Shown here: positions 1-64,000 of the stretch, one piece after another | How positions within the stretch are numbered: position 1 is the stretch's first letter | Layout: each line of letters starts with the position of its first letter | DNA from: Bacteroidales bacterium | Lineage (GTDB): Bacteria > Bacteroidota > Bacteroidia > Bacteroidales > Bacteroidaceae | Assembly (NCBI GenBank): GCA_022772475.1 | Contig: JALEZQ010000064.1 | Span: 33,419 to 97,418, forward strand | DNA: 64,000 nucleotides | Reading direction: 5' to 3' | Notes under the pieces: generated by a model | What the model was told of the DNA's origin: nothing | What the model saw: only the letters and a program-made list of their open reading frames with translations | The model's database searches: none | Translations under genes and position numbers: made by a program

Positions 1-423
1 GAAAACTCGTGTCTGCTGGAAGCCCCCAACCGCACCCTCTGCGTCACCACCGAAGGGGAGATAAAGATAGACCTCGACGCACACATATTGAGAGACCATC
101 AGTACCCCTTAGACTACGACAAGTACATCGAGCTGTCGTTAGAGGCCAAAAACGGCAAGACGGGCATGACCATTACCCGCAAACATATCGCCGCCGACGG
201 CGCAATCACGGTGTGGAGTTCGCACGTACATCTTTCTGGGAGTATTACAACGAGTGCACGCATGTCATGCACAGCAACGATGAACGAATATGGAGGTTTC
301 ATCATTGACGCCACCATCATCGAGAAAGATGGCACTCAATGCGATTGCCACATCAACTTGAATGCTGAAACCGGCGAGGTCCTCTCATCCACTATTATTA
401 TTTCGTCCGTAATCCATCCGTAA
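1..423 (+). CDS. hypothetical protein, 5' end outside window
   Basis: Frame 1 is open from base 1 (ENSCLLEAPNRTLCVTTEGEIKIDLDAHIL...) through the ORF listed at 88..423 to a stop at 423. Confidence 0.5.
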   Translation, partial: ENSCLLEAPNRTLCVTTEGEIKIDLDAHILRDHQYPLDYDKYIELSLEAKNGKTGMTITRKHIAADGAITVWSSHVHLSGSITTSARMSCTATMNEYGGFIIDATIIEKDGTQCDCHINLNAETGEVLSSTIIISSVIHP

Positions 424-1119
424 GTTCAGCAAACTTCGGTACAGGATGGCTGAAAGGCATTCGCAACCCGACGCAGGCGGGTTTGTGCCCGGCCCGGCGG
501 CAAGCGACTGAAAGGAGTGACGCCCCGGGCCTGTCGTTTGCGTGCTCGTGATCAATCGGGACCGGTTGCCGCTGCATCACGGCCGAAGCTGTCTGCCAAC
601 GGCAATGCAAAGTTACGCAACGCCCGGGCCGCCCTTCACGTTGTTACCGGCTGTGCAAGGGCAGCCCGCCACCAACCCCCCGTACTTTTCCCTGTGTCAA
701 AATACGCTGTGCTACAACCACTCACATGCTATCCCTACCTTAGTTCTTCCACGTTTCTTCTTTTGTAAAACTGAAAACTTACTTTCCATGATGCATTGCT
801 GATGCATAAGCGGAATAATGGACTGCCGCACTACAACTTCGAGCCGAAAGTTGCCCAAAGGTCTGAACCAATGTGTGGCGTATCGGAAAACGATAGAGTT
901 CTTTATCAAGACCAATGGGCTGCATGGTTTCTTTTAGCGCAATGGGGTAGTCCGGGAAAAGTTTTGGGCAATGCCAGTCGCTCAATGGAGGAGAAGTTGG
1001 GAAGCGGAAGAGATTATACTTTCTCAGATTCGGGTAGGTTAATAAAAAACTGAAAGTGTTAGAGAAACGATTAATATGGGAGAAACTGTAAAACAGGGTA
1101 GAGGAAATACTATGGATGG

Positions 1120-1881
1120 CTATAAGGTCAGATGCTTGCCGTGGGAGAAGTGTTGATGCTCGTTGGAGAAAACATAACCTAACTGGTTGGACAGGCATTG
1201 GGTATGGCCTATCCTTGCATCGATGTTGGTGTGCGAGTGTCCGTATATCCAATAGTCAATGCCGCTGTCGGCGATATAGTCCTCCAGTTCCACAGTGAAC
1301 GCTCCGTTTGCCTTGCTGCCCTGAAACTTAGGGTGGAGCATACGGAACGACGGTACATGATGGGTGACGACAATCTTATGGGCGGCTTGCGAATGCACCA
1401 AAGTCTCTTTGATGAACGTGAGGCATCGCTCATGCTCAGCATTGAATTGTGCATGGGTCATCAGTTCTCCTTTATATAAAATACGGTGGAAATCGCTTAT
1501 CACTTGCTCAGTAAAGTAAGCGTCCTCCAATGGAATCCTCGACCAAAGGGTGGAGAGGATGATGTCGGTGTCGCCAATCTTCACAATACCGTTGTAATGG
1601 CTGAACACGTTGGGGCGTATCTCCAACAGATAACCGTCGGGCAGTGTCGTCACATCGTAGTATTTATAGAATTCATGGTTGCCCATGCAGCAATGCACCT
1701 CCTTGTAGTTCTCCGATGCCCAGTCCCAAAAGGGATGCCGGGAGTAGTTGTCATCGCTGAGATAGCCGATGTCGCCGGCAAGCAGCAGTATGTCGCCCGT
1801 TACTTCCAAGGGATGGGCTTTCAGATACCGCCAGTTGTCAGCAAACTCCAAATGCAGATCGGATGCGTATTGTATCTTCAT
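1120..1881 (-). CDS. calcineurin-like metallophosphoesterase
   Basis: Motifs SDLHLEF, LLLAGDIGYL, MGNHEFY, VVTHHVPSF, YGHSH. Confidence 0.9.
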   Translation of the reverse strand: MKIQYASDLHLEFADNWRYLKAHPLEVTGDILLLAGDIGYLSDDNYSRHPFWDWASENYKEVHCCMGNHEFYKYYDVTTLPDGYLLEIRPNVFSHYNGIVKIGDTDIILSTLWSRIPLEDAYFTEQVISDFHRILYKGELMTHAQFNAEHERCLTFIKETLVHSQAAHKIVVTHHVPSFRMLHPKFQGSKANGAFTVELEDYIADSGIDYWIYGHSHTNIDARIGHTQCLSNQLGYVFSNEHQHFSHGKHLTL

Positions 1882-1886
1882 ATTGA

Positions 1887-2672
1887 CTACTCTTTTATGA
1901 ACGCATTGCGCAGGATATCCAAATACACACGTATTTGTTCTTCCGTTCTACCTAATGCGTCTCTCAATGATTTGGAATTGGCAGACAGCTCTTCTTCTAT
2001 ACGCAGGACGAAGGATTGTACAGTGTCCCAAACAGACGGAACCACTGCCAGCGTCTCAGAGAAATCTGCTCCAGCAATCAGTTTCAGCACGTCATTGCGG
2101 TGTTTCTTGATGTCCTTGGTGTTTACCATGCGTCCAGCCTCGTGTTCTGCCAGCAGATTGAGGTAAGCCTTAGTCTTTAGGCAAACAAGGGCATAATGGG
2201 AGGCATAACGCAGACCGTTCTCCACGTAGCTATTGTTCACGGTCAGTTCATAGTATTCTTCGTCCATCATGATGGCACTGAGGCTTGACACGTCTTCTCC
2301 TGTAGGTATCGGCTCCAAATGGAAGCCTGAAGGTTCGCCAAGCAAGTCGGAATGTCTTGAAAGCAGTTCTATTTTGGCAGGGAATCCCGGTTTGCCGTTC
2401 TCAAAGCGGTACAGCGTGTACGCCGGTGCCATGTTTTCCCCACGTTTGCGCTTACCATTCCTGTATTGCCCTTCCTTTACGAAATTCCAAAAGGCATTTG
2501 CAAACTCCGCCGTCATCTTTTCAACCACCAGTATCATGTCAATATCGACCGTGGCGCGTGGTTCCACCATGGTCTTGCTCAGTACAGCATCACAGGCTGT
2601 ACCACCTATAATCACATAGTTTTCAGAAAACGCGCTGAATGCCTCCCTAAACTTTTCTATTCCCTTAACCAT
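1887..2672 (-). CDS. nucleotidyltransferase-fold protein, AbiEii-like
   Basis: N-terminal IIGGTACDAVL followed by VDIDMIL (GG..DxD nucleotidyltransferase signature); overlaps the upstream wHTH-like gene. Confidence 0.65.
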   Translation of the reverse strand: MVKGIEKFREAFSAFSENYVIIGGTACDAVLSKTMVEPRATVDIDMILVVEKMTAEFANAFWNFVKEGQYRNGKRKRGENMAPAYTLYRFENGKPGFPAKIELLSRHSDLLGEPSGFHLEPIPTGEDVSSLSAIMMDEEYYELTVNNSYVENGLRYASHYALVCLKTKAYLNLLAEHEAGRMVNTKDIKKHRNDVLKLIAGADFSETLAVVPSVWDTVQSFVLRIEEELSANSKSLRDALGRTEEQIRVYLDILRNAFIKE

Positions 2673-3613
2673 AATCTGTCAGTCATTAATTCAATTTCTT
2701 TTTCCACCCTCGGGTCATCGTCTTCCCTCAATGAGAGGACAAGAGAAAGGCGGTCCACAAAACCATCTTCCTTGTCTATGACCGGGGGATATTTCCACAC
2801 TTCTATTCTGGTGCCACCGTCCAAAATGTTCAGTTCCGGCAGCGCCCCCGCCTCTTTGGATTTTCTAAACTCTGGACCATAGATGACCTTTGTCTGCATC
2901 CGTTCCGGATTGAGAGCTGAATAATGCGACAGGGCATTGATGCCTCCAACCACACCCTGAGCCACTTCTTCGTCAGCGTACCATACGGATTTGATGGGAT
3001 TTTGCATCAACGGTTCTGCCTCTTTCCAGAGTCGTTTACCTTCTTTCTCAAAGTGTATGCGCTTCGTCCCGTTGTTGTTCACTTCCACATCAACCAAATA
3101 TGTGGCTTTCAATTGACGGACTGCACGACTGATGGCAAGATAGTTGTAGGGCAACAGCTTTTCCATGTCCGACAAGGTACAGCCTTCCAAACTCTTGCGC
3201 TGAAGATGATACAACAGCAGGTATTGGGCGGCAGGTTGCAGCCGTTCCTTGTTGATTGGTGCACTGTCTCTTGCATTGATAAGGAAGAACGGCAGAAAGA
3301 CATACTTGCCGCTCACCACAAAATACACGCCTTGCTCAATATACCTGTTACGCTCGTATGAAGCCAGTTGGTCGAACATTATCACGCATGGCTTCCCCAA
3401 GACCGCAGACAGGTTTGATGTCAGCTTCTTGCATTGCACGGGCGTGAGGTGTACAGCCGTTTTGCTTTCCAAAGCCACAAACTGAATCCCCATATACTCT
3501 ATGTCATAGAACGAAAACATAAGCAGTGCATCGGTAAACACACCTTTCAGTTCACTCCGATTCTTAAGTCGCATCGGAATTGCTTTGCCTGCTATAACTA
3601 CAGTCTTGTTCAT
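2657..3613 (-). CDS. winged-helix protein, possible AbiEi-like partner
   Basis: 318 aa, internal MarR/wHTH-like stretch (LSDMEKLLPYNYLAISRAVRQLKATYLVDVEVNNNGTKRIHFEKEGKRLW); overlaps the nucleotidyltransferase gene by 16 bp. Confidence 0.55.
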   Translation of the reverse strand: MNKTVVIAGKAIPMRLKNRSELKGVFTDALLMFSFYDIEYMGIQFVALESKTAVHLTPVQCKKLTSNLSAVLGKPCVIMFDQLASYERNRYIEQGVYFVVSGKYVFLPFFLINARDSAPINKERLQPAAQYLLLYHLQRKSLEGCTLSDMEKLLPYNYLAISRAVRQLKATYLVDVEVNNNGTKRIHFEKEGKRLWKEAEPLMQNPIKSVWYADEEVAQGVVGGINALSHYSALNPERMQTKVIYGPEFRKSKEAGALPELNILDGGTRIEVWKYPPVIDKEDGFVDRLSLVLSLREDDDPRVEKEIELMTDRLWLRE

Positions 3614-3765
3614 ATTTTAATCATATTTGCTCAATTATCAATACCAATGAAAACAGTGCAAAGATAATGGTAATCGATGAAAATCGGGCATGTTTTGGAG
3701 AAAAGGCGAAGATTTGATAAAATCCTTGGTAAGAAAGTACGGGACGGACGTACATGCCGAGGAGG

Positions 3766-3919
3766 GTGTGTCAAAATGCAAATTTTGACGCACACGCGAA
3801 GGTGCGTCAGAATGGTTAAGATGCAAGGCGCTGAGGATGAGGGCGCCGGGAGTGTAGTGAAGTACATGACCAAGCCCGAAGACGATAGCAACGCAGCAGA
3901 TTGGCCATTATGACACACC
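3766..3919. repeat. intergenic long-palindrome repeat, copy A
   Basis: Short hairpin GTGTGTCAAAAT/ATTTTGACGCACAC followed by imperfect inverted arms GTGCGTCAGAATGGTTAA (3802-3819) and TTGGCCATTATGACACAC (3901-3918); related to 63512-63577. Confidence 0.65.
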
Positions 3920-4441
3920 GTCATTAGGTAAGCATACTATTTTGCCAATATGCCTATTGCGTCTCGCTCCACGAAATCAGCAATGGTCTGCACTCCGCCT
4001 GCACTTAGGGTTATTGCATTCCGACAAAAAACAACAAAAAAAGACATCACAAAGCTGGCATTTATTAAAATCTCCGTATATTTGCATTGAACTATCATTG
4101 CCATTGTTAGTTGTCATCATGAGACGCGCTCTTTCTTGGCAGCGAACAAGGCAGCCCACGCCGGGCAGAGTATGGCCAAGTCGTCAAGACGAAGCGGTAT
4201 GATGCGGGCATTGGGTGGGAAGCATAGTTCAGACATAATGAAGGCGTTTACTAACGCTTTGTTCTTGACGAGTCGAATCTAGCAAATTCAATTATCAAAG
4301 TCTGGAACTTAGCAACGGTAGATGCCCCGGGTGTGATTTGTCTAACCCGTTGAGACCTTGTAAGCACGAATTGTATCCTTTCGGGCACAAGTGAATGTAT
4401 ATATAGGTCTTTTCGTGGCAAAGATTTTTCATATCGGCGTG

Positions 4442-4528
4442 GGCTCTGACGTTGTCTGTTCAACTTTGATAGGCAATGCTAGAGCCTCGACTCGTGGAAC
4501 GGACAACTGACGTTTCCACGCTTTTTTT
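4442..4528 (+). terminator. intrinsic terminator or attenuator-like structure upstream of the RiPP operon
   Basis: CGTGGAA (4493-4499) / TTCCACG (4514-4520) followed by T7 (4522-4528); alternative pairing GTTGTCTGTTC (4451-4461) with GAACGGACAAC (4497-4507); GGCTCT (4442-4447) / AGAGCC (4481-4486). Confidence 0.5.
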
Positions 4529-4672
4529 ATGTCCGCAAGTGAATGGGACGGATTACCTCAATTGCCGTGGACACATACAACTGTCAGCGGCCATGCCACT
4601 CTTTCCTATTATACTTTCAGCGAATACAAATAATGCCGAAAGGCAAATCGTTTTAATTTTATACTTATCGTT

Positions 4673-4999
4673 ATGAACAAAAATGGAAAGAACGAAGAGC
4701 TCCAGTCAAGAAGAGAGTTCTTCAAGAAGGCGGCTAAACGTGCGCTGCCTATCTTAGGTGCTATCGTGCTGGCAAACGCTCCAGTTATTGCAAATGCTGC
4801 TGAGGAAGCTCCGATGGGATGTAATTACTTTTGCTCCGGAGGATGTAGTGGCAGTTGCGGCCGTTCATGCTCCTACGGTTGTTATGGAGGGTGTAAAGGA
4901 GGGTGTAGTGGAGCATGCTCCTATACATGTCAAAATACTTGTAAAGGTACTTGCCAAGGAAGATGTAGCGGAGGTTGTTCTAGTATGAATTCTTACTAA
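4673..4999 (+). CDS. CXXX-repeat RiPP-like precursor peptide with Tat signal sequence
   Basis: 108 aa; twin-arginine motif SRREFFKK, hydrophobic segment ALPILGAIVLANAPVIANA, then 14 Cys spaced exactly 4 residues apart (CNYFCSGGCSGSC...CSGGC). Confidence 0.9.
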   Translation: MNKNGKNEELQSRREFFKKAAKRALPILGAIVLANAPVIANAAEEAPMGCNYFCSGGCSGSCGRSCSYGCYGGCKGGCSGACSYTCQNTCKGTCQGRCSGGCSSMNSY

Positions 5000-6244
5000 A
5001 TGATTAATCAGGTAAAATTATGGCAATCTGGGGAAGCTAAGACCATAACATTCATTGTTACCAAGGACTGCCAGCTTGCCTGTAAATATTGCTACCTCGT
5101 AGGTAAAAACTCAAAAGAGAAAATGACCTGGGAGGTAGCAAAACAATTTGTTGACTACATCCTTACCCATGAGGATGATATGAAAGAGAAAAGCGTAATT
5201 TGGGATTTTATCGGTGGCGAACCATTCCTCGAAATCGATTTGATTGACAAAATATGCGATTATATAAAGACCGAGATGTTCAGACGTAATCATCATTGGT
5301 TTAATTCTTACCGTATCTCTTTCTCCACTAATGGCATAAACTACCATACAAAGCAAGTACAGGAGTTTATAAAGAAAAACCGAGAGCATCTCAGCATTGG
5401 CATAACAATTGATGGCACACAGAAGAAGCACGACCTAAACCGGATATGGAAAACTCCGGATATGGAACAGGGCATCATGCCCAAGCCTGAAGAAGAACGT
5501 GGCTCTTATGCTGATGTCGTGAAGAATATCCCGCTATGGCTTCAACAGTTTCCCGATGGAGCAACGAAGGTAACTATCAGCAGTGCAGACATTCCATATA
5601 TAAAAGAAAGCGTACTCCACCTTTATTCTCTTGGCATACATGAAGTGAATATCAATTGTGTGTTTGAAGATGTATGGCGTGAGGGTGATGACATGCTGTT
5701 TGAAGAACAATTGCTACAGCTTGCTGATGTCATTATTGAGGGTGGATATTATAATGATTATGCATGTTCCTTCTTTTCGGAAAGTATTGGCAAACCTCTT
5801 GACAGAATACTTGAAAACCAGAACTGGTGTGGCGCTGGCAAAATGTTGTCTATAGACGCCGCTGGTAATTTCTACCCCTGTACGCGATTCGCCCAATACT
5901 CTCTTCGCGATAAAAAGGCATGGATTATAGGTAATGTGCATGACGGTATCGACAAGAACAAATTACGCCCGTTCCTTACTCTTGACCGTTGCACGCAATC
6001 AAGACAAGAATGCATCGACTGCGAGGTGGCAAGTGGTTGTGCATGGTGCCAAGGCGAGAACTACGATGCAGCAGACACGCCAACGATTAACCAGCGCGCA
6101 GTGGCAATCTGTAAGATGCACAAGGCGAGAGTAAGGGCCAACAACTATTATTGGAACAAGCTGTACCGTAAACTCGAACTGGAAGGCATCACCAAAGAGG
6201 AGGCAAAAGAATACGTCAAAGAGTCGAATCCTAAAAACTGCTGA
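5000..6244 (+). CDS. radical SAM/SPASM peptide maturase (CXXX-repeat target type)
   Basis: CX3CX2C motif CQLACKYC; SPASM-type cysteines CGAGKMLSIDAAGNFYPC and CIDCEVASGCAWC; start codon directly abuts precursor stop (TAAATG). Confidence 0.92.
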   Translation: MINQVKLWQSGEAKTITFIVTKDCQLACKYCYLVGKNSKEKMTWEVAKQFVDYILTHEDDMKEKSVIWDFIGGEPFLEIDLIDKICDYIKTEMFRRNHHWFNSYRISFSTNGINYHTKQVQEFIKKNREHLSIGITIDGTQKKHDLNRIWKTPDMEQGIMPKPEEERGSYADVVKNIPLWLQQFPDGATKVTISSADIPYIKESVLHLYSLGIHEVNINCVFEDVWREGDDMLFEEQLLQLADVIIEGGYYNDYACSFFSESIGKPLDRILENQNWCGAGKMLSIDAAGNFYPCTRFAQYSLRDKKAWIIGNVHDGIDKNKLRPFLTLDRCTQSRQECIDCEVASGCAWCQGENYDAADTPTINQRAVAICKMHKARVRANNYYWNKLYRKLELEGITKEEAKEYVKESNPKNC

Positions 6245-6246
6245 TC

Positions 6247-7251
6247 ATGCTACAATACCTCGTTATATTACTGGATGATACGTCAACCTCATTCTGCCAT
6301 TACGACAATAGCCATATCAAGAGCAAACTCATCAGCCTTGAAGACTTGAAGGCCGGCATATTCTATGCCATGAAGGAAAACCTTATGATTCAGTTCGTAT
6401 ATCCTGATTACAAACTGCCGCAGGAGTACAAGGACGTTATCAACACGATTGACCACAGCGTCATTGTGTCTGCCTTATGCGAAGATTCTGAACTAAAAGA
6501 CAAGGCGGATGTGGTTGTGATGAACGGCTGGGATAGTTTAGGAAAGGTAAATTTCACTACGGATACGTCTTACGTTCTTCGCACGACCAAATCCGACCTA
6601 TTTGACAAATATCAGTCCCTCACGCACGCCCTTGGAAATGTGAGACGATTGAACATTGTCTTCACAGACGTGGAAAGCTTTACAGAGGAGGATTTTGACA
6701 AGTACAAAAATGTATTATCTTCGCTTTCCGAAGAAATTGAGAAACTGTATGTGGAGGGCAAATCTCCCCAGTTGAACCTGCTCACCGACCGCATGATGCT
6801 CGACAAGATGAACAACTGCAATGCCGGCTGGGAGAACATTACGCTCGCTCCCGATGGGAAGTTCTATGTATGTCCCGCGTTCTATCATGCACAGCAGGCA
6901 GACGGCAGCGAGCATTCTATCGGCGACGTTTGTAAAAAAGGCTATAGCATAGGCAGCTTGAAATCCGGATTGGAAATCAAAAATCCTCAGTTATATCACC
7001 TTGACCACGCAAAACTATGCCGCAATTGCGACGCCTTCCAATGCAAAAGGTGTATATGGCTCAACAGAAAGACTACCTATGAAGTCTGTACGCCAAGTCA
7101 TGAGCAGTGCGTGTTGGCCCATCTTGAGCGTAATGCCGGCAGGCTGTTGCTGAACAATATCCGCAAGCATGGAAGTTTTCTGCCCGAGAAAGATGAAATC
7201 AAAGAAATCGATTATTTAGACCCGTTTGAAAAGAAAGAAGAATATGAGTAA
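6247..7251 (+). CDS. SPASM-like CXXX-repeat peptide maturase partner without radical SAM core motif
   Basis: CNAGWENITLAPDGKFYVC and CRNCDAFQCKRC resemble SPASM; no CX3CX2C in the N-terminal half. Confidence 0.8.
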   Translation: MLQYLVILLDDTSTSFCHYDNSHIKSKLISLEDLKAGIFYAMKENLMIQFVYPDYKLPQEYKDVINTIDHSVIVSALCEDSELKDKADVVVMNGWDSLGKVNFTTDTSYVLRTTKSDLFDKYQSLTHALGNVRRLNIVFTDVESFTEEDFDKYKNVLSSLSEEIEKLYVEGKSPQLNLLTDRMMLDKMNNCNAGWENITLAPDGKFYVCPAFYHAQQADGSEHSIGDVCKKGYSIGSLKSGLEIKNPQLYHLDHAKLCRNCDAFQCKRCIWLNRKTTYEVCTPSHEQCVLAHLERNAGRLLLNNIRKHGSFLPEKDEIKEIDYLDPFEKKEEYE

Positions 7252-7525
7252 CCTAACATTAGTCGGTCAAGTGACCGTAGAAGAAAAGAATGAGATTCAA
7301 ACATTGTTTGAACGTCGTAACGGACTGAACGAGTTGGCAAAGATTGTATCAGCTGACAATTCCGAACTGTATGAAAAATTGGTCAAGGACATGGGTGAGA
7401 CCGGCACTAAATTCCAAAACTGGTGGGATATGATGGCCTATAAGTACCAGTGGGAATCGGCAGAGAATGGCAATTGGCAAATAGACTTCGATACCTGTGA
7501 AATCTTCTTAGTAACAGAACAATGA
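7244..7525 (+). CDS. small accessory protein of the CXXX-repeat peptide modification locus
   Basis: In-frame ATG at 7244 overlaps the upstream stop (ATGAGTAA); located between maturase genes and tatA. Confidence 0.7.
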
Positions 7526-7785
7526 TTATACAACCTCTGTTTATCGGTACTACCGAACTGCTCCTTATCGGGGGCATTGCTTTACTGCTATTTGGCGGCA
7601 AGAAACTGCCTGAAATGATGCGTGGTCTCGGACAGGGCGTCCGAGAATTCAAGAAGGGCGCAAATGAAGACAAGGAAGAAGACAAGGAAGAAGATACCCA
7701 TGAGGATGTATCAGAAAACACTTCGCCTCACCAGAAGGACTCATCGACATCTGACGTAAAGACCATCCATGGCAAAGAAAAGTGA
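7522..7785 (+). CDS. tatA: TatA/E family twin-arginine translocase subunit
   Basis: Short N-terminal TM ([37 protein letters not shown]) with FGxKKLPE motif, acidic C-terminus; ATGA overlap with the preceding gene. Confidence 0.93.
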
Positions 7786-8554
7786 CCCGGACCTATTGAC
7801 ATTCGGCGGACATTTGGAAGTGCTCCGCCGAATGCTTTTCCGAATCATAATCGTTACAGGTGCGATTGCTGTTGTGATATTCTGTTTCAAGGATACCACA
7901 TGGAAGATTCTGCTCGATCCAAGCGAGTGCTCGTTTGTGACCTATCGATGGATTGAAAATATGGCGGCTGCCTTTGGCATTGATTTTCGCTTTGATGACT
8001 TTTCTGTAGATTTGATTGCCACCGACTTGTCCAGCCAGTTCATGACACACATCACAACCTCCATCTATCTTGGCTTGCTCGGCGCATCACCATACATTCT
8101 ATACGAACTGTTTCGGTTTATCTCGCCTGCATTATACGAGAAGGAAAAGAAGTACTCCGTACAGGTGGTCGTGATTATCTATCTTCTTTTCATCATGGGG
8201 GTCCTGATGAGTTACTATATCCTGTTTCCCATCTCGTTTAGATTCTTGGGAACGTATAGTGTGGCGGAAAAGATTCACAGCACCATCACGCTCGATTCCT
8301 ATATCTCGACCTTCACCACACTTACGCTCTTAATGGGCGTGACGTTTCAACTCCCTGTAATAGCGTTTACACTTACCAAACTCGGATTCATTTCATCTGA
8401 AATGCTGGCAAAGTATCGCAAGCACTCTTTCCTTCTCATCATGCTTGTGGCCGCCATCATCACTCCACCGGATTTGATGACGCTTGTTTTAGTCACCATT
8501 CCCTTATACTTATTGTACGAGATAAGTATTCGCGTGGCCAAATGGGTGGAATGA
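7769..8554 (+). CDS. tatC: Tat translocase subunit TatC
   Basis: N-terminal [16 protein letters not shown], multiple TM segments, [10 protein letters not shown] and [21 protein letters not shown]; overlaps tatA. Confidence 0.95.
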
Positions 8555-8719
8555 CAGGACATCTTCAAGCGTCTCAATTTTCGTTCGCTGGCAGTAGAAG
8601 TAACCGCGTCGGTAATCGCTAATTATAAATTGCAGTATTTCTCTCGTCACAAGTAAATTTGCGCCAAAATTATATAACACAGACAATACACGGAGGCCTG
8701 TTTTTCCACAAATTTGTCT

Positions 8720-8727
8720 TACCTTTG
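8720..8727 (+). promoter_or_regulatory. Bacteroidetes-type -7 element (TACCTTTG)
   Basis: Matches TAnnTTTG ~40 bp upstream of the ATG at 8767. Confidence 0.5.
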
Positions 8728-8766
8728 CCCCACAGCCACCATACGGCTGTATAATAAACAAAGGAT

Positions 8767-9831
8767 ATGATGAAGTTTATGCTCGCTATACCGGCCACAT
8801 TGATGGTCAGCGCGCTCGCTGCATGCAACGGGCAGAAAGAAAACAATGGGACCAACGAACCTGACACTTGCAACGTGGATACGCTGGAATATCCTGCCTT
8901 CGTGATAGACGCTCAACGGGAAGACGTGAAGGTATGCGTCTCTGACGACGAGCGCCTTCGATTGTATTGCTGGTATCCCGATCCCGAATGGGGCGGGGGC
9001 GGCAACTGTCCCGAGCCTATCGTGATGGCGCAGTATCGCACGAAGAGCGGCGAGGTGAGGACGCGCAAAATAAGCGCTACCGCAATAGACCGGGCATGGG
9101 TCCGGATGCTACATACCATCACGAAGGACGACGGCCACACGTATTATCTGGCCGTGCGCAGTATGCGCGCCTCCAGCAACGACGGGTACACTCGGGTCAA
9201 TGCCTTCGCCATCGAGGGCGACTCGCTGATGGACGTGGCCGCCGTGGACGGCAGTGCGGACATCGACAACGGCAGTCTGCCGGACATCAACTATAACATC
9301 AGCGACTGGTACTTCAATACGAACGGCGAAGGCTACGAATGGATGTATGCGTATGACAAAGCGCAACGAAACCTCTACATCCCTGTCACTGAGGGGGAAC
9401 GGTGGCCGCAGATAATGACGGACCGCTACATGCTGTACCATTTCGACGGCAAGCGGTTTGTCAACAAGGGCGAGGTGGCGCACCGCGGACTGCACCCCTC
9501 GTTGCAGCAGTATAAGCGGTTGCGTTATTTCTTCCGGACCGCAGACTACACCCTGCGCGTGGACGAAATGGCGGACGGCACGCTGCGTTACGCGCAGTGG
9601 AAACAGCCTGCCACGCTCTCCCAAGAACCGGAGTTGGTCATCATGGGAGGAACGTGCAAAACCGTTGACTATCAAGATGTCTATACATTCCGGCACGACG
9701 GCGCAGCCTATGTAGTAGGCTACAGCGAGACGCACCATGAGGCAGATGGAGACATGACGCAACACGAGTATTTTATAATAAAAAAGGACGGCAAAGAGTT
9801 GGTCAAGCAAGAGCGTATAGAAGCACCATAA
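8767..9831 (+). CDS. hypothetical lipoprotein
   Basis: Signal peptide with lipobox-like VSALAAC; 354 aa ORF. Confidence 0.8.
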   Translation: MMKFMLAIPATLMVSALAACNGQKENNGTNEPDTCNVDTLEYPAFVIDAQREDVKVCVSDDERLRLYCWYPDPEWGGGGNCPEPIVMAQYRTKSGEVRTRKISATAIDRAWVRMLHTITKDDGHTYYLAVRSMRASSNDGYTRVNAFAIEGDSLMDVAAVDGSADIDNGSLPDINYNISDWYFNTNGEGYEWMYAYDKAQRNLYIPVTEGERWPQIMTDRYMLYHFDGKRFVNKGEVAHRGLHPSLQQYKRLRYFFRTADYTLRVDEMADGTLRYAQWKQPATLSQEPELVIMGGTCKTVDYQDVYTFRHDGAAYVVGYSETHHEADGDMTQHEYFIIKKDGKELVKQERIEAP

Positions 9832-9833
9832 AA

Positions 9834-10230
9834 ATTGCACACACGGGCAAAAACGTGAATTTTGCCGCCCAAAACGTGAACGCCCGCCGCCGCGCAAATA
9901 GAAGCGGAAAGGTGCGGCGGAGGGCGAAAATCGCACAGTGGCCGCAGAGTTTGGGCGACAGAAATTCCTGTAAGCGTTACAGAAATTTCTGTCGCCCATA
10001 CAGTGAACGCCGAAACGCATACCCTGAGGCGGCGCGGCGGGGGCTATTTTCGGGTGTTTTCTAAAGAAAATTCAGAGTATTTAACTAACATACTACACAT
10101 AGAGCAAGAATATACCATATTCTGTCAAACACAAGCGCGCCATGCTTGCGATATTTTCGGCCGCGGGGCGGCCGGTGGATTTCGCGGGCCTTCTCGAGGT
10201 TAACAAATGTGAAAGGCGCGATTGCACACT
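9834..10230 (+). repeat. ~397-bp intergenic repeat family, copy 1
   Basis: Bounded by direct TTGCACAC; shared blocks AACGTGAATTTTGC, AAATAGAAGCG, GGCGACAGAAATTCCTGTAAGCGTTACAG, GGTGGATTTCGCGGGC, GTTAAC; homologous to 25363-25760 and the complement of 44042-44438. Confidence 0.85.
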
Positions 10231-10300
10231 CCGCGGGCGGCCGGCGGGGACGATAGGAAAAAATAACACGCGTAAGGGGGTGCGCTACGCAAAATCTGCT

Positions 10301-10308
10301 TACCTTTG
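10301..10308 (+). promoter_or_regulatory. Bacteroidetes-type -7 element (TACCTTTG)
   Basis: TAnnTTTG 24 bp upstream of the ATG at 10332. Confidence 0.5.
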
Positions 10309-10331
10309 AACCTCAAAACAATCGACGCGAT

Positions 10332-11033
10332 ATGACAATGCCTGTTTTCCGCCTTCTGGCCACGCTCGGCGCGGCCGCTTTCTGCACGACGCTCACGGCA
10401 CAACATGTGGCCGACGAGGTTCACGTGACCGTGGCCGACGATGTCCGCACCGTCGTGGCCGACTCGACGGCCGACGGACGGGCGCTGCCGCTGCCTGCCG
10501 ACAGTTGTCTTACGGACGGCAACCGCCGCATGGGGCTGCCGCTACAGCCGGCCGGGCCGAGGATGACGTTCCCCCTCAGTCCGCTGATGGGGATGGGCTG
10601 GTGGCCGCTGCACGAGGGGCTGAACGCACAGGTCGAACTGAGTTTGTCCACAGGTTTCGGTCACCACCGCCTGCGCGGCGTGGGCTTCGGACAGAGCACG
10701 GCGCTGGCTTATGCCATGCCACTGAACGAGCGTTTCTCGGTGGCGGCCGGACTCTATGCCATGCACATGGACTGGGACGGCATCAGTCGCACGCAGGGCG
10801 GCGTGGCGGCGGCGCTGTGCTACCGCCTGACCGACCGTGTCAACCTCTACGCCTACGGCAGCAAGGCCTTCACGCCCGACACGGGCCTCCTGCGCTATCC
10901 GCTCTACCACGCAGCCACGCTCTATGCCCCCTGGCCCTACGTCATCCCGCGCGAACGCATCGGCGCCATGGCCGAGTTTAAGATTGGCGAGGCGGCGACC
11001 ATCGCCGTCAGCGTAGAGCACCACAAGTATTGA
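10332..11033 (+). CDS. hypothetical secreted/outer-membrane protein
   Basis: Signal-peptide-like N-terminus; 233 aa, amphipathic pattern. Confidence 0.7.
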   Translation: MTMPVFRLLATLGAAAFCTTLTAQHVADEVHVTVADDVRTVVADSTADGRALPLPADSCLTDGNRRMGLPLQPAGPRMTFPLSPLMGMGWWPLHEGLNAQVELSLSTGFGHHRLRGVGFGQSTALAYAMPLNERFSVAAGLYAMHMDWDGISRTQGGVAAALCYRLTDRVNLYAYGSKAFTPDTGLLRYPLYHAATLYAPWPYVIPRERIGAMAEFKIGEAATIAVSVEHHKY

Positions 11034-11144
11034 CGACAGACGCTGCGGTGTGCCCGTCGGCAGCCCACACCTTATATATCCTATGTACGTCTGTCCTTTT
11101 TCTAACCTCTCCATCCCTTCACCTTCATCCTGCCACCCCTACCC

Positions 11145-13061
11145 ATGCCCACCCTGCTGCGCCAGCGCGCCCTCTTACGCTTGGAATATGAACACGAGAA
11201 AGAAGCCTTCCGCCGCGCGACGGAGGTGATGAGCGTCGGCCGCAAGGTGAAGCGTGGCGAGTGCTGGTATCCCGTGACGGCGGGCCGCAGCAGTTACAAC
11301 GCGCTGGACCGCCTGGTGGTACCCCTGACGCGCAGCACCGACACGGACATTGAACACGCCTTCGAGTACGGCCGCCCGGTATGCTTCTTCACGATGGACG
11401 GGGCGGACAACCTGCAGTGGCTGCCGTTCACGGCCACGGTGAGTTATGCCGAGGCGGACCGCATGGTGGTGACGGTGCCCGACGAGAGCGCCGCCGCCCG
11501 CCTGCAGAGCGCGGAGCGTCTGGGCGTGCAGCTCCACTTCGACGAGACGACCTACCGCCTGATGTTCGACGCCATCGACCGCACGCTGGCGGCGCGCGAC
11601 AACCGGCTGGCGCACTTGCGCGACATTGTGCACGGCACGCTCCACCCACAGTTTGCCGCAGGCAGCAGTATGCCGCCGAGCCTGCCCTGGCTCAACAAGG
11701 CCCAGGAGGCGGCGGTGGCCGATGCCCTGCGGGCGCGCGACGTGATGGTGGTGCACGGACCGCCGGGGACGGGTAAGACGACGACGCTCGTGGAGACGGT
11801 ATGCGAGGTGCTGCGCCGCGAGCCGCAGGTGCTGGTGTGCGCACAGAGCAACACGGCGGTCGATTGGATTTCGTCGCAACTGGCGGCACGCGGCCTGAGC
11901 GTCCTGCGCATCGGCAACCCCACCCGCGTGACGGACGATATGCTGGCCCACACCTACGAGCGGCGCTTCGAGAGCCATCCGGACTATCCCGCGCTGTGGC
12001 AAATCAGGCGCACCATACGCCAGATGTACGCCCTGCCGCGGCGTCAGCGCCCGGCATCGTTCCACCAGAAGATGGCACGGCTGCGCGAACGGGCAGACGA
12101 GATGGAGATTGGCATACGCCACAGCCTCTTCGACACCACACGCGTGGTGGCGGCGACGCTGGCGGGCACGGCCAACCCTGTGCTGACGGGCCACCACTTC
12201 CACACGCTCTTCATCGACGAGGCGGCACAGGCGCTCGAGGCGGCCTGCTGGATAGCCCTGCAACATGCCGACCGCGTCATCCTGGCGGGCGACCACTGCC
12301 AGTTGCCGCCAACGGTGAAGTGTTACGAGGCACAGCGCGAGGGCCTGGCGGTGACGATGATGGAGGTGCTGGCGCGCGAACGCCCGGAGTGTGTGCGGCT
12401 GCTGTCGGTACAATACCGCATGAGCGAGGCGCTGATGCGCTTCTCGTCGGATTGGTTTTACGACGGCCGCCTGACGGCTGCGCCCGAGGTGCAGCAGCGC
12501 TCCATGCTGGAGCAGATTGACAACGCGATGGTCTGGATCGACACCGACGACCCGCGCCATGCCGGCCCTGCCGGTGGCGATGATGACGCAGAGAGCGGGC
12601 ACGACCGCGAGCCACTGCGCGAAGCCTATGTGGCGGCATCGTACGGCCGCATCAACAAGGGCGAGGCGCGCCTGACCATCGAGGCGTTGACGGCCTATGT
12701 GGAGCGTCTCGGCCGCCAGCGCCTCATCGACGAGGGCACGGACTTCGGCATCATCTCGCCCTACAAGGCGCAGGTGCAGTATCTGCGCCATCTGGTGCGG
12801 CGCAACGAGGTGCTGCGCCCCCTGGCCCGCCGCATCACGGTCAACACCGTCGATGCCTTCCAGGGGCAGGAGCGCGACGTCATCCTGGTGTCGCTGGTGC
12901 GCGCCAACGACGAAGGCCAGATTGGTTTCCTCACGGACCTGCGCCGCATGAACGTGGCCATCACGCGGGCACGCAGCAAACTGATTCTCATCGGCTCGGG
13001 CGAGACGCTGGGCCACCACCGCTTCTACCGCGAACTCTACAAGCGCTGCGCCGTGGAATAG
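11145..13061 (+). CDS. superfamily I DNA/RNA helicase (SMUBP2/UPF1-like AAA protein)
   Basis: Walker A VVHGPPGTGKTTT, FIDEAAQA, GDHCQLPPT, VQYRMSEALM, VNTVDAFQGQERDVILVSLVRAN, VAITRARSKLILIG. Confidence 0.93.
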   Translation: MPTLLRQRALLRLEYEHEKEAFRRATEVMSVGRKVKRGECWYPVTAGRSSYNALDRLVVPLTRSTDTDIEHAFEYGRPVCFFTMDGADNLQWLPFTATVSYAEADRMVVTVPDESAAARLQSAERLGVQLHFDETTYRLMFDAIDRTLAARDNRLAHLRDIVHGTLHPQFAAGSSMPPSLPWLNKAQEAAVADALRARDVMVVHGPPGTGKTTTLVETVCEVLRREPQVLVCAQSNTAVDWISSQLAARGLSVLRIGNPTRVTDDMLAHTYERRFESHPDYPALWQIRRTIRQMYALPRRQRPASFHQKMARLRERADEMEIGIRHSLFDTTRVVAATLAGTANPVLTGHHFHTLFIDEAAQALEAACWIALQHADRVILAGDHCQLPPTVKCYEAQREGLAVTMMEVLARERPECVRLLSVQYRMSEALMRFSSDWFYDGRLTAAPEVQQRSMLEQIDNAMVWIDTDDPRHAGPAGGDDDAESGHDREPLREAYVAASYGRINKGEARLTIEALTAYVERLGRQRLIDEGTDFGIISPYKAQVQYLRHLVRRNEVLRPLARRITVNTVDAFQGQERDVILVSLVRANDEGQIGFLTDLRRMNVAITRARSKLILIGSGETLGHHRFYRELYKRCAVE

Positions 13062-13161
13062 GCGTGGAATAGGCGGCCCACGACTTCGCTCCGGACATCC
13101 CCCAATCACCCTACCGCAGGCACTTCTCTGCCCTGCCCTATCCCCCTTTCTCAACAACCCC

Positions 13162-13416
13162 ATGAGCCAATACTTTTTCAAGAGAAACTATACGCCGGCC
13201 GACATCGCCGAAGTGAAGGAATGGTTTGACGCCCGTTGGGACCGCCTGCCGCGCAGGCTGGACCTCAACGAGGCCACCGTCTATGAGGACCTGCCCGCCA
13301 CGCTGCAGGCCTACTTCGAGATCTACAAAATTCACGGCGAAAAACCCGCCTTCGCCGGACAACTGCACCAGATATTCCTCATCCGCGACCGCCTTATCGC
13401 CAACGGCATGGAGTGA
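13162..13416 (+). CDS. hypothetical protein
   Basis: 84 aa ORF between helicase and thioredoxin genes, same strand. Confidence 0.65.
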   Translation: MSQYFFKRNYTPADIAEVKEWFDARWDRLPRRLDLNEATVYEDLPATLQAYFEIYKIHGEKPAFAGQLHQIFLIRDRLIANGME

Positions 13417-13548
13417 CGGCGGCCGGCGCAACGGTGGTTGTCTGAAACGTTGCCATTTGTTAAAACGATGGGGCTGCTTGGCACAACGGCGCGTTTTCCC
13501 TACTTTTGCACGGAATTTTATACAACACTCATCATACACCAACACCCA

Positions 13549-14625
13549 ATGCTTAAGAAAGTCTTTACACTGATGGCTGTCGGCACGATGGCCCTCGGTG
13601 CCACTGCCCAGCAGTACACGCTCAAGGGCGCGGTAAAGAGCGATGCCAAGTACATCTACCTCCGCAACGCCGAGTCGCGCGTGAACGACAGCGTGGCCGT
13701 CGTCAACGGCCAGTTCACCATCAAGGGCGATGCCCAGGGCCGCCCCTTCGCCTACGTCATGGACATGCAGGCCCGCAAGTCGGCCTTGGTCTATCTGCAG
13801 GGCAACGTCACGGTTGACCTGGAGAACGGCAAGGCCGGCGGCACGGCCGAGAACGATGCCCTGAGCGCTGCCGTCGACAAGATTGCGGAGAAGCAACAGG
13901 CATACAACACCTTCATGCAGGCCAACTACGGCGTGCTGTCGGGCCGCGACACCACGGCCACCAAAGAGGCCAAAGAGGCTGCCGAGAAGGAGTACATGGC
14001 CCACAGAGAGCAATATATGGTCGTTGTCAAGGACATACTCATGACCAACAAGACGGCCAAGTGGCCCGCCATCATCCTGCGCAACTACAGTTCGCTGCTC
14101 AGCGACGAGGAAATGGTCAATATCTTCGATGCCAAGGCAGCCTATACCGAACTGGGTGTGGTCAAGCCCATGCAAAAGAAGATTGAAGGCTTGCGCCGCC
14201 GCCTCATCGGCAAGCCTGTGACCGACTTCGTCATGGCCGACACGACGGGCGTGGAGCACCACCTGACCGAATACGTTGGCCACGGCAAGTATGTGCTGGT
14301 TGACTTCTGGGCTTCGTGGTGCGGTCCCTGCCGCGCTGAGATGCCCCACGTCAAGGCCGCCTACGACAAGTATCACACCAAGGGCTTCGACGTGGTCGGC
14401 GTATCGTTCGACAGCGACGGCGAGGCCTGGAAGGCTGCCATCAAGAAACTCAACCTGACGTGGCACCACATCTCCGACCTCAAGGGCTGGGAGTGTGCCG
14501 CCGGCAGCCTCTACGGCGTGACGGGCATCCCCGCTTCGGTGCTCTTCGACCCCGAGGGCAAGGTGGTGGCCAACGACCTGCGTGGCGACGACCTGAGCAA
14601 GAAACTCGAAGAACTGCTGAAGTAA
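13549..14625 (+). CDS. TlpA-like thioredoxin-fold protein with N-terminal DUF4369-like domain
   Basis: VLVDFWASWCGPCRAEMP motif; signal peptide MLKKVFTLMAVGTMALGATAQ; TACTTTTG promoter element at 13501-13508. Confidence 0.9.
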   Translation: MLKKVFTLMAVGTMALGATAQQYTLKGAVKSDAKYIYLRNAESRVNDSVAVVNGQFTIKGDAQGRPFAYVMDMQARKSALVYLQGNVTVDLENGKAGGTAENDALSAAVDKIAEKQQAYNTFMQANYGVLSGRDTTATKEAKEAAEKEYMAHREQYMVVVKDILMTNKTAKWPAIILRNYSSLLSDEEMVNIFDAKAAYTELGVVKPMQKKIEGLRRRLIGKPVTDFVMADTTGVEHHLTEYVGHGKYVLVDFWASWCGPCRAEMPHVKAAYDKYHTKGFDVVGVSFDSDGEAWKAAIKKLNLTWHHISDLKGWECAAGSLYGVTGIPASVLFDPEGKVVANDLRGDDLSKKLEELLK

Positions 14626-14655
14626 GTCCCCTACCCTTACACCTACATTGACGAA

Positions 14656-14697
14656 GAACGGCCCAAACGGAACATCGCGCTTCCGTTTGGGCCGTTC
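14656..14697. terminator. intergenic terminator hairpin
   Basis: Perfect 17-bp inverted repeat GAACGGCCCAAACGGAA/TTCCGTTTGGGCCGTTC with 8-nt loop between convergent genes. Confidence 0.8.
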
Positions 14698-14772
14698 TCG
14701 CATGTAATGGGAGGGGAGAGGGGGATTTGCGGGGCGGCGCCTCTGTACTTCTATCGGCATCCCTGCCGCCGC

Positions 14773-15627
14773 TCACACCGGCCACTGGTCCACGTCGCAT
14801 CGGGCCTCGATGGCGGCCTCGACATCGTCGGGAAGGGCGGAGAAAAAGTCGAGGCCGGTGCGCTCCTCGACGTCATCGACGCTGCAGGCATACGAGGCCA
14901 TGGGCTTGTGGCCGGCGACATTGTCATAGACAAAGCCGATGCAGCGGGCATCGCTTCCGCTGCCCGTGAGAACCACCTTGAAGAAGGCGTCGGGCACAGC
15001 GACACGGTGGGGACCGACGCGGCGGGGGCGCTTACGGCGGTAGATGGGGCCGCAGACAATATGGACAGCGCCCCAGCGGGTGGCCCATGTGCGGCAGGCG
15101 TCCTCGAGCACCTTCCAGTCGCGGCCGTTCAGGTCGCCGTTCTGCGGACAGATGTTCGTCATGAGGAACGACTCGTCCTGGGCCTGGCGCGACCATTTGT
15201 TGTCGGCCGCCGGACACATGTGGCCGCGCTGGTAGCCGCACTCGCTCTCGCGGATGTCGGAATAGAGGGCGCGGGGCTCGGGCACGTCGGTGTCTTCGTA
15301 AAACTTGTGGCCCTTGCGCTCGTGCGGCCCGTCGGTATGGGCCGCCGTGAGCGTCCACCCCACCCACATGGGGGTCAGGCGGCGGGCGTCATAGGCGGTG
15401 ACGTAGGCCGTGCGGCGGAGCAACTGGCCCTCGTCGCCACCGTCGGTGCGGCGGCACAGCAGGTATGCGCTGCCCGAGGCGCTGAGGGTATCGGCGGCCT
15501 CGGGGGCGGCAGTTGTTTGTGACTCAGCGACAGCGGCCTTGGGCGTAGCGGCCTTGGGCGTGCTCATCCGGCAGCCGCCGGCGGTAAGGGCCACGAAGGC
15601 CAGGGAAAGGAGGCAGGAGGTATTCAT
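14773..15627 (-). CDS. DNA/RNA non-specific endonuclease, secreted/lipoprotein
   Basis: QRGHMCPAADNKW motif (DRGH-like), MTNICPQNGDLNGRDWKVLE. Confidence 0.9.
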   Translation of the reverse strand: MNTSCLLSLAFVALTAGGCRMSTPKAATPKAAVAESQTTAAPEAADTLSASGSAYLLCRRTDGGDEGQLLRRTAYVTAYDARRLTPMWVGWTLTAAHTDGPHERKGHKFYEDTDVPEPRALYSDIRESECGYQRGHMCPAADNKWSRQAQDESFLMTNICPQNGDLNGRDWKVLEDACRTWATRWGAVHIVCGPIYRRKRPRRVGPHRVAVPDAFFKVVLTGSGSDARCIGFVYDNVAGHKPMASYACSVDDVEERTGLDFFSALPDDVEAAIEARCDVDQWPV

Positions 15628-15675
15628 CGCAGAGAAAGGTCTGAGGGGGAACTTCGGAGGCGGCATCATGCTTCT

Positions 15676-16575
15676 TTATTCATCATCACCCACTCCCCGT
15701 CCGGTTTCGTCCTCCTCACCCATGAGTTGGCGGACGGCGCGGCTGCAGTCTTCCATCAGCCACTTGGGCGTGGACGTGGCGCCGCAGACACCGACGGACT
15801 GTGCGCCGTCAAACCACTCGCGCTGCAGGGCGGCCGGCGTATCGACCAGATAGGACCGCGGGTTGACGCGGCGGCAGGCTTCGTAGAGCACGCGGCCGTT
15901 GCTGCTCTTCAGCCCGGAGACGAAGAGCACCACGTCGTGGCGCGTGGCGAAGGCCTGGATGTTGGGCAGGCGGTTGGCCACCTGGCGGCATATGGTGTCG
16001 AAGTAGCGGAAGGTGGCCGGCGGCTGGATGTGCGCCGTGATGTAATCGACAATCTCGCGAAAGCCGTCCAGCGACTTGGTGGTCTGCGAGAACAGGCAGA
16101 TGGAGCGTGAGAAGTCGAGCGTCTGCGCTTCCGACAAGCATTCGATGACGATGGCGTTGCCCTCAGTCTGTCCCACCAGTCCGAGCACCTCTGCATGGCC
16201 GCGCTTGCCGTAGATGACAATCTGCGGGCGTTGCGGTTCGCAATAGACGCGCTTGATGCGCTGCTGGAGGTTGAGGACCACAGGGCAGGTGGCGTCGATG
16301 ATGTCTATGCGGCGCTCGCAGGCCAGGGCATAGGTGGCGGGGGGCTCGCCGTGGGCACGCAGCAGCACCTTGGCGTCACGCAGCGAGCGGAAGGTGTCGT
16401 GGTCGATGGTGACCAGCCCCAGAGCGCGCAGGCGCTCGCATTCGCTGCCGTTGTGGACGATGTCGCCCAGACAGTAGAGGGCACGGCTCTTGGCCAGTTC
16501 CTCCTCGGCCTTGCCGATGGCCGTCGTCACGCCGAAGCAGAAGCCCGACCGGGCATCGATTTCTATCTTTAGCAT
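15676..16575 (-). CDS. ispH: 4-hydroxy-3-methylbut-2-enyl diphosphate reductase
   Basis: MLKIEIDARSGFCFGVTTAI, LGDIVHNG, RAHGEPP, DATCPVV, TTKSLDGFREIV, SSNGRVLYE. Confidence 0.94.
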   Translation of the reverse strand: MLKIEIDARSGFCFGVTTAIGKAEEELAKSRALYCLGDIVHNGSECERLRALGLVTIDHDTFRSLRDAKVLLRAHGEPPATYALACERRIDIIDATCPVVLNLQQRIKRVYCEPQRPQIVIYGKRGHAEVLGLVGQTEGNAIVIECLSEAQTLDFSRSICLFSQTTKSLDGFREIVDYITAHIQPPATFRYFDTICRQVANRLPNIQAFATRHDVVLFVSGLKSSNGRVLYEACRRVNPRSYLVDTPAALQREWFDGAQSVGVCGATSTPKWLMEDCSRAVRQLMGEEDETGRGVGDDE

Positions 16576-16689
16576 ACGGGTAAGTTGGTGGTATAGAGTG
16601 GTGTGATGATGGAACAATACGTTGCTACGCTTTGGGATTCATTTGACATAACGTGAAAGGGCCCGTCGAAGCACGCTATCTTTGCATCA

Positions 16690-17385
16690 TCACTGTGCCT
16701 GCGTAGCCTCTGCAAAGCGTTCGCGGAGCCACTGCTGCTGCTCGTCGGGCGTGAGGTGGCTGTTGTCTAAGAGCAGGGCATCGGGCGCCTGGCGCAGAGG
16801 GGCTACCTCGCGGTGCGAATCGATGTAGTCGCGCTCCTGCACGTTGCGCAGGATGTCGGCATAGTCGGCCGGCATGCCCTTGGCCTGCAGTTCGTCGTAG
16901 CGTCGCTGCGCACGCACCTCGGCCGAGGCGGTGACGAAGACTTTGAGTTCGGCATCGGGGAAGACGACGGTGGCGATGTCGCGGCCGTCCATGACGATGC
17001 CGCGCTCACGGCCCATGGCCTGCTGCTGGGCGGTCATGGCCTGACGGACGAAGGGCAGGGCGGCCACCTGACTGACGTGAGACGACACTTCCAACGTGCG
17101 GATGTCGCGCTCCACCACCTCGCCGTTGAGGCAGGTGAGGGGCAGGTGCGTCTCGGGGTCGAGGCGGAAATTAATGGTCACGCCGTCCATGAGGCGCTCC
17201 AGGGCTTCGGCGTCCAGATGGCCGTCGGCATCGAAAAGGCCGGCACGCAGGGCGGCCAGCGCTACGGCGCGGTACATGGCGCCGGTATCGACATAGACGT
17301 AGCCCACTTCCTTGGCCAGGCGCTTGGCCATCGTGCTCTTGCCGCACGACGAATGGCCGTCGATGGCCACGATTATTCTTTTCAT
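16690..17385 (-). CDS. cmk: cytidylate kinase
   Basis: [60 protein letters not shown]. Confidence 0.95.
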
Positions 17386-17449
17386 AGTTGCTGTGCTTGA
17401 AGGGTTATTGCTGTGAAAGGTTTGCCGCGAGGCGGCTATTTAGCGGCGG

Positions 17450-20389
17450 CTATTTCGTAAGGAAATCGACGAGGGCGCGGATGGTCTGGCGGCGCAGGTC
17501 GGCATCGGCGATGCCCTCGAAGGGGAAGCCCATGGCCACCACGCGGCAGTCTTTGCCGCTGTAGGCGATGCCGGCGCTCTGTCCCTGACCGTAGGCGAAG
17601 GCCGTGAAGGCGCCGTTGCCTACAGGCATCAGGGCGTCGGGGGCGATGACGGCATAGGTGTCGCCGCCCTTGTCGCGCTGCAGGGGCAGGTTGAGGTTGA
17701 GACCGCGCACGATGCCTGTGGAGTCGGCGCGGGCGCTGCCGGCGAAGTCGTAGTGCAGCACCTCGCGGGTGAAGCGGCGCTCGTCGTCACGCTGCATGTC
17801 GCTGCCGATGAAACTGCCGCTGACCAGCAGGCGGCCGCCATGCTGCATATAGTCGGTCAGCACACGGCGCACGCCGTCGGGGAAGGTCTTGAAGGGCTTG
17901 AGGTTGTACGGCACGTCGCGCTGCAGGCCGCAGATGTAATCGACCATGTCGTAGTCGGCGGGGCGCACCTGTCCGCTGACCATGGCGTCGCGGCTGCACG
18001 AGACGATGGTATAGTCGCCCGCGGCCGAGAGGTCGGCGGCATGGCGCACGGGATAGTCGAAGGTGTTGCCCGTGAGGCGGTCGCCGGTGTATTCCAGACC
18101 GCTGTGGCCAAGCCAGAGCGGGGCGTCGGTGGCCGTGGAGTGGGCATCGAAGACCTGCTGGCGGCCACAGAGGGCGTAGCTGGCGCCGTAGGGCACGCCG
18201 GGGTCAACGTCGAGCAGGAAGCCCACGCTGTCGGGCGTCTCGATGCGCGCCGGTCCGCTCAGACGGTCGAAGCCGTTGACGATGAGCACGCGGGGGGCGC
18301 CGGCCTTGGTGGCCTGACGCACGGCCAACTGCTCACCGGGGAAACTCTCGCCGCCGGCATTGACGGCCGTCACCTGAAAACTGTAGGTCTGCCCCGGACT
18401 GACGGGAATCTGCACGGACTGCCCGTCGCTGACCAAGCGGCCATTGTCGTAGCCCTCGTCGCCCACCTTGGTATAGACGACGTAGGCCGTCGGAGCGGCG
18501 TTGTCGCCCGTTACACTATCGGTCTGCGTACGCCACGACAGGCGCACATGGTTGTCGGCTGTCAGCGTGGCGGCCAGGTGGGTGGGGGGTAGCGGAGCCA
18601 CCATACTGTGCTTCTCGCCATGCTGGTAGGCAACGAAGCGGAGCACGGCCTTGTAGATGGCGCGGGCCAGAGAGAACTTGAACAGCGGGTCGTGGGCATA
18701 CTTCATGTCGCCAAAGTTCTGGTGCGAGAACATCTCGAGGATGACGGCGGGGAGGTCGGGCGTGCGCGTCTCGCCGTAGTTGCGGTCCCACAGTTCGCGC
18801 TGTGTCCACTGGGTGCCCCATGTGCGCGACATGTCGGCCGTCACCTGCGATAGGAGCATGGCCGCCATATCTTCGGAAGCACGGCGCGACATACCGGCGG
18901 GAAACTCGGTCTGTCCGAGCCCATCGACGGTGGTACAGATGGCCAGCGTGCCATAGATGCCGTGGTCGGGCCGCGTGCCGGCATCGCTGTGCAGCGACAG
19001 CACCATCTCGAGGGGCACGCCCATGCCCTTGGTGCCGGGCATGTAGGCGCTGCCGCCGGCCATGTGGTTGAGCATGTTGCTGCGGGCGCGGATATCGCTC
19101 TTGTAGTCGTTGCTGTCGTCGGGGTCGGTGCCGAGGAGGGTATCGGGCAGTCCGCTCCATTGGGCGTGATAGCGGGCACCCTCGAGGAAGCGGGCGAAGC
19201 CGCTCGTATTTCCTCCACGCTCCACCATGCCCACGCCGCCGCCGAAGCGCACGCCGTCGGCGGTGACGAAGCCGCGGTAATTGCTCTGGTTGGTGAGGAC
19301 CACGCGGCCCTGGCTGCTCTCGCCTTCGTCAAAGTCGAACGTGCCGAGATACACCCACGTGCCACCGCCCATCTGCTGGTTCACGCGGAAGGACGTGCGG
19401 CCGCCTTTGTGATAGACGGTGTAGTGGGCGTCGGGCACGCTGCCCGGCACGGTGGCGTAACTGACATATACGGCGTAGCGGCCCGTGCGCGGCAGGCGCG
19501 GCGTCCATGTGGCGGTGGCCAAGCGGGTGCGGCGGCTGACGCTGGCAATCTTGCGGGCCGTTCCGGTGCGGAAGGGCTGTATGCTGTCGTGGCGGATGAT
19601 GGGCACGGGGGCGAAGCCTGTGCCGTCGGGCGTAGAGGTCCAAGCGCCTTCGTCGCGGACAGCCTCGCTGTAGGTGCCCATACCGGTTACGGCATCGTTA
19701 TCGACGATGGCCTCGGCCGTCTGATAGTCGCGCTCGCGGGCCGATACCACCACGGCACCGGCTTTCTCGAGCATCGGGATGAGGTAGGGGAAGACGATGG
19801 ACTGAGTGAGCAGGTCTTCGGTGGTGCAGAAGAGTGCCGGGCGCTGCCAGCGCCAGCGTGCGCCGTTCCAGTAGCGGCCGTGGCTGGGGTTGATCATGAG
19901 GTGGCGCCCCTGCAGACCGCGGCTCACCTCATAGGGTTGCGACAGGGGCGTGACCCAGGCGTAGCCCTTGTACTCGACGTCGCCCCATAGGCGCGAGCGG
20001 TCAGCACGGCCTTCGCGGAAGATGTTGGGCACGAGGTCCTCGATGCGCTGTCCGCTCTTGCCGTAGATGGCCAAGCGGTAGGTGTTGTAGGGATTAGGCA
20101 GCCGGCGGCTGAGGCCCTTGTAGATGTCGGCCACGCGGCCGTCGGTCAGGGGCTGCGAAGTGAAGGGCTCGTTGGCGTAGATACTGAGCGTACGACTGTC
20201 GTCGTCGCAGCGCAGGCTGTCGCAGCCCATCGCGTCGTGGGGCCGGTAGCCCTCGACATGATAGTTCTGGAAATACTGGGCCACGGCGGTGCGCACGGCC
20301 GGGCTTACACCACGCTGAGCGGCGGCGGGCGGCACGGCCAGGGCAAAGGCCAGGGCAAGGATGACGGTCAGTTTGTTGCGGTAAATCAT
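17450..20389 (-). CDS. N-acetylmuramoyl-L-alanine amidase/xanthan lyase-like secreted protein with FN3-like region
   Basis: 979 aa, signal peptide, amidase-3-like MVLSLHSDAGTRPD, RDYGETRTPDLPAVILEMFSHQN-type region, FN3-like PLPPTHLAATLTADNHVRLSWR. Confidence 0.75.
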   Translation of the reverse strand: MIYRNKLTVILALAFALAVPPAAAQRGVSPAVRTAVAQYFQNYHVEGYRPHDAMGCDSLRCDDDSRTLSIYANEPFTSQPLTDGRVADIYKGLSRRLPNPYNTYRLAIYGKSGQRIEDLVPNIFREGRADRSRLWGDVEYKGYAWVTPLSQPYEVSRGLQGRHLMINPSHGRYWNGARWRWQRPALFCTTEDLLTQSIVFPYLIPMLEKAGAVVVSARERDYQTAEAIVDNDAVTGMGTYSEAVRDEGAWTSTPDGTGFAPVPIIRHDSIQPFRTGTARKIASVSRRTRLATATWTPRLPRTGRYAVYVSYATVPGSVPDAHYTVYHKGGRTSFRVNQQMGGGTWVYLGTFDFDEGESSQGRVVLTNQSNYRGFVTADGVRFGGGVGMVERGGNTSGFARFLEGARYHAQWSGLPDTLLGTDPDDSNDYKSDIRARSNMLNHMAGGSAYMPGTKGMGVPLEMVLSLHSDAGTRPDHGIYGTLAICTTVDGLGQTEFPAGMSRRASEDMAAMLLSQVTADMSRTWGTQWTQRELWDRNYGETRTPDLPAVILEMFSHQNFGDMKYAHDPLFKFSLARAIYKAVLRFVAYQHGEKHSMVAPLPPTHLAATLTADNHVRLSWRTQTDSVTGDNAAPTAYVVYTKVGDEGYDNGRLVSDGQSVQIPVSPGQTYSFQVTAVNAGGESFPGEQLAVRQATKAGAPRVLIVNGFDRLSGPARIETPDSVGFLLDVDPGVPYGASYALCGRQQVFDAHSTATDAPLWLGHSGLEYTGDRLTGNTFDYPVRHAADLSAAGDYTIVSCSRDAMVSGQVRPADYDMVDYICGLQRDVPYNLKPFKTFPDGVRRVLTDYMQHGGRLLVSGSFIGSDMQRDDERRFTREVLHYDFAGSARADSTGIVRGLNLNLPLQRDKGGDTYAVIAPDALMPVGNGAFTAFAYGQGQSAGIAYSGKDCRVVAMGFPFEGIADADLRRQTIRALVDFLTK

Positions 20390-20415
20390 CTCTAAGGTTC
20401 TTTCTTCCGAGGAGG

Positions 20416-20979
20416 TCAGACGGGCTGTCCAATCTCCTCGACGGCAAATTTCTCGGGGTGGCGTCCCTCGAAGGGGCGGTAGTAGTCCATGATGGTCTTC
20501 ATGTCTTCGTCAATGCGTCCGGAGGGGATGATGGTCTTGGTGCAGACGATGGTTTTGTGGGCAAAGTCGATGGCGTAGAGCATGATGGGCAGGTTGGCCT
20601 TGAGGGCGATGTAGTAGAAGCCGCGCTTCCATGTGGTGACGCGGGAGCGTGTGCCTTCGGGCGTCAGGGCCAGTTCGAAATGGTCGGCTTCAAGGGCCTG
20701 CTGCGCCATCTGGTCGGTCAGACTGGTTTTCTTGCTGCGCACCACGGGCACACCGCCGATGTGGCGCAGCCAGAGGCCAAGGGGGAAGAAGAACCACTCC
20801 TTCTTCATCATGAAGCGGGCCTTGCGGCCGATGGCATAGTAGTAGAGTTTGGCTATGATGAAGTCCCAATTGCTGGTATGCGGGGCGACGCAGATGACAC
20901 ACTTGTCGTGTCGGGGCACGGTGACGTGCTCTTTCCAGCCCATGAGGCCGAACAGCAGTTTGCGGGCTATGGCAGACAT
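20416..20979 (-). CDS. 1-acyl-sn-glycerol-3-phosphate acyltransferase family protein
   Basis: CVAPHTSNWDFIIAK (HTSNWD acyltransferase motif), LTPEGTRSRV. Confidence 0.85.
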   Translation of the reverse strand: MSAIARKLLFGLMGWKEHVTVPRHDKCVICVAPHTSNWDFIIAKLYYYAIGRKARFMMKKEWFFFPLGLWLRHIGGVPVVRSKKTSLTDQMAQQALEADHFELALTPEGTRSRVTTWKRGFYYIALKANLPIMLYAIDFAHKTIVCTKTIIPSGRIDEDMKTIMDYYRPFEGRHPEKFAVEEIGQPV

Positions 20980-21150
20980 ATTCTAAAGGGGTGTTGCGAG
21001 GGATGAAGAAAAGAGAGGGGGCGCATAGCAGGCTGTATGCAACAGCAAAATGAGGAACTGGAAGCGTGCGTTCCGTGCCGTCTCCATGTGGGGAGCAGGC
21101 CGTACAGCGGTTTCCAATTCCTCATTCTTATCTCTGCGGTCTGCCGACCG

Positions 21151-21414
21151 TCAGATGCTGACGATGCGCTCTGCCAGGTCGTTGATGCTGGTGGTGAAGT
21201 CCTGATGCAGACGTTTGAAGAAGAGGCGTTCAGAGCCTTTCTCGACGTGCGACAGACGCGACACGTAGTCGGTATGCAACTGGAGCAGTTCGGCCATCAG
21301 CGGCTGGTATTTGTCGGCTGCATTGGGCGTGCAGGCGTTGAGCACGACGCAGTCGGTCATCAGTTCGCCGGTGATGCGCTTGATAGATTTCTTGAGTTGT
21401 TTGCGTGAAGCCAT
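21151..21414 (-). CDS. hypothetical protein
   Basis: 87 aa ORF in line with flanking minus-strand genes. Confidence 0.6.
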   Translation of the reverse strand: MASRKQLKKSIKRITGELMTDCVVLNACTPNAADKYQPLMAELLQLHTDYVSRLSHVEKGSERLFFKRLHQDFTTSINDLAERIVSI

Positions 21415-21449
21415 AGTATATTCTGTTGTTAAGGTAAGGGGGCGCTGTG

Positions 21450-21986
21450 CTATTGTATGATTTCCATGCCCTTCCGTATGGCCTCCTCGTTCATGGGCAG
21501 GAGGTTGTGGTGGCGCTCGGGCAGCGTTTTACGCAGGGCTTTCATGACGCTCTCCATGCTGACGATGGGGTGAATCTTGAGCAGTCCGCCGAGCACCATC
21601 ATGTTGAAGCACTTCACCATCTTCATCTCGGCGGCCATTTCCATGGCGTTGATTTGATGGGCGATGATGTCGGTACGCGTGGGGGGCTCCATGATGCCGA
21701 AGCCGTCGTAGATAAGGTGTCCGCCGGGCTTGACCTTAGGCTGAAACTTGTCGAGCGAGGGCTGGTTGAGGACGATGGCGGTGTCGTAGGCGCTGAGGAT
21801 GGGCGAGGATATGGGGTCGTCGCTGACGATGACGGTGACGTTGGCCGTGCCGCCGCGCTGCTCTGGTCCGTAGGCCGGCATCCACGTCACTTCCTTGCCC
21901 TCCATGAGTCCGGCGTAGGCCAGAATCTTTCCCATCGAGAGGACGCCCTGTCCGCCGAAGCCGGATATGATGATTTCTTGTTTCAT
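21450..21986 (-). CDS. 2-oxoacid:acceptor oxidoreductase gamma subunit
   Basis: IIISGFGGQGVLSMGKILAYAGLMEGKEVTWMPAYGPEQRGGTANVTVIVSDD. Confidence 0.92.
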   Translation of the reverse strand: MKQEIIISGFGGQGVLSMGKILAYAGLMEGKEVTWMPAYGPEQRGGTANVTVIVSDDPISSPILSAYDTAIVLNQPSLDKFQPKVKPGGHLIYDGFGIMEPPTRTDIIAHQINAMEMAAEMKMVKCFNMMVLGGLLKIHPIVSMESVMKALRKTLPERHHNLLPMNEEAIRKGMEIIQ

Positions 21987-22025
21987 GATGCTGTGGGGTT
22001 GATGGCTGTGGTGGTCGTGGCGGGT

Positions 22026-22835
22026 CTATTTGCCGCCCTGCGCGGTGACGTCCTTGAGGTCGCCGGGGGGATAGAAGGCAAACATCTTGTCGGCCATCCA
22101 TTCGTTGGCCTTGGCGGGGGTCATCTTCCATCCTGACGAGCAGGTGCCGACAATCTCTACCAAACTGGAGCCGATGCCCTTCATGGAGCACTCGAAGGCC
22201 TTGCGTATGGCGGCCTTGGCCTTGCGTATGGCGGGGACGCTGTGCACGCTCTGGCGGGTGACGTAGGCGGTGCCCTCAAGGCTGGCTGCTATCTCAGTGA
22301 TTTTGATGGGATAGCCGTGGAGGTCGGCCTGGCGTCCGTAGGGGCAGGTGGCGGTCTTCATGCCCATGAGGGTGGTGGGTGCCATCTGTCCGCCGGTCAT
22401 GCCGTAGATGGCGTTGTTGACGAAGATGATGGTGATGTTGTCGCCGCGGTTGAGGGCGTGTATGCTTTCGGCGGTGCCGATGCAGGCCAGGTCGCCGTCA
22501 CCCTGGTAGGTGAACACCAGGCGGTCGGGCCAAAGGCGCTTGGCGGCGCAGGCCAGGGCGGGTGCGCGGCCGTGGGCAGCCTCCTGCCAGTCGATGTCGA
22601 TATAGCGGTAGGCGAACACGGCGCAGCCCACGGGGCTTATGCCGATGGCGCGTTCCTGCATACCCATTTCTTCGATGACCTCGGCGATGAGCTTGTGCAC
22701 CACGCCGTGCGAACATCCCGGGCAGTAGTGCATGGGGGTGTCGTTCATCAGCGCGGGCTTGGCGTACACCAGATTCTCGGCGCTGATTATATCCTGCTTG
22801 GCGGCCACGCCGGCCGTCTTATCTTGTTCTGTCAT
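22026..22835 (-). CDS. 2-oxoacid:acceptor oxidoreductase beta (TPP-binding) subunit
   Basis: HYCPGCSHGVVHKLIAEV, GDGDLACIGTAE, VNNAIYGMTGGQMAPTT. Confidence 0.93.
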   Translation of the reverse strand: MTEQDKTAGVAAKQDIISAENLVYAKPALMNDTPMHYCPGCSHGVVHKLIAEVIEEMGMQERAIGISPVGCAVFAYRYIDIDWQEAAHGRAPALACAAKRLWPDRLVFTYQGDGDLACIGTAESIHALNRGDNITIIFVNNAIYGMTGGQMAPTTLMGMKTATCPYGRQADLHGYPIKITEIAASLEGTAYVTRQSVHSVPAIRKAKAAIRKAFECSMKGIGSSLVEIVGTCSSGWKMTPAKANEWMADKMFAFYPPGDLKDVTAQGGK

Positions 22836-22848
22836 AATCGGGAAAGTG

Positions 22849-23286
22849 TCAGTCTTGTTGTTGGGGCGCGGGCTTTTGCGGGGCGGCCGGATGTTCCGGG
22901 ATTTCCGGAAGGTCCGGCTTTTCCAGATGTTCCGGGATTTCCGGAGAGTCCGGGGTTTCCGGGGTGGTTTGTCGGCGGTCGGCGAAATCGTCCATGGTGT
23001 AGGCCTTGCGTTGCCGGCGGTCATTGCCTTCCTTTCGGTGGAGCATGACGGGCATGCGCAGGGCCACCTCTACCATCTTGATGATGACGGCCACGACGCA
23101 GAGGTGCGTGGGCCATGTGGGCGCCGGTCCGTCGCCTATCCAAGCGCAGGCTACGCCACCTATGGAGATGGCGGCCATGAGGATAAAGATGGCGTTGAGC
23201 CAGTTTCGCAGAACGAAGAGGCGGTCGCGCTCGTGCGCTGCCTTCTGTCCGTCACGCCGGGGGCGCTGATGGGGTACGGCGCTCAT
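22849..23286 (-). CDS. hypothetical membrane protein with Pro-rich C-terminus
   Basis: Two hydrophobic segments, C-terminal PETPDSPEIPEHLEKPDLPEIPEHPAAPQKPAPQQQD; sits between oxidoreductase subunits. Confidence 0.65.
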   Translation of the reverse strand: MSAVPHQRPRRDGQKAAHERDRLFVLRNWLNAIFILMAAISIGGVACAWIGDGPAPTWPTHLCVVAVIIKMVEVALRMPVMLHRKEGNDRRQRKAYTMDDFADRRQTTPETPDSPEIPEHLEKPDLPEIPEHPAAPQKPAPQQQD

Positions 23287-24368
23287 GCCAGATCGAATTT
23301 ATCGAGTTCGGCAATGATTTCGTCGGGGTCGGGCACGATGCCGCCCAGACGGCCGTAGTGGTTGACGGGCACGCGGCCGGCGGCGGCGTAGCGCACGTCG
23401 AAGACCATCTGGCCGGCATTGATTTCGACGGTGAGCAGCCCCTTGACGCGGTCGCACAGGGCGGAGATGGCGTCGGTGGGGAAGGGCCAGAGGGTGATGG
23501 GGCGGAACAGGCCGACGCGGCGGCCCTGCTCGCGGGCGGTCTCCATGGCTTTGTGGGAGATGCGGGCGGCTGAGCCGAAGGCCACGATGACGATGTCGGC
23601 GTCGTCGCAGTTGACCATCTCGTAGCGCACCTCATTGTCGGCGATGAGGCGGTATTTGGCCTGCAACTGCTGGTTTTTCTTCTCCATCTCGGCGGGGTCG
23701 AGCTCGAGCGAGGTGATGACGTTCACGCCGCGACTTTTCAGCCCATGGCCGTTGGCGGCCCAGGGGCATTCGCGGGCTATCTCCTCTTCGGTGCGGCGGG
23801 GCTTGAAGGGCGGCAGCACCACCTTTTCCATCATCTGGCCGATGACGCCGTCGGAGAGAATCATCACGGGAGTGCGATACTTGAAGGCCAGGCGGAAGCC
23901 CTCATCCACGAAGTCGGCCATCTCCTGCACAGAGTTGGGGGCCAAGACGATAACGTTGTAGTCGCCGTTGCCGCCGCCGCGCGTGGCCTGGTTGTAGTCG
24001 CTCTGCGAGGGCTGTATGGTACCCAGTCCGGGACCGCCACGCTGCACGTTGACGATGAGGCCGGGCACCTCGGCGCCGGCCATGTAACTGATGCCTTCCT
24101 GCATCAGGGCGATACCCACGCTCGACGACGAGGTCATGACGCGCTTTCCCGTGCCACCGCCGCCGTAGAGCATGTTAATCGAGGCCACTTCGCTCTCGGC
24201 CTGGAGCACCACCATGCCGGTCGTTTCCCAGGGTTTGATTTCGGCCAGTGTTTCGAGCACCTCGCTCTGGGGCGTGATGGGATAGCCGAAATAGCCATCG
24301 CAGCCGCAGCGTACCGCGGCATGGGCTATGGCTTCGTTGCCTTTAAGTAAAAGTATTTCTTTTTCCAT
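23283..24368 (-). CDS. 2-oxoacid (branched-chain/2-oxoglutarate):acceptor oxidoreductase alpha subunit
   Basis: LLKGNEAIAHAAVRCGCDGYFGYPITPQSEVLE, RVMTSSSSVGIALMQEGISYMAGAEVPGLIVNVQRGGPGLG. Confidence 0.93.
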   Translation of the reverse strand: MEKEILLLKGNEAIAHAAVRCGCDGYFGYPITPQSEVLETLAEIKPWETTGMVVLQAESEVASINMLYGGGGTGKRVMTSSSSVGIALMQEGISYMAGAEVPGLIVNVQRGGPGLGTIQPSQSDYNQATRGGGNGDYNVIVLAPNSVQEMADFVDEGFRLAFKYRTPVMILSDGVIGQMMEKVVLPPFKPRRTEEEIARECPWAANGHGLKSRGVNVITSLELDPAEMEKKNQQLQAKYRLIADNEVRYEMVNCDDADIVIVAFGSAARISHKAMETAREQGRRVGLFRPITLWPFPTDAISALCDRVKGLLTVEINAGQMVFDVRYAAAGRVPVNHYGRLGGIVPDPDEIIAELDKFDLA

Positions 24369-24446
24369 TGCTTTTTGTAGAGAGGGCGGCGCGGACAGCG
24401 TGCTTGCCTTCACCCGCAGAGCCCAATGGCATGGGGCGCCTTGGGC

Positions 24447-24677
24447 TTATTCGTTGACTTTCTTCTTATATACCGTGATGCAGGCGTCGGGACAGACGAT
24501 GGCGCACGAGGCGCAACCTATACACTTGTCTGCCACGTTGCGACAAAAGGCGTAACCTTTGTGGTTCACTTCGCCTATGGTGAGCGCCAGCGTCTTTGTG
24601 GGACAGGCCACGACGCAGAGGTTGCACCCCTTGCAGCGGGCTTCGTCAACGACGACGGCTCCAATAATTTTGCTCAT
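24447..24677 (-). CDS. 4Fe-4S ferredoxin subunit of the oxidoreductase
   Basis: Two CX2CX2CX3C clusters: CKGCNLCVVACP and CIGCASCAIVCP. Confidence 0.93.
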   Translation of the reverse strand: MSKIIGAVVVDEARCKGCNLCVVACPTKTLALTIGEVNHKGYAFCRNVADKCIGCASCAIVCPDACITVYKKKVNE

Positions 24678-24770
24678 CTTTTTTTCTAATCGGGGTTTGG
24701 GGCGTCCGCATGGGTGCGGTGCGCCATCGTTCTTGGTGCGTTTTTGCCGAGGAGGCGGGGCGAGGAGGCG

Positions 24771-25094
24771 TCAGGGGTTGTACATATCCTTGCAGTAAAA
24801 GTCCATGATGCCGCGCCACAGGGCCAGCGCTTCGACGGCCGGACTGTCGGGGTCGAGCCTGCTGGCGTGCAGGTAGGCGTTCATGGCTTCGGTGCGCCGA
24901 CCGGCTTTCACCAGGGCGTTGCCGCGCAGGTAGTGCAGGCCGGCATCGTCCTGTTTTTGCAGCCATTCGTCGGCCAGCGCCAGAGCGCCTGCGGTGTCGC
25001 CGCGGGCGGTCAATGCCCTTATTTTGCCATATACGCCTTGCATTCTTCGTTCCTTAGCCATTTCGCAATGCAAAGTTATCTTTTTTCCCTGCAA
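24771..25094 (-). CDS. tetratricopeptide-like protein
   Basis: TPR-like helical repeats ALALADEWLQKQDDAGLHYLRGNALVKAGRRTEAMNAYLHASRLDPDSP. Confidence 0.75.
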   Translation of the reverse strand: MQGKKITLHCEMAKERRMQGVYGKIRALTARGDTAGALALADEWLQKQDDAGLHYLRGNALVKAGRRTEAMNAYLHASRLDPDSPAVEALALWRGIMDFYCKDMYNP

Positions 25095-25362
25095 CCCTTG
25101 TCTATTTAGCCTTGTTTAGGTTGTTCTGCGAGTCATTAATTATGTTAAACAATCTACTTTCAAAGCCAAACACCTAATTTTCAATACCATTCATTTCTCG
25201 CCCTGTTTAATTGTAAAACCAACTAACTGCCGCGCGTGTATTTATTCCGCCTGCCAAATATGCACACCATAGCGCAGTGTGTGCTTTTGAGAGCGAAAAA
25301 AAGCGGGGCGGCGAAAAGGTGGCGGGCGGACCGTGGCAGGCCGTACAACAGGGCCTTATTTT

Positions 25363-25760
25363 TTTGCACACTATGTCAACAACGTGAATTTTGCGTCCGA
25401 AAACGTGAACAGCGTCAGTCCTCCAAATAGAAGCGAAAAAGCGGGGCGCGGTACTGAAAACGCATTCCGACGCCACACTTTGGGCGAGAGAAAATCCTGT
25501 TTGGGCGAGAGAAAATCCTGACGCCCAAACAGTGATGCCCGTTCCGCCCTCCTCTTCAGCGTACTGAAGAGGGCGTGTTTCGGGTAAAACATGCGGAAAT
25601 TTTAGAGAATTTAACCGACAACAAGCATTTCTCCCAAATTCTCGCAATATACTATCAAACTCTATCGCGCCATACTTGCGTTATTTCCGCCTGCCGTCCG
25701 GCCGGTGGATTTGGCGGGCATTCTCGACGTTAACGTATGTGAAATACACGATTGCACACT
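25363..25760 (+). repeat. ~397-bp intergenic repeat family, copy 2
   Basis: Same boundary TTGCACAC motifs and shared blocks as 9834-10230; centre contains tandem TTTGGGCGAGAGAAAATCCTG x2. Confidence 0.85.
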
Positions 25761-25819
25761 GCCGCGGCGCTGACCGCGGCAGTGTGACATTCGGGCGTCA
25801 ACCCGGACTATGCTTTGTT

Positions 25820-25879
25820 CCGCCCGGGCTAACTCCGTCCGGGCTAATTCCGTCCGGGCTAATTCCGCCCGGGCTACAC
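25820..25879. repeat. 15-bp tandem repeat, 4 units
   Basis: CCGCCCGGGCTAACT / CCGTCCGGGCTAATT / CCGTCCGGGCTAATT / CCGCCCGGGCTACAC. Confidence 0.85.
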
Positions 25880-25883
25880 CTTA

Positions 25884-26714
25884 TTAATAAGTAAGGTGCG
25901 CGCGCGAGGCACGGCGCTTGCGGTGCTTGAGCCACATCCAGTAGCCGGACCATGGCAGCAGGGCGCCGATGAGGGCGCTAAGGAAGTAGAGGGTCTTGGT
26001 GAGGAGGCCGCCCCACTGGCCGGTGTGGAGGCTGTAGAACAGGCGGCGCACCTCGTCGGCGGGCATGAGGCCGTCGAAGAGGCCGTAGGCCATCTGGCGA
26101 TACCAGCCGAAGGACCACGTCAGCCCGGTGAGGGCCATGAGCAGCAGGAAGGCGGTGGCATAGATGCCGAGGGCGACGTGGCTGTCGTAGAAGGCGGGGC
26201 GCCAGCCCTGCCGCCAGCGCAGGGTGAGGCGGCGCCGCCACTGTCCGGCATGGCGGGGCCACCACACCACGACGCCGCTGATGAGGACGATGACCATCAT
26301 GAGCGTCGAGATGCCCACCACCCATTTGCCCACAGAGGGCTCGCCCTTTTTCGCCGGGGCATCGAGCAGCCAGCGGTGCAGTTTGCGCACCTCGCGGAAG
26401 AAGGGCAGTTGCGGCGGGCGGGCATGGCCGGCGCGCGCGGTCCCAGTCTGCGGGACGTGGGCGGTGGCAGGACGGTCGGCAGCCGAAGCCGTCTGCGCAT
26501 CCTGACGCGACGGGCGGGCGTGGGCATGGCCGGCGGCATCGGGACGGCCGGCGCCATCGTGCCGCACCGCATCGGCCGTGGCCGGTACGGGGGCTATGGC
26601 GGCGGTAATCTCTTTCTCAAAGACCAGGAGGGCACCCGTCAGGCAGATGATGGAAAACACGATGCCGAAGGGCAGCGAGAGCCAGAGGTGGAGGCGACGG
26701 AAGAGTGTTTTCAT
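25884..26714 (-). CDS. PepSY-associated TM helix domain protein
   Basis: RRLHLWLSLPFGIVFSIICLTGALLVFEKEI, LHRWL, DSHVALGIYATAFLLLMALTGLTWSFGWYR, SLHTGQWGG. Confidence 0.88.
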   Translation of the reverse strand: MKTLFRRLHLWLSLPFGIVFSIICLTGALLVFEKEITAAIAPVPATADAVRHDGAGRPDAAGHAHARPSRQDAQTASAADRPATAHVPQTGTARAGHARPPQLPFFREVRKLHRWLLDAPAKKGEPSVGKWVVGISTLMMVIVLISGVVVWWPRHAGQWRRRLTLRWRQGWRPAFYDSHVALGIYATAFLLLMALTGLTWSFGWYRQMAYGLFDGLMPADEVRRLFYSLHTGQWGGLLTKTLYFLSALIGALLPWSGYWMWLKHRKRRASRAHLTY

Positions 26715-26760
26715 AATCGTATAGGACGTTTGAGGGTGAAACAGGCGGGTGGCGGGCGGT

Positions 26761-28176
26761 TTAGCGTTGCATCTCCAGCACGCCGGCGGTCTGGAGGGCA
26801 TCGGCCTCAACGGTCAGCCCCTTGACGGCGCGGCCGGTGGCGGCATCGATCTCATAGAAGGCGGGGTAGTCGCCGCCCGTCACACTTACGGCGATGTACA
26901 TCTTGCCATTCTCGCCATAGGGCTCGCCGCCAAAGCCAGCCAGGTCGTCGGGCAGGCCGGTGACGGGGATGAGGGTGCGGGCTTCGGCATGGAAGATGGC
27001 CAGTTCGCTGACGTCGGCTTCCTTGCCCTTCTTCATCTCGTCCACGCCACCGCGGTAGAGTTGCAGCAGGAAACTGTCGCCCGAGATATGCCAGCAGCGG
27101 AACATGGGATGCTGCGTGCCGAGGGCTTCGAGGTTGACATAGTAGGTGTCGTCAAACGTGGTCTGTCCGGCCTTGATGCGCACCACGCCCGAGGGTTTCG
27201 TGCCCACCACGCGCTTGAGGTCGTCCGTCGATTCGACGGTACGGCCGTAGCCGGGCGAGAAGACGTAGAGGTCGCCGTTGTCGGCCGGCCAGATGGTCTG
27301 GTAGTACTGCGAGCGGTAGCGTCCGCAGGCGTAGCCTATGCGTCCGGTGCGGGCGATGTGGGGCGTCTGCTGGAGCAAATTGCCGGTGTAGATGGCCACG
27401 TAGGCGCTGTCGGGATACTGCGTCGAGGGAATCTCGCCAGCCGTATAGGCGCTGCTGGCGCTGCCGCCGTCGGCCGTGGCGATGAGGGCAGGGTCGGTGA
27501 CGCACTGGGGCCAGCGGGCTATGCCGTAGCGGCTCATGCCGCCGGGGATGACGGAGGCATAGAGGCGGCCGTCGGCCTCGGCCAAGCCGGCCAGGTGGAC
27601 CTTCTCGCCGTTGCCCAGAAAGTTTTCGGCCATGACAGAGGCCGTGGTCTGCGAACCGTCTTCGGCATTGAGCAGGTTGAACAGCAGCACCTGCGGCAGG
27701 TTGCCCTCGGCGTCGGCCTGCGTGGCGGGGGCGCTGCCCGTCGAGGCGGTGACGACGTGCTGGCCCCAGGTGCCGTAGGTGGTGATGCGGTTGTACTCGT
27801 AGAGGTATTTCTCGCGGATGGTGCCGGCGGCGTCGAGGTAGTAGGAGGCGCCGGTGCCGTTGCCGCCCTGATTATATACCAGACCGAAGAGGTACTTCTG
27901 CCCCTTGAACACCCAGTAGGTGGCAGCGTTGACCTCGGTGCCGTGGCCCTTGACGCTGAGCGTGCCTTCCGACAGACTGGGAGTGGTGAGCAGATAACTG
28001 GTGCCATCGACGGTGGCGGCCACGACATAGGCGGTGGCGGGGATGGTGTCGGTGGCGTCGCCGGGGTTGATGGGCATGGTTTCGGGGTCGTCGCTGCTGC
28101 AAGCGGTGGCGGCGAGGGTGAGGCCTGCTGCCGTCAGGACGGCGAGCAGGGCGTGGGGACGTGCGGTTTTTTTCAT
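26761..28176 (-). CDS. DUF4374-type lipoprotein
   Basis: Lipobox-like LAATACSS, beta-propeller-like repeats; between TonB receptor and PepSY genes. Confidence 0.75.
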
Positions 28177-28256
28177 CGTTATATAAGGGTTGAGGGTTGA
28201 AATTTGGGAATGGCTGAGGGATTGGGAGGCCTGCAGGCCCAGGGCGGTGGCATTTC

Positions 28257-30440
28257 CTACAGGCTCACCCTGGCCTTGACGTAGAGGGCGCGGCCGGGCT
28301 TTTGCAGACTGAAGTTGTCGTAGAGCCGGGCGTCGGTCAGGTTGTCACACTGCAGGGTGAAGGTCCACCGCCCCTGGCCCAGCCCGAGGGTGAGGGCCAC
28401 GTTATGGCTCCACTGCTCAGGGACATAACTCTTGGTGTCGGCATGGCCGATGCTCTCCCAGTAGAGGGGAAAGGCGTGCTGCCACGACGTGTCGTAGGTC
28501 AGGGCCAGCGAGGTGCCCTGACCCAGGGCGCCGGGCCAGCGGAGGGTGAGGTCGCCGCCGGCATAGCGGTAGGGGATGTTGGGCAGGCGGTCGCCGTAGT
28601 GGACGTTGACCTGTCCGGAGCCGCCGGTGTAGCGGGGCTCGTTGTCGCGGGTGTCGGTGTTGTTGTAGGTCAGGCCGGCGGCGAGCCATTGGCCGTAGGC
28701 ATAGCGCAGAGCCATACTGTAGCCACGTGTGCGCACCCGACCGTGGTTTTCGTAGATGCCATACTGTAGAGCGCCGCGCTTGCCGATGCCGCGCTTGATG
28801 AAGTCTTTCGTGTCGCGGTAGAGCAGCGTGCCCTCGGCCCTCAGGCTGTGGCGTCCGAAGCGGCGGGTGTAGGCCAGGTCGAGGTTGACATTGTGGCTGT
28901 GCTCGGGCCGGAGGTCGGTGCGCCCGGCCTCCAGATCCTCGTCGCCGAAGAGTTCGTCGTAGGTGGGCAGGCGGCAGGCGCGTTCGTACGACGCCTTGGC
29001 CTGCAGGCCGTCGAGGGGGAACCAGGTCAGGGCGGCCCCGGTGCCCCAGATGCGCACGGTGTGGCTGCGGTCCTCATAGTTGCCCACGCCGTCCGTACTG
29101 GTCGAGACGGCACCGCGCACGCTCTGGGCATAGTGCTTGGCAAAGACGGTGGCGTTCCACCGCGCAGAGGGCATCACCTTCCATGCCAGGCCGGTGATGT
29201 GCTTGGCCGAGCGCTTGGGGATGGTGTAGTCGGTCAGCGTGGCGGTGGCGCCGATGTAGTTGCGACTGGTGCGGCGGAAGGCGCTATAGACGTGGTTCAG
29301 ACTGACCTCGTGCCAATGTGCGGGCCGCCATACGAGGCCGGCGGTGGCGTTCCAAGCGTCGTTGCGTTGCTGCGCGTGCTGGTAGGATTGCTCGCCCTGC
29401 GTAGCGGTAACGTAGTAGTTGCCCAGCCAGTTGTAGTAGCGTGCGGCGGTATCGACGTTGGTGGTGAGGTTGCGGGTGTAGTCGGCATGCAGACTGACGT
29501 CCAGTACGCCGCCGATGCGGCGCTTGCTGTAGTCGATGGCTGGCGACAGACTGTAGCCGTGACGGTGCTTCTGCCCGAAGACGATGTCCTGATAGACGCC
29601 GGTCTGAATCTCCTTATAAAACTGGCTGGCGGTCATCGTGACCCACAGGCGGTCGGCCCACGAGGTGCCGGTCAGGCCGGCGCGCGCCGTGACGGCCTCG
29701 TTGTGGAAGGTGTCGTTGAAGCGACGCACGCGGCGCAGGTCATTCTGATCCACGGGGTGGCGGGTGACCGTGCCATCGTCGTTGACGGTGAAGGTGCGCA
29801 CCCAGTTGTCGATGCGGTAGTCGTTGTCGGAATAGTTTTGAAAGGCAGTCAGTGCGAAGGTCCATCCGCCGGCCGTGCGGCGCAGCAGGCGCAAGTGGCT
29901 CTTGTGGGTGTTGAACGAGCCATAGGTATAGGCGGCATCGAGGGCGAAGGGCCGGGGGTCCTGCGCGGTGACGACGTTGATGACGCCGCCTATGGCATCG
30001 GCGCCGAAGGTGACGGGCACGACGCCCTTGTACACCTCGACACGTTCGGCATAATCGACGGGCAGGTTGTTCAGGCTCATGGCCGTGCCGCTGCCTTCGT
30101 GGGGCACGCCGTCCACGAAGATGCGGACGTGGCGGCCGCCGAAGCCGTCGATGAGCAGGTGGCTGTCGGAGCCCACGCCGCCGCTCTGCCGCAGTTGGAG
30201 GCCGGGCAGGGTGCCGACGGTCTGGCCCAGACTGAGGTTGCGGTGCTGCAGAGCCCGGGTGTCGGCCACGACGGCGCTGTAGGCCGAGCGGCGCACGCGG
30301 TCGCGCCGCGTGGTGGTGACGGTGGCCTCGCCCAGGGTGGTCTGCTCCATCGGGCGCAGGCTGTCAGCGGGCAGGGTGGGCTCGGCGGACATGGCGGGAA
30401 GGGCCAGCAGGAGGGAGAGAAGGGGGTGCAATCGGTTCAT
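28257..30440 (-). CDS. TonB-dependent outer-membrane receptor
   Basis: Plug motifs [53 protein letters not shown]; terminal aromatic-rich strands ending [10 protein letters not shown]. Confidence 0.93.
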
Positions 30441-30678
30441 CGTTCTGTGAGGTCTTGTCGGTTTCGGACTGCAAAGGTAGGGGCTTGCCGCCGGCGCGGC
30501 AATACGCAGAAATGGGGGTTTTGCGCGGCCGCCGCGGCACGTCTGCCCCCACTGGTGAGGAGCGCGCTACCCGCAAAGCATGAGGGGGAGAAGGGGACGG
30601 AAAAGGGCGATACCCACTATTGGGGATTGCACGGACGGGAAAAAATGGGTTACTTTGCAGCCATAAATACGATGCGCC

Positions 30679-31635
30679 ATGAAACGGATGAAACTCTACG
30701 AGGCCGACGACAAGATGATCGACCTCATCAGCGACAACTATAGCATGCTGCAGGGCCTGAGCGCCTTTGGCATACGCCTGGGCTTCGGCGACAAAACGGT
30801 GGACGAGGTATGCCGCGAGCAGGACGTGGATGCCTACACGTTCCTGGCCGTGGTCAACTTCGTCATCAACGGCTACGCGCCCAAGACCACGGACGAGCGA
30901 CTCAGCGTGCGCACGCTGCTGGGCTACCTGCGGGCCTCGCACCGCTTCTTCCTGGACTTCCAACTGCCGTCCATCCGCCAGAAACTGGAACAGACGCTGT
31001 GCAGCAACGACCACCTGGCACCGCTCATCCTCCAGCTCTACGACGCCTACGCCCACGACATCCGCAAGCACATGACCTACGAGGAGAAGACGCTCTTCCC
31101 CTACGTCGAGGCCCTGCTGCGCGGCGAACAGACGGCGAAGTACAACGTGGACATCTTCTCCAAGCACCACAGCGACACCACGGGCAAGTTTCACGAACTG
31201 AAGAGCATCATCATCAAATACCTGCCGCACGACGGACTGGCCAACAGCCGGCTGACCGACACGCTCTACGACCTATATAATAATGAGGAGTGGATACGCA
31301 ACCACAGCATGGTGGAAGACCTCATCTTCGTGCCGGCCATCCGCTGCCTCGAGAAGAAGGTCAAGGACGAGGAGGTATCCACACGCCTGCAAGACATGAT
31401 CAAGCCGATGGAGGGCCGCGAGACCCTGTCGGAACGCGAGAAGGACATCATCATCTGCCTGGTGCAGGGCATGTCGAACAAGGAGATTGCCAGCCACCTC
31501 TTCATCTCGGTCAACACCGTCATCACCCACCGGCGCAACATCGCCCGCAAACTGCAAATCCACTCCGTGGCCGGCCTGACCATCTACGCCATCGCCAACA
31601 ACCTTATCGACAGCAAATGCTTCAGCGCCATGTAG
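30679..31635 (+). CDS. hemerythrin-like (HHE) domain protein with C-terminal LuxR-type HTH
   Basis: LRASHRFFLDFQLPS, HDIRKHMTYEEKTLFPYVEAL, KHHSDTT; C-terminal LSEREKDIIICLVQGMSNKEIASHLFISVNTVITHRRNIARKLQI. Confidence 0.88.
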   Translation: MKRMKLYEADDKMIDLISDNYSMLQGLSAFGIRLGFGDKTVDEVCREQDVDAYTFLAVVNFVINGYAPKTTDERLSVRTLLGYLRASHRFFLDFQLPSIRQKLEQTLCSNDHLAPLILQLYDAYAHDIRKHMTYEEKTLFPYVEALLRGEQTAKYNVDIFSKHHSDTTGKFHELKSIIIKYLPHDGLANSRLTDTLYDLYNNEEWIRNHSMVEDLIFVPAIRCLEKKVKDEEVSTRLQDMIKPMEGRETLSEREKDIIICLVQGMSNKEIASHLFISVNTVITHRRNIARKLQIHSVAGLTIYAIANNLIDSKCFSAM

Positions 31636-31664
31636 GCGCAAGGCCGGCGGCCGTCCCAGATTTT

Positions 31665-31769
31665 TTCCCAGCCCTTGGGAATCATGTTCCCAGCCGCTGG
31701 GAATTCTGTTCCCAGCCCTTGGGAATTGTGTTCCCAGCCCTTGGGAATCGTGTTCCCAGCCGCTGGGTG
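31665..31769. repeat. 22-bp tandem palindromic repeat, ~5 units
   Basis: TTCCCAGC(CC/CG)(T/C)TGGGAA + 4-5 nt variable, repeated at 31665, 31687, 31709, 31731, 31753. Confidence 0.92.
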
Positions 31770-31912
31770 TCGAAGTGCCACGCCGTCGGGCAAACACGCT
31801 TGCGGGCCGGACACGATTACACACGGCAAGGGGAATTGGGCAAAAACTGAAAGATTAGGACGAAAAAGAGGCAAAACTATTACAAAATGTTTGTCGTCTG
31901 CACTTTTATCCA

Positions 31913-31920
31913 TATATTTG
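31913..31920 (+). promoter_or_regulatory. ilv operon promoter -7 element (TATATTTG)
   Basis: TAnnTTTG with upstream TTTG (in AAATGTTTGTCG) at roughly -33 spacing, upstream of ilvD. Confidence 0.6.
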
Positions 31921-31955
31921 CCAACGCTAAGGCTAAAAGTAGGCTTTACAACCAG

Positions 31956-32001
31956 AGGTGTCGCCGGCGCGATAACCCCAAGCCCACGACACCTGTTTTT
32001 T
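31956..32001 (+). terminator. intrinsic terminator/attenuator in ilvD leader
   Basis: AGGTGTCG (31956-31963) / CGACACCT (31987-31994) followed by G-T6 (31996-32001), between promoter and ilvD start. Confidence 0.7.
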
Positions 32002-32068
32002 GTATAGTCTGCCCGCTGCCTACTTAACCTACCAAGAACCCTCAAACAGCAACGCACCACATCACCAT

Positions 32069-33871
32069 ATGAAGCATCCATTGCGCAGTGCACAGTGCAC
32101 CGAAGGCCGCAGAATGGCCGGCGCCCGCGCCCTATGGGTGGCCACGGGCATGAAAAGAGAGCAGATGGGACGTCCCATCATCGCCATTGCCAACAGTTTT
32201 ACCCAATTCGTTCCCGGACACACACACCTGCACGAGGTGGGACAGCTGGTCAAGCACCAGATAGAACGCCTGGGATGCTACGCGGCCGAGTTTAACACCA
32301 TCGCCATCGACGACGGCATTGCCATGGGCCACGACGGCATGCTCTACTCCCTGCCCTCGCGCGACATCATCGCCGACAGCGTAGAGTATATGTGCAACGC
32401 CCACAAGGCCGATGCCCTGGTGTGCATCTCCAACTGCGACAAGGTGACGCCGGGCATGCTCATGGCCGCCATGCGCCTGAACATCCCCACCGTCTTCGTC
32501 AGCGGCGGACCGATGGAGGCCGGACAGTGGAAAGGGGAAAACCTGGACCTCATCACGGCTATGGTCAAAGGCGCCGACCAGACGGTGACGGACGACGAAC
32601 TGGCGGAGGTGGAGCAGCGCGCATGCCCCGGATGCGGCTCGTGCTCGGGCATGTTCACCGCCAACTCGATGAACTGCCTCACCGAGGCGCTGGGCCTCTC
32701 CCTGCCGGGCAACGGTACCATCCTGGCCACACACGCCAACCGCCGACGCCTCTTCGAAGATGCCGCACGCCTCATCGTGCGCAATGCCGAACGCTACTAT
32801 AACGAGGGCGACGACAGCGTACTGCCCCTGAGCATCGCCACACGTCAGGCCTTCCTCAACGCCATGACCCTGGACATCGCCATGGGCGGCTCGACCAACA
32901 CGGTGCTCCACCTGCTGGCCGTGGCCCACGAGGCGGGCGTCGATTTCCGCATGGCCGACATAGACCGCCTAAGCCGCCACGTGCCCTGTCTGTGCAAACT
33001 GGCGCCTAACACGCAGAAGTATTCCGTACAGGAGTGCAACCGCGCCGGCGGCGTGATGGGCATTCTGGGCGAACTGGCACAGGGCAACCTGCTCGACCTC
33101 GACGCAAAGCGCGTAGATGGCCTGTCGCTCGGCGCGGCCATCAGCAAGTACTCCATCATGACCGACAATATCGACCCCGAGGCCGACCGCATCTACCACA
33201 GCGCGCCCGCCGGACGCTTCTCCACACAGATGGGCTCGCAGGACACGCAGTGGGAAACCCTCGACACCGACCGCGAAAACGGCTGCATTCGCTCCATCGC
33301 CCATGCCTACTCGGCCGACGGCGGACTGGCCGTGCTCTTCGGCAACATCGCTGCCGACGGCTGCGTAGTCAAGACGGCGGGCGTCGATGAGAGCCTCTGG
33401 CACTTCAGCGGACCGGCCAAGGTGTTCGACTCGCAAGAGGATGCCTGCGAGGGCATTCTCAACGGCAGCGTCGTGGCGGGCGACGTGGTGGTCATCACCC
33501 ACGAAGGACCGAAGGGCGGACCGGGCATGCAGGAAATGCTCTACCCCACCTCCTACATCAAGAGCCGCCACCTGGGCAAGGCTTGCGCCCTCATCACCGA
33601 CGGACGCTTCTCGGGCGGCACGTCGGGCCTGAGCATCGGACACATCTCGCCCGAGGCTGCGGCCGGCGGCGCCATCGGCAAGGTGGTGGATGGCGACATC
33701 ATCGAGATAGACATCCCCTCGCGCTCCATCCGCGTCTGTCTGAGCGACGACGAACTGGCAGCACGCCCCATGCGCCCCATGAAGCGCCAACGCCAGGTGT
33801 CGAAGGCCCTCCGCGCCTATGCCGCCATGGTGGCCAGCGCCGACAAGGGCGGCGTACGCATCGTGCCCTGA
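32069..33871 (+). CDS. ilvD: dihydroxy-acid dehydratase
   Basis: [85 protein letters not shown]. Confidence 0.96.
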
Positions 33872-33980
33872 CACCGCACACGGGCGGCAACCGCTCCGCC
33901 CCCCTACCCTACCGAACATTACCCACGACGGCAGGCGCCAAGCCCCCCTCTGGCGGCGGCCCTGCCCGACCAACCCCCAC

Positions 33981-35744
33981 ATGATACCCACAGATATGGC
34001 CAATCATCCCCAATCCACTATGCCACCCTCCCAGACGTCCGCCACAATGAAGGGCGAGATGCTCACCGGAGCCGAAATACTGATGCGTGCGCTGGTTGAC
34101 GAAGGTGTGAAAACGCTCTTCGGCTACCCCGGCGGCAGCATCATGCCCGTTTACGATGCGCTGTACGACTACCGTCAGGTGCTGAACCATGTGCTGGTGC
34201 GCCACGAACAGGCTGCCGCACATGCCGCCGAGGGCTTCGCCCGAGTCAGCGGCGAGGTGGGCGTATGTCTGGTGACGAGCGGCCCGGGTGCCACCAACAC
34301 CATCACGGGCATCGCCGATGCCATGATGGACAGCACGCCCATCGTCGTCATCGCCGGACAGGTGGGCGCCGGTATGCTGGGCAGCGACGCTTTCCAGGAG
34401 TGTGACCTGGTGGACATCACACAGCCTATCTGCAAATGGGCCTACCAGATACGCTCGGCCAAGGACGTGGCATGGGCGGTGAGCCGCGCCTTCTACATTG
34501 CGCGCAGCGGACGCCCGGGCCCCGTCGTCCTCGACTTCGCCAAGAACGCTCAGGTGGACCGCGCACCCTACGTCCCCGCCCGCGTTGACTTCATCCGCAG
34601 TTATGTGCCGGTGCCCAAGACCAAGGCCTCGGCCATCGAGGAGGCGGTAGCGCTCATCAACAGCGCCAAACGCCCCCTGGTACTCGTCGGTCAGGGCGTC
34701 GAACTGGGCAATGCGCAGGACGAACTGCGCCAGTTCATCGAGAAGGCCGACATGCCGGCCGGATGCACCCTGCTGGGCCTCTCGGCGCTGCCGTCGGACC
34801 ACCCGCTCAACGTGGGTATGCTGGGCATGCACGGCAGCCTGGGGGCCAACAAAAATACGCAGCAGTGTGACCTGCTCATCGCCGTGGGCATGCGCTTCGA
34901 CGACCGCATCACGGGCAAACTGGACACCTATGCCAAGCAGGCCAAGAAGATACACTTCGACATCGACCGCTCGGAGGTCAACAAGAATGTCAAGGTGGAT
35001 GTAGCCGTCAAGGGCGACTGCAAGACCACGCTCCCTGCCGTCACTGCCCTGCTGCAGCAGGCTTCGCACAAGGAATGGCGCGAGTCGTTCCGCCCCTTCG
35101 ACGAGGAGGAGGACCGCGTCGTCATCCAGCCGCAGATACACCCCGCCGAGGGTCCGCTGCGAATGGGCGAGGTGGTGCGCCGCGTGTCGGAGAAGACAAA
35201 CCACGAGGCCATCCTCGTCACCGACGTGGGCCAGAACCAGATGTTCGCCGCACGCTACTTCAAGTTCACCAAGCCTCGCAGCATGGTGTCGTCGGGCGGT
35301 ATGGGCACGATGGGCTACGGCCTGCCGGCTGCCATCGGCGCCACCTTCGGACGCCCCGACCGCACGGTATGCCTCTTCCTCGGCGACGGCGGACTGCAGA
35401 TGACCATCGAAGAACTGGGCACCATCATGGAGCAGGGCGCGCCGGTGAAGATTATCCTGCTCAACAACAACTACCTGGGCAACGTGCGCCAGTGGCAGCA
35501 GATGTTCTTCCGTCACCGCTACTCGTTCACGCCGATGATGAACCCCGACTACGAACTCATCGCCCAAGCCTACCGCATCCCTGTGCGCACCGTCACCGAC
35601 CGCAAAGACCTCGACAGCGCCATCGACGAGATGCTGGCCACGCCGGGAGCCTTCCTCCTGCAGGCCGCCGTGCTCGAAGAGGACAACGTCATGCCCATGT
35701 GCGCACCGGGCCACGACGTCGATGACATGATTCTCAGCATCTAA
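33981..35744 (+). CDS. ilvB: acetolactate synthase large subunit
   Basis: GYPGGSIMPVYDALYD, RHEQAAAHAAEGFARVSGEVGVCLVTSGPGATN, GDGGLQMTIEELGTI; exact start uncertain. Confidence 0.95.
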   Translation: MIPTDMANHPQSTMPPSQTSATMKGEMLTGAEILMRALVDEGVKTLFGYPGGSIMPVYDALYDYRQVLNHVLVRHEQAAAHAAEGFARVSGEVGVCLVTSGPGATNTITGIADAMMDSTPIVVIAGQVGAGMLGSDAFQECDLVDITQPICKWAYQIRSAKDVAWAVSRAFYIARSGRPGPVVLDFAKNAQVDRAPYVPARVDFIRSYVPVPKTKASAIEEAVALINSAKRPLVLVGQGVELGNAQDELRQFIEKADMPAGCTLLGLSALPSDHPLNVGMLGMHGSLGANKNTQQCDLLIAVGMRFDDRITGKLDTYAKQAKKIHFDIDRSEVNKNVKVDVAVKGDCKTTLPAVTALLQQASHKEWRESFRPFDEEEDRVVIQPQIHPAEGPLRMGEVVRRVSEKTNHEAILVTDVGQNQMFAARYFKFTKPRSMVSSGGMGTMGYGLPAAIGATFGRPDRTVCLFLGDGGLQMTIEELGTIMEQGAPVKIILLNNNYLGNVRQWQQMFFRHRYSFTPMMNPDYELIAQAYRIPVRTVTDRKDLDSAIDEMLATPGAFLLQAAVLEEDNVMPMCAPGHDVDDMILSI

Positions 35745-35778
35745 CAGCCGCTTACCACAATCTCCCGAACACCACACC

Positions 35779-36378
35779 ATGAACATACAGCAATCCCCAC
35801 AGCCGGCCAACGGCCAGACGCCGGACGGCAAGACCCTCTACACCATCATCGTGTTCTCGGAAAACCTGGCCGGCGTGCTCAACCAGGTGACCAACGTCTT
35901 CACCCGCCGACAGCTGAACATCGAGAGCCTCAACGTATCGCCCTCGGGCATATCGCACGTCCACCGCTACACCATCACCTGCTATGCCGACGAGGCCTGC
36001 ATACGCACCGTCACCAAGCAGATTGAGAAGAAGATCGACGTCATCCAGGCCCGCTACTACACGGCCGACGACATCTACGTCATGGAGCAGGCACTCTATA
36101 AGGTGGCCACGGCCAAACTGCTGGAGAACAAGGAAATCTCGAAGGCCATCCGCTTCCACGACAGCAAAATTGTCGAAGTCAATGCCACCTACTCCATCGT
36201 GTCGAAAGAGGGCCTGCCCGACGACATCATGGAGCTCTACCGCAAACTCAAGGGCTACGACTGCCTGCTGCAGTTTGTCAGCTCGGGCGTCATCGCTGTG
36301 AGCAAGAGCCACCGCGAACAGCTGAGCGAGTTCCTCCACCTGCGTGAAGAGGAATACCGCGTGCACAGCAACGAATGA
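35779..36378 (+). CDS. ilvN: acetolactate synthase small subunit
   Basis: ACT-domain YTIIVFSENLAGVLNQVTNVFTRRQLNIESLNVSPS, downstream of ilvB. Confidence 0.93.
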   Translation: MNIQQSPQPANGQTPDGKTLYTIIVFSENLAGVLNQVTNVFTRRQLNIESLNVSPSGISHVHRYTITCYADEACIRTVTKQIEKKIDVIQARYYTADDIYVMEQALYKVATAKLLENKEISKAIRFHDSKIVEVNATYSIVSKEGLPDDIMELYRKLKGYDCLLQFVSSGVIAVSKSHREQLSEFLHLREEEYRVHSNE

Positions 36379-36445
36379 TGCCGACGCTGCACCTCTGATG
36401 CCCTACGCCATCTCCCCCCACCCCAAACGTTCATCCCCCTATCCC

Positions 36446-37198
36446 ATGACCACACCCCTCGTCGAAGACCCCCGCATCGGACGGTTCCCCTTCGTGGTGG
36501 AGCCTTTCTCTGAAGACTGTGCCGGACGCCTGTCGTGGCGCTTCCTGGGCAACCACCTGCTGCGCTGCGCCAGCCTCCATGCCGGCGCCCACGGCTTCGG
36601 CTTCGACGACATGATTGGCAAGCGGCTGGTATGGGTGCTGTCGCGCCTGGTGGTGGAGATGCCCAACATGCCCACCACGGGCCAGCACTACGACATCCAC
36701 ACCTGGGTGGCGCGCATCTACCGGCAGTTTACCGACCGCCACTTCGCCATCACCGCCCCCGACGGCACGCCCTACGGCCACGCCTTCAGCACGTGGGCGC
36801 TCATTAACCTCGACTCGCGCGAGCCGGTTGACCTGACGGACAGCCGCATGGCGGGCCTCAGCGACGTCTGCACGGAGCGCCCGCTGCCCATCGCGCCGCC
36901 GGGGCGCCTCCGGCTGACACAGCCCGAAGCGCTGGGCGAAACGGTGGCCAGTTATACCGACCTGGACATCAACGGCCACGTCAACTCCATACGCTACATC
37001 GAGATGATGCTCGACCGCCTGAAGGACCACGACTTTGCCGCACAGCCTGTGCGCCGCATCGAGGTGGCCTACAGCGCCGAAGCCTACCGCGGCGACCGCC
37101 TGACGTTCTACCGCCAGACGGCGACGGACGGCCGCCAACTGATGGAGATTCGCCGCGACGACACCCTGCCCGTCGTCAAGGCGGCCATCGCCTTCTGA
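36446..37198 (+). CDS. acyl-ACP thioesterase-like protein
   Basis: FGFDDMIGKRLVWVLSRLVVEM, WVARIYRQFTDRHFAI, YTDLDINGHVNSIRYIEMMLD. Confidence 0.88.
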   Translation: MTTPLVEDPRIGRFPFVVEPFSEDCAGRLSWRFLGNHLLRCASLHAGAHGFGFDDMIGKRLVWVLSRLVVEMPNMPTTGQHYDIHTWVARIYRQFTDRHFAITAPDGTPYGHAFSTWALINLDSREPVDLTDSRMAGLSDVCTERPLPIAPPGRLRLTQPEALGETVASYTDLDINGHVNSIRYIEMMLDRLKDHDFAAQPVRRIEVAYSAEAYRGDRLTFYRQTATDGRQLMEIRRDDTLPVVKAAIAF

Positions 37199-37270
37199 AA
37201 TCTGCGGGAAATGCCAAAGCGCCCCGCACTACCCCACCCCAAGCAATAACCCTTAAAACAACATAACACA

Positions 37271-38314
37271 ATGGCAAAAATGAATTTTGGCGGCGTCATC
37301 GAAGAGGTGATGACCCGCGAAGAGTTCCCCTTGGAAAAAGCACGCGAAGTGCTGAAGAACGAAACCATCGCCGTCCTGGGCTACGGCGTACAGGGCCCCG
37401 GCCAGGCTTGCAACCTGCGCGACAACGGCTTCAACGTCATCGTCGGCCAGCGTCAGGGCAAGACCTTCGAGAAGGCCGTTGCCGACGGATGGGTACCCGG
37501 TGAGACGCTCTTCAGCCTGGAAGAGGCTGCCCAGCGCGGCACCATCGTCTGCATGCTGCTGTCGGACGCCGCACAGATGCAGCTCTGGCCCACTATCAAG
37601 CCCTACCTCACCGCTGGTAAGACGCTCTACTTCTCGCACGGCTTCGCCATCAACTGGAGCGACCGCACGGGTGTCGTTCCCCCCGCCGACATCGACGTCA
37701 TCATGGTAGCCCCCAAGGGTTCGGGCACCTCGCTCCGCACCATGTTCCTCGAAGGCCGCGGCCTCAACTCGTCCTACGCCATCTATCAGGACGCTTCGGG
37801 CAAGGCCCTCGACAAGGTGCTGGCCTTCGGCGTAGGCATCGGCTCGGGCTACATGTTTGAGACCACCTTCAAGCGCGAAGCCACCAGCGACCTGACGGGC
37901 GAGCGCGGCTCGCTCATGGGCGCCATCCAGGGCCTCTTCCTGGCACAGTATGAGGTGCTCCGCGAGAATGGCCACACGCCCTCCGAAGCCTTCAACGAGA
38001 CCATCGAAGAGTTCACCCAGTCGCTCCTCCCCATGGTGGGCAAGAACGGTATGGACTGGATGTACGCCAACTGCTCGACAACGGCACAGCGCGGCGCACT
38101 CGACTGGATGACGCCCTTCCACGACGCCATCAAGCCCGTCGTAGAGAAACTCTACCACAGCGTCGTCACGGGTAACGAGGCCCAGATTTCTATCGACAGC
38201 AACTCCAAGCCTGACTACCGCGAGAAGCTCGAGGCCGAACTCAAGGCGCTCCACGAGAGCGAGATGTGGCGCACGGGCGAGGTGGTACGCCAGCTCCGTC
38301 CGGAGAACAACTAA
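37271..38314 (+). CDS. ilvC: ketol-acid reductoisomerase
   Basis: VLGYGVQGPGQACNLRDNGFNVIVGQR, FSHGFAINW, PKGSGTSLR, GERGSLMGAIQGLFLAQYEVL. Confidence 0.96.
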   Translation: MAKMNFGGVIEEVMTREEFPLEKAREVLKNETIAVLGYGVQGPGQACNLRDNGFNVIVGQRQGKTFEKAVADGWVPGETLFSLEEAAQRGTIVCMLLSDAAQMQLWPTIKPYLTAGKTLYFSHGFAINWSDRTGVVPPADIDVIMVAPKGSGTSLRTMFLEGRGLNSSYAIYQDASGKALDKVLAFGVGIGSGYMFETTFKREATSDLTGERGSLMGAIQGLFLAQYEVLRENGHTPSEAFNETIEEFTQSLLPMVGKNGMDWMYANCSTTAQRGALDWMTPFHDAIKPVVEKLYHSVVTGNEAQISIDSNSKPDYREKLEAELKALHESEMWRTGEVVRQLRPENN

Positions 38315-38386
38315 TACAGGAGAACAACGAATACATAGGTAGGCCACCTCTCCGGCCAACCCATAACCGACCATCATCATGACGAC

Positions 38387-38457
38387 AGCGTGGACACAGG
38401 CACGCGCCTTCTCTCGTTGAGAAAAGGACGCCGGGCTTGTCTCCACGCTGTCTTTTT
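38387..38457 (+). terminator. terminator of the ilv operon
   Basis: GACAGCGTGGA ... TCCACGCTGTC followed by a T-run. Confidence 0.8.
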
Positions 38458-38474
38458 TCTCCCCCCATCCCCCT

Positions 38475-38990
38475 ATGTCCACCACCCTTGCCATCATACG
38501 CCACGGACAGACGGAAGAGAATGTCCGCGGCTTACTCCAGGGCCACATGCCGGGCCATCTCACGCCCGAGGGCATCGCCATGGCCGAGGCGCTGGCCCGC
38601 CGCTTGGCTGCCGGCGAGCACTTCGACGCCCTGCTGTGCAGCGACCTGGCCCGCGCCCGCCATACGGCCGACATCATCGCCCGCCATACGGGTCTCGTGC
38701 CGCAGCCCTCGCCGCTCTTCCGCGAGCGTGACCAGGGACCGTGGACGGGGCGCCCGGCGGCCGAGGTGCGCGGCCTGCCCCTGCCCGAGGGCATGGAGAC
38801 GCAGGCGCAACTCTACGACCGCGCCCGGCACGTCCTGGACACCATCGCCCACACTTTTCCCGGCCGGCGCGTACTGCTGGTGACGCACGGCTTCTTCGCC
38901 CGCTTCATCCTGGCCACACACGCCGGCACGGGATTCCGCAGCATCACGCCCATGGACAACGCCGAGGTGCGTTGCATCACCTTGCCTTGA
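38475..38990 (+). CDS. histidine phosphatase family protein
   Basis: LAIIRHGQTEENVRGLLQGH, RDQGPWTGR, LLVTHGFFAR. Confidence 0.93.
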   Translation: MSTTLAIIRHGQTEENVRGLLQGHMPGHLTPEGIAMAEALARRLAAGEHFDALLCSDLARARHTADIIARHTGLVPQPSPLFRERDQGPWTGRPAAEVRGLPLPEGMETQAQLYDRARHVLDTIAHTFPGRRVLLVTHGFFARFILATHAGTGFRSITPMDNAEVRCITLP

Positions 38991-39030
38991 GGGCGGACGG
39001 GTAAATACAAAACAACTGACTGCTTGACAC

Positions 39031-41130
39031 ATGACTCTGAAATCCTTACTTCCCCTGCTCGCCGCGCTCTGTCTGACAGCCCATGCGCAGCAGCACATCC
39101 ATGTCAGCCCCACGGGCCACGACGGCCGTGGCAACGGCAGCGCCGCCCGCCCCTTCGCCTCGCTCCAGCGGGCCTACAGCAAGGCCCTGACCTGCCAGGG
39201 CTCAGACACCGTCTTTATCGACATGGGGCCCGGCACCTACGTCCTGACCGAGCCCGTCATCATCAGAGAGTCGCCGCAGGCACCCGTCGTCATCAGCGGC
39301 AGCACGGAGGGCCTGTGGCCGGCCACCCGCCTGAGCGGCGGCGTCAGCATCACGGGCTGGGAGAAGACCCCGCGCGGCTACTGGCGCGCCAAGGTGCCGC
39401 AGGTGGTGCAGTATGGCTTCACCTTCGAGCAACTCTACGTCAACGGTCGCCGTGCCCGGCGGGCACGCACGCCGGACACGGGCTGGTTCTTCGTCAAGGA
39501 CGCGCAGGAAACCGTACACCTCCGCGGCACGGACCGTAGTCCGGAGTATGCCACACAGCGCATCCTGGCCGACACGGCCGACCTGAAGTCGCTCCGAGGC
39601 ATCGATGCCGAAGCAAAGAGCGAGGTGATGGCCATGTTCTTCCACAAATGGGACAACACGCGCAAGCACTTTGCCCACATCGTCCCCGACTCGGGCTTCC
39701 TCTTCCTCAACGGCGGCGGCATGAAGCCGTGGAACCCGATAGCAAAGGGCAGCCGCTTCGTGCTGGAGAACTACCGGGCGGCGCTCACCGCACCGGGCGA
39801 ATGGTTCCTCGACCGGGCATCGGGCTACCTGCTCTACATTCCTCGCGAGGGGGAAGACATGACGCGCGCCGAGGTCCACGCGCCCTGCGTGCCGATGCTC
39901 CTGCTGGTGCAGGGTGAGAAAGGAAGGCCGGTACGTAACGTCACCTTCCGCCACCTGGCCTTCGAGCATGCGGCGTATGTCATGCCCTCTACGGGCAACG
40001 ACCCCGAACAGGCGGCGGCCAGCATACCGGCGGCCATCCATCTGGTCCATGCCAACGGCTGCCGCATAGACAACTGCCGCATAGCCCACACGGGCAACTA
40101 CGGCGTATGGTTCAGAAGCGGCTGCACCGACTGCGCCCTGACGGGCTCCCTGCTGACCGACCTGGGCGCCGGCGGCGTCAAGATTGGCGAGGGCACCCTG
40201 CCGCGTGAGGGCACGGAGACGCAGCGCATCACCGTAGAGAACAACATCATCCGGGAGACGGGCCGCGTGCTGCCCTGCGGCGTGGGCGTGGCCATCTTCC
40301 AGTCGGCGCACAACCGCGTGCTCCACAACGAGATTTCCAACCTCTTGTACTCGGGCGTATCGGTGGGATGGACCTGGGGCTACGGCACCTGTGCGGCCCA
40401 CCACAACGAGGTGGCCTACAACCACATCCATCACATAGGCTGGGGCGAACTCTCCGACATGGGGGCCGTCTATACCCTGGGCATCCAGCCGGGCACGCAC
40501 ATCCACCACAACGTCATCCACGACGTCTATTCTTACGACTACGGCGGATGGGGCCTCTACACCGACGAGGGCAGTACGGGCATCGTCATGGAGAACAATC
40601 TGGTGTACGGCTGCAAGAGCGGCGCCTTCCACCAGCACTACGGTCGCGACAACATCATCCGCAACAACATCTTTGCCTTCAGCCAGTATCACCAGGTGCA
40701 ACTGACCATCGCCGAGAAGCACCGCTCGTTCACCTTCACCGGCAACATCGTCCTGGCCGACTGCGGCGACATGCTACGCGGCCCTTGGACCAAGGCCAAC
40801 CTCGACATGTCGCGCAACCTCTACTGGGACCTGCGCACCGCCCAACCTGAATTTCTCAAGATGGCCTTCGGCGAATGGCGCAGCCAGCGCGACAAGGGTG
40901 CCGTCCTGGCTGACCCTCTCTTTGTCAATCCCCAAGCGGGCAACTTCTCCCTCAAGAGCCTTAAGAACGTGCGCCGGGTGGGCTTCGTCCCCTTCGACTA
41001 CACCCGGGCGGGCGTCTATGGCCCTGAGGAATGGAGGGCACAGGCCAAGATGAGCGACGAGGACATCCGCCGCTTCAACGACATCGTCAAAGGCCGCGAA
41101 AAGGCCCACAGCCGCTACTACGACCGCTGA
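39031..41130 (+). CDS. secreted right-handed beta-helix repeat protein
   Basis: Signal peptide; HIHVSPTGHDGRGNGSAARPFASLQRA; multiple beta-helix type repeats (IDNCRIAHTGNYGVWFRSG, VENNIIRETG, MENNLVYGC, IRNNIFAF). Confidence 0.9.
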   Translation: MTLKSLLPLLAALCLTAHAQQHIHVSPTGHDGRGNGSAARPFASLQRAYSKALTCQGSDTVFIDMGPGTYVLTEPVIIRESPQAPVVISGSTEGLWPATRLSGGVSITGWEKTPRGYWRAKVPQVVQYGFTFEQLYVNGRRARRARTPDTGWFFVKDAQETVHLRGTDRSPEYATQRILADTADLKSLRGIDAEAKSEVMAMFFHKWDNTRKHFAHIVPDSGFLFLNGGGMKPWNPIAKGSRFVLENYRAALTAPGEWFLDRASGYLLYIPREGEDMTRAEVHAPCVPMLLLVQGEKGRPVRNVTFRHLAFEHAAYVMPSTGNDPEQAAASIPAAIHLVHANGCRIDNCRIAHTGNYGVWFRSGCTDCALTGSLLTDLGAGGVKIGEGTLPREGTETQRITVENNIIRETGRVLPCGVGVAIFQSAHNRVLHNEISNLLYSGVSVGWTWGYGTCAAHHNEVAYNHIHHIGWGELSDMGAVYTLGIQPGTHIHHNVIHDVYSYDYGGWGLYTDEGSTGIVMENNLVYGCKSGAFHQHYGRDNIIRNNIFAFSQYHQVQLTIAEKHRSFTFTGNIVLADCGDMLRGPWTKANLDMSRNLYWDLRTAQPEFLKMAFGEWRSQRDKGAVLADPLFVNPQAGNFSLKSLKNVRRVGFVPFDYTRAGVYGPEEWRAQAKMSDEDIRRFNDIVKGREKAHSRYYDR

Positions 41131-41199
41131 CGACGGCACGCTGTTCAATAGTGTAGATGCGCAGTCAGTTTCAAGAGCGTTGAAGCATCCTCAGCAGAA

Positions 41200-41255
41200 A
41201 AAGTGCGCCGTTAGGAAGCGCCGTCAATGGACGGTATCTCCTAACGGCGCACTTT
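41200..41255. terminator. bidirectional terminator hairpin
   Basis: AAAGTGCGCCGTTAGGA/TCCTAACGGCGCACTTT perfect 17-bp arms between convergent genes. Confidence 0.85.
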
Positions 41256-41313
41256 GTCTCGCCGCTCATTAGATGCGGAAGCTGCGGCAGGGCGGCACGT
41301 TCCCGCCTCGCCG

Positions 41314-42612
41314 CTAATTAGCCGCCACTTCCTCGCAGGTGAAGCCCACCTCGCTGACGGCGCGGCAGATGGCCTCGGCCGGGGCTGTGCCCTCGACACG
41401 GGCCTCCTGCGTCTGGAGGTTGACGGTGGCGGCAGTGACGCCCTCGACGGCGAGGATGGCGCGTTCGGCCGACTGGCGGCAGTGGTTGCAGTTCATGCCC
41501 TGAATGTGATATACTTTCATGGTGGTAGAGGTTGAAGAGGGTTGCGGTTCGTTGTCTGCGCCCTGCGCATGGTGATGGTGGCGCTGCAGGATGAGGGCGT
41601 TGACGAGCAGGAGCAGCAGCACGATGCCCGAGACGATGGCGTACCACGGCGTGTCGGCCATGCAGCAGGCATCGGCACCGCTGATGGGGCCGAGAAAATC
41701 GACGACGGCGCCATAGTGCAGGGCATCGACCACGATGCCGCAGCCCACGGCGCCAAGGATGATGGACGCCAGATAGACCATCATGGTGCGCGTGCCGAGC
41801 ACCTTGCGCACCACCAGGATGGACGCCATGTTGCACGCCGGACCGGCCATGAGCAGCACCAGGGCGGCGCCGGGCGTAAGGCCCTTGAGCATCAGGGCCA
41901 CGGCGATGGGAATGCTGCCGGTGGCACAGACATACATCGGGATGGCGATGGCCAGCACGAGCAGCATCGAGGCCCAGGTGTTGCCCTCGAAGAGGGTGAA
42001 CCACGACGCGGGGATGGCGATGGTGATGACGGCGGCGATGAGCAGGCCGAGCACGAGCCAGCGGCCTATGTCCTGCATCATCTCGACGAAGCCGTAGCGC
42101 AGGGCTTCGGCCAGACGTCCGCCCAACGTAGTGGCCGTCGGCGCGGGGGCGGCGCAGCCTTGGGCGGCACGTCCTTTGGTGGCACATGGCGCCGCGACTG
42201 CTGACTCTTGCGCCGCCGCCCGGCGGTCGGCTGCCATGACGAGGGTGCCGCCGAAGAGGGCCGTCAGCAGGGCCACGATGGGCCGCGTGATGGCGAAGGG
42301 CAGGCCCATCAGACCGTAGGTGGCGGCGATGCTGTCCACGCCGGTCTGCGGCGTGGCGATGAGGAACGACACCACCGCGCCGCGCGAGGCGCCCTCCTTG
42401 CGCAGCGACATGGCGGTGGGGATGACACCGCACGAACAGAGGGGCAGGGGGATGCCGAACAGGGCGGCGTTGACCACCGAACGGAAACGGTTGGCCGAAA
42501 GATACCGGCTATAGAAACGGCCGGGGATGAAGGCGTGCATCAAGCCTGCCAGCAGAAAACCGAGCAGGAGAAAGGGCGCCATCTCGCAGACCAGATGAAG
42601 GAATGACTCCAT
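41314..42612 (-). CDS. metal efflux permease with C-terminal HMA domain
   Basis: LLLGFLLAGLMHAFIPGRFYSRYL, PLPLCSCGVIPTAMSLRKEGASRGAVVSFLIATPQTGVDSI; C-terminal IQGMNCNHCRQSAERAILAVEGV. Confidence 0.9.
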   Translation of the reverse strand: MESFLHLVCEMAPFLLLGFLLAGLMHAFIPGRFYSRYLSANRFRSVVNAALFGIPLPLCSCGVIPTAMSLRKEGASRGAVVSFLIATPQTGVDSIAATYGLMGLPFAITRPIVALLTALFGGTLVMAADRRAAAQESAVAAPCATKGRAAQGCAAPAPTATTLGGRLAEALRYGFVEMMQDIGRWLVLGLLIAAVITIAIPASWFTLFEGNTWASMLLVLAIAIPMYVCATGSIPIAVALMLKGLTPGAALVLLMAGPACNMASILVVRKVLGTRTMMVYLASIILGAVGCGIVVDALHYGAVVDFLGPISGADACCMADTPWYAIVSGIVLLLLLVNALILQRHHHHAQGADNEPQPSSTSTTMKVYHIQGMNCNHCRQSAERAILAVEGVTAATVNLQTQEARVEGTAPAEAICRAVSEVGFTCEEVAAN

Positions 42613-42677
42613 TGTATGAAAGAAGAATTGAGGTAAACTGTGGATTGACGTTGTTGTGGCGAGCAGCGCGCCACCGG

Positions 42678-43217
42678 TCAGCAGAAGCGTCGGTGCCAGG
42701 CCATGAACGTGGCCAGACAGTCGTCGCCCCAGCGGGCCACGCTGCGGCAGGTCTGCTCGTAGGTGCGCTCAACGTCGGGGTGGCTCTTCGAGAAATACTT
42801 GTCGGCATAGCAGATGATCTGCTCCTCGACGGTGACGGGGACGTAGATGCCCGTGGGCAGGGGGATGTTCTGCCGCTCTATGGTCTCGGCGGTCAGCCCG
42901 GTGCCCGTATGGCGCTCACAGACGCGGGCCACGGCTTCGTCGCCCTCGCGCCGCATGAGCTGTGCGCCGAGATGGCCGTGCAGCAGATAGGGATGCGTGC
43001 CGTGGCAGTGGATGCCCGGCGCGTCGGTCAGGAATATGCCGATGTCGTGCAGCATGGCGGCACGCTCGACAAAGGCGGCGTTGACGTGCAGTTCGGGATG
43101 GGCGGCCGCGATGCGCAGGGCCTTGTCGGCCACCATCCGGCTGTGGCCCACGAGCAAGCGGCGCAGGGCGTCGTCGGCAGAATAGTACTTGCAGATAATC
43201 TCTTCGGCAGTAAGCAT
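42678..43217 (-). CDS. HD-domain phosphohydrolase
   Basis: HSRMVADKALRIA, ERAAMLHDIGI, CERHTGTG. Confidence 0.88.
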   Translation of the reverse strand: MLTAEEIICKYYSADDALRRLLVGHSRMVADKALRIAAAHPELHVNAAFVERAAMLHDIGIFLTDAPGIHCHGTHPYLLHGHLGAQLMRREGDEAVARVCERHTGTGLTAETIERQNIPLPTGIYVPVTVEEQIICYADKYFSKSHPDVERTYEQTCRSVARWGDDCLATFMAWHRRFC

Positions 43218-43352
43218 AAGGGCTGTATGGTTTTGTGTGACATACATGTCAGAACCCCGCACCATCGCCTCGGCGCGGGCATGACATGCCTATTGCTGAG
43301 CAAATGTACAACATTTTTGGCGATTGCTGTTTTCCGCTCTGAAATTAAACGT

Positions 43353-43360
43353 TAACTTTG
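43353..43360 (+). promoter_or_regulatory. Bacteroidetes-type -7 element (TAACTTTG)
   Basis: TAnnTTTG 38 bp upstream of the udk ATG. Confidence 0.5.
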
Positions 43361-43398
43361 GCGAACAAACCTTTTTATTCCGAACATACCCTACGCCC

Positions 43399-44016
43399 AT
43401 GCTCATCATCGGTATCGCCGGCGGCACCGGATCAGGCAAGACCACCGTTGTCCGCAAAATTCAGGAGACCCTACCCGAAGGGTCGGTGGCGGTCATTCCC
43501 CTCGACTCCTACTATAACGACCAGTCGCACCTGCCTCTCGAGGTACGTAAGCGCACCAACTTCGACCACCCCGACGCCTTCGAATGGACGCTGCTCGCCC
43601 ACCAGATCGCCGAACTGCGGCAGGGGCGGCCCATCGACCAGCCCACCTACTCTTACATCACCTGCACGCGTCTAGAGGAGACCGTCCGCGTCAACCCCTG
43701 CGAGGTCATCATCATCGAGGGCATCATGGTGCTCTACGACAAGAGTCTGCGCGACCTGATGGACCTCAAGATATTTGTCGATGCCGGGGCCGACGAGCGT
43801 TTCCTGCGTGTGCTGGAGCGCGACATCGCCGAGCGTGGCCACCCGCTGGAGATGCTCATCGACAAGTATCGCAACGTGCTCAAGCCCATGCACGACGAAT
43901 TCATCGAGCCCTCCAAGCAGTTTGCCGACATCATCATCCCCAACGGCGGCAGCAATGCGCGCGCTATCCGCATGATGCAGCTCTACATCCGCTCGGCCCT
44001 CTCGGGCCTGGAGTGA
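43399..44016 (+). CDS. udk: uridine kinase
   Basis: IIGIAGGTGSGKTTVVRKI, DSYYNDQSHL, NFDHPDAFEW, VIIIEGIMVLYDKSLRDLMDLKIFVDAGADERFLRVLERDIAERG. Confidence 0.95.
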   Translation: MLIIGIAGGTGSGKTTVVRKIQETLPEGSVAVIPLDSYYNDQSHLPLEVRKRTNFDHPDAFEWTLLAHQIAELRQGRPIDQPTYSYITCTRLEETVRVNPCEVIIIEGIMVLYDKSLRDLMDLKIFVDAGADERFLRVLERDIAERGHPLEMLIDKYRNVLKPMHDEFIEPSKQFADIIIPNGGSNARAIRMMQLYIRSALSGLE

Positions 44017-44041
44017 GGCCGGCGGCCGCCCCATCGATGCG

Positions 44042-44438
44042 TGTGTGCAATGACGCCTTTTACATTTGTTAACCTCGAGAATGCCCGCGAAATCCACCGC
44101 CTGCCCCGCGCTTGAAAATAGCGCAAGTATGGCGCCTTTGGTTTTGACAGTATGCGATATATTCTTGGGACACATGCCACGCTTTAGTTAAATCCTCTGA
44201 ATTTTCTATAGAAAACGCCCGAAAAGCGCCCTCATTCGTCCGCGGCAGGGTATGCGTTTCGGCGGTCACTGTAAGCGTTACAGGATTTTCTGTAACGCTT
44301 ACAGGAAAATCTGTCGCCCTTACAGTGGGAAGGCCATGCGTTTTCCGTCCTCCGCGCCGCCATGCCGCTTCTCTTTGCGCGGCCGGCGGCGTTAACGTTT
44401 TTGGCGGGAAAATTCACGTTATTGGCAGGGTGTGCAAT
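44042..44438 (-). repeat. ~397-bp intergenic repeat family, copy 3 (inverted)
   Basis: Complement matches 9834-10230 in layout: TTGCACAC ends, AACGTGAATTTTCCCGCC, GGCGACAGATTTTCCTGTAAGCGTTACAG, GGTGGATTTCGCGGGCATTCTCGAGGTTAACAAATGT. Confidence 0.85.
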
Positions 44439-44585
44439 TTTTTCACACAGCCCGACCTCAGGCTAGTGAGGCTCTCCAAAAGGCTCCCGGTGCAGCTTCT
44501 GTAAGAGCAATCTACGCTGCGGTGAATGCCATGAACCAATTGGGATGAGTGCATACAACAGTGCGCCCCATCCATAGCATCACAC

Positions 44586-44660
44586 AACGCCATCGCGGCG
44601 CAACGCCGACACTACTTTCAAAACCGAAAGTGCGGTGTCGGGGCTGCGCTGCGATGGCGT
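44586..44660. terminator. long terminator-like hairpin
   Basis: AACGCCATCGCGGCGCAACGCCGACAC ... ACTTTC/GAAAGT ... GTGTCGGGGCTGCGCTGCGATGGCGTT at the 3' end of the minus-strand gene at 44683. Confidence 0.75.
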
Positions 44661-44682
44661 TCTATTGGGATGTGATGGGCCC

Positions 44683-45261
44683 TTATTCTTCTGCGGTTTC
44701 CTTATACTTCTCGCCAAAGCGGCGGAGGTCTTCCACCAAATCCTTGTAGGCGTCCATCTTTTCGGGGGCGGCATTGGCGGGCATACCGCGGTGCGTACAG
44801 CGCAGCATGCGCATCCGGTGACCATCGACGTTGACATAGACGTATTCGCTGTCGAGGCCTTTGTAGAGCAGTTTGTGGCTGCGCACCAGGCCGGTACCAT
44901 CGGCGGTGGGCATGCCGCGCGCCTTCATGATGAACGACGGACTGCCCACGGGCAGGCCGCTACGGCAGAAGAAGCGGTAGCCCTCGGCGTAGAGGACGTG
45001 GGCTATCTCCTCACGGGTCAGGATGATGCCACACGCCTGGCGCAGCGTCGTGCGCAGGGTGGTGGCGACATAGCATATCTCGTTGCCACTGTTGCGGTGG
45101 TTGTTGTTGACAGGGGGCAGCAACGTGGCGAGCAGATCGTGCAGGCAAGCCACTTCGCGTGCCTTGCACTTTAGGCCGTGGACGACGCTCCAGTCGGCCT
45201 CTGTGAAAACGTCTGTGGGAACGCGGCCCGCGGGGGCCAGGTTTAACAGGGGGTCTGTCAT
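44683..45261 (-). CDS. hypothetical protein
   Basis: 192 aa intact ORF; no family recognised. Confidence 0.6.
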   Translation of the reverse strand: MTDPLLNLAPAGRVPTDVFTEADWSVVHGLKCKAREVACLHDLLATLLPPVNNNHRNSGNEICYVATTLRTTLRQACGIILTREEIAHVLYAEGYRFFCRSGLPVGSPSFIMKARGMPTADGTGLVRSHKLLYKGLDSEYVYVNVDGHRMRMLRCTHRGMPANAAPEKMDAYKDLVEDLRRFGEKYKETAEE

Positions 45262-45426
45262 CTGTCTGCTTATTGTGCTTAGGTTCGTGTCATATACTTC
45301 TGTGCCGCGCGCTCCCCTGCGTCTGCGCCTTTGGAAGGGGGCACAGGCGCAGGGAGTGTGCTGACAAAGGTTTAGGAAAAAAGGGGGAGAGTGTCACAGC
45401 GCCGCGGCGCGGTGTGCCGGCTGCCG

Positions 45427-47484
45427 TCAGAAGGGCGCCTTCGGGCAGTGGGGCAGCGTGCGGTAGTCGCGGCTGTAGCGCAGCATCTGGGCATCGTAGG
45501 CTTCGCCGTAGGTCAGACGCACGTCGGTGATATGTCCCTCGGCGTCGCGCACGGCCTCATAGACGGGGTTGATGAAGCCCTTGTAGGGCGAGAGGTGCAG
45601 GCGCTCGTAGCGCTCGAGAATCTCCTTGTGCAGGGTGGCATCCACCTTGACGCCATAGTCCTCGACGAGGCGGCGTGCGGCCTCAAATTCGCCCTCGCTC
45701 TTGATGCGCTGCACCTCGGAGAGCAGTTGGCCGAAGAGGCCGCGCAGGGCGTCGTAGTCGTTGATGCGCACGTAGGTCTTGCCCTTGCGCTTGACGAGCT
45801 GCACGACGTTGTCTTTCTGTCCTTTCTCATATACCCAGCGGGCAATGAGGGCGCGGTTGCGCATGTGGGCTTCTTCGATGTTGGCGCCCGGACGGATGCG
45901 CACGAGCTGGGTGAGCAGGCCGTTCATCATGTAGGTGTAGTACTGGCTCTTGTAGGCCTCGGCATCGGGCGTGAGGCCCAGTTCCACCAGTTTGGCGTCG
46001 GGCAGGTAATAGAGGCCGAAGAGGTCGGCGCGTGCCTCCTCGATGGTCGAGCCGTAGGCGCGCAGGGTGTCGGGGTCGGTGTCCGGCAGAAGTTTGCCGC
46101 TGCCGTGTCCGAGGCATTCATGGAGGTCAGTGTGCAGGTCGTCGCAGATGTCGCCGTAGCGGCTGATGAGGCTGCGCGTGGCGTCGTCGATGACAAACTC
46201 GCGGTCCATGCCGCTGCCATGTGCGGCTTTGGCGTAGGCGCCGGTGAGGTTGCCGATGGTGACGCTCTTCGAGCCGTGCTCGCGGCGCACCCAGTCGGAG
46301 TTGGGCAGGTTGATGCCGATGGCCGTCGAGGGGTAGAGGTCGCCGCCGAGGATGGCCGCGGTGATGACCTTGGCCGATACGCCGCGCACCTTCTCCTTCT
46401 TGAAGCGGTCATCGACGGGCGAATGGTCCTCAAACCACTGGGCGTTGGCCGAGAGTTTCTCGGTGCGCTCGGTGGCCGCCAGGTCCTTGAAGTTGACGAT
46501 GCTCTCCCACGACGCCTTCAGACCGAGGGGGTCGCCGTAGGTTTCGGTGAAGCCGATATTGAAGTCGATGCGGCTCTCGGTGTCCTTGAGCCAGTTGATG
46601 GAATAGCGGTCGAAGAGGCGCAGGTCGCCCGTGCGGTAGAAGGCCACGAGCAGGTCGATGGTGCGCTGCTGCTGCGGCGTGTCGGCATAGGGGCGTGCCT
46701 TCTCCAGGTTGTCCACGATGCGGTCGATGGCCTCGCCGTAGAGTCCGCCCGAGCGCCACACCTGCTCGAAGAGCATGCCGTCGGCATCGCGCTCCAGACG
46801 GCTGTTCATGCCCGTCATGACGGGTGTGGGGTCGAGGGGCGCCTTGCGTTGGGCATAGAAGGCCTCGGCTTCGGCCTGCGTGATGCCCGGGGCGTAGTAG
46901 TTGGCTGCCGAGGTGGCCACCAGGTCGTCGCCATCGCGCTGGTTGACGCGCATGGGCATGACGGCGGGGTCGAACATGACGGGGAAGAGTTCGTCGCAGA
47001 GGGCCTGCACCGTCTGTCCCTTCTCCAGCGGCAGGGCTTCGGCGGGCACGGCGGCGAGGGCGGCGCGGAGGTCGTCAGCGCTGAACTCGGGGAGGAATTT
47101 CTCGCAGCCGTAGTGGTGGTGTATGCCCGACGAGAACCACACGCGCTTGAGGTAGGTGGTCAGCGCGGTGAAGAAGGCGCTCCGGCGGTCGCCCCGGTAG
47201 TGGGTATAGACGGCCTCGAGCAGGCGCACGATGCGCAGGTTGTAGCGGCCGTTCTGGTCGAAGAGGATGTCGCGGCCGGAGAGGGCGGCTTCCTGCAGGT
47301 AGTAGATAAAGGTCTTCTCGCGCAGCGACAGACGCTCGAAGCCGTCAACGCGGTAGCGAAGCATCTGGATGTCGGCAAACTGCTCGTCGGTGTAGCGGAA
47401 GCCGTCGTCGGCCGTGGCGCTCTGAGCGTCGGCCAGCGTGGGGGCAGCCATGCACAGGGCTGCGGTAATCAGGGTCTTTTTCAT
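45427..47484 (-). CDS. dipeptidyl peptidase III-like zinc metallopeptidase (M49)
   Basis: Zinc motif HECLGHGSGK and downstream EEARADLFGLY. Confidence 0.92.
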   Translation of the reverse strand: MKKTLITAALCMAAPTLADAQSATADDGFRYTDEQFADIQMLRYRVDGFERLSLREKTFIYYLQEAALSGRDILFDQNGRYNLRIVRLLEAVYTHYRGDRRSAFFTALTTYLKRVWFSSGIHHHYGCEKFLPEFSADDLRAALAAVPAEALPLEKGQTVQALCDELFPVMFDPAVMPMRVNQRDGDDLVATSAANYYAPGITQAEAEAFYAQRKAPLDPTPVMTGMNSRLERDADGMLFEQVWRSGGLYGEAIDRIVDNLEKARPYADTPQQQRTIDLLVAFYRTGDLRLFDRYSINWLKDTESRIDFNIGFTETYGDPLGLKASWESIVNFKDLAATERTEKLSANAQWFEDHSPVDDRFKKEKVRGVSAKVITAAILGGDLYPSTAIGINLPNSDWVRREHGSKSVTIGNLTGAYAKAAHGSGMDREFVIDDATRSLISRYGDICDDLHTDLHECLGHGSGKLLPDTDPDTLRAYGSTIEEARADLFGLYYLPDAKLVELGLTPDAEAYKSQYYTYMMNGLLTQLVRIRPGANIEEAHMRNRALIARWVYEKGQKDNVVQLVKRKGKTYVRINDYDALRGLFGQLLSEVQRIKSEGEFEAARRLVEDYGVKVDATLHKEILERYERLHLSPYKGFINPVYEAVRDAEGHITDVRLTYGEAYDAQMLRYSRDYRTLPHCPKAPF

Positions 47485-47507
47485 CAGAAGTTCGTGGGGA
47501 TAATGTG

Positions 47508-48149
47508 TTATCTCAAGTGGCGGTTATATCTTTTCTCTCGGCCTACGGTGGTGGCGTCGCCGTGTCCGGGCAGCACCGTGACGTCCTCGGGCAGGGTGAG
47601 CACCTTGCGTTGCAGCACGCTGACGAGGGTATCCTCGTCGCCGCCGGGGAGGTCGCAGCGGCCTATCTCGCCGTCGAAGAGGCTGTCGCCGCTCAGCAGG
47701 ACGCCCTCGCTCTCTTCATAGAAGCATACGCCGCCGGGCGTATGACCGGGCGTGGCGATGACGCGCAGCCGCAGGGTGCCCACGGCGATGACGTCGCCTT
47801 CGGCAAAGGGTGCGCCGGGTGTGGGCAGGAGCAGGGGGAAGTCGCGGTGCAGGAACATGCGCATCTGCTCGGCCGCTGCGGCATAGGTGGCCTGCTCGTC
47901 GGTGGAGAGGCGCGGCAGGAGACCGTAGGTGGTGTGGACGAAGTCGGCCCCGAAGACGTGGTCGAAGTGGCCGTGGGTATAGAGGTTCTCCACGAGGGTC
48001 AGGCCGTGGTCGCTGACGTAGCGGGCGATGGCCTGCTTCTCTTCGGGGAAGTAGGCGCCGCAGTCGATGATGGCGGCCTGTCCGTGGTCGTCGCTCACGA
48101 TGTAGCAGTTCTCCTCAATGAAGTTGCAAATGAAGCGCTGTATGGTCAT
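47508..48149 (-). CDS. MBL-fold metallohydrolase (glyoxalase II-like)
   Basis: THGHFDHVFGADF, TPGHTPGGVCFY, GDSLFDGEIGRCDLPGGD, LPGHGDATTVGREK. Confidence 0.9.
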   Translation of the reverse strand: MTIQRFICNFIEENCYIVSDDHGQAAIIDCGAYFPEEKQAIARYVSDHGLTLVENLYTHGHFDHVFGADFVHTTYGLLPRLSTDEQATYAAAAEQMRMFLHRDFPLLLPTPGAPFAEGDVIAVGTLRLRVIATPGHTPGGVCFYEESEGVLLSGDSLFDGEIGRCDLPGGDEDTLVSVLQRKVLTLPEDVTVLPGHGDATTVGREKRYNRHLR

Positions 48150-48202
48150 GGCTTGTGCGTAGGTTGAATTTCTTTTAAGAAAAGGCGTGGGCGGCGTGGG
48201 CG

Positions 48203-48832
48203 TCAGGGGCAGCACACATAGACCACCTTCTTCGTTTCAAAGAAGGGGTCGTCGAAGACCGAGGCCAGGTCCCACGTCTCGGCCTGCTTCTTGAAGGGCA
48301 GCAGTTCGGCGTGGAGGTCGCCGCCCTTGAGGCATATCAGGCCGTTGGGCAGGGCGTTCTGCCCGCCCTTTTGTATATTCTTGCGCACCAGGCGCATCAG
48401 TTCGTCGGTCTGCATCACGGCGCGCGACACGACGAAGTCGTACTTTCCCTTCTCCTCGATGACATTGCGGTGGACGGCCACGGCGTTCTTCAGGCCGATG
48501 GCGTCGATGACGGCCTGCGCCACGCGAATCTTCTTGCCTATGCTGTCGAGCAGGGTAAACTGCACCTCGGGGAAGAGGATGGCCAGGGGGATGCCCGGAA
48601 AGCCGCCGCCCGTGCCGATATCCATCACGGTGGTGCCCGGGCGGAAGGAGATGACCTTGGCTATGCCCAGACTGTGCAGGACGTGGTGCAGGTAGAGGTT
48701 GTCGATGTCCTTGCGCGAGATGACGTTGATCTTGGCGTTCCACTCGCGGTAGAGGGCGCCGAGCTGTTCCATCTGCGCCTTCTGCTCAGCGCTGAGGTCG
48801 GGAAAGTATCTGTAGATTTGGTCTGCGGTCAT
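48203..48832 (-). CDS. rsmG: 16S rRNA (guanine527-N7)-methyltransferase
   Basis: YREWNAKINVISRKDIDNLYLHHVLHSLGI, MDIGTGGGFPGIPLAILFPEVQFTLLDSIGKKIRV. Confidence 0.94.
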   Translation of the reverse strand: MTADQIYRYFPDLSAEQKAQMEQLGALYREWNAKINVISRKDIDNLYLHHVLHSLGIAKVISFRPGTTVMDIGTGGGFPGIPLAILFPEVQFTLLDSIGKKIRVAQAVIDAIGLKNAVAVHRNVIEEKGKYDFVVSRAVMQTDELMRLVRKNIQKGGQNALPNGLICLKGGDLHAELLPFKKQAETWDLASVFDDPFFETKKVVYVCCP

Positions 48833-48945
48833 GGGGATGGTGGGGGATATGGTGGGGGAATTGGGGAAAGGGCGAGGGGGGAATTGGGGAAAGGATGGGA
48901 GGGCTTAGGCGCCGCCGGCGTCAGCCCAAAGTGAAGGCGTCGGCA

Positions 48946-49758
48946 TCAGCCCAGGGTGAAGGCGTCGGCGTCAGCAAGGACGGCAAACTTGCTGCGGAAG
49001 GCCGTGAGGCGCTCCATGTCTATCCGGGCGCTGACGACGGCTTCGGGCTCGGGAGCGCCATCGCCGAGGCGGGCCACGGCGGCCACGTCGCGACCATAGG
49101 CATCGACCACGACGGTGCCGCCATCGTAGGCGCAGAGGGGGTCGTTACCCGTGCGGTTGACGGCGCAGACGTAACACTGGTTTTCGATGGCGCGGGCACG
49201 GACCAGGGTGTCCCAGGCGCGGCGTCGGCTGGCGGGCCAGTTGGCCACATAGACCAGCACATCATAGTCGCCGCGGTTGCGGGCGAAGACGGGGAAGCGC
49301 AGGTCGTAGCATATCTGCCACATGAAGCGCACGCCGTCGATGGTCACCACCGTGCGGCTGTGGCCGGGGCGGTAGTGGGCGGGCTCGCCGCCGTAGGTGA
49401 AGAGGTGCACCTTGTCGTAGGTGGCGCAAAGGCCCTCGGGCCCGGCCACCACCAGACGGTTGACGGCTTGCGGGGCATCGGCGGCGGTCTGCGGGGCAGC
49501 GTCGGTCTCGGCGGCTATGGGCAGCGAGCCGGCGATATAGACGCCGCGGCGGCGGGCCTCGGCCTCCATCCACGTCAGGGCGTGGCGGCCTTGCTCGAGA
49601 GTGTGGGCATCGGGCTGCGTGTTGAAACCTGTGGCCCACATTTCGGGCAGCACATACAGGCGGGCGCCGGGGTGACGGTCCATGAGGGCTGCCACGCGGC
49701 GGATATTGGCGTCGGCGTCGCCCCAGACAATGTCGGTCTGCAGCAGGGCTATTTCCAT
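48946..49758 (-). CDS. carbon-nitrogen hydrolase (nitrilase/omega-amidase family)
   Basis: LYVLPEMWATGF, YDKVHLFTYGGE, MWQICYDLRFP, VYVANWPASRRRAWDTLVRARAIENQCYVCAVNRTG. Confidence 0.92.
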   Translation of the reverse strand: MEIALLQTDIVWGDADANIRRVAALMDRHPGARLYVLPEMWATGFNTQPDAHTLEQGRHALTWMEAEARRRGVYIAGSLPIAAETDAAPQTAADAPQAVNRLVVAGPEGLCATYDKVHLFTYGGEPAHYRPGHSRTVVTIDGVRFMWQICYDLRFPVFARNRGDYDVLVYVANWPASRRRAWDTLVRARAIENQCYVCAVNRTGNDPLCAYDGGTVVVDAYGRDVAAVARLGDGAPEPEAVVSARIDMERLTAFRSKFAVLADADAFTLG

Positions 49759-51767
49759 CGTTTCGGTTTTTTCTGAGGTGTGGCGGCCGGACGGCCGGCG
49801 GCATTCTGGCGGGCGGCGGCGTTTTTTTGGCGGCCGCCGGCGGGCGTGGCGGGACGACCATTGCCATGGCCGTTGCCGCGCGGGCTGTCGCCATGGCCGG
49901 CAGTGCCCCCGAACAGGCGGGGGATGAGGTCGGCGCGGCCCATGCGGCGCAGTTCGGCCATGATGGGGCCACGCTCTTCGGGCTTGTACCAGAAGAAGAA
50001 CATGCGCTGGCGCTGCTTCTCCTCGTCGGTGCGGGCGGAGAACACGGGGGCCAGGGTGTAGGGGTGGTAGCCGCTGTACCACGCGTCGGTGGCCAGGGTC
50101 ATAGGCGTGGGGGTGAAGTCCTGCACCTGCTCCAGACGGAAGTCCATATCCTTCGTCTCGACGGCGAGCATGGCCATGTCTTCGGCCGTACAGCCGGGAT
50201 GGGACGAGATGAAATAGGGGATGACCTGCTGGCGCAGACCGGCCTCGCGACAGATGCGGTCGAAGTGGGCCTTGAAGGTGTGGAACAGGGCGAAGGGGGG
50301 CTTGCGCATCAGGCGCAGCACGTCGGGGGCGGTGTGCTCGGGGGCCACCTTCAGACGGCCCGACACGTGGTTGACGATGAGTTCGCGCATATAGGCTTGG
50401 GCGGCCTTCTGCAGCGCGGGGTCTTTATAGGGGTGGAGCAGCAGGTCGTAGCGCACGCCGCTGCCAATGAAACTCTTCTTGATGCCGGGCAAGGCATCGA
50501 CGGCGCGGTAGATGTCGAGCAGGGGCCGGTGGTCGGCGTCGAGGTTGGGACAGACGGTGGGGGCCAGGCACGAGGGCTTGCGACATACGGCGCAAAGACT
50601 GGCGTCGCGGCCGTGCATGCCGTACATATTGGCCGACGGACCGCCCAGGTCGGAGAGATAGCCCTTGAAGTCGGGCATGGCGATGACCTGCTTCACCTCG
50701 GCCAGGATGCTCTCTTTGGAACGGCTGGAGATGAACTTGCCCTGGTGGGCGGAGATGGTGCAGAAGGCGCAGCCGCCGAAACACCCGCGATGCAGGTTGA
50801 CGGAGAAGCGGATCATCTCGAAGGCCGGTATGCGCTTGCCGCGGTATTTGGGATGGGGCAGCCGCGTATAGGGGAAACTGAACGAGCGGTCTATCTCGGC
50901 CGTGGTCATGGGCGGGAAGGGGGGATGGACAACGGTCCAACGGTCGCCCACACGCTGCAGCAGGCGCTGGGGGTGCAAGCGGTTGCTCTCCTCCTCGATA
51001 TGGCGGAAGTTGGCGGCGTATTTCTTGCGGTCGGCCAGGCAGTCTTCGTGACTGTTCAGCACGATGTCGTCGTCGCAGATGCCGCCGGGGATGTCGGCTT
51101 CGCGCTCGAGCACGACGGTCTGGCGCACGGGCTTGCGGCGCACGGCCTTTCGGAAGGTCTGCACGGTGCAGCGGCCCGTGGCATCGAGCCCCTCGCTGTC
51201 GATGAGGCGCAGCAGGGCCGCCATGGGCAGTTCGCCCATGCCGTAGATGACCATGTCGGCCCCGGCGTCGCTCAGTATGCCGGGGCGCAGGCGCTGCTGG
51301 ATATAGTCGTAGTGGGTCAGACGACGCAGCGATGCCTCGATGCCGCCGAGCACCACGGGGACATCGGGCCAGAGCTGCTTGAGAATCTGCGTATAGACGA
51401 TGGTGGGATATTCGGGCCGCTGGTCGTGGCGCCCGTCGGGACTGTAGGCGTCCTCAGAACGCAGGCGGCGGGCGGCGGTATATTTGTTCACCATCGAGTC
51501 CATCGCTCCCGGCGCGACGGCAAAGAACAGGCGCGGACGCCCCAACTTCTTGAAGTCGCGGTAGTCGCCATGCCACGAGGGCTGCGGCACGATGGCGATG
51601 CGGTAGCCCTCGGCCTCGATCAGGCGGCCGATGACGGCAGCGCCGAACGAGGGGTGATCGACGTAGGCATCGGCTGAGAAGAGGATGACGTCGGCCTCGT
51701 CCCATCCGCGCAGGTCCATCTCTTTGCGCGTGACGGGAAGCCAGTCGGTGAGTTGCAGTTCGGGCAT
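49749..51767 (-). CDS. YgiQ family radical SAM protein
   Basis: Radical SAM motif CFGGCAFC; N-terminal WLPVTRKEMDLRGWDEADVILFSADAYVDHPSFGAAVIGRLIE. Confidence 0.94.
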   Translation of the reverse strand: MPELQLTDWLPVTRKEMDLRGWDEADVILFSADAYVDHPSFGAAVIGRLIEAEGYRIAIVPQPSWHGDYRDFKKLGRPRLFFAVAPGAMDSMVNKYTAARRLRSEDAYSPDGRHDQRPEYPTIVYTQILKQLWPDVPVVLGGIEASLRRLTHYDYIQQRLRPGILSDAGADMVIYGMGELPMAALLRLIDSEGLDATGRCTVQTFRKAVRRKPVRQTVVLEREADIPGGICDDDIVLNSHEDCLADRKKYAANFRHIEEESNRLHPQRLLQRVGDRWTVVHPPFPPMTTAEIDRSFSFPYTRLPHPKYRGKRIPAFEMIRFSVNLHRGCFGGCAFCTISAHQGKFISSRSKESILAEVKQVIAMPDFKGYLSDLGGPSANMYGMHGRDASLCAVCRKPSCLAPTVCPNLDADHRPLLDIYRAVDALPGIKKSFIGSGVRYDLLLHPYKDPALQKAAQAYMRELIVNHVSGRLKVAPEHTAPDVLRLMRKPPFALFHTFKAHFDRICREAGLRQQVIPYFISSHPGCTAEDMAMLAVETKDMDFRLEQVQDFTPTPMTLATDAWYSGYHPYTLAPVFSARTDEEKQRQRMFFFWYKPEERGPIMAELRRMGRADLIPRLFGGTAGHGDSPRGNGHGNGRPATPAGGRQKNAAARQNAAGRPAATPQKKPKRWK

Positions 51768-51820
51768 AACGGGGGATGACAGGAGAAGGGAGGAGGGGGA
51801 ATAAAAGGGTCTTGCGCGGC

Positions 51821-52177
51821 TCAGGCTTCGGCGGCTTCGGCAGCTTCGGCGGCTTCGGCGGCTTCGGCAGCATCGGCCGGCGCCAGACTGTCCTTCTGCT
51901 TGTTGTAGAGGGCGATGAGGTTGCGCAGGCCGTAGGCTTTCATCTTATCGTGGTAGATGACGTCGATACAGAGGTCGAGCAGGTCCTTGCTGTCTTCGCT
52001 GCTGTGGGCGATGAGGGCGCGGATGGTCATCTTGAGTTTGTCGAGCACGGTTTCGTCCACGATGCCCGTCGAACCGACGAGGCCGTCAAACAGACTGTAT
52101 TTCTTTATCGTGCTGAGGTTCTCGGCGGTAATCTGCAGGTGTCGCGTGCCGCTCTCGTTGAGTTGGATGTCGAACAT
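51821..52177 (-). CDS. hypothetical protein with Ala/Glu repeat C-terminus
   Basis: MFDIQLNESGTRHLQITAENLSTIKKYSLFDGLVG...; C-terminal (EAA)n encoded by 9-bp repeats at 51824-51877. Confidence 0.75.
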   Translation of the reverse strand: MFDIQLNESGTRHLQITAENLSTIKKYSLFDGLVGSTGIVDETVLDKLKMTIRALIAHSSEDSKDLLDLCIDVIYHDKMKAYGLRNLIALYNKQKDSLAPADAAEAAEAAEAAEAAEA

Positions 52178-52543
52178 GGCAATAGAGGGGAAGTGAAAGG
52201 TCTGTGTCTTTGCAAAACGTTTTAGGGCGCCGGCATGCGCCGCTTGCCCGTGGGGCAAAAATACAAAAAAATTGGGACCGAGGGCGCGATGGCCCGCCCT
52301 ATTCTTCCCCATGCCCGCGTCCTTTCATGCTTTCCTCTCTACCGAGGCGGCGCCTCCTCACTGCTCCCGCCTCAGTTCTTCATACAAATATACCGGGCCC
52401 AAGTGCCAGTATTTGGTGCTCTCGGGGGATACTCGAATACTCTCGGGGAGTACTTTGCCGTCCAGCCGCATACTATTTTGACCCCGCGTCAGTCATGTAG
52501 CCGCTATACGCCTTCTTCTCTTATCTTTGGTCCCTTACGACAA

Positions 52544-52582
52544 CACCTGCCGGCCGCGCTATGATGTCGCGGCCGGCAGGTG
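52544..52582. terminator. intergenic hairpin downstream of asnA
   Basis: CACCTGCCGGCCGCG/CGCGGCCGGCAGGTG perfect 15-bp arms, 9-nt loop. Confidence 0.75.
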
Positions 52583-52632
52583 TGTATGTGAGCGGCTTTT
52601 GCTGTGAGAAGGCGCCTTCGTGGCGCGTGGCG

Positions 52633-53670
52633 TCAGATGAGGGGGATGCCGTGGGCGGCACATTCCTGACGCATGCTGTCGGGCCAGAGGCCGGCCTGTA
52701 TCTCGCCGATGTGGGCCTTGCGCAGGTAGAGCATGCAGAGGCGCGACTGGCCGATACCGCCGCCGACGCTCAGCGGGAGCGAGCCCTCGACAAGGCGGCG
52801 GTGGAAATAGAGATTGAGGCGCTCCTCCTTGCCGCTGTCGTGAAGCTGGCGCAGCAGGGCCTCGCGATCGACGCGGATGCCCATCGACGAGAGTTCGAAC
52901 GAGCGGCCCAGCACGTCGTTCCAGACCATGAGGTCGCCGTTCAGACCGGCCATGCCGGCCTCGTTGACGGTGGAGTAGTCGTCGTAGTCGGGGGCACGCA
53001 GGTCGTGCGGCTGTCCGTCGCCGAGCGGTCCGCCGATGCCGATGATGAAGACGGCGCCGTGCTCGCGGGTGATGCGGTCTTCACGCTCACGCGGCGTGAG
53101 CGTGGGATAGCGGCGGCGCAGTTCTTCGGCATGGATAAAGACCACCTCTTCGGGCAGCGTGGGCTTGAGTTGGGGGAAGCGCTCGCAGACCAAGAACTCC
53201 GTGCGGAGCATGGCGGCATAGATGCAGCGCACGGTGCGCTTGAGGTAGGCCAGGGTGCGGTCGGCGGGGGTGATGACCTTCTCCCAGTCCCACTGGTCGA
53301 CGTAGAGCGAGTGGATGTTGTCCAGTTCCTCGTCGGCGCGGATGGCGTTCATGTCGGTATAGATGCCGTAGCCGGGCTTCACCTCATAGTCGGCCAGCGT
53401 CAGGCGTTTCCATTTGGCCAGCGAGTGGACCACCTCGGCCTGTGCGTCGCCCAGGTCCTTGATGGGGAAGGTGACGGGGCGCTCCTTGCCGCTAAGGTCG
53501 TCGTTGATACCCAGACCGCGCAGCACGAACAGGGGACCCGTCACGCGGCGAAGGCGAAGGCCCGTGGCCAGGTTGTCCTGAAAGAAGTCTTTGATGACTT
53601 TGATACCCTGCTCGGTTTCATACTTGTCGAGCAGGGGGTTGTAGTTTGTGGGGATGATGAGTTGACTCAT
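52633..53670 (-). CDS. asnA: aspartate--ammonia ligase (asparagine synthetase A)
   Basis: TEQGIKVIKDFFQDNLATGLRLRRVTGPLFV, VHSLAKWKRLTL, SLYVDQWDWEKVI, PLSVGGGIGQSRLCMLYLRKAHIGEIQ. Confidence 0.95.
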   Translation of the reverse strand: MSQLIIPTNYNPLLDKYETEQGIKVIKDFFQDNLATGLRLRRVTGPLFVLRGLGINDDLSGKERPVTFPIKDLGDAQAEVVHSLAKWKRLTLADYEVKPGYGIYTDMNAIRADEELDNIHSLYVDQWDWEKVITPADRTLAYLKRTVRCIYAAMLRTEFLVCERFPQLKPTLPEEVVFIHAEELRRRYPTLTPREREDRITREHGAVFIIGIGGPLGDGQPHDLRAPDYDDYSTVNEAGMAGLNGDLMVWNDVLGRSFELSSMGIRVDREALLRQLHDSGKEERLNLYFHRRLVEGSLPLSVGGGIGQSRLCMLYLRKAHIGEIQAGLWPDSMRQECAAHGIPLI

Positions 53671-53778
53671 TGTTTCATTCTGCAAATATGAGCGCAAAGA
53701 TACGCCTTTATTTGATAGTACAAAGCCTTTCCCGCTGTTATTTTGCTATTTTCTCAGCATTGACACCTATGCCGGCGC

Positions 53779-56598
53779 CTACCCCCGAGCGGCGTCGTCG
53801 GTAGGGGTGCAGCCAAACTCCTCGCGGTAGCATTTGCTGAAATAGGACGGCGAGGAGAAGCCCGTGGCATAGGCCACTTCGGCGGAAGCCATGCCGCGCT
53901 GCAGGCATTCGCGGGCCCGGTTGAGGCGTGCCTTGCGCAGGAGATCGAGGGGGGCCAAGCCGGTGAGGGCCTTCACCTTACGGTAGAGTTGCGTGCGGCT
54001 GTAGGCCATGTCGCGCGCCATCTCCTCGACGCCATAATCGGCATCGGCCAGGTGCTGCTCGATGTGGCAGCGCAACTTGGTGGCGAAGTCCTTGTCGGCG
54101 TTCGGCACGACCAGTTTTTCGGGCAATCCGGTGCCCTGTGCCATCAGGGCGCGTAGCCGGCGCCGGTTTTCGCAGAGCGCCAGCAGGCGTGCCCGCAGCA
54201 TGGCGCAACTGAACGGTTTGGCGATGTAGGCGTCGGCCCCACCCTCGTAGCCCGCGATGCGCTCCTCGTCGAGGGCGCAGGCCGTGAGCATCACGACGGG
54301 CGTGCAGCCTATCTCTTCGTCCCGGCGTATGGCCTTGAGGCAGGCCATGCCGTCCATCACGGGCATCATCATGTCGCAGACGATGAGGTCGGGGCGCAGT
54401 TTGCGGGCCTGCTCCAGACCGTCGGCCCCGTTGGCCGCCGCTGCCACGCGAAATTGGGCCGCCAGCATCATGGCCAGATAGCGCCGGATGTCCTCGTTGT
54501 CGTCGATGACCAGCAGCAGGGGGCGGTTGGCGTCGGCCTCCTCCGTACCGGGGGCGGCGGCTATGGCGGCGGTGTTGGCCGTGTTGGCCGTGTCGCCGGC
54601 GGCGGCTTCGCAAGCCGTGGCCGCCGCGGCGTCCGACAAGAGTTCTACGGGATTGATGTGCATCGCGCCGGGCCCTGCCGCCTGCTCCACACCGTCGGGC
54701 GGCGCCGGCTGTTCGTAGAGCGTGGCCACGAAGGTAGCGCCTTGGCCGGGTCCTGCGCTTTCGGCCTTGATGTCGCCGCCGTGCATCTGGGCGAAGCCCT
54801 GGGCCACGGTCAGGCCTATGCCCGAGCCTCCGGCCAGGTCGTCGGTCTGATAGAAGCGGTCGAACACGCGGTCAACCTGCTCGGCGGTCATGCCGCGCCC
54901 GCTGTCGGAGAGGCGCAGGGTCAGCAGGCGGCTGCTGCCGGGGGTGCCGGTCGTCGCGGCGGTGAGGCTGATGTGCCCGCCGTCGGGGGTGAACTTGAAG
55001 GCGTTGCTCAGCAGGTTGAAGCAGATGCGCTCCACCTTCTCCTCATCGAGCCAGAGCACGTCGCCGTCGGCACTGAGCGACGAGGTATCGGCGGTGAGGC
55101 TGATGTGGTGGGCCGTGGCCATGGGCTGAAACTGGCGTGTCCACTCGTCCAACCGTTGCGCCAGCGGCACGCGGCTCAGGTGCATCGCCATGCGGCCCGA
55201 CTCCATGCGGCGCACATCGAGAATCTGCGAGACGAGGCGCAGCATCACCGCCACGTTGCGCCGTGCGATGGCCAGGAGGGCTTGCGCCTCGCCGTCGGTC
55301 TGCGCCTTGGCCTGCAACTGTTCGAGCGGCCCGGCGATGAGGGTGAGCGGCGTGCGGAAGTCGTGCGAGACATTGGTGAAGAAGTTCAGTTTCGACTGTG
55401 TGACCTCCTCCACATGCCGCGCCATGCGCACCAGTTCGTCGCGCTGCTCCTCGAGCAGTCGGTTCTGCTGCGCCAAGCGCTCGTTCCACTTCACCTTCAG
55501 CCAATAGGCGCGCAGGGTCACGCCGAAGAGGGCCAGCGCCAGGAGCACGGCCCCCACGGCCAGGAAGAGCAGGAGGCGCTGCGCGTGATACTGGCTCAGG
55601 GTGGTGTTGAGCTGCGAGCCGAGGCGTGTGAGGCGCATCTCGCGCTCCTCCATCTGTTGCTCCTGCTGGCGAAAGAGGCTCACATTGTCCTTGGTCACCA
55701 AGGCGGTGGTCAGGGCCTGGTGGCGTTCATAGGGTTGGCCTTCGAGTATATTGAGGGCCACGTCCATCACGCGGTCGCCCGCCGTGGGGTAGATGAGGGT
55801 GGCCGCTATGCGTCCCTGCTCCACGAGGTCCAGGCCCAGTCCGCCCACATTGAGCGCGTCCACGCCGACAATCACGGGCTGATGCCCCCGGGCCTGCATC
55901 TCCCGGGCCACGGCAGCCGCCATGGGGTCGTTGTGGGCAAAGATGAAGTCGGGGCGTTGGCCCTCAGCCAGCATACGGCGCGCGGCCTCTGCCGCCCCGT
56001 GGGCATTCCATCCGCCATCGGCGGGCGGGAGCAGGCGAAACTGCGGATGGCGGGCCATCTCGTCGGCGAAGCCGCGGGCACGGTCGGCTGCGGGCGTGCT
56101 TCCGGCCAGTCCCGTGACCTGCCACACCGTACCGCCCTCGGGGTGGGTCGCCACGAAATAGCGGGCGGCATCGCGCCCCACCTTGAGGTTGTCGCCGCCC
56201 ACAAAGGCCGTATAGCGTGCCGTGCGCACCTGACGGTCCACCACCAAGACGGGGATGCCTGCGGCCTCGGCGCGCTCGATGGCGGCGCCCACGGTGTCGG
56301 CCTCGTTGGGGGCCACTATAATAAGGTTGACCCCTTCGCTCACAAAACTGTCTATCTGGGCCACCTGGCGGCTGCTGTGGTCGGCGGCATGGCGGAAGTG
56401 GAGTTGCACATCGGAGCGGACAGCGGCCACGGCGCGCATCTCGCGGTTCATCTGGCTGCGCCAATCGTCGTCGCTGCACTGCGACACGCCGATGCGGTAG
56501 CGGGGCTCGGCCTTGCGGCAGCCCGTCAGCACCGCACAGGCGCAGAGGGCAACCAAGGCCAAACCGGTAATCCAAGAGCGGAAGGGACGAGTAAACAT
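53779..56598 (-). CDS. hybrid two-component system (HTCS) regulator with periplasmic-binding-protein-like sensor
   Basis: N-terminal type-I PBP-like (RIGVSQCSDDDWRSQMNREM...), TM, kinase NVSHDFRTPLTLI, receiver VIDDNEDIRRYLAMML...CDMMMPVMDG, AraC HTH GFSSPSYFSKCYREEFGCTPTD. Confidence 0.95.
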   Translation of the reverse strand: MFTRPFRSWITGLALVALCACAVLTGCRKAEPRYRIGVSQCSDDDWRSQMNREMRAVAAVRSDVQLHFRHAADHSSRQVAQIDSFVSEGVNLIIVAPNEADTVGAAIERAEAAGIPVLVVDRQVRTARYTAFVGGDNLKVGRDAARYFVATHPEGGTVWQVTGLAGSTPAADRARGFADEMARHPQFRLLPPADGGWNAHGAAEAARRMLAEGQRPDFIFAHNDPMAAAVAREMQARGHQPVIVGVDALNVGGLGLDLVEQGRIAATLIYPTAGDRVMDVALNILEGQPYERHQALTTALVTKDNVSLFRQQEQQMEEREMRLTRLGSQLNTTLSQYHAQRLLLFLAVGAVLLALALFGVTLRAYWLKVKWNERLAQQNRLLEEQRDELVRMARHVEEVTQSKLNFFTNVSHDFRTPLTLIAGPLEQLQAKAQTDGEAQALLAIARRNVAVMLRLVSQILDVRRMESGRMAMHLSRVPLAQRLDEWTRQFQPMATAHHISLTADTSSLSADGDVLWLDEEKVERICFNLLSNAFKFTPDGGHISLTAATTGTPGSSRLLTLRLSDSGRGMTAEQVDRVFDRFYQTDDLAGGSGIGLTVAQGFAQMHGGDIKAESAGPGQGATFVATLYEQPAPPDGVEQAAGPGAMHINPVELLSDAAAATACEAAAGDTANTANTAAIAAAPGTEEADANRPLLLVIDDNEDIRRYLAMMLAAQFRVAAAANGADGLEQARKLRPDLIVCDMMMPVMDGMACLKAIRRDEEIGCTPVVMLTACALDEERIAGYEGGADAYIAKPFSCAMLRARLLALCENRRRLRALMAQGTGLPEKLVVPNADKDFATKLRCHIEQHLADADYGVEEMARDMAYSRTQLYRKVKALTGLAPLDLLRKARLNRARECLQRGMASAEVAYATGFSSPSYFSKCYREEFGCTPTDDAARG

Positions 56599-56760
56599 GG
56601 TTCGGGGGATAGTCTGATTTAAGGTTATCGCCGCAAAGGTAGCGGTTTTGCCCAAAATACACAAAGTCCCTCGGAGCGGAATTTGCGGCGCCGGCGGCCT
56701 GCGTCCCGCCAAAGGGGGAGGCGCATGAGCGGCGAGGGCGGGCGAAGGGCGGGCGAAGGA

Positions 56761-56798
56761 CTGTCAATGGCGTTGCAAAGGCTGTCAATGGCGTTGCA
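56761..56798. promoter_or_regulatory. candidate HTCS operator: direct repeat with 21-bp period
   Basis: CTGTCAATGGCGTTGCA at 56761-56777 and again at 56782-56798 in the divergent HTCS/receptor intergenic region. Confidence 0.6.
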
Positions 56799-56857
56799 TC
56801 GCACCATTTCTTACAGTGGATGAAGCATTTATGACAGCGTCGGCTGGCCGGCCGTTC

Positions 56858-56865
56858 TACTTTTG
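56858..56865 (+). promoter_or_regulatory. -7 element (TACTTTTG) of the fructan locus receptor
   Basis: TAnnTTTG downstream of the direct repeats and upstream of the ATG at 56960. Confidence 0.55.
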
Positions 56866-56959
56866 CACCGTCGGAAGCGGCCAAGTGGAGCCGCCCCGGC
56901 AGTCACCACACCTCCTAAACTTTTTTTTCAACAAGCACCTTAAATCTTTCTTATTGCTT

Positions 56960-59293
56960 ATGAAAAACTCATCTCCCTTCCATGCCTTGTGTCTGAAGGC
57001 CATCCCCCTCATGGCGGCGGCCAACCTGACGCTTCCGGCCATGGCGCAGAGCGAAAGCAAGGACTCCCTGCGCACACCATCGAAAGAAGAAAACGGGCGC
57101 AACGTCATGCTCAACGCGGCCAGTGCCAACGGTCCGCGCGAAATCTCCATCGGTCTGCCCGGCGGCGACGTCAACGTGCTGGAGAACGGCCTGCCCGTGG
57201 TCTATAACAACAATCCGCACAACATCAACACCCACTGGCGCGGCGACGGCAGCCTGGGGCACACAGGACTGCTCAAAATCTCGGAGACGGCCATCACCAC
57301 GGGCAACATTGGCTACGCCGTCAATTCGTTTGACCAACTGGGAACGGACGCCACACAACCGTTTGGCGGCCTCGTCAACTACAACACCAACCACTTTGGC
57401 AAGCAGCAGTTTGACGTCAATGTCAACGGCGCCCTGGGCAACGGCTGGTATTACAGCGGCAGCACCTACCAGAATTTTGACCCGGGCAGCTTCAAACTCC
57501 GCTTTGCGCAGTATCAGGATCGCACAGAGATTTATAAATTTGCCCTCAGTAAGGTCTATGCCGGCGGCCGCGGCCGTCTGTCGGCCATCTACCACTACAG
57601 CAACTCCCACTGGCTCTCGAACGCCACGACGGGGGCGCCCTTCATCTACGTGGGCGATGGCTCGGTGAAGGAGATACCGGGCTTCTCGCTCGGCACGTCG
57701 TCTTATCTGCCCAACCAGTCGAACATCCTCTATATGGACATGCGCGACGGACAGGTCAAGCAGACCAGCCTCTACGACGCCACCGCCAGCCGGGGCAACC
57801 AGATCACCCTGCTCAACACCTACAAGTGGGACAACGGCCTGGAGTGGGACACGCGCCTCAAGTATGACCACGCGATGGGCTCCTACCTCTACCAGACGCC
57901 CATGGCCATGTCGGAGGTGGACGCCTCGGCGGGCTACATGCTGAAAGCGGCCGACGGCTCGCTCTCGCCCTATGCCGGACACGTGCAGAGCCGCATGTCG
58001 TGCTTCAACCGGGGCTATATGGACGAACTCTTCCTCACCTCCGAGCTTAGCCGCAAGCTGCACAACATGACCTGGCGCGTGGGACTGAACCAGTGGCACT
58101 ACAAGGTGGACTACGCTTCGTGCACCACCATGTACGACCACACCGTCGAGGCTAACCCGCAGATGCTCTACGGCTCATCGACCGACAAGACGCACTACTA
58201 TGGCAACACGCCCTACTACAACTTCAACCAGAATGCCTCAGAGTACTATAAAGGAGATGAAAACAAACTGGCGCTCTATGCCACCCACGAGTGGGACATC
58301 ACGCCCAAGTGGAACGCCTACTACGGCGCACGCCTGGAATGGCAGCACACGCAGGGCGAGAACGCTGCCGTGCGCAATGCCGACGGCAACTATGTAGGGC
58401 GCTTTGCCAACTACCACCTGGGGGCCACTGCCGCCGACGGCACGCTCATTGCCCCCACGCCCTACGAATACGACTGGCTCAACATGGCCTTCACCGCGGC
58501 ACTGACGTATAAGGTGAACAGCCGGTTTGGCTTCACGGGCGACTTCACCTACAACACCCAGCGGCCCAAGATGAACGACTTCTCGCCGGCCGAGATGCCC
58601 AACACGGGGCGCATCGCCATCCCCCTCGGGCGTGTGGGTATCTACTACAACAACGACTGGCTCAGCCTGACCTCGCTCGTCTCCTACATTGGCAAGACCA
58701 ACAACAACTCTACGCTCAACCTCATCAACCCCAACGATGACCACGACGTAAAGGCTTCGGCCCTCACCTACGACATCGAGACCATCGGCTGGACCACCGA
58801 CGCCGTCGTCAAGCCTTTCAAGGGCTTCGACCTGCACTTCCTCTTCACCTACCAGCGGCCGAAGTATAAGAAGTACGAAACGAGCGTCACCTTCAGCGAC
58901 GGTACGGTCAGCGGCATCAATGCCACGGGCAACATCGTGACGGAGATTCCCAAGGTGCTCATCGAGCTCGACCCGTCCTACACCTTCCTGAACGACAACC
59001 TGCGCGTGTGGGCCTCCTTCCGCTACTTCTCGAAGACCTACGCCAACATCAAGAATGCCTACTACTTCAACGGCCGCTGGGAGACCTTCGGCGGCGTAGA
59101 ATGGAAGGCCGGCAAGCGCCTCACGCTCGGTGCCACGGCCATCAACTTCCTCAACCAGACGGGTGCCAAGGGCAGCATTGCCGGTGCTGAACTCGTGGAC
59201 AAGGAGGATGCGGCCCGGTATAACGGCACATGGATGTCGGGCAGCTATATCCGCCCCTTCACCGTGGAATTTTCTGCCAAAATAACCTTCTGA
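56960..59293 (+). CDS. TonB-dependent receptor-like outer-membrane beta-barrel
   Basis: Signal peptide; long beta-barrel pattern ending RPFTVEFSAKITF; between HTCS and GH32. Confidence 0.85.
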   Translation: MKNSSPFHALCLKAIPLMAAANLTLPAMAQSESKDSLRTPSKEENGRNVMLNAASANGPREISIGLPGGDVNVLENGLPVVYNNNPHNINTHWRGDGSLGHTGLLKISETAITTGNIGYAVNSFDQLGTDATQPFGGLVNYNTNHFGKQQFDVNVNGALGNGWYYSGSTYQNFDPGSFKLRFAQYQDRTEIYKFALSKVYAGGRGRLSAIYHYSNSHWLSNATTGAPFIYVGDGSVKEIPGFSLGTSSYLPNQSNILYMDMRDGQVKQTSLYDATASRGNQITLLNTYKWDNGLEWDTRLKYDHAMGSYLYQTPMAMSEVDASAGYMLKAADGSLSPYAGHVQSRMSCFNRGYMDELFLTSELSRKLHNMTWRVGLNQWHYKVDYASCTTMYDHTVEANPQMLYGSSTDKTHYYGNTPYYNFNQNASEYYKGDENKLALYATHEWDITPKWNAYYGARLEWQHTQGENAAVRNADGNYVGRFANYHLGATAADGTLIAPTPYEYDWLNMAFTAALTYKVNSRFGFTGDFTYNTQRPKMNDFSPAEMPNTGRIAIPLGRVGIYYNNDWLSLTSLVSYIGKTNNNSTLNLINPNDDHDVKASALTYDIETIGWTTDAVVKPFKGFDLHFLFTYQRPKYKKYETSVTFSDGTVSGINATGNIVTEIPKVLIELDPSYTFLNDNLRVWASFRYFSKTYANIKNAYYFNGRWETFGGVEWKAGKRLTLGATAINFLNQTGAKGSIAGAELVDKEDAARYNGTWMSGSYIRPFTVEFSAKITF

Positions 59294-59359
59294 CCTTCTA
59301 TCTTTCAAAACCATTCCACCTCTTCGCGCCATCGATGGCGCCTCATACACACTATCACC

Positions 59360-61228
59360 ATGACTACTCCTCATATTCTCCCCTCCACCCTCCTTCTTTC
59401 GGCAGCATCGCTCTGCCTCGCCTCCTGCCACAACGCCGGCGACGACCTCTCCTTTGCCCATCAGGGCGACACGCTCACCGTGGTCCACGTGGGCCGCGAG
59501 GCCCGGTTTGTCCTCCTGCCTGTTCAGGAGAACCAACCCGAAGCCCAGGTCATGCTCGGCGACGTACCGATGGACGTGCGCCTGGCAGTCGATAAGGTCG
59601 ATTACACCGTGCCTTTCCCCCTGCGCGACGGTGCCGACAGCCTCGTCGTGCGCGGCCTGGCGGCCAACGCCGTGGCCTGGCAGCAGATGGCTCTGGCCGA
59701 CACCTTCGACGTGGCCAACCGCGAAACTTTCCGTCCGCTCTACCACCATACGCCGGCCTACGGCTGGATGAACGACGCCAATGGCCTGGTATATAAGGAT
59801 GGGGAATATCACCTCTACTTCCAGTACAATCCCTACGGCTCTGTCTGGGGCAACATGCACTGGGGCCACTCCGTCAGCCGCGACCTCGTCCACTGGCAGC
59901 ACCTGCCTGCCGCCATCGAGCGCGACACGATGGGCCATATCTTCAGCGGCTCGTGCGTGGTTGACAGCAAAAACTCGGCCTCGACGGGCAAGGACAACAT
60001 CATCGCCTTCTACACCTCGCACCGCAACACCACGCCGGGCCACCAGCGCCAGCAGCAGTGCATGGCCTACAGCTCTGACAACGGCCGCACCTTCACCAAG
60101 TATGAGGGCAACCCCATCGTCACGCCCTTCGACGGCTTGGAGAACTTCCGCGACCCGAAGGTCTTCTGGTATGCGCCGGAGGAGAAATGGGTGATGATTG
60201 TCAGCGCCGACAAGAACATGCGCTTCTACGAGAGCCACGACCTCAAGCAGTGGGCGTACATGAGCGAATGGGGCGAGGGCTACGGACCGCAGCCCAACCA
60301 GTTTGAGTGCCCCGACTTCATCCAGCTTCCTGTGGATGGCGACGAGCAGAACCAAAAGTGGGTGATGATTGTCAACATCAACCCGGGCTTCGTCTCGGGC
60401 GGCAGCGGCACAATGTACTTCACGGGCGACTTCGACGGCCACCGCTTCACGCCCGACACCGCACCGAACGTCACCAAGTGGCTCGACTGGGGCAAGGACC
60501 ATTACGCCACCGTGTGCTACTCCAACACGCCGGGACGCACCATCGCCATGCCGTGGATGAGCAACTGGCAGTATGCCAACCTCACGCCCTCGAACGGACA
60601 GTTCCGCTCGGCCAACGCCCTGCCCCGCGAACTCAAACTTTACACTGCTGCCGACGGCCAGCTCCTCCTCAGCGCTGCCCCCGTGGCCGAACTGGAGGCC
60701 CTGCGCGGTGAGGCGCAGCAGGTAGGTGATTTCACGCTGGGTGAGAAGAAGGTGAATGCCGTGGGCAAGGACGGCGCCTTCGAACTGGTCTTCACCATCC
60801 GGCCTTCTGACAAAGGACGCAGCGGTGTGGAAATCTACAACGAAAAGGGCGAAAAGACGCTCGTCTATTTCGACGCCGAAAAGCAGCGCGTGGTGATGGA
60901 CCGCGCCGAGAGCGGCATCATAGACTTTGGCAAGGGCGTTCAGCCGCACCAGTTGGAAACCGATGCCTCCAAACGGGCCTGCGTGGATGGCCTGATCCAC
61001 TTCGTCAACGACTTTGCCCATGCCACCTGCGCTCCCGTCGAGAAGAAGGCCGAGGGTCACGAGGTGCGCATCTTCGCCGACCGCTCTTCCATCGAACTCT
61101 TCGTCGATGGCGGCCGCGTGGCCATGACCAACCTCGTGTTCCCCACCAAGCCCTACGACCGTCTGCGCTTCTTCAGCGACGGCGAAGCCCATGTGGAGAA
61201 TGCCACCATTTACACCATAAAACTCTAA
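59360..61228 (+). CDS. glycoside hydrolase family 32 (levanase/fructanase), lipoprotein
   Basis: Lipobox LCLASC; YGWMNDANGLVYKDGEYHLYFQYNP, NFRDPKVFWY, FECPDFIQLP. Confidence 0.94.
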   Translation: MTTPHILPSTLLLSAASLCLASCHNAGDDLSFAHQGDTLTVVHVGREARFVLLPVQENQPEAQVMLGDVPMDVRLAVDKVDYTVPFPLRDGADSLVVRGLAANAVAWQQMALADTFDVANRETFRPLYHHTPAYGWMNDANGLVYKDGEYHLYFQYNPYGSVWGNMHWGHSVSRDLVHWQHLPAAIERDTMGHIFSGSCVVDSKNSASTGKDNIIAFYTSHRNTTPGHQRQQQCMAYSSDNGRTFTKYEGNPIVTPFDGLENFRDPKVFWYAPEEKWVMIVSADKNMRFYESHDLKQWAYMSEWGEGYGPQPNQFECPDFIQLPVDGDEQNQKWVMIVNINPGFVSGGSGTMYFTGDFDGHRFTPDTAPNVTKWLDWGKDHYATVCYSNTPGRTIAMPWMSNWQYANLTPSNGQFRSANALPRELKLYTAADGQLLLSAAPVAELEALRGEAQQVGDFTLGEKKVNAVGKDGAFELVFTIRPSDKGRSGVEIYNEKGEKTLVYFDAEKQRVVMDRAESGIIDFGKGVQPHQLETDASKRACVDGLIHFVNDFAHATCAPVEKKAEGHEVRIFADRSSIELFVDGGRVAMTNLVFPTKPYDRLRFFSDGEAHVENATIYTIKL

Positions 61229-61395
61229 CCACTCCCCCCCACTGCGAAGCCTGTAGGCCGATAAGCCGGCCGGCCCTGAGCCGCCCGCTGCCAGACTGAT
61301 GACAGATACCGGATGACAGATTATTGATGAAACATGAGATTGAAGGGCCTCACAGGCTTCGCATTTTCCCCATCCTTCCCAACAACCATACCGCC

Positions 61396-62553
61396 ATGTC
61401 CAAACGCCATAAACTTGTCCTGCTGCCCGTGCTGCTGTGCTTCTTCACCATGGGCTTCGTTGACCTCGTAGGCATCGCCTCAAACTACGTACAGAAAGAC
61501 CTTAATCTCACCGATGCCGAGGCCAACCTCTTCCCCTCGCTCGTGTTCTTCTGGTTCCTGCTGTTCTCCGTGCCCACGGGCATCCTCATGAACCGCATCG
61601 GCCGCAAGCGCACCGTGCTCCTCTCGCTCGCCGTGACCTTCGTGTCGCTGCTGCTCCCCCTCTTCGGCGAGAGCTACGCCCTGATGCTCGCCGCCTTCTC
61701 GCTGCTGGGCATCGGCAATGCGCTCATGCAGACCTCGCTCAATCCTCTGGTGAGCAACGTGGTGAGCGGCGAGGCCCTCACCTCCACCCTCACCTTCGGG
61801 CAGTTTGTCAAGGCCATCGCCTCGTTCGTGGCCCCGCTGCTGGCTGCCTGGGGTGCTACGGGCGGTCTGCCCATCGCGGGCCTCGACTGGCGCATCCTCT
61901 TCGCCGTATATGGCATCATTGCCGTAGGCGCGGTCTTTGCCCTCTCGGCAACGCCCATCGACGAGCAGCAGGCCGACGAAGCCTGCGGTTTCACTGCCAC
62001 ACTGGCTCTGCTGCGCCAGCCCTTCGTGCTGCTGGCTTTCTGCGGTATCATGTGTCATGTGGGCATCGACGTGGGCACCAACACCACGGCGCCGCGCCTG
62101 CTCATGGAGTATGCTGGGCACAGCCTCGAGACGGCGAGCTTCGCCACCAGCATCTACTTCGTGTGCCGTACGCTGGGCTGCCTGCTCGGCAGCGGTCTGC
62201 TGAGACGATTCCAGCCCCGTAGCATCCTCGCCGTGAGCGCCTGCCTCATGCTCGCCGCCCTGGTCGGACTCCTCACGCTGCGCACCGAAACGGCCCTCTA
62301 TGTGTGCATCGGCCTCATCGGCCTGGGCAACAGCAACGTCTTCCCCATCATCTTTGCCCAAGCCCTGCGACGCAATCCGCGCCAAGCCAACGCCGTCAGT
62401 GCGCTCATGATTATGGGCCTTATCGGCGGCACCATCTTCCCCCTGCTCATGGGGGCCGCCTCCGACGCCATCGGACAACAGGGGGCCGTGGCCGTCATGC
62501 TGGTGGCTGCCATCTACCTTTGCTTCTTCCAGTCGCGCATCGGGCGCTGCTGA
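61396..62553 (+). CDS. MFS sugar transporter (FucP-like)
   Basis: 12-TM pattern; FFTMGFVDLVGIASNYVQKDLNLTDAEANLFPSLVFFWFLLFSVPTGILMNRIGRKRTVL. Confidence 0.88.
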   Translation: MSKRHKLVLLPVLLCFFTMGFVDLVGIASNYVQKDLNLTDAEANLFPSLVFFWFLLFSVPTGILMNRIGRKRTVLLSLAVTFVSLLLPLFGESYALMLAAFSLLGIGNALMQTSLNPLVSNVVSGEALTSTLTFGQFVKAIASFVAPLLAAWGATGGLPIAGLDWRILFAVYGIIAVGAVFALSATPIDEQQADEACGFTATLALLRQPFVLLAFCGIMCHVGIDVGTNTTAPRLLMEYAGHSLETASFATSIYFVCRTLGCLLGSGLLRRFQPRSILAVSACLMLAALVGLLTLRTETALYVCIGLIGLGNSNVFPIIFAQALRRNPRQANAVSALMIMGLIGGTIFPLLMGAASDAIGQQGAVAVMLVAAIYLCFFQSRIGRC

Positions 62554-62599
62554 CCGTATAATCTTATCTTCTCACTCTGAAAAAAAACAAGACCAATCT

Positions 62600-63481
62600 A
62601 TGAAACGACCGATTGTTGTAGGTATGGGCGAAGCGCTCTGGGATGTGCTGCCCGATGGTAAACAGATAGGCGGCGCACCCGCCAACTTCGCCTTCCACGC
62701 CGGACAGGCCGGCATGGATGCCCGCGTGGTCAGTGCCGTGGGCAACGATGCCCTGGGCTCCGAAACGCTCGACGCCCTGCGCGGCAAGCAGCTGAACGTC
62801 GAGGCCGTGGCGCGTGTGGACTTCCCCACGGGGGTCGTCAACGTCACGCTCAGCGAGCAGGGCATTCCGCAGTATGACATTCTCCAAGGGGTGGCCTGGG
62901 ACAACATCCCCTTCACGCCGCAACTCGAAGCCCTGGCCCGCGAGGCACAGGCCGTATGCTGGGGTTCACTCGCGCAGCGCAGCCCCGTAACGGCCGCCAC
63001 CATCCTGCGCTTCCTCGATGCCATGCCCTCGGACGACGGCCGCCTGAAGGTCTTCGACATCAACCTGCGCCAGCAGTTCTACTCGCTCGAAGTCATCGAG
63101 GCCTCGGCGCAGCGGGCCAACATCATGAAGCTCAACGACGAGGAACTGGTCATCCTGAGCCACATGCTCCAGTTGGGCACGACAGACGTGGAGACGCAGT
63201 GCCGCACGCTGCTGTCACGCTACGCGCTGCACATGCTGGTGCTCACCTGCGGCACCAACGGCAGCTATATCTATACGGCCGACGAGACGTATTTCCGCAA
63301 GACGCCCCTCGTGCAGGTGGCCGACACCGTGGGCGCGGGCGACAGTTTCACCGCCACCTTGGTGAGCGACCTGCTCCGTGGCACGCCCATCGCCGAGGCT
63401 CACGAACACGCCGTCAAAGTGGCGGCCTTCGTCTGCACGCAGAAAGGCGCCATGGCCGAATGGCCGGCACAGGGTTTTTGA
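62600..63481 (+). CDS. PfkB-family carbohydrate kinase, probable fructokinase
   Basis: GMGEALWDVLPDGKQIGGAPANFAFHAGQAG, DTVGAGDSFTATLVSDLL. Confidence 0.93.
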   Translation: MKRPIVVGMGEALWDVLPDGKQIGGAPANFAFHAGQAGMDARVVSAVGNDALGSETLDALRGKQLNVEAVARVDFPTGVVNVTLSEQGIPQYDILQGVAWDNIPFTPQLEALAREAQAVCWGSLAQRSPVTAATILRFLDAMPSDDGRLKVFDINLRQQFYSLEVIEASAQRANIMKLNDEELVILSHMLQLGTTDVETQCRTLLSRYALHMLVLTCGTNGSYIYTADETYFRKTPLVQVADTVGAGDSFTATLVSDLLRGTPIAEAHEHAVKVAAFVCTQKGAMAEWPAQGF

Positions 63482-63511
63482 CATGGCTTCCACATGGCTG
63501 TAACATGAGGG

Positions 63512-63577
63512 GGCGCGTCAGAATGGTCAAGCGGCAACGGCAATAGCCACGCCGCAGATTGGCCATTCCGGCGCGCC
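63512..63577. repeat. intergenic long-palindrome repeat, copy B
   Basis: Arms GGCGCGTCAGAATGGTCAA (63512-63530) and TTGGCCATTCCGGCGCGCC (63559-63577); related to the arms at 3802-3819/3901-3918. Confidence 0.7.
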
Positions 63578-63598
63578 CCGCTCTATAAGCAACATAAA

Positions 63599-64000
63599 TT
63601 ATGCCACGGCAACAAACTCGTTATTGTCCACCGTGGCAAAATCCACCACGCGGGCCCGCACCTGCTCCGTCTCGCCATTGGACTTCAGGCGTGTCACCGG
63701 CACGCCATCTCGCAGATACCCATACTTCTCCTCATTGATCTGCATGAGTGTCTGCGAGCTCATATAGCCTGTCATGCGCTCTATGGCCTCTGCCAGCTGT
63801 TTGTCTGTCATCCATGCGTTGAGGCGTTTCAGTGCCAGCCGCAGGTGGCGGGTCAGCACCACGTCATGTTGGCTCTTTCGCCCGAGCGTCCCATGTTCGC
63901 CGAGCACCTCGCTGTCGAAGGCATACACCGACTTCCAGCCGAGCTCCTTCTCCAGGAGCTCAGCCGTCGATTGCTGTATCAGCAGGTCTTCGCTATAGTC
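63599..64000 (-). pseudogene. hsdR: N-terminal fragment of type I restriction enzyme R subunit, open at window edge
   Basis: Frame stays open to base 64000: DYSEDLLIQQSTAELLEKELGWKSVYAFDSEVLGEHGTLGRKSQHDVVLTRHLRLALKRLN...TDNNEFVAVA then stop after ~134 aa, far shorter than HsdR. Confidence 0.6.

Follow-up and report, generated by a model that had tools for sequence, protein, structure and literature searches.

We propose that a 108-residue open reading frame in a 64,000-nucleotide stretch of Bacteroidales DNA (the window) encodes the precursor of a radical SAM-modified cysteine-ladder peptide, which would be matured in the cytosol and exported in folded form by the twin-arginine (Tat) pathway. 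We put the probability of this reading at roughly 0.7. The initial annotation of this DNA had described 14 cysteines at an exact four-residue period, and both the ORF and its period hold true. The ORF consists of MNKNGKNEELQSRREFFKKAAKRALPILGAIVLANAPVIANAAEEAPMG, followed by the 14 cysteines at three-residue intervals (residues 50, 54, ... 102, with 13 consecutive CX3C gaps) and a short SSMNSY tail. Random placement of 14 cysteines in a 53-residue stretch would give such a perfect ladder with a probability of 1/C(51,12) = 6e-12, and a pattern search of the same genome for CX3 ladders of five cysteines returned this gene only. The annotation had also taken the ORF for a precursor with an exported core, an idea that our analysis supports. 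What it missed was the Tat signal itself, the TatA and TatC genes of the operon, and the named NCBIfam system of which the locus is part.

Table 1. Coordinates of the precursor, its parts and the other genes of the operon in the window.
Feature	Position	Strand	Evidence
CXXX-ladder precursor, 108 aa	4673..4999	+	TIGR04117 51.7 bits (cut-off 50); TIGR04114 24 bits (cut-off 20)
Precursor leader, twin-arginine signal peptide	4673..4798	+	From sequence; RRx[FL][LF] common in related ladder ORFs
Ladder core, 14 Cys at an exact period of four residues	4820..4978	+	Sequence, codon and orthologue comparison
Radical SAM/SPASM maturase TIGR04115	5000..6244	+	631 bits, E 5e-190 (cut-off 350)
TIGR04119 'CXXX repeat peptide maturase'	6247..7251	+	221 bits (cut-off 150)
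TIGR04116 CXXX-repeat system protein, 93 aa	7244..7525	+	100 bits (cut-off 50)
TatA	7522..7785	+	TIGR01411 65.9 bits; PF02416 62 bits
TatC, CXXX-operon lineage	7769..8554	+	TIGR00945 159 bits; own-genome search; tree

The locus belongs to the CXXX-repeat radical SAM system of NCBIfam. The five genes that come next, encoding TIGR04115, TIGR04119, TIGR04116, TatA and TatC, abut or overlap, forming with the precursor a six-gene operon, upstream of which Rfam found no RNA element. All components score above the curated cut-offs, the precursor only narrowly in the case of TIGR04117; as an entry in the catalogue, the system was therefore already known. We found no paper that uses the TIGR04114-04117/04119 accessions or the term 'CXXX repeat' in the literature searched, which includes few subscription journals; as far as we could check, the link to Tat, the pseudo-radical SAM nature of TIGR04119 and the fusion of the radical SAM enzyme described below are additions of this work. 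Throughout almost all of 80 related loci from other genomes (nearly all Bacteroidota by record name), the order precursor(s)-radical SAM-TIGR04119-TIGR04116-TatA-TatC recurs, with one to five precursors upstream of the radical SAM gene and, often, further precursors after TIGR04119. Within the family to which the window belongs, the system was found in 36 of 301 sampled genomes.

The TIGR04115 enzyme carries its CX3CX2C motif at C24, C28 and C31 (nt 5069-5092). These residues are invariant in 79 sequences, as are C256, C277, C294, C338, C341, C347, C350 and C371, and the enzyme has the full SPASM-type cysteine set. Its only sequence relative in the PDB is CteB (5wgg/5why, E 5e-18), and the next relative in NCBIfam is the PapB family NF047865, where it reaches 181 bits against a cut-off of 340. 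Of the eight cysteines that are invariant in the TIGR04119 protein, seven are SPASM-like; the protein has no CX3CX2C motif, and C17 is the only invariant cysteine in its N-terminal half. The best fold match of its structural model (pLDDT 89.7) is CteB 5why (E 7e-10). We read it as a pseudo-radical SAM partner that would have kept the radical SAM/SPASM fold and auxiliary-cluster cysteines and lost the SAM cluster. The model of TIGR04116 (pLDDT 93.5) shows a two-helix hairpin plus strands and matches no fold in the PDB at E<=0.001, a result that does not support its being a known RiPP recognition element.

The initial annotation had suggested comparing cysteine spacing with repeat number among homologous precursors. 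We did so for 147 distinct precursors chosen by an RR motif and at least three CX3C gaps, a selection that somewhat inflates the gap statistic: 2342 of 2742 inter-cysteine gaps are exactly 4, and the share per precursor averages 87%, compared with 11% after shuffling. The number of cysteines ranges from 7 to 62. Spacing is conserved across precursors, then, and repeat number is not, as that annotation required. Random pairs of precursors share a mean identity of 50% in their leaders and of 9% in the non-cysteine columns of their cores; with a conserved leader, a variable core and an adjoining modifying enzyme, the locus has the general make-up of a RiPP system. In the spacers, X1 is typically Ser, Lys or Thr, X2 is Gly in 36% of cases and X3 is Ser, Gly or Thr in 70%; at no spacer position of the 147 precursors is there a fixed Asp, Glu or Thr acceptor. 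The proposal that the cysteines line one face of a helix is weakened by this dominance of Gly, Ser and Thr, and also by PapB, which does not need X3 spacing (PMC9413430). A lipobox is present in about 40 of the 147 precursors, often followed by acidic residues that recall the Bacteroidetes lipoprotein export signal K-(D/E)2 (mBio 2016, PMC5080379), and the precursors without one, that of the window included, look like signal-peptidase-I substrates. Some ladder precursors are very long (L035:3942-5225, L036:454-1818, L050:4544-5968 and L051:4666-5934, where L numbers denote loci). In that of L035, ladder stretches flank a Fib_succ_major-like domain, a Pfam match below the cut-off; a similar domain was recognised in L036 by eye only, and L051 has no Pfam match.

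A different arrangement comes from Anaerococcus prevotii, whose plasmid pAPRE01 (NC_013164.1; L162:204-2390), typed as conjugative, encodes a natural fusion of TIGR04115 and TIGR04119 of 728 aa. The TIGR04119 protein matches the C-terminal half of this fusion by BLASTP with an E value of 3e-26. A 56-aa ORF beside it carries CKLMCVHTCRYSC, a minimal ladder of four cysteines with no Tat signal; close by are a short TIGR04116-like ORF (by eye), ABC transporters and a class III lanthipeptide synthetase. This relative, with ABC transporters nearby and no Tat signal, counts against our reading in that Tat is not essential to the modification, and the conserved core of the system comprises the ladder, the radical SAM enzyme, TIGR04119 and TIGR04116. 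From these sequences, the export route of CXXX systems appears to be exchangeable. No fusion of this type was found among viral contigs. MT837480, a match in a phage collection (81% identity), is an unannotated contig of faecal origin, 6.8 kb long, and we do not count it as a sign of phage carriage.

For the modification and its timing, the export by the operon's Tat, the cleavage and the location of the product, we infer the following course. The precursor would be held in the cytosol while its CX3 ladder is modified by TIGR04115, aided by TIGR04119 and TIGR04116. At about even odds, this modification would be thioether cross-linking of the cysteines to neighbouring small residues, the likeliest chemistry by analogy with CteB and PapB, radical SAM relatives that both make thioethers. 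Against it stands the lack of a fixed acceptor in the spacers comparable to the Asp on which PapB acts. Metal binding is possible as well and would not exclude thioethers. The finished, rigid product would then leave through the Tat translocase that the operon encodes. On the periplasmic side, a core of ~66 residues (AEEAPMGC...) would be released by signal peptidase I, whereas about one relative in four would have its product anchored as a lipoprotein by the lipobox. Tat exports folded proteins, and a dedicated TatA/TatC pair would make sense for a cross-linked peptide that Sec could not thread.

A different question is what such a peptide would do. It might be a secreted antimicrobial or signalling peptide, such as a bacteriocin-like sactipeptide or ranthipeptide, acting against neighbours, a role that would be compatible with the maturation and export proposed above. 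Many cysteine-rich radical SAM RiPPs are antimicrobial, the core sequences are highly variable, and the relative on the Anaerococcus plasmid has a lanthipeptide synthetase as well as ABC transporters in its neighbourhood. However, the related loci contain no recurring immunity gene, dedicated protease or outer-membrane exporter, the precursors with a lipobox should be anchored at the membrane or surface, the number of cysteines reaches 62, and some precursors carry the sub-threshold Fib_succ_major-like domain. We consider it unlikely, while granting it more weight than any of the other alternatives.

Somewhat less probable still is a metallothionein-like ladder that binds metal, is loaded in the cytosol and is exported by Tat, with the radical SAM modification being minor or aiding the insertion of a cluster or metal. 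The core has 14 cysteines in 66 residues, and Tat classically exports proteins whose metal is loaded before they leave the cytosol. Moreover, the cysteine-rich bufferins, modified by MNIO enzymes, chelate copper and also bear signal peptides (PMC12452194). Against this, a full-length, active-type radical SAM/SPASM enzyme and a second SPASM protein attend the ladder throughout the loci, clustering of the flanking genes of related loci revealed no recurrent metal transporter or sensor family, and in the 147 precursors the spacers have almost no His and few Asp or Glu.

In our preferred reading, a modified peptide exported by Tat, the leader is a genuine Tat signal. The leader has the sequence features of a Tat substrate (RRxF[FL], hydrophobic stretch and signal peptidase site, by eye and by pattern), with S-R-R-E-F-F at residues 12-17, a hydrophobic stretch and an ANA signal-peptidase-I-like site after residue 42. 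The AxA-type site of the initial annotation is thus real, although the twin-arginine signal that ends there had escaped notice. Among 148 ladder ORFs of the related loci picked regardless of their N-terminus, RRx[FL][LF] precedes the ladder in 140; the eight others include at least two that are truncated where their contig stops and one that seems to be a chance ORF. It is quite improbable that the leader is instead an ordinary RiPP leader or a Sec signal resembling Tat, with tatA and tatC present by chance or for another cargo. In favour of that alternative, the generic Tat-signal profile TIGR01409, a weak profile of 29 positions, matches nothing in the window's genome even at E <= 10, this leader included, a result that says little about the leader, and many relatives have an unlinked tatC. 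Nevertheless, SRRxFF, a hydrophobic stretch and an ANA-like site or lipobox occur in almost all precursors, and the TatC proteins of these operons form a lineage of their own: 58 of 64 operon-linked TatCs fall in one clade (support 99/95), 21 unlinked TatCs, those of the window's genus included, form a separate clade (support 100/98), and the linked/unlinked label requires three changes on the tree.

The distribution of tatC also speaks against that alternative. Among the 301 family genomes, 35 of the 36 with the CXXX system carry a tatC, as do 201 of the other 265 (Fisher P 0.002), and two or more copies are found in 22 of the former and 9 of the latter (P 4e-17), both P values being optimistic given that species are not independent. 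Counting against our reading, some CXXX operons are not accompanied by tatA/tatC and are presumably served by the housekeeping Tat. Every genome searched whose locus lacks a downstream tatC has one elsewhere, and ten CXXX genomes, most of whose loci as examined show no tatC close to the operon, all carry the gene. In eight of nine loci in which no tatC was seen downstream, at least one precursor has a lipobox, a small sample and a pattern noticed after the fact. The genome that holds the window is 87% complete, and a search of it found no TatC besides that of the operon. A search of that genome by the RRxF[FL]K pattern alone, which other signal types would escape, gave five matches, of which the precursor alone lies in an evident gene as its N-terminal signal; another match, a 53-aa ORF in L175, is of ambiguous status. 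The computations show the Tat-type leader, the separate TatC lineage and the co-occurrence with Tat, as well as the operon and the conservation of the ladder. We hold with somewhat better than even confidence the fuller picture of a peptide whose maturation is completed in the cytosol and which its own Tat exports in the folded state, with an apparently single-cargo TatA/TatC in this genome, a TatC lineage that co-travelled with the system across Bacteroidota, a catalytically dead radical SAM partner that takes part in maturation and, in some relatives, a lipoprotein that may be exposed at the surface.

The initial annotation had judged that the ladder is not a fresh minisatellite, and the codons bear this out. 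The cysteine codons are mixed, with nine TGT and five TGC, and the nearest orthologue (in locus L068) keeps 14 of 14 cysteines, of which seven have switched between the two codons. Its spacers, in contrast, agree at 30 of 45 residues and differ at 15. As the cysteines are retained despite codon switches while the spacers change, the ladder is conserved by protein-level selection. That the periodicity is a young, functionless tandem repeat has next to no chance: TRF detects only a weak 12-bp period in two short stretches (two to three copies, 81-83% match), the synonymous changes at cysteine codons with all cysteines kept refute it, the spacing conserved over 147 precursors argues against it, and we rejected the minisatellite on the TRF result and the L068 comparison.

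Other genes were seen around these operons. In the window, TatC is followed by a gene for a 354-aa probable lipoprotein (8767-9831, + strand; by eye), which we rejected as an operon member, as it has no relative in the related loci and no Pfam match. On the other side, a 261-aa and a 318-aa gene overlap each other at 1887-3613 on the - strand, the first nucleotidyltransferase-like by eye; neither has a Pfam or PADLOC match. Small CXXC-rich secreted or lipoprotein ORFs lie inside the operon at L029:8176-8667, L040:8781-9368, L063:8163-8531 and L074:8477-8770, those of L029 and L040 with weak DnaJ central-domain matches below the cut-off. Secreted bacterial SH3-domain proteins are found just upstream of or inside the operon in a cluster of 12 loci (for example, L026:4767-5627 and L080:10274-11614). 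Tandem pairs of TIGR04115 genes, each pair within a single genome, occur at G302:C94:70540-72809 and G196:C80:84782-87006, and L066:9129-9972 holds a partial second TIGR04119-TIGR04116-TatA copy inside the operon, followed by another precursor. Finally, L025, L054 and L073 come from metagenome-assembled genomes named Clostridium, Clostridia or Ruminococcus and contain Bacteroidota-type operons; these contigs are probably misbinned.

Although NCBIfam has a name for the CXXX-repeat system, no product of it is known, and we are aware of none from this family that has been purified. The link to Tat offers a concrete, testable mechanism, in which the peptide is modified and then exported folded, and a Tat machine with perhaps one cargo would be useful for studying the specificity of TatC for its signals. 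A ladder of 7 to 62 cysteines with no fixed acceptor suggests either repetitive radical SAM chemistry outside the CX3D and SCIFF rules or a new cysteine scaffold.

Among known systems, the bufferins and other MNIO peptides and the lipidated 'DAG-RiPPs' also have cysteine-containing precursors with a leader that is an export signal, of the signal peptidase I or lipoprotein type (PMC12452194, PMC12636315), but their enzyme is an MNIO rather than a radical SAM protein and their export is by Sec rather than Tat. Even Sec signals have been termed highly unusual in RiPP precursors (PMC12452194), and the word 'Tat' is absent from the texts of both papers. We found no RiPP precursor with a Tat signal in the literature searched, in which subscription journals are few; for a peptide of this kind to have a Tat exporter to itself would be uncommon. 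PapA/PapB, of the freyrasin type, resembles the present system in having a radical SAM/SPASM relative, many cysteines and an X3 spacing rule, and in CX3D/E motifs PapB connects the Cys with the Asp or Glu (PMC9413430). Here, in contrast, the residue four positions on is the next cysteine, and the spacers, dominated by Ser, Gly, Thr and Lys, have no fixed acid. Given the score below the PapB cut-off and the departure from the CX3D rule, we would not, on sequence grounds, file the locus as a ranthipeptide or sactipeptide. The likeness to SCIFF/CteB rests on CteB being the sole PDB sequence relative of the radical SAM enzyme and the best fold match of TIGR04119. However, the similarity starts ~95 residues into the CteB chain, the N-terminal region of CteB having no counterpart, and, compared with SCIFF, the substrate described here has a different cysteine pattern and a Tat leader.
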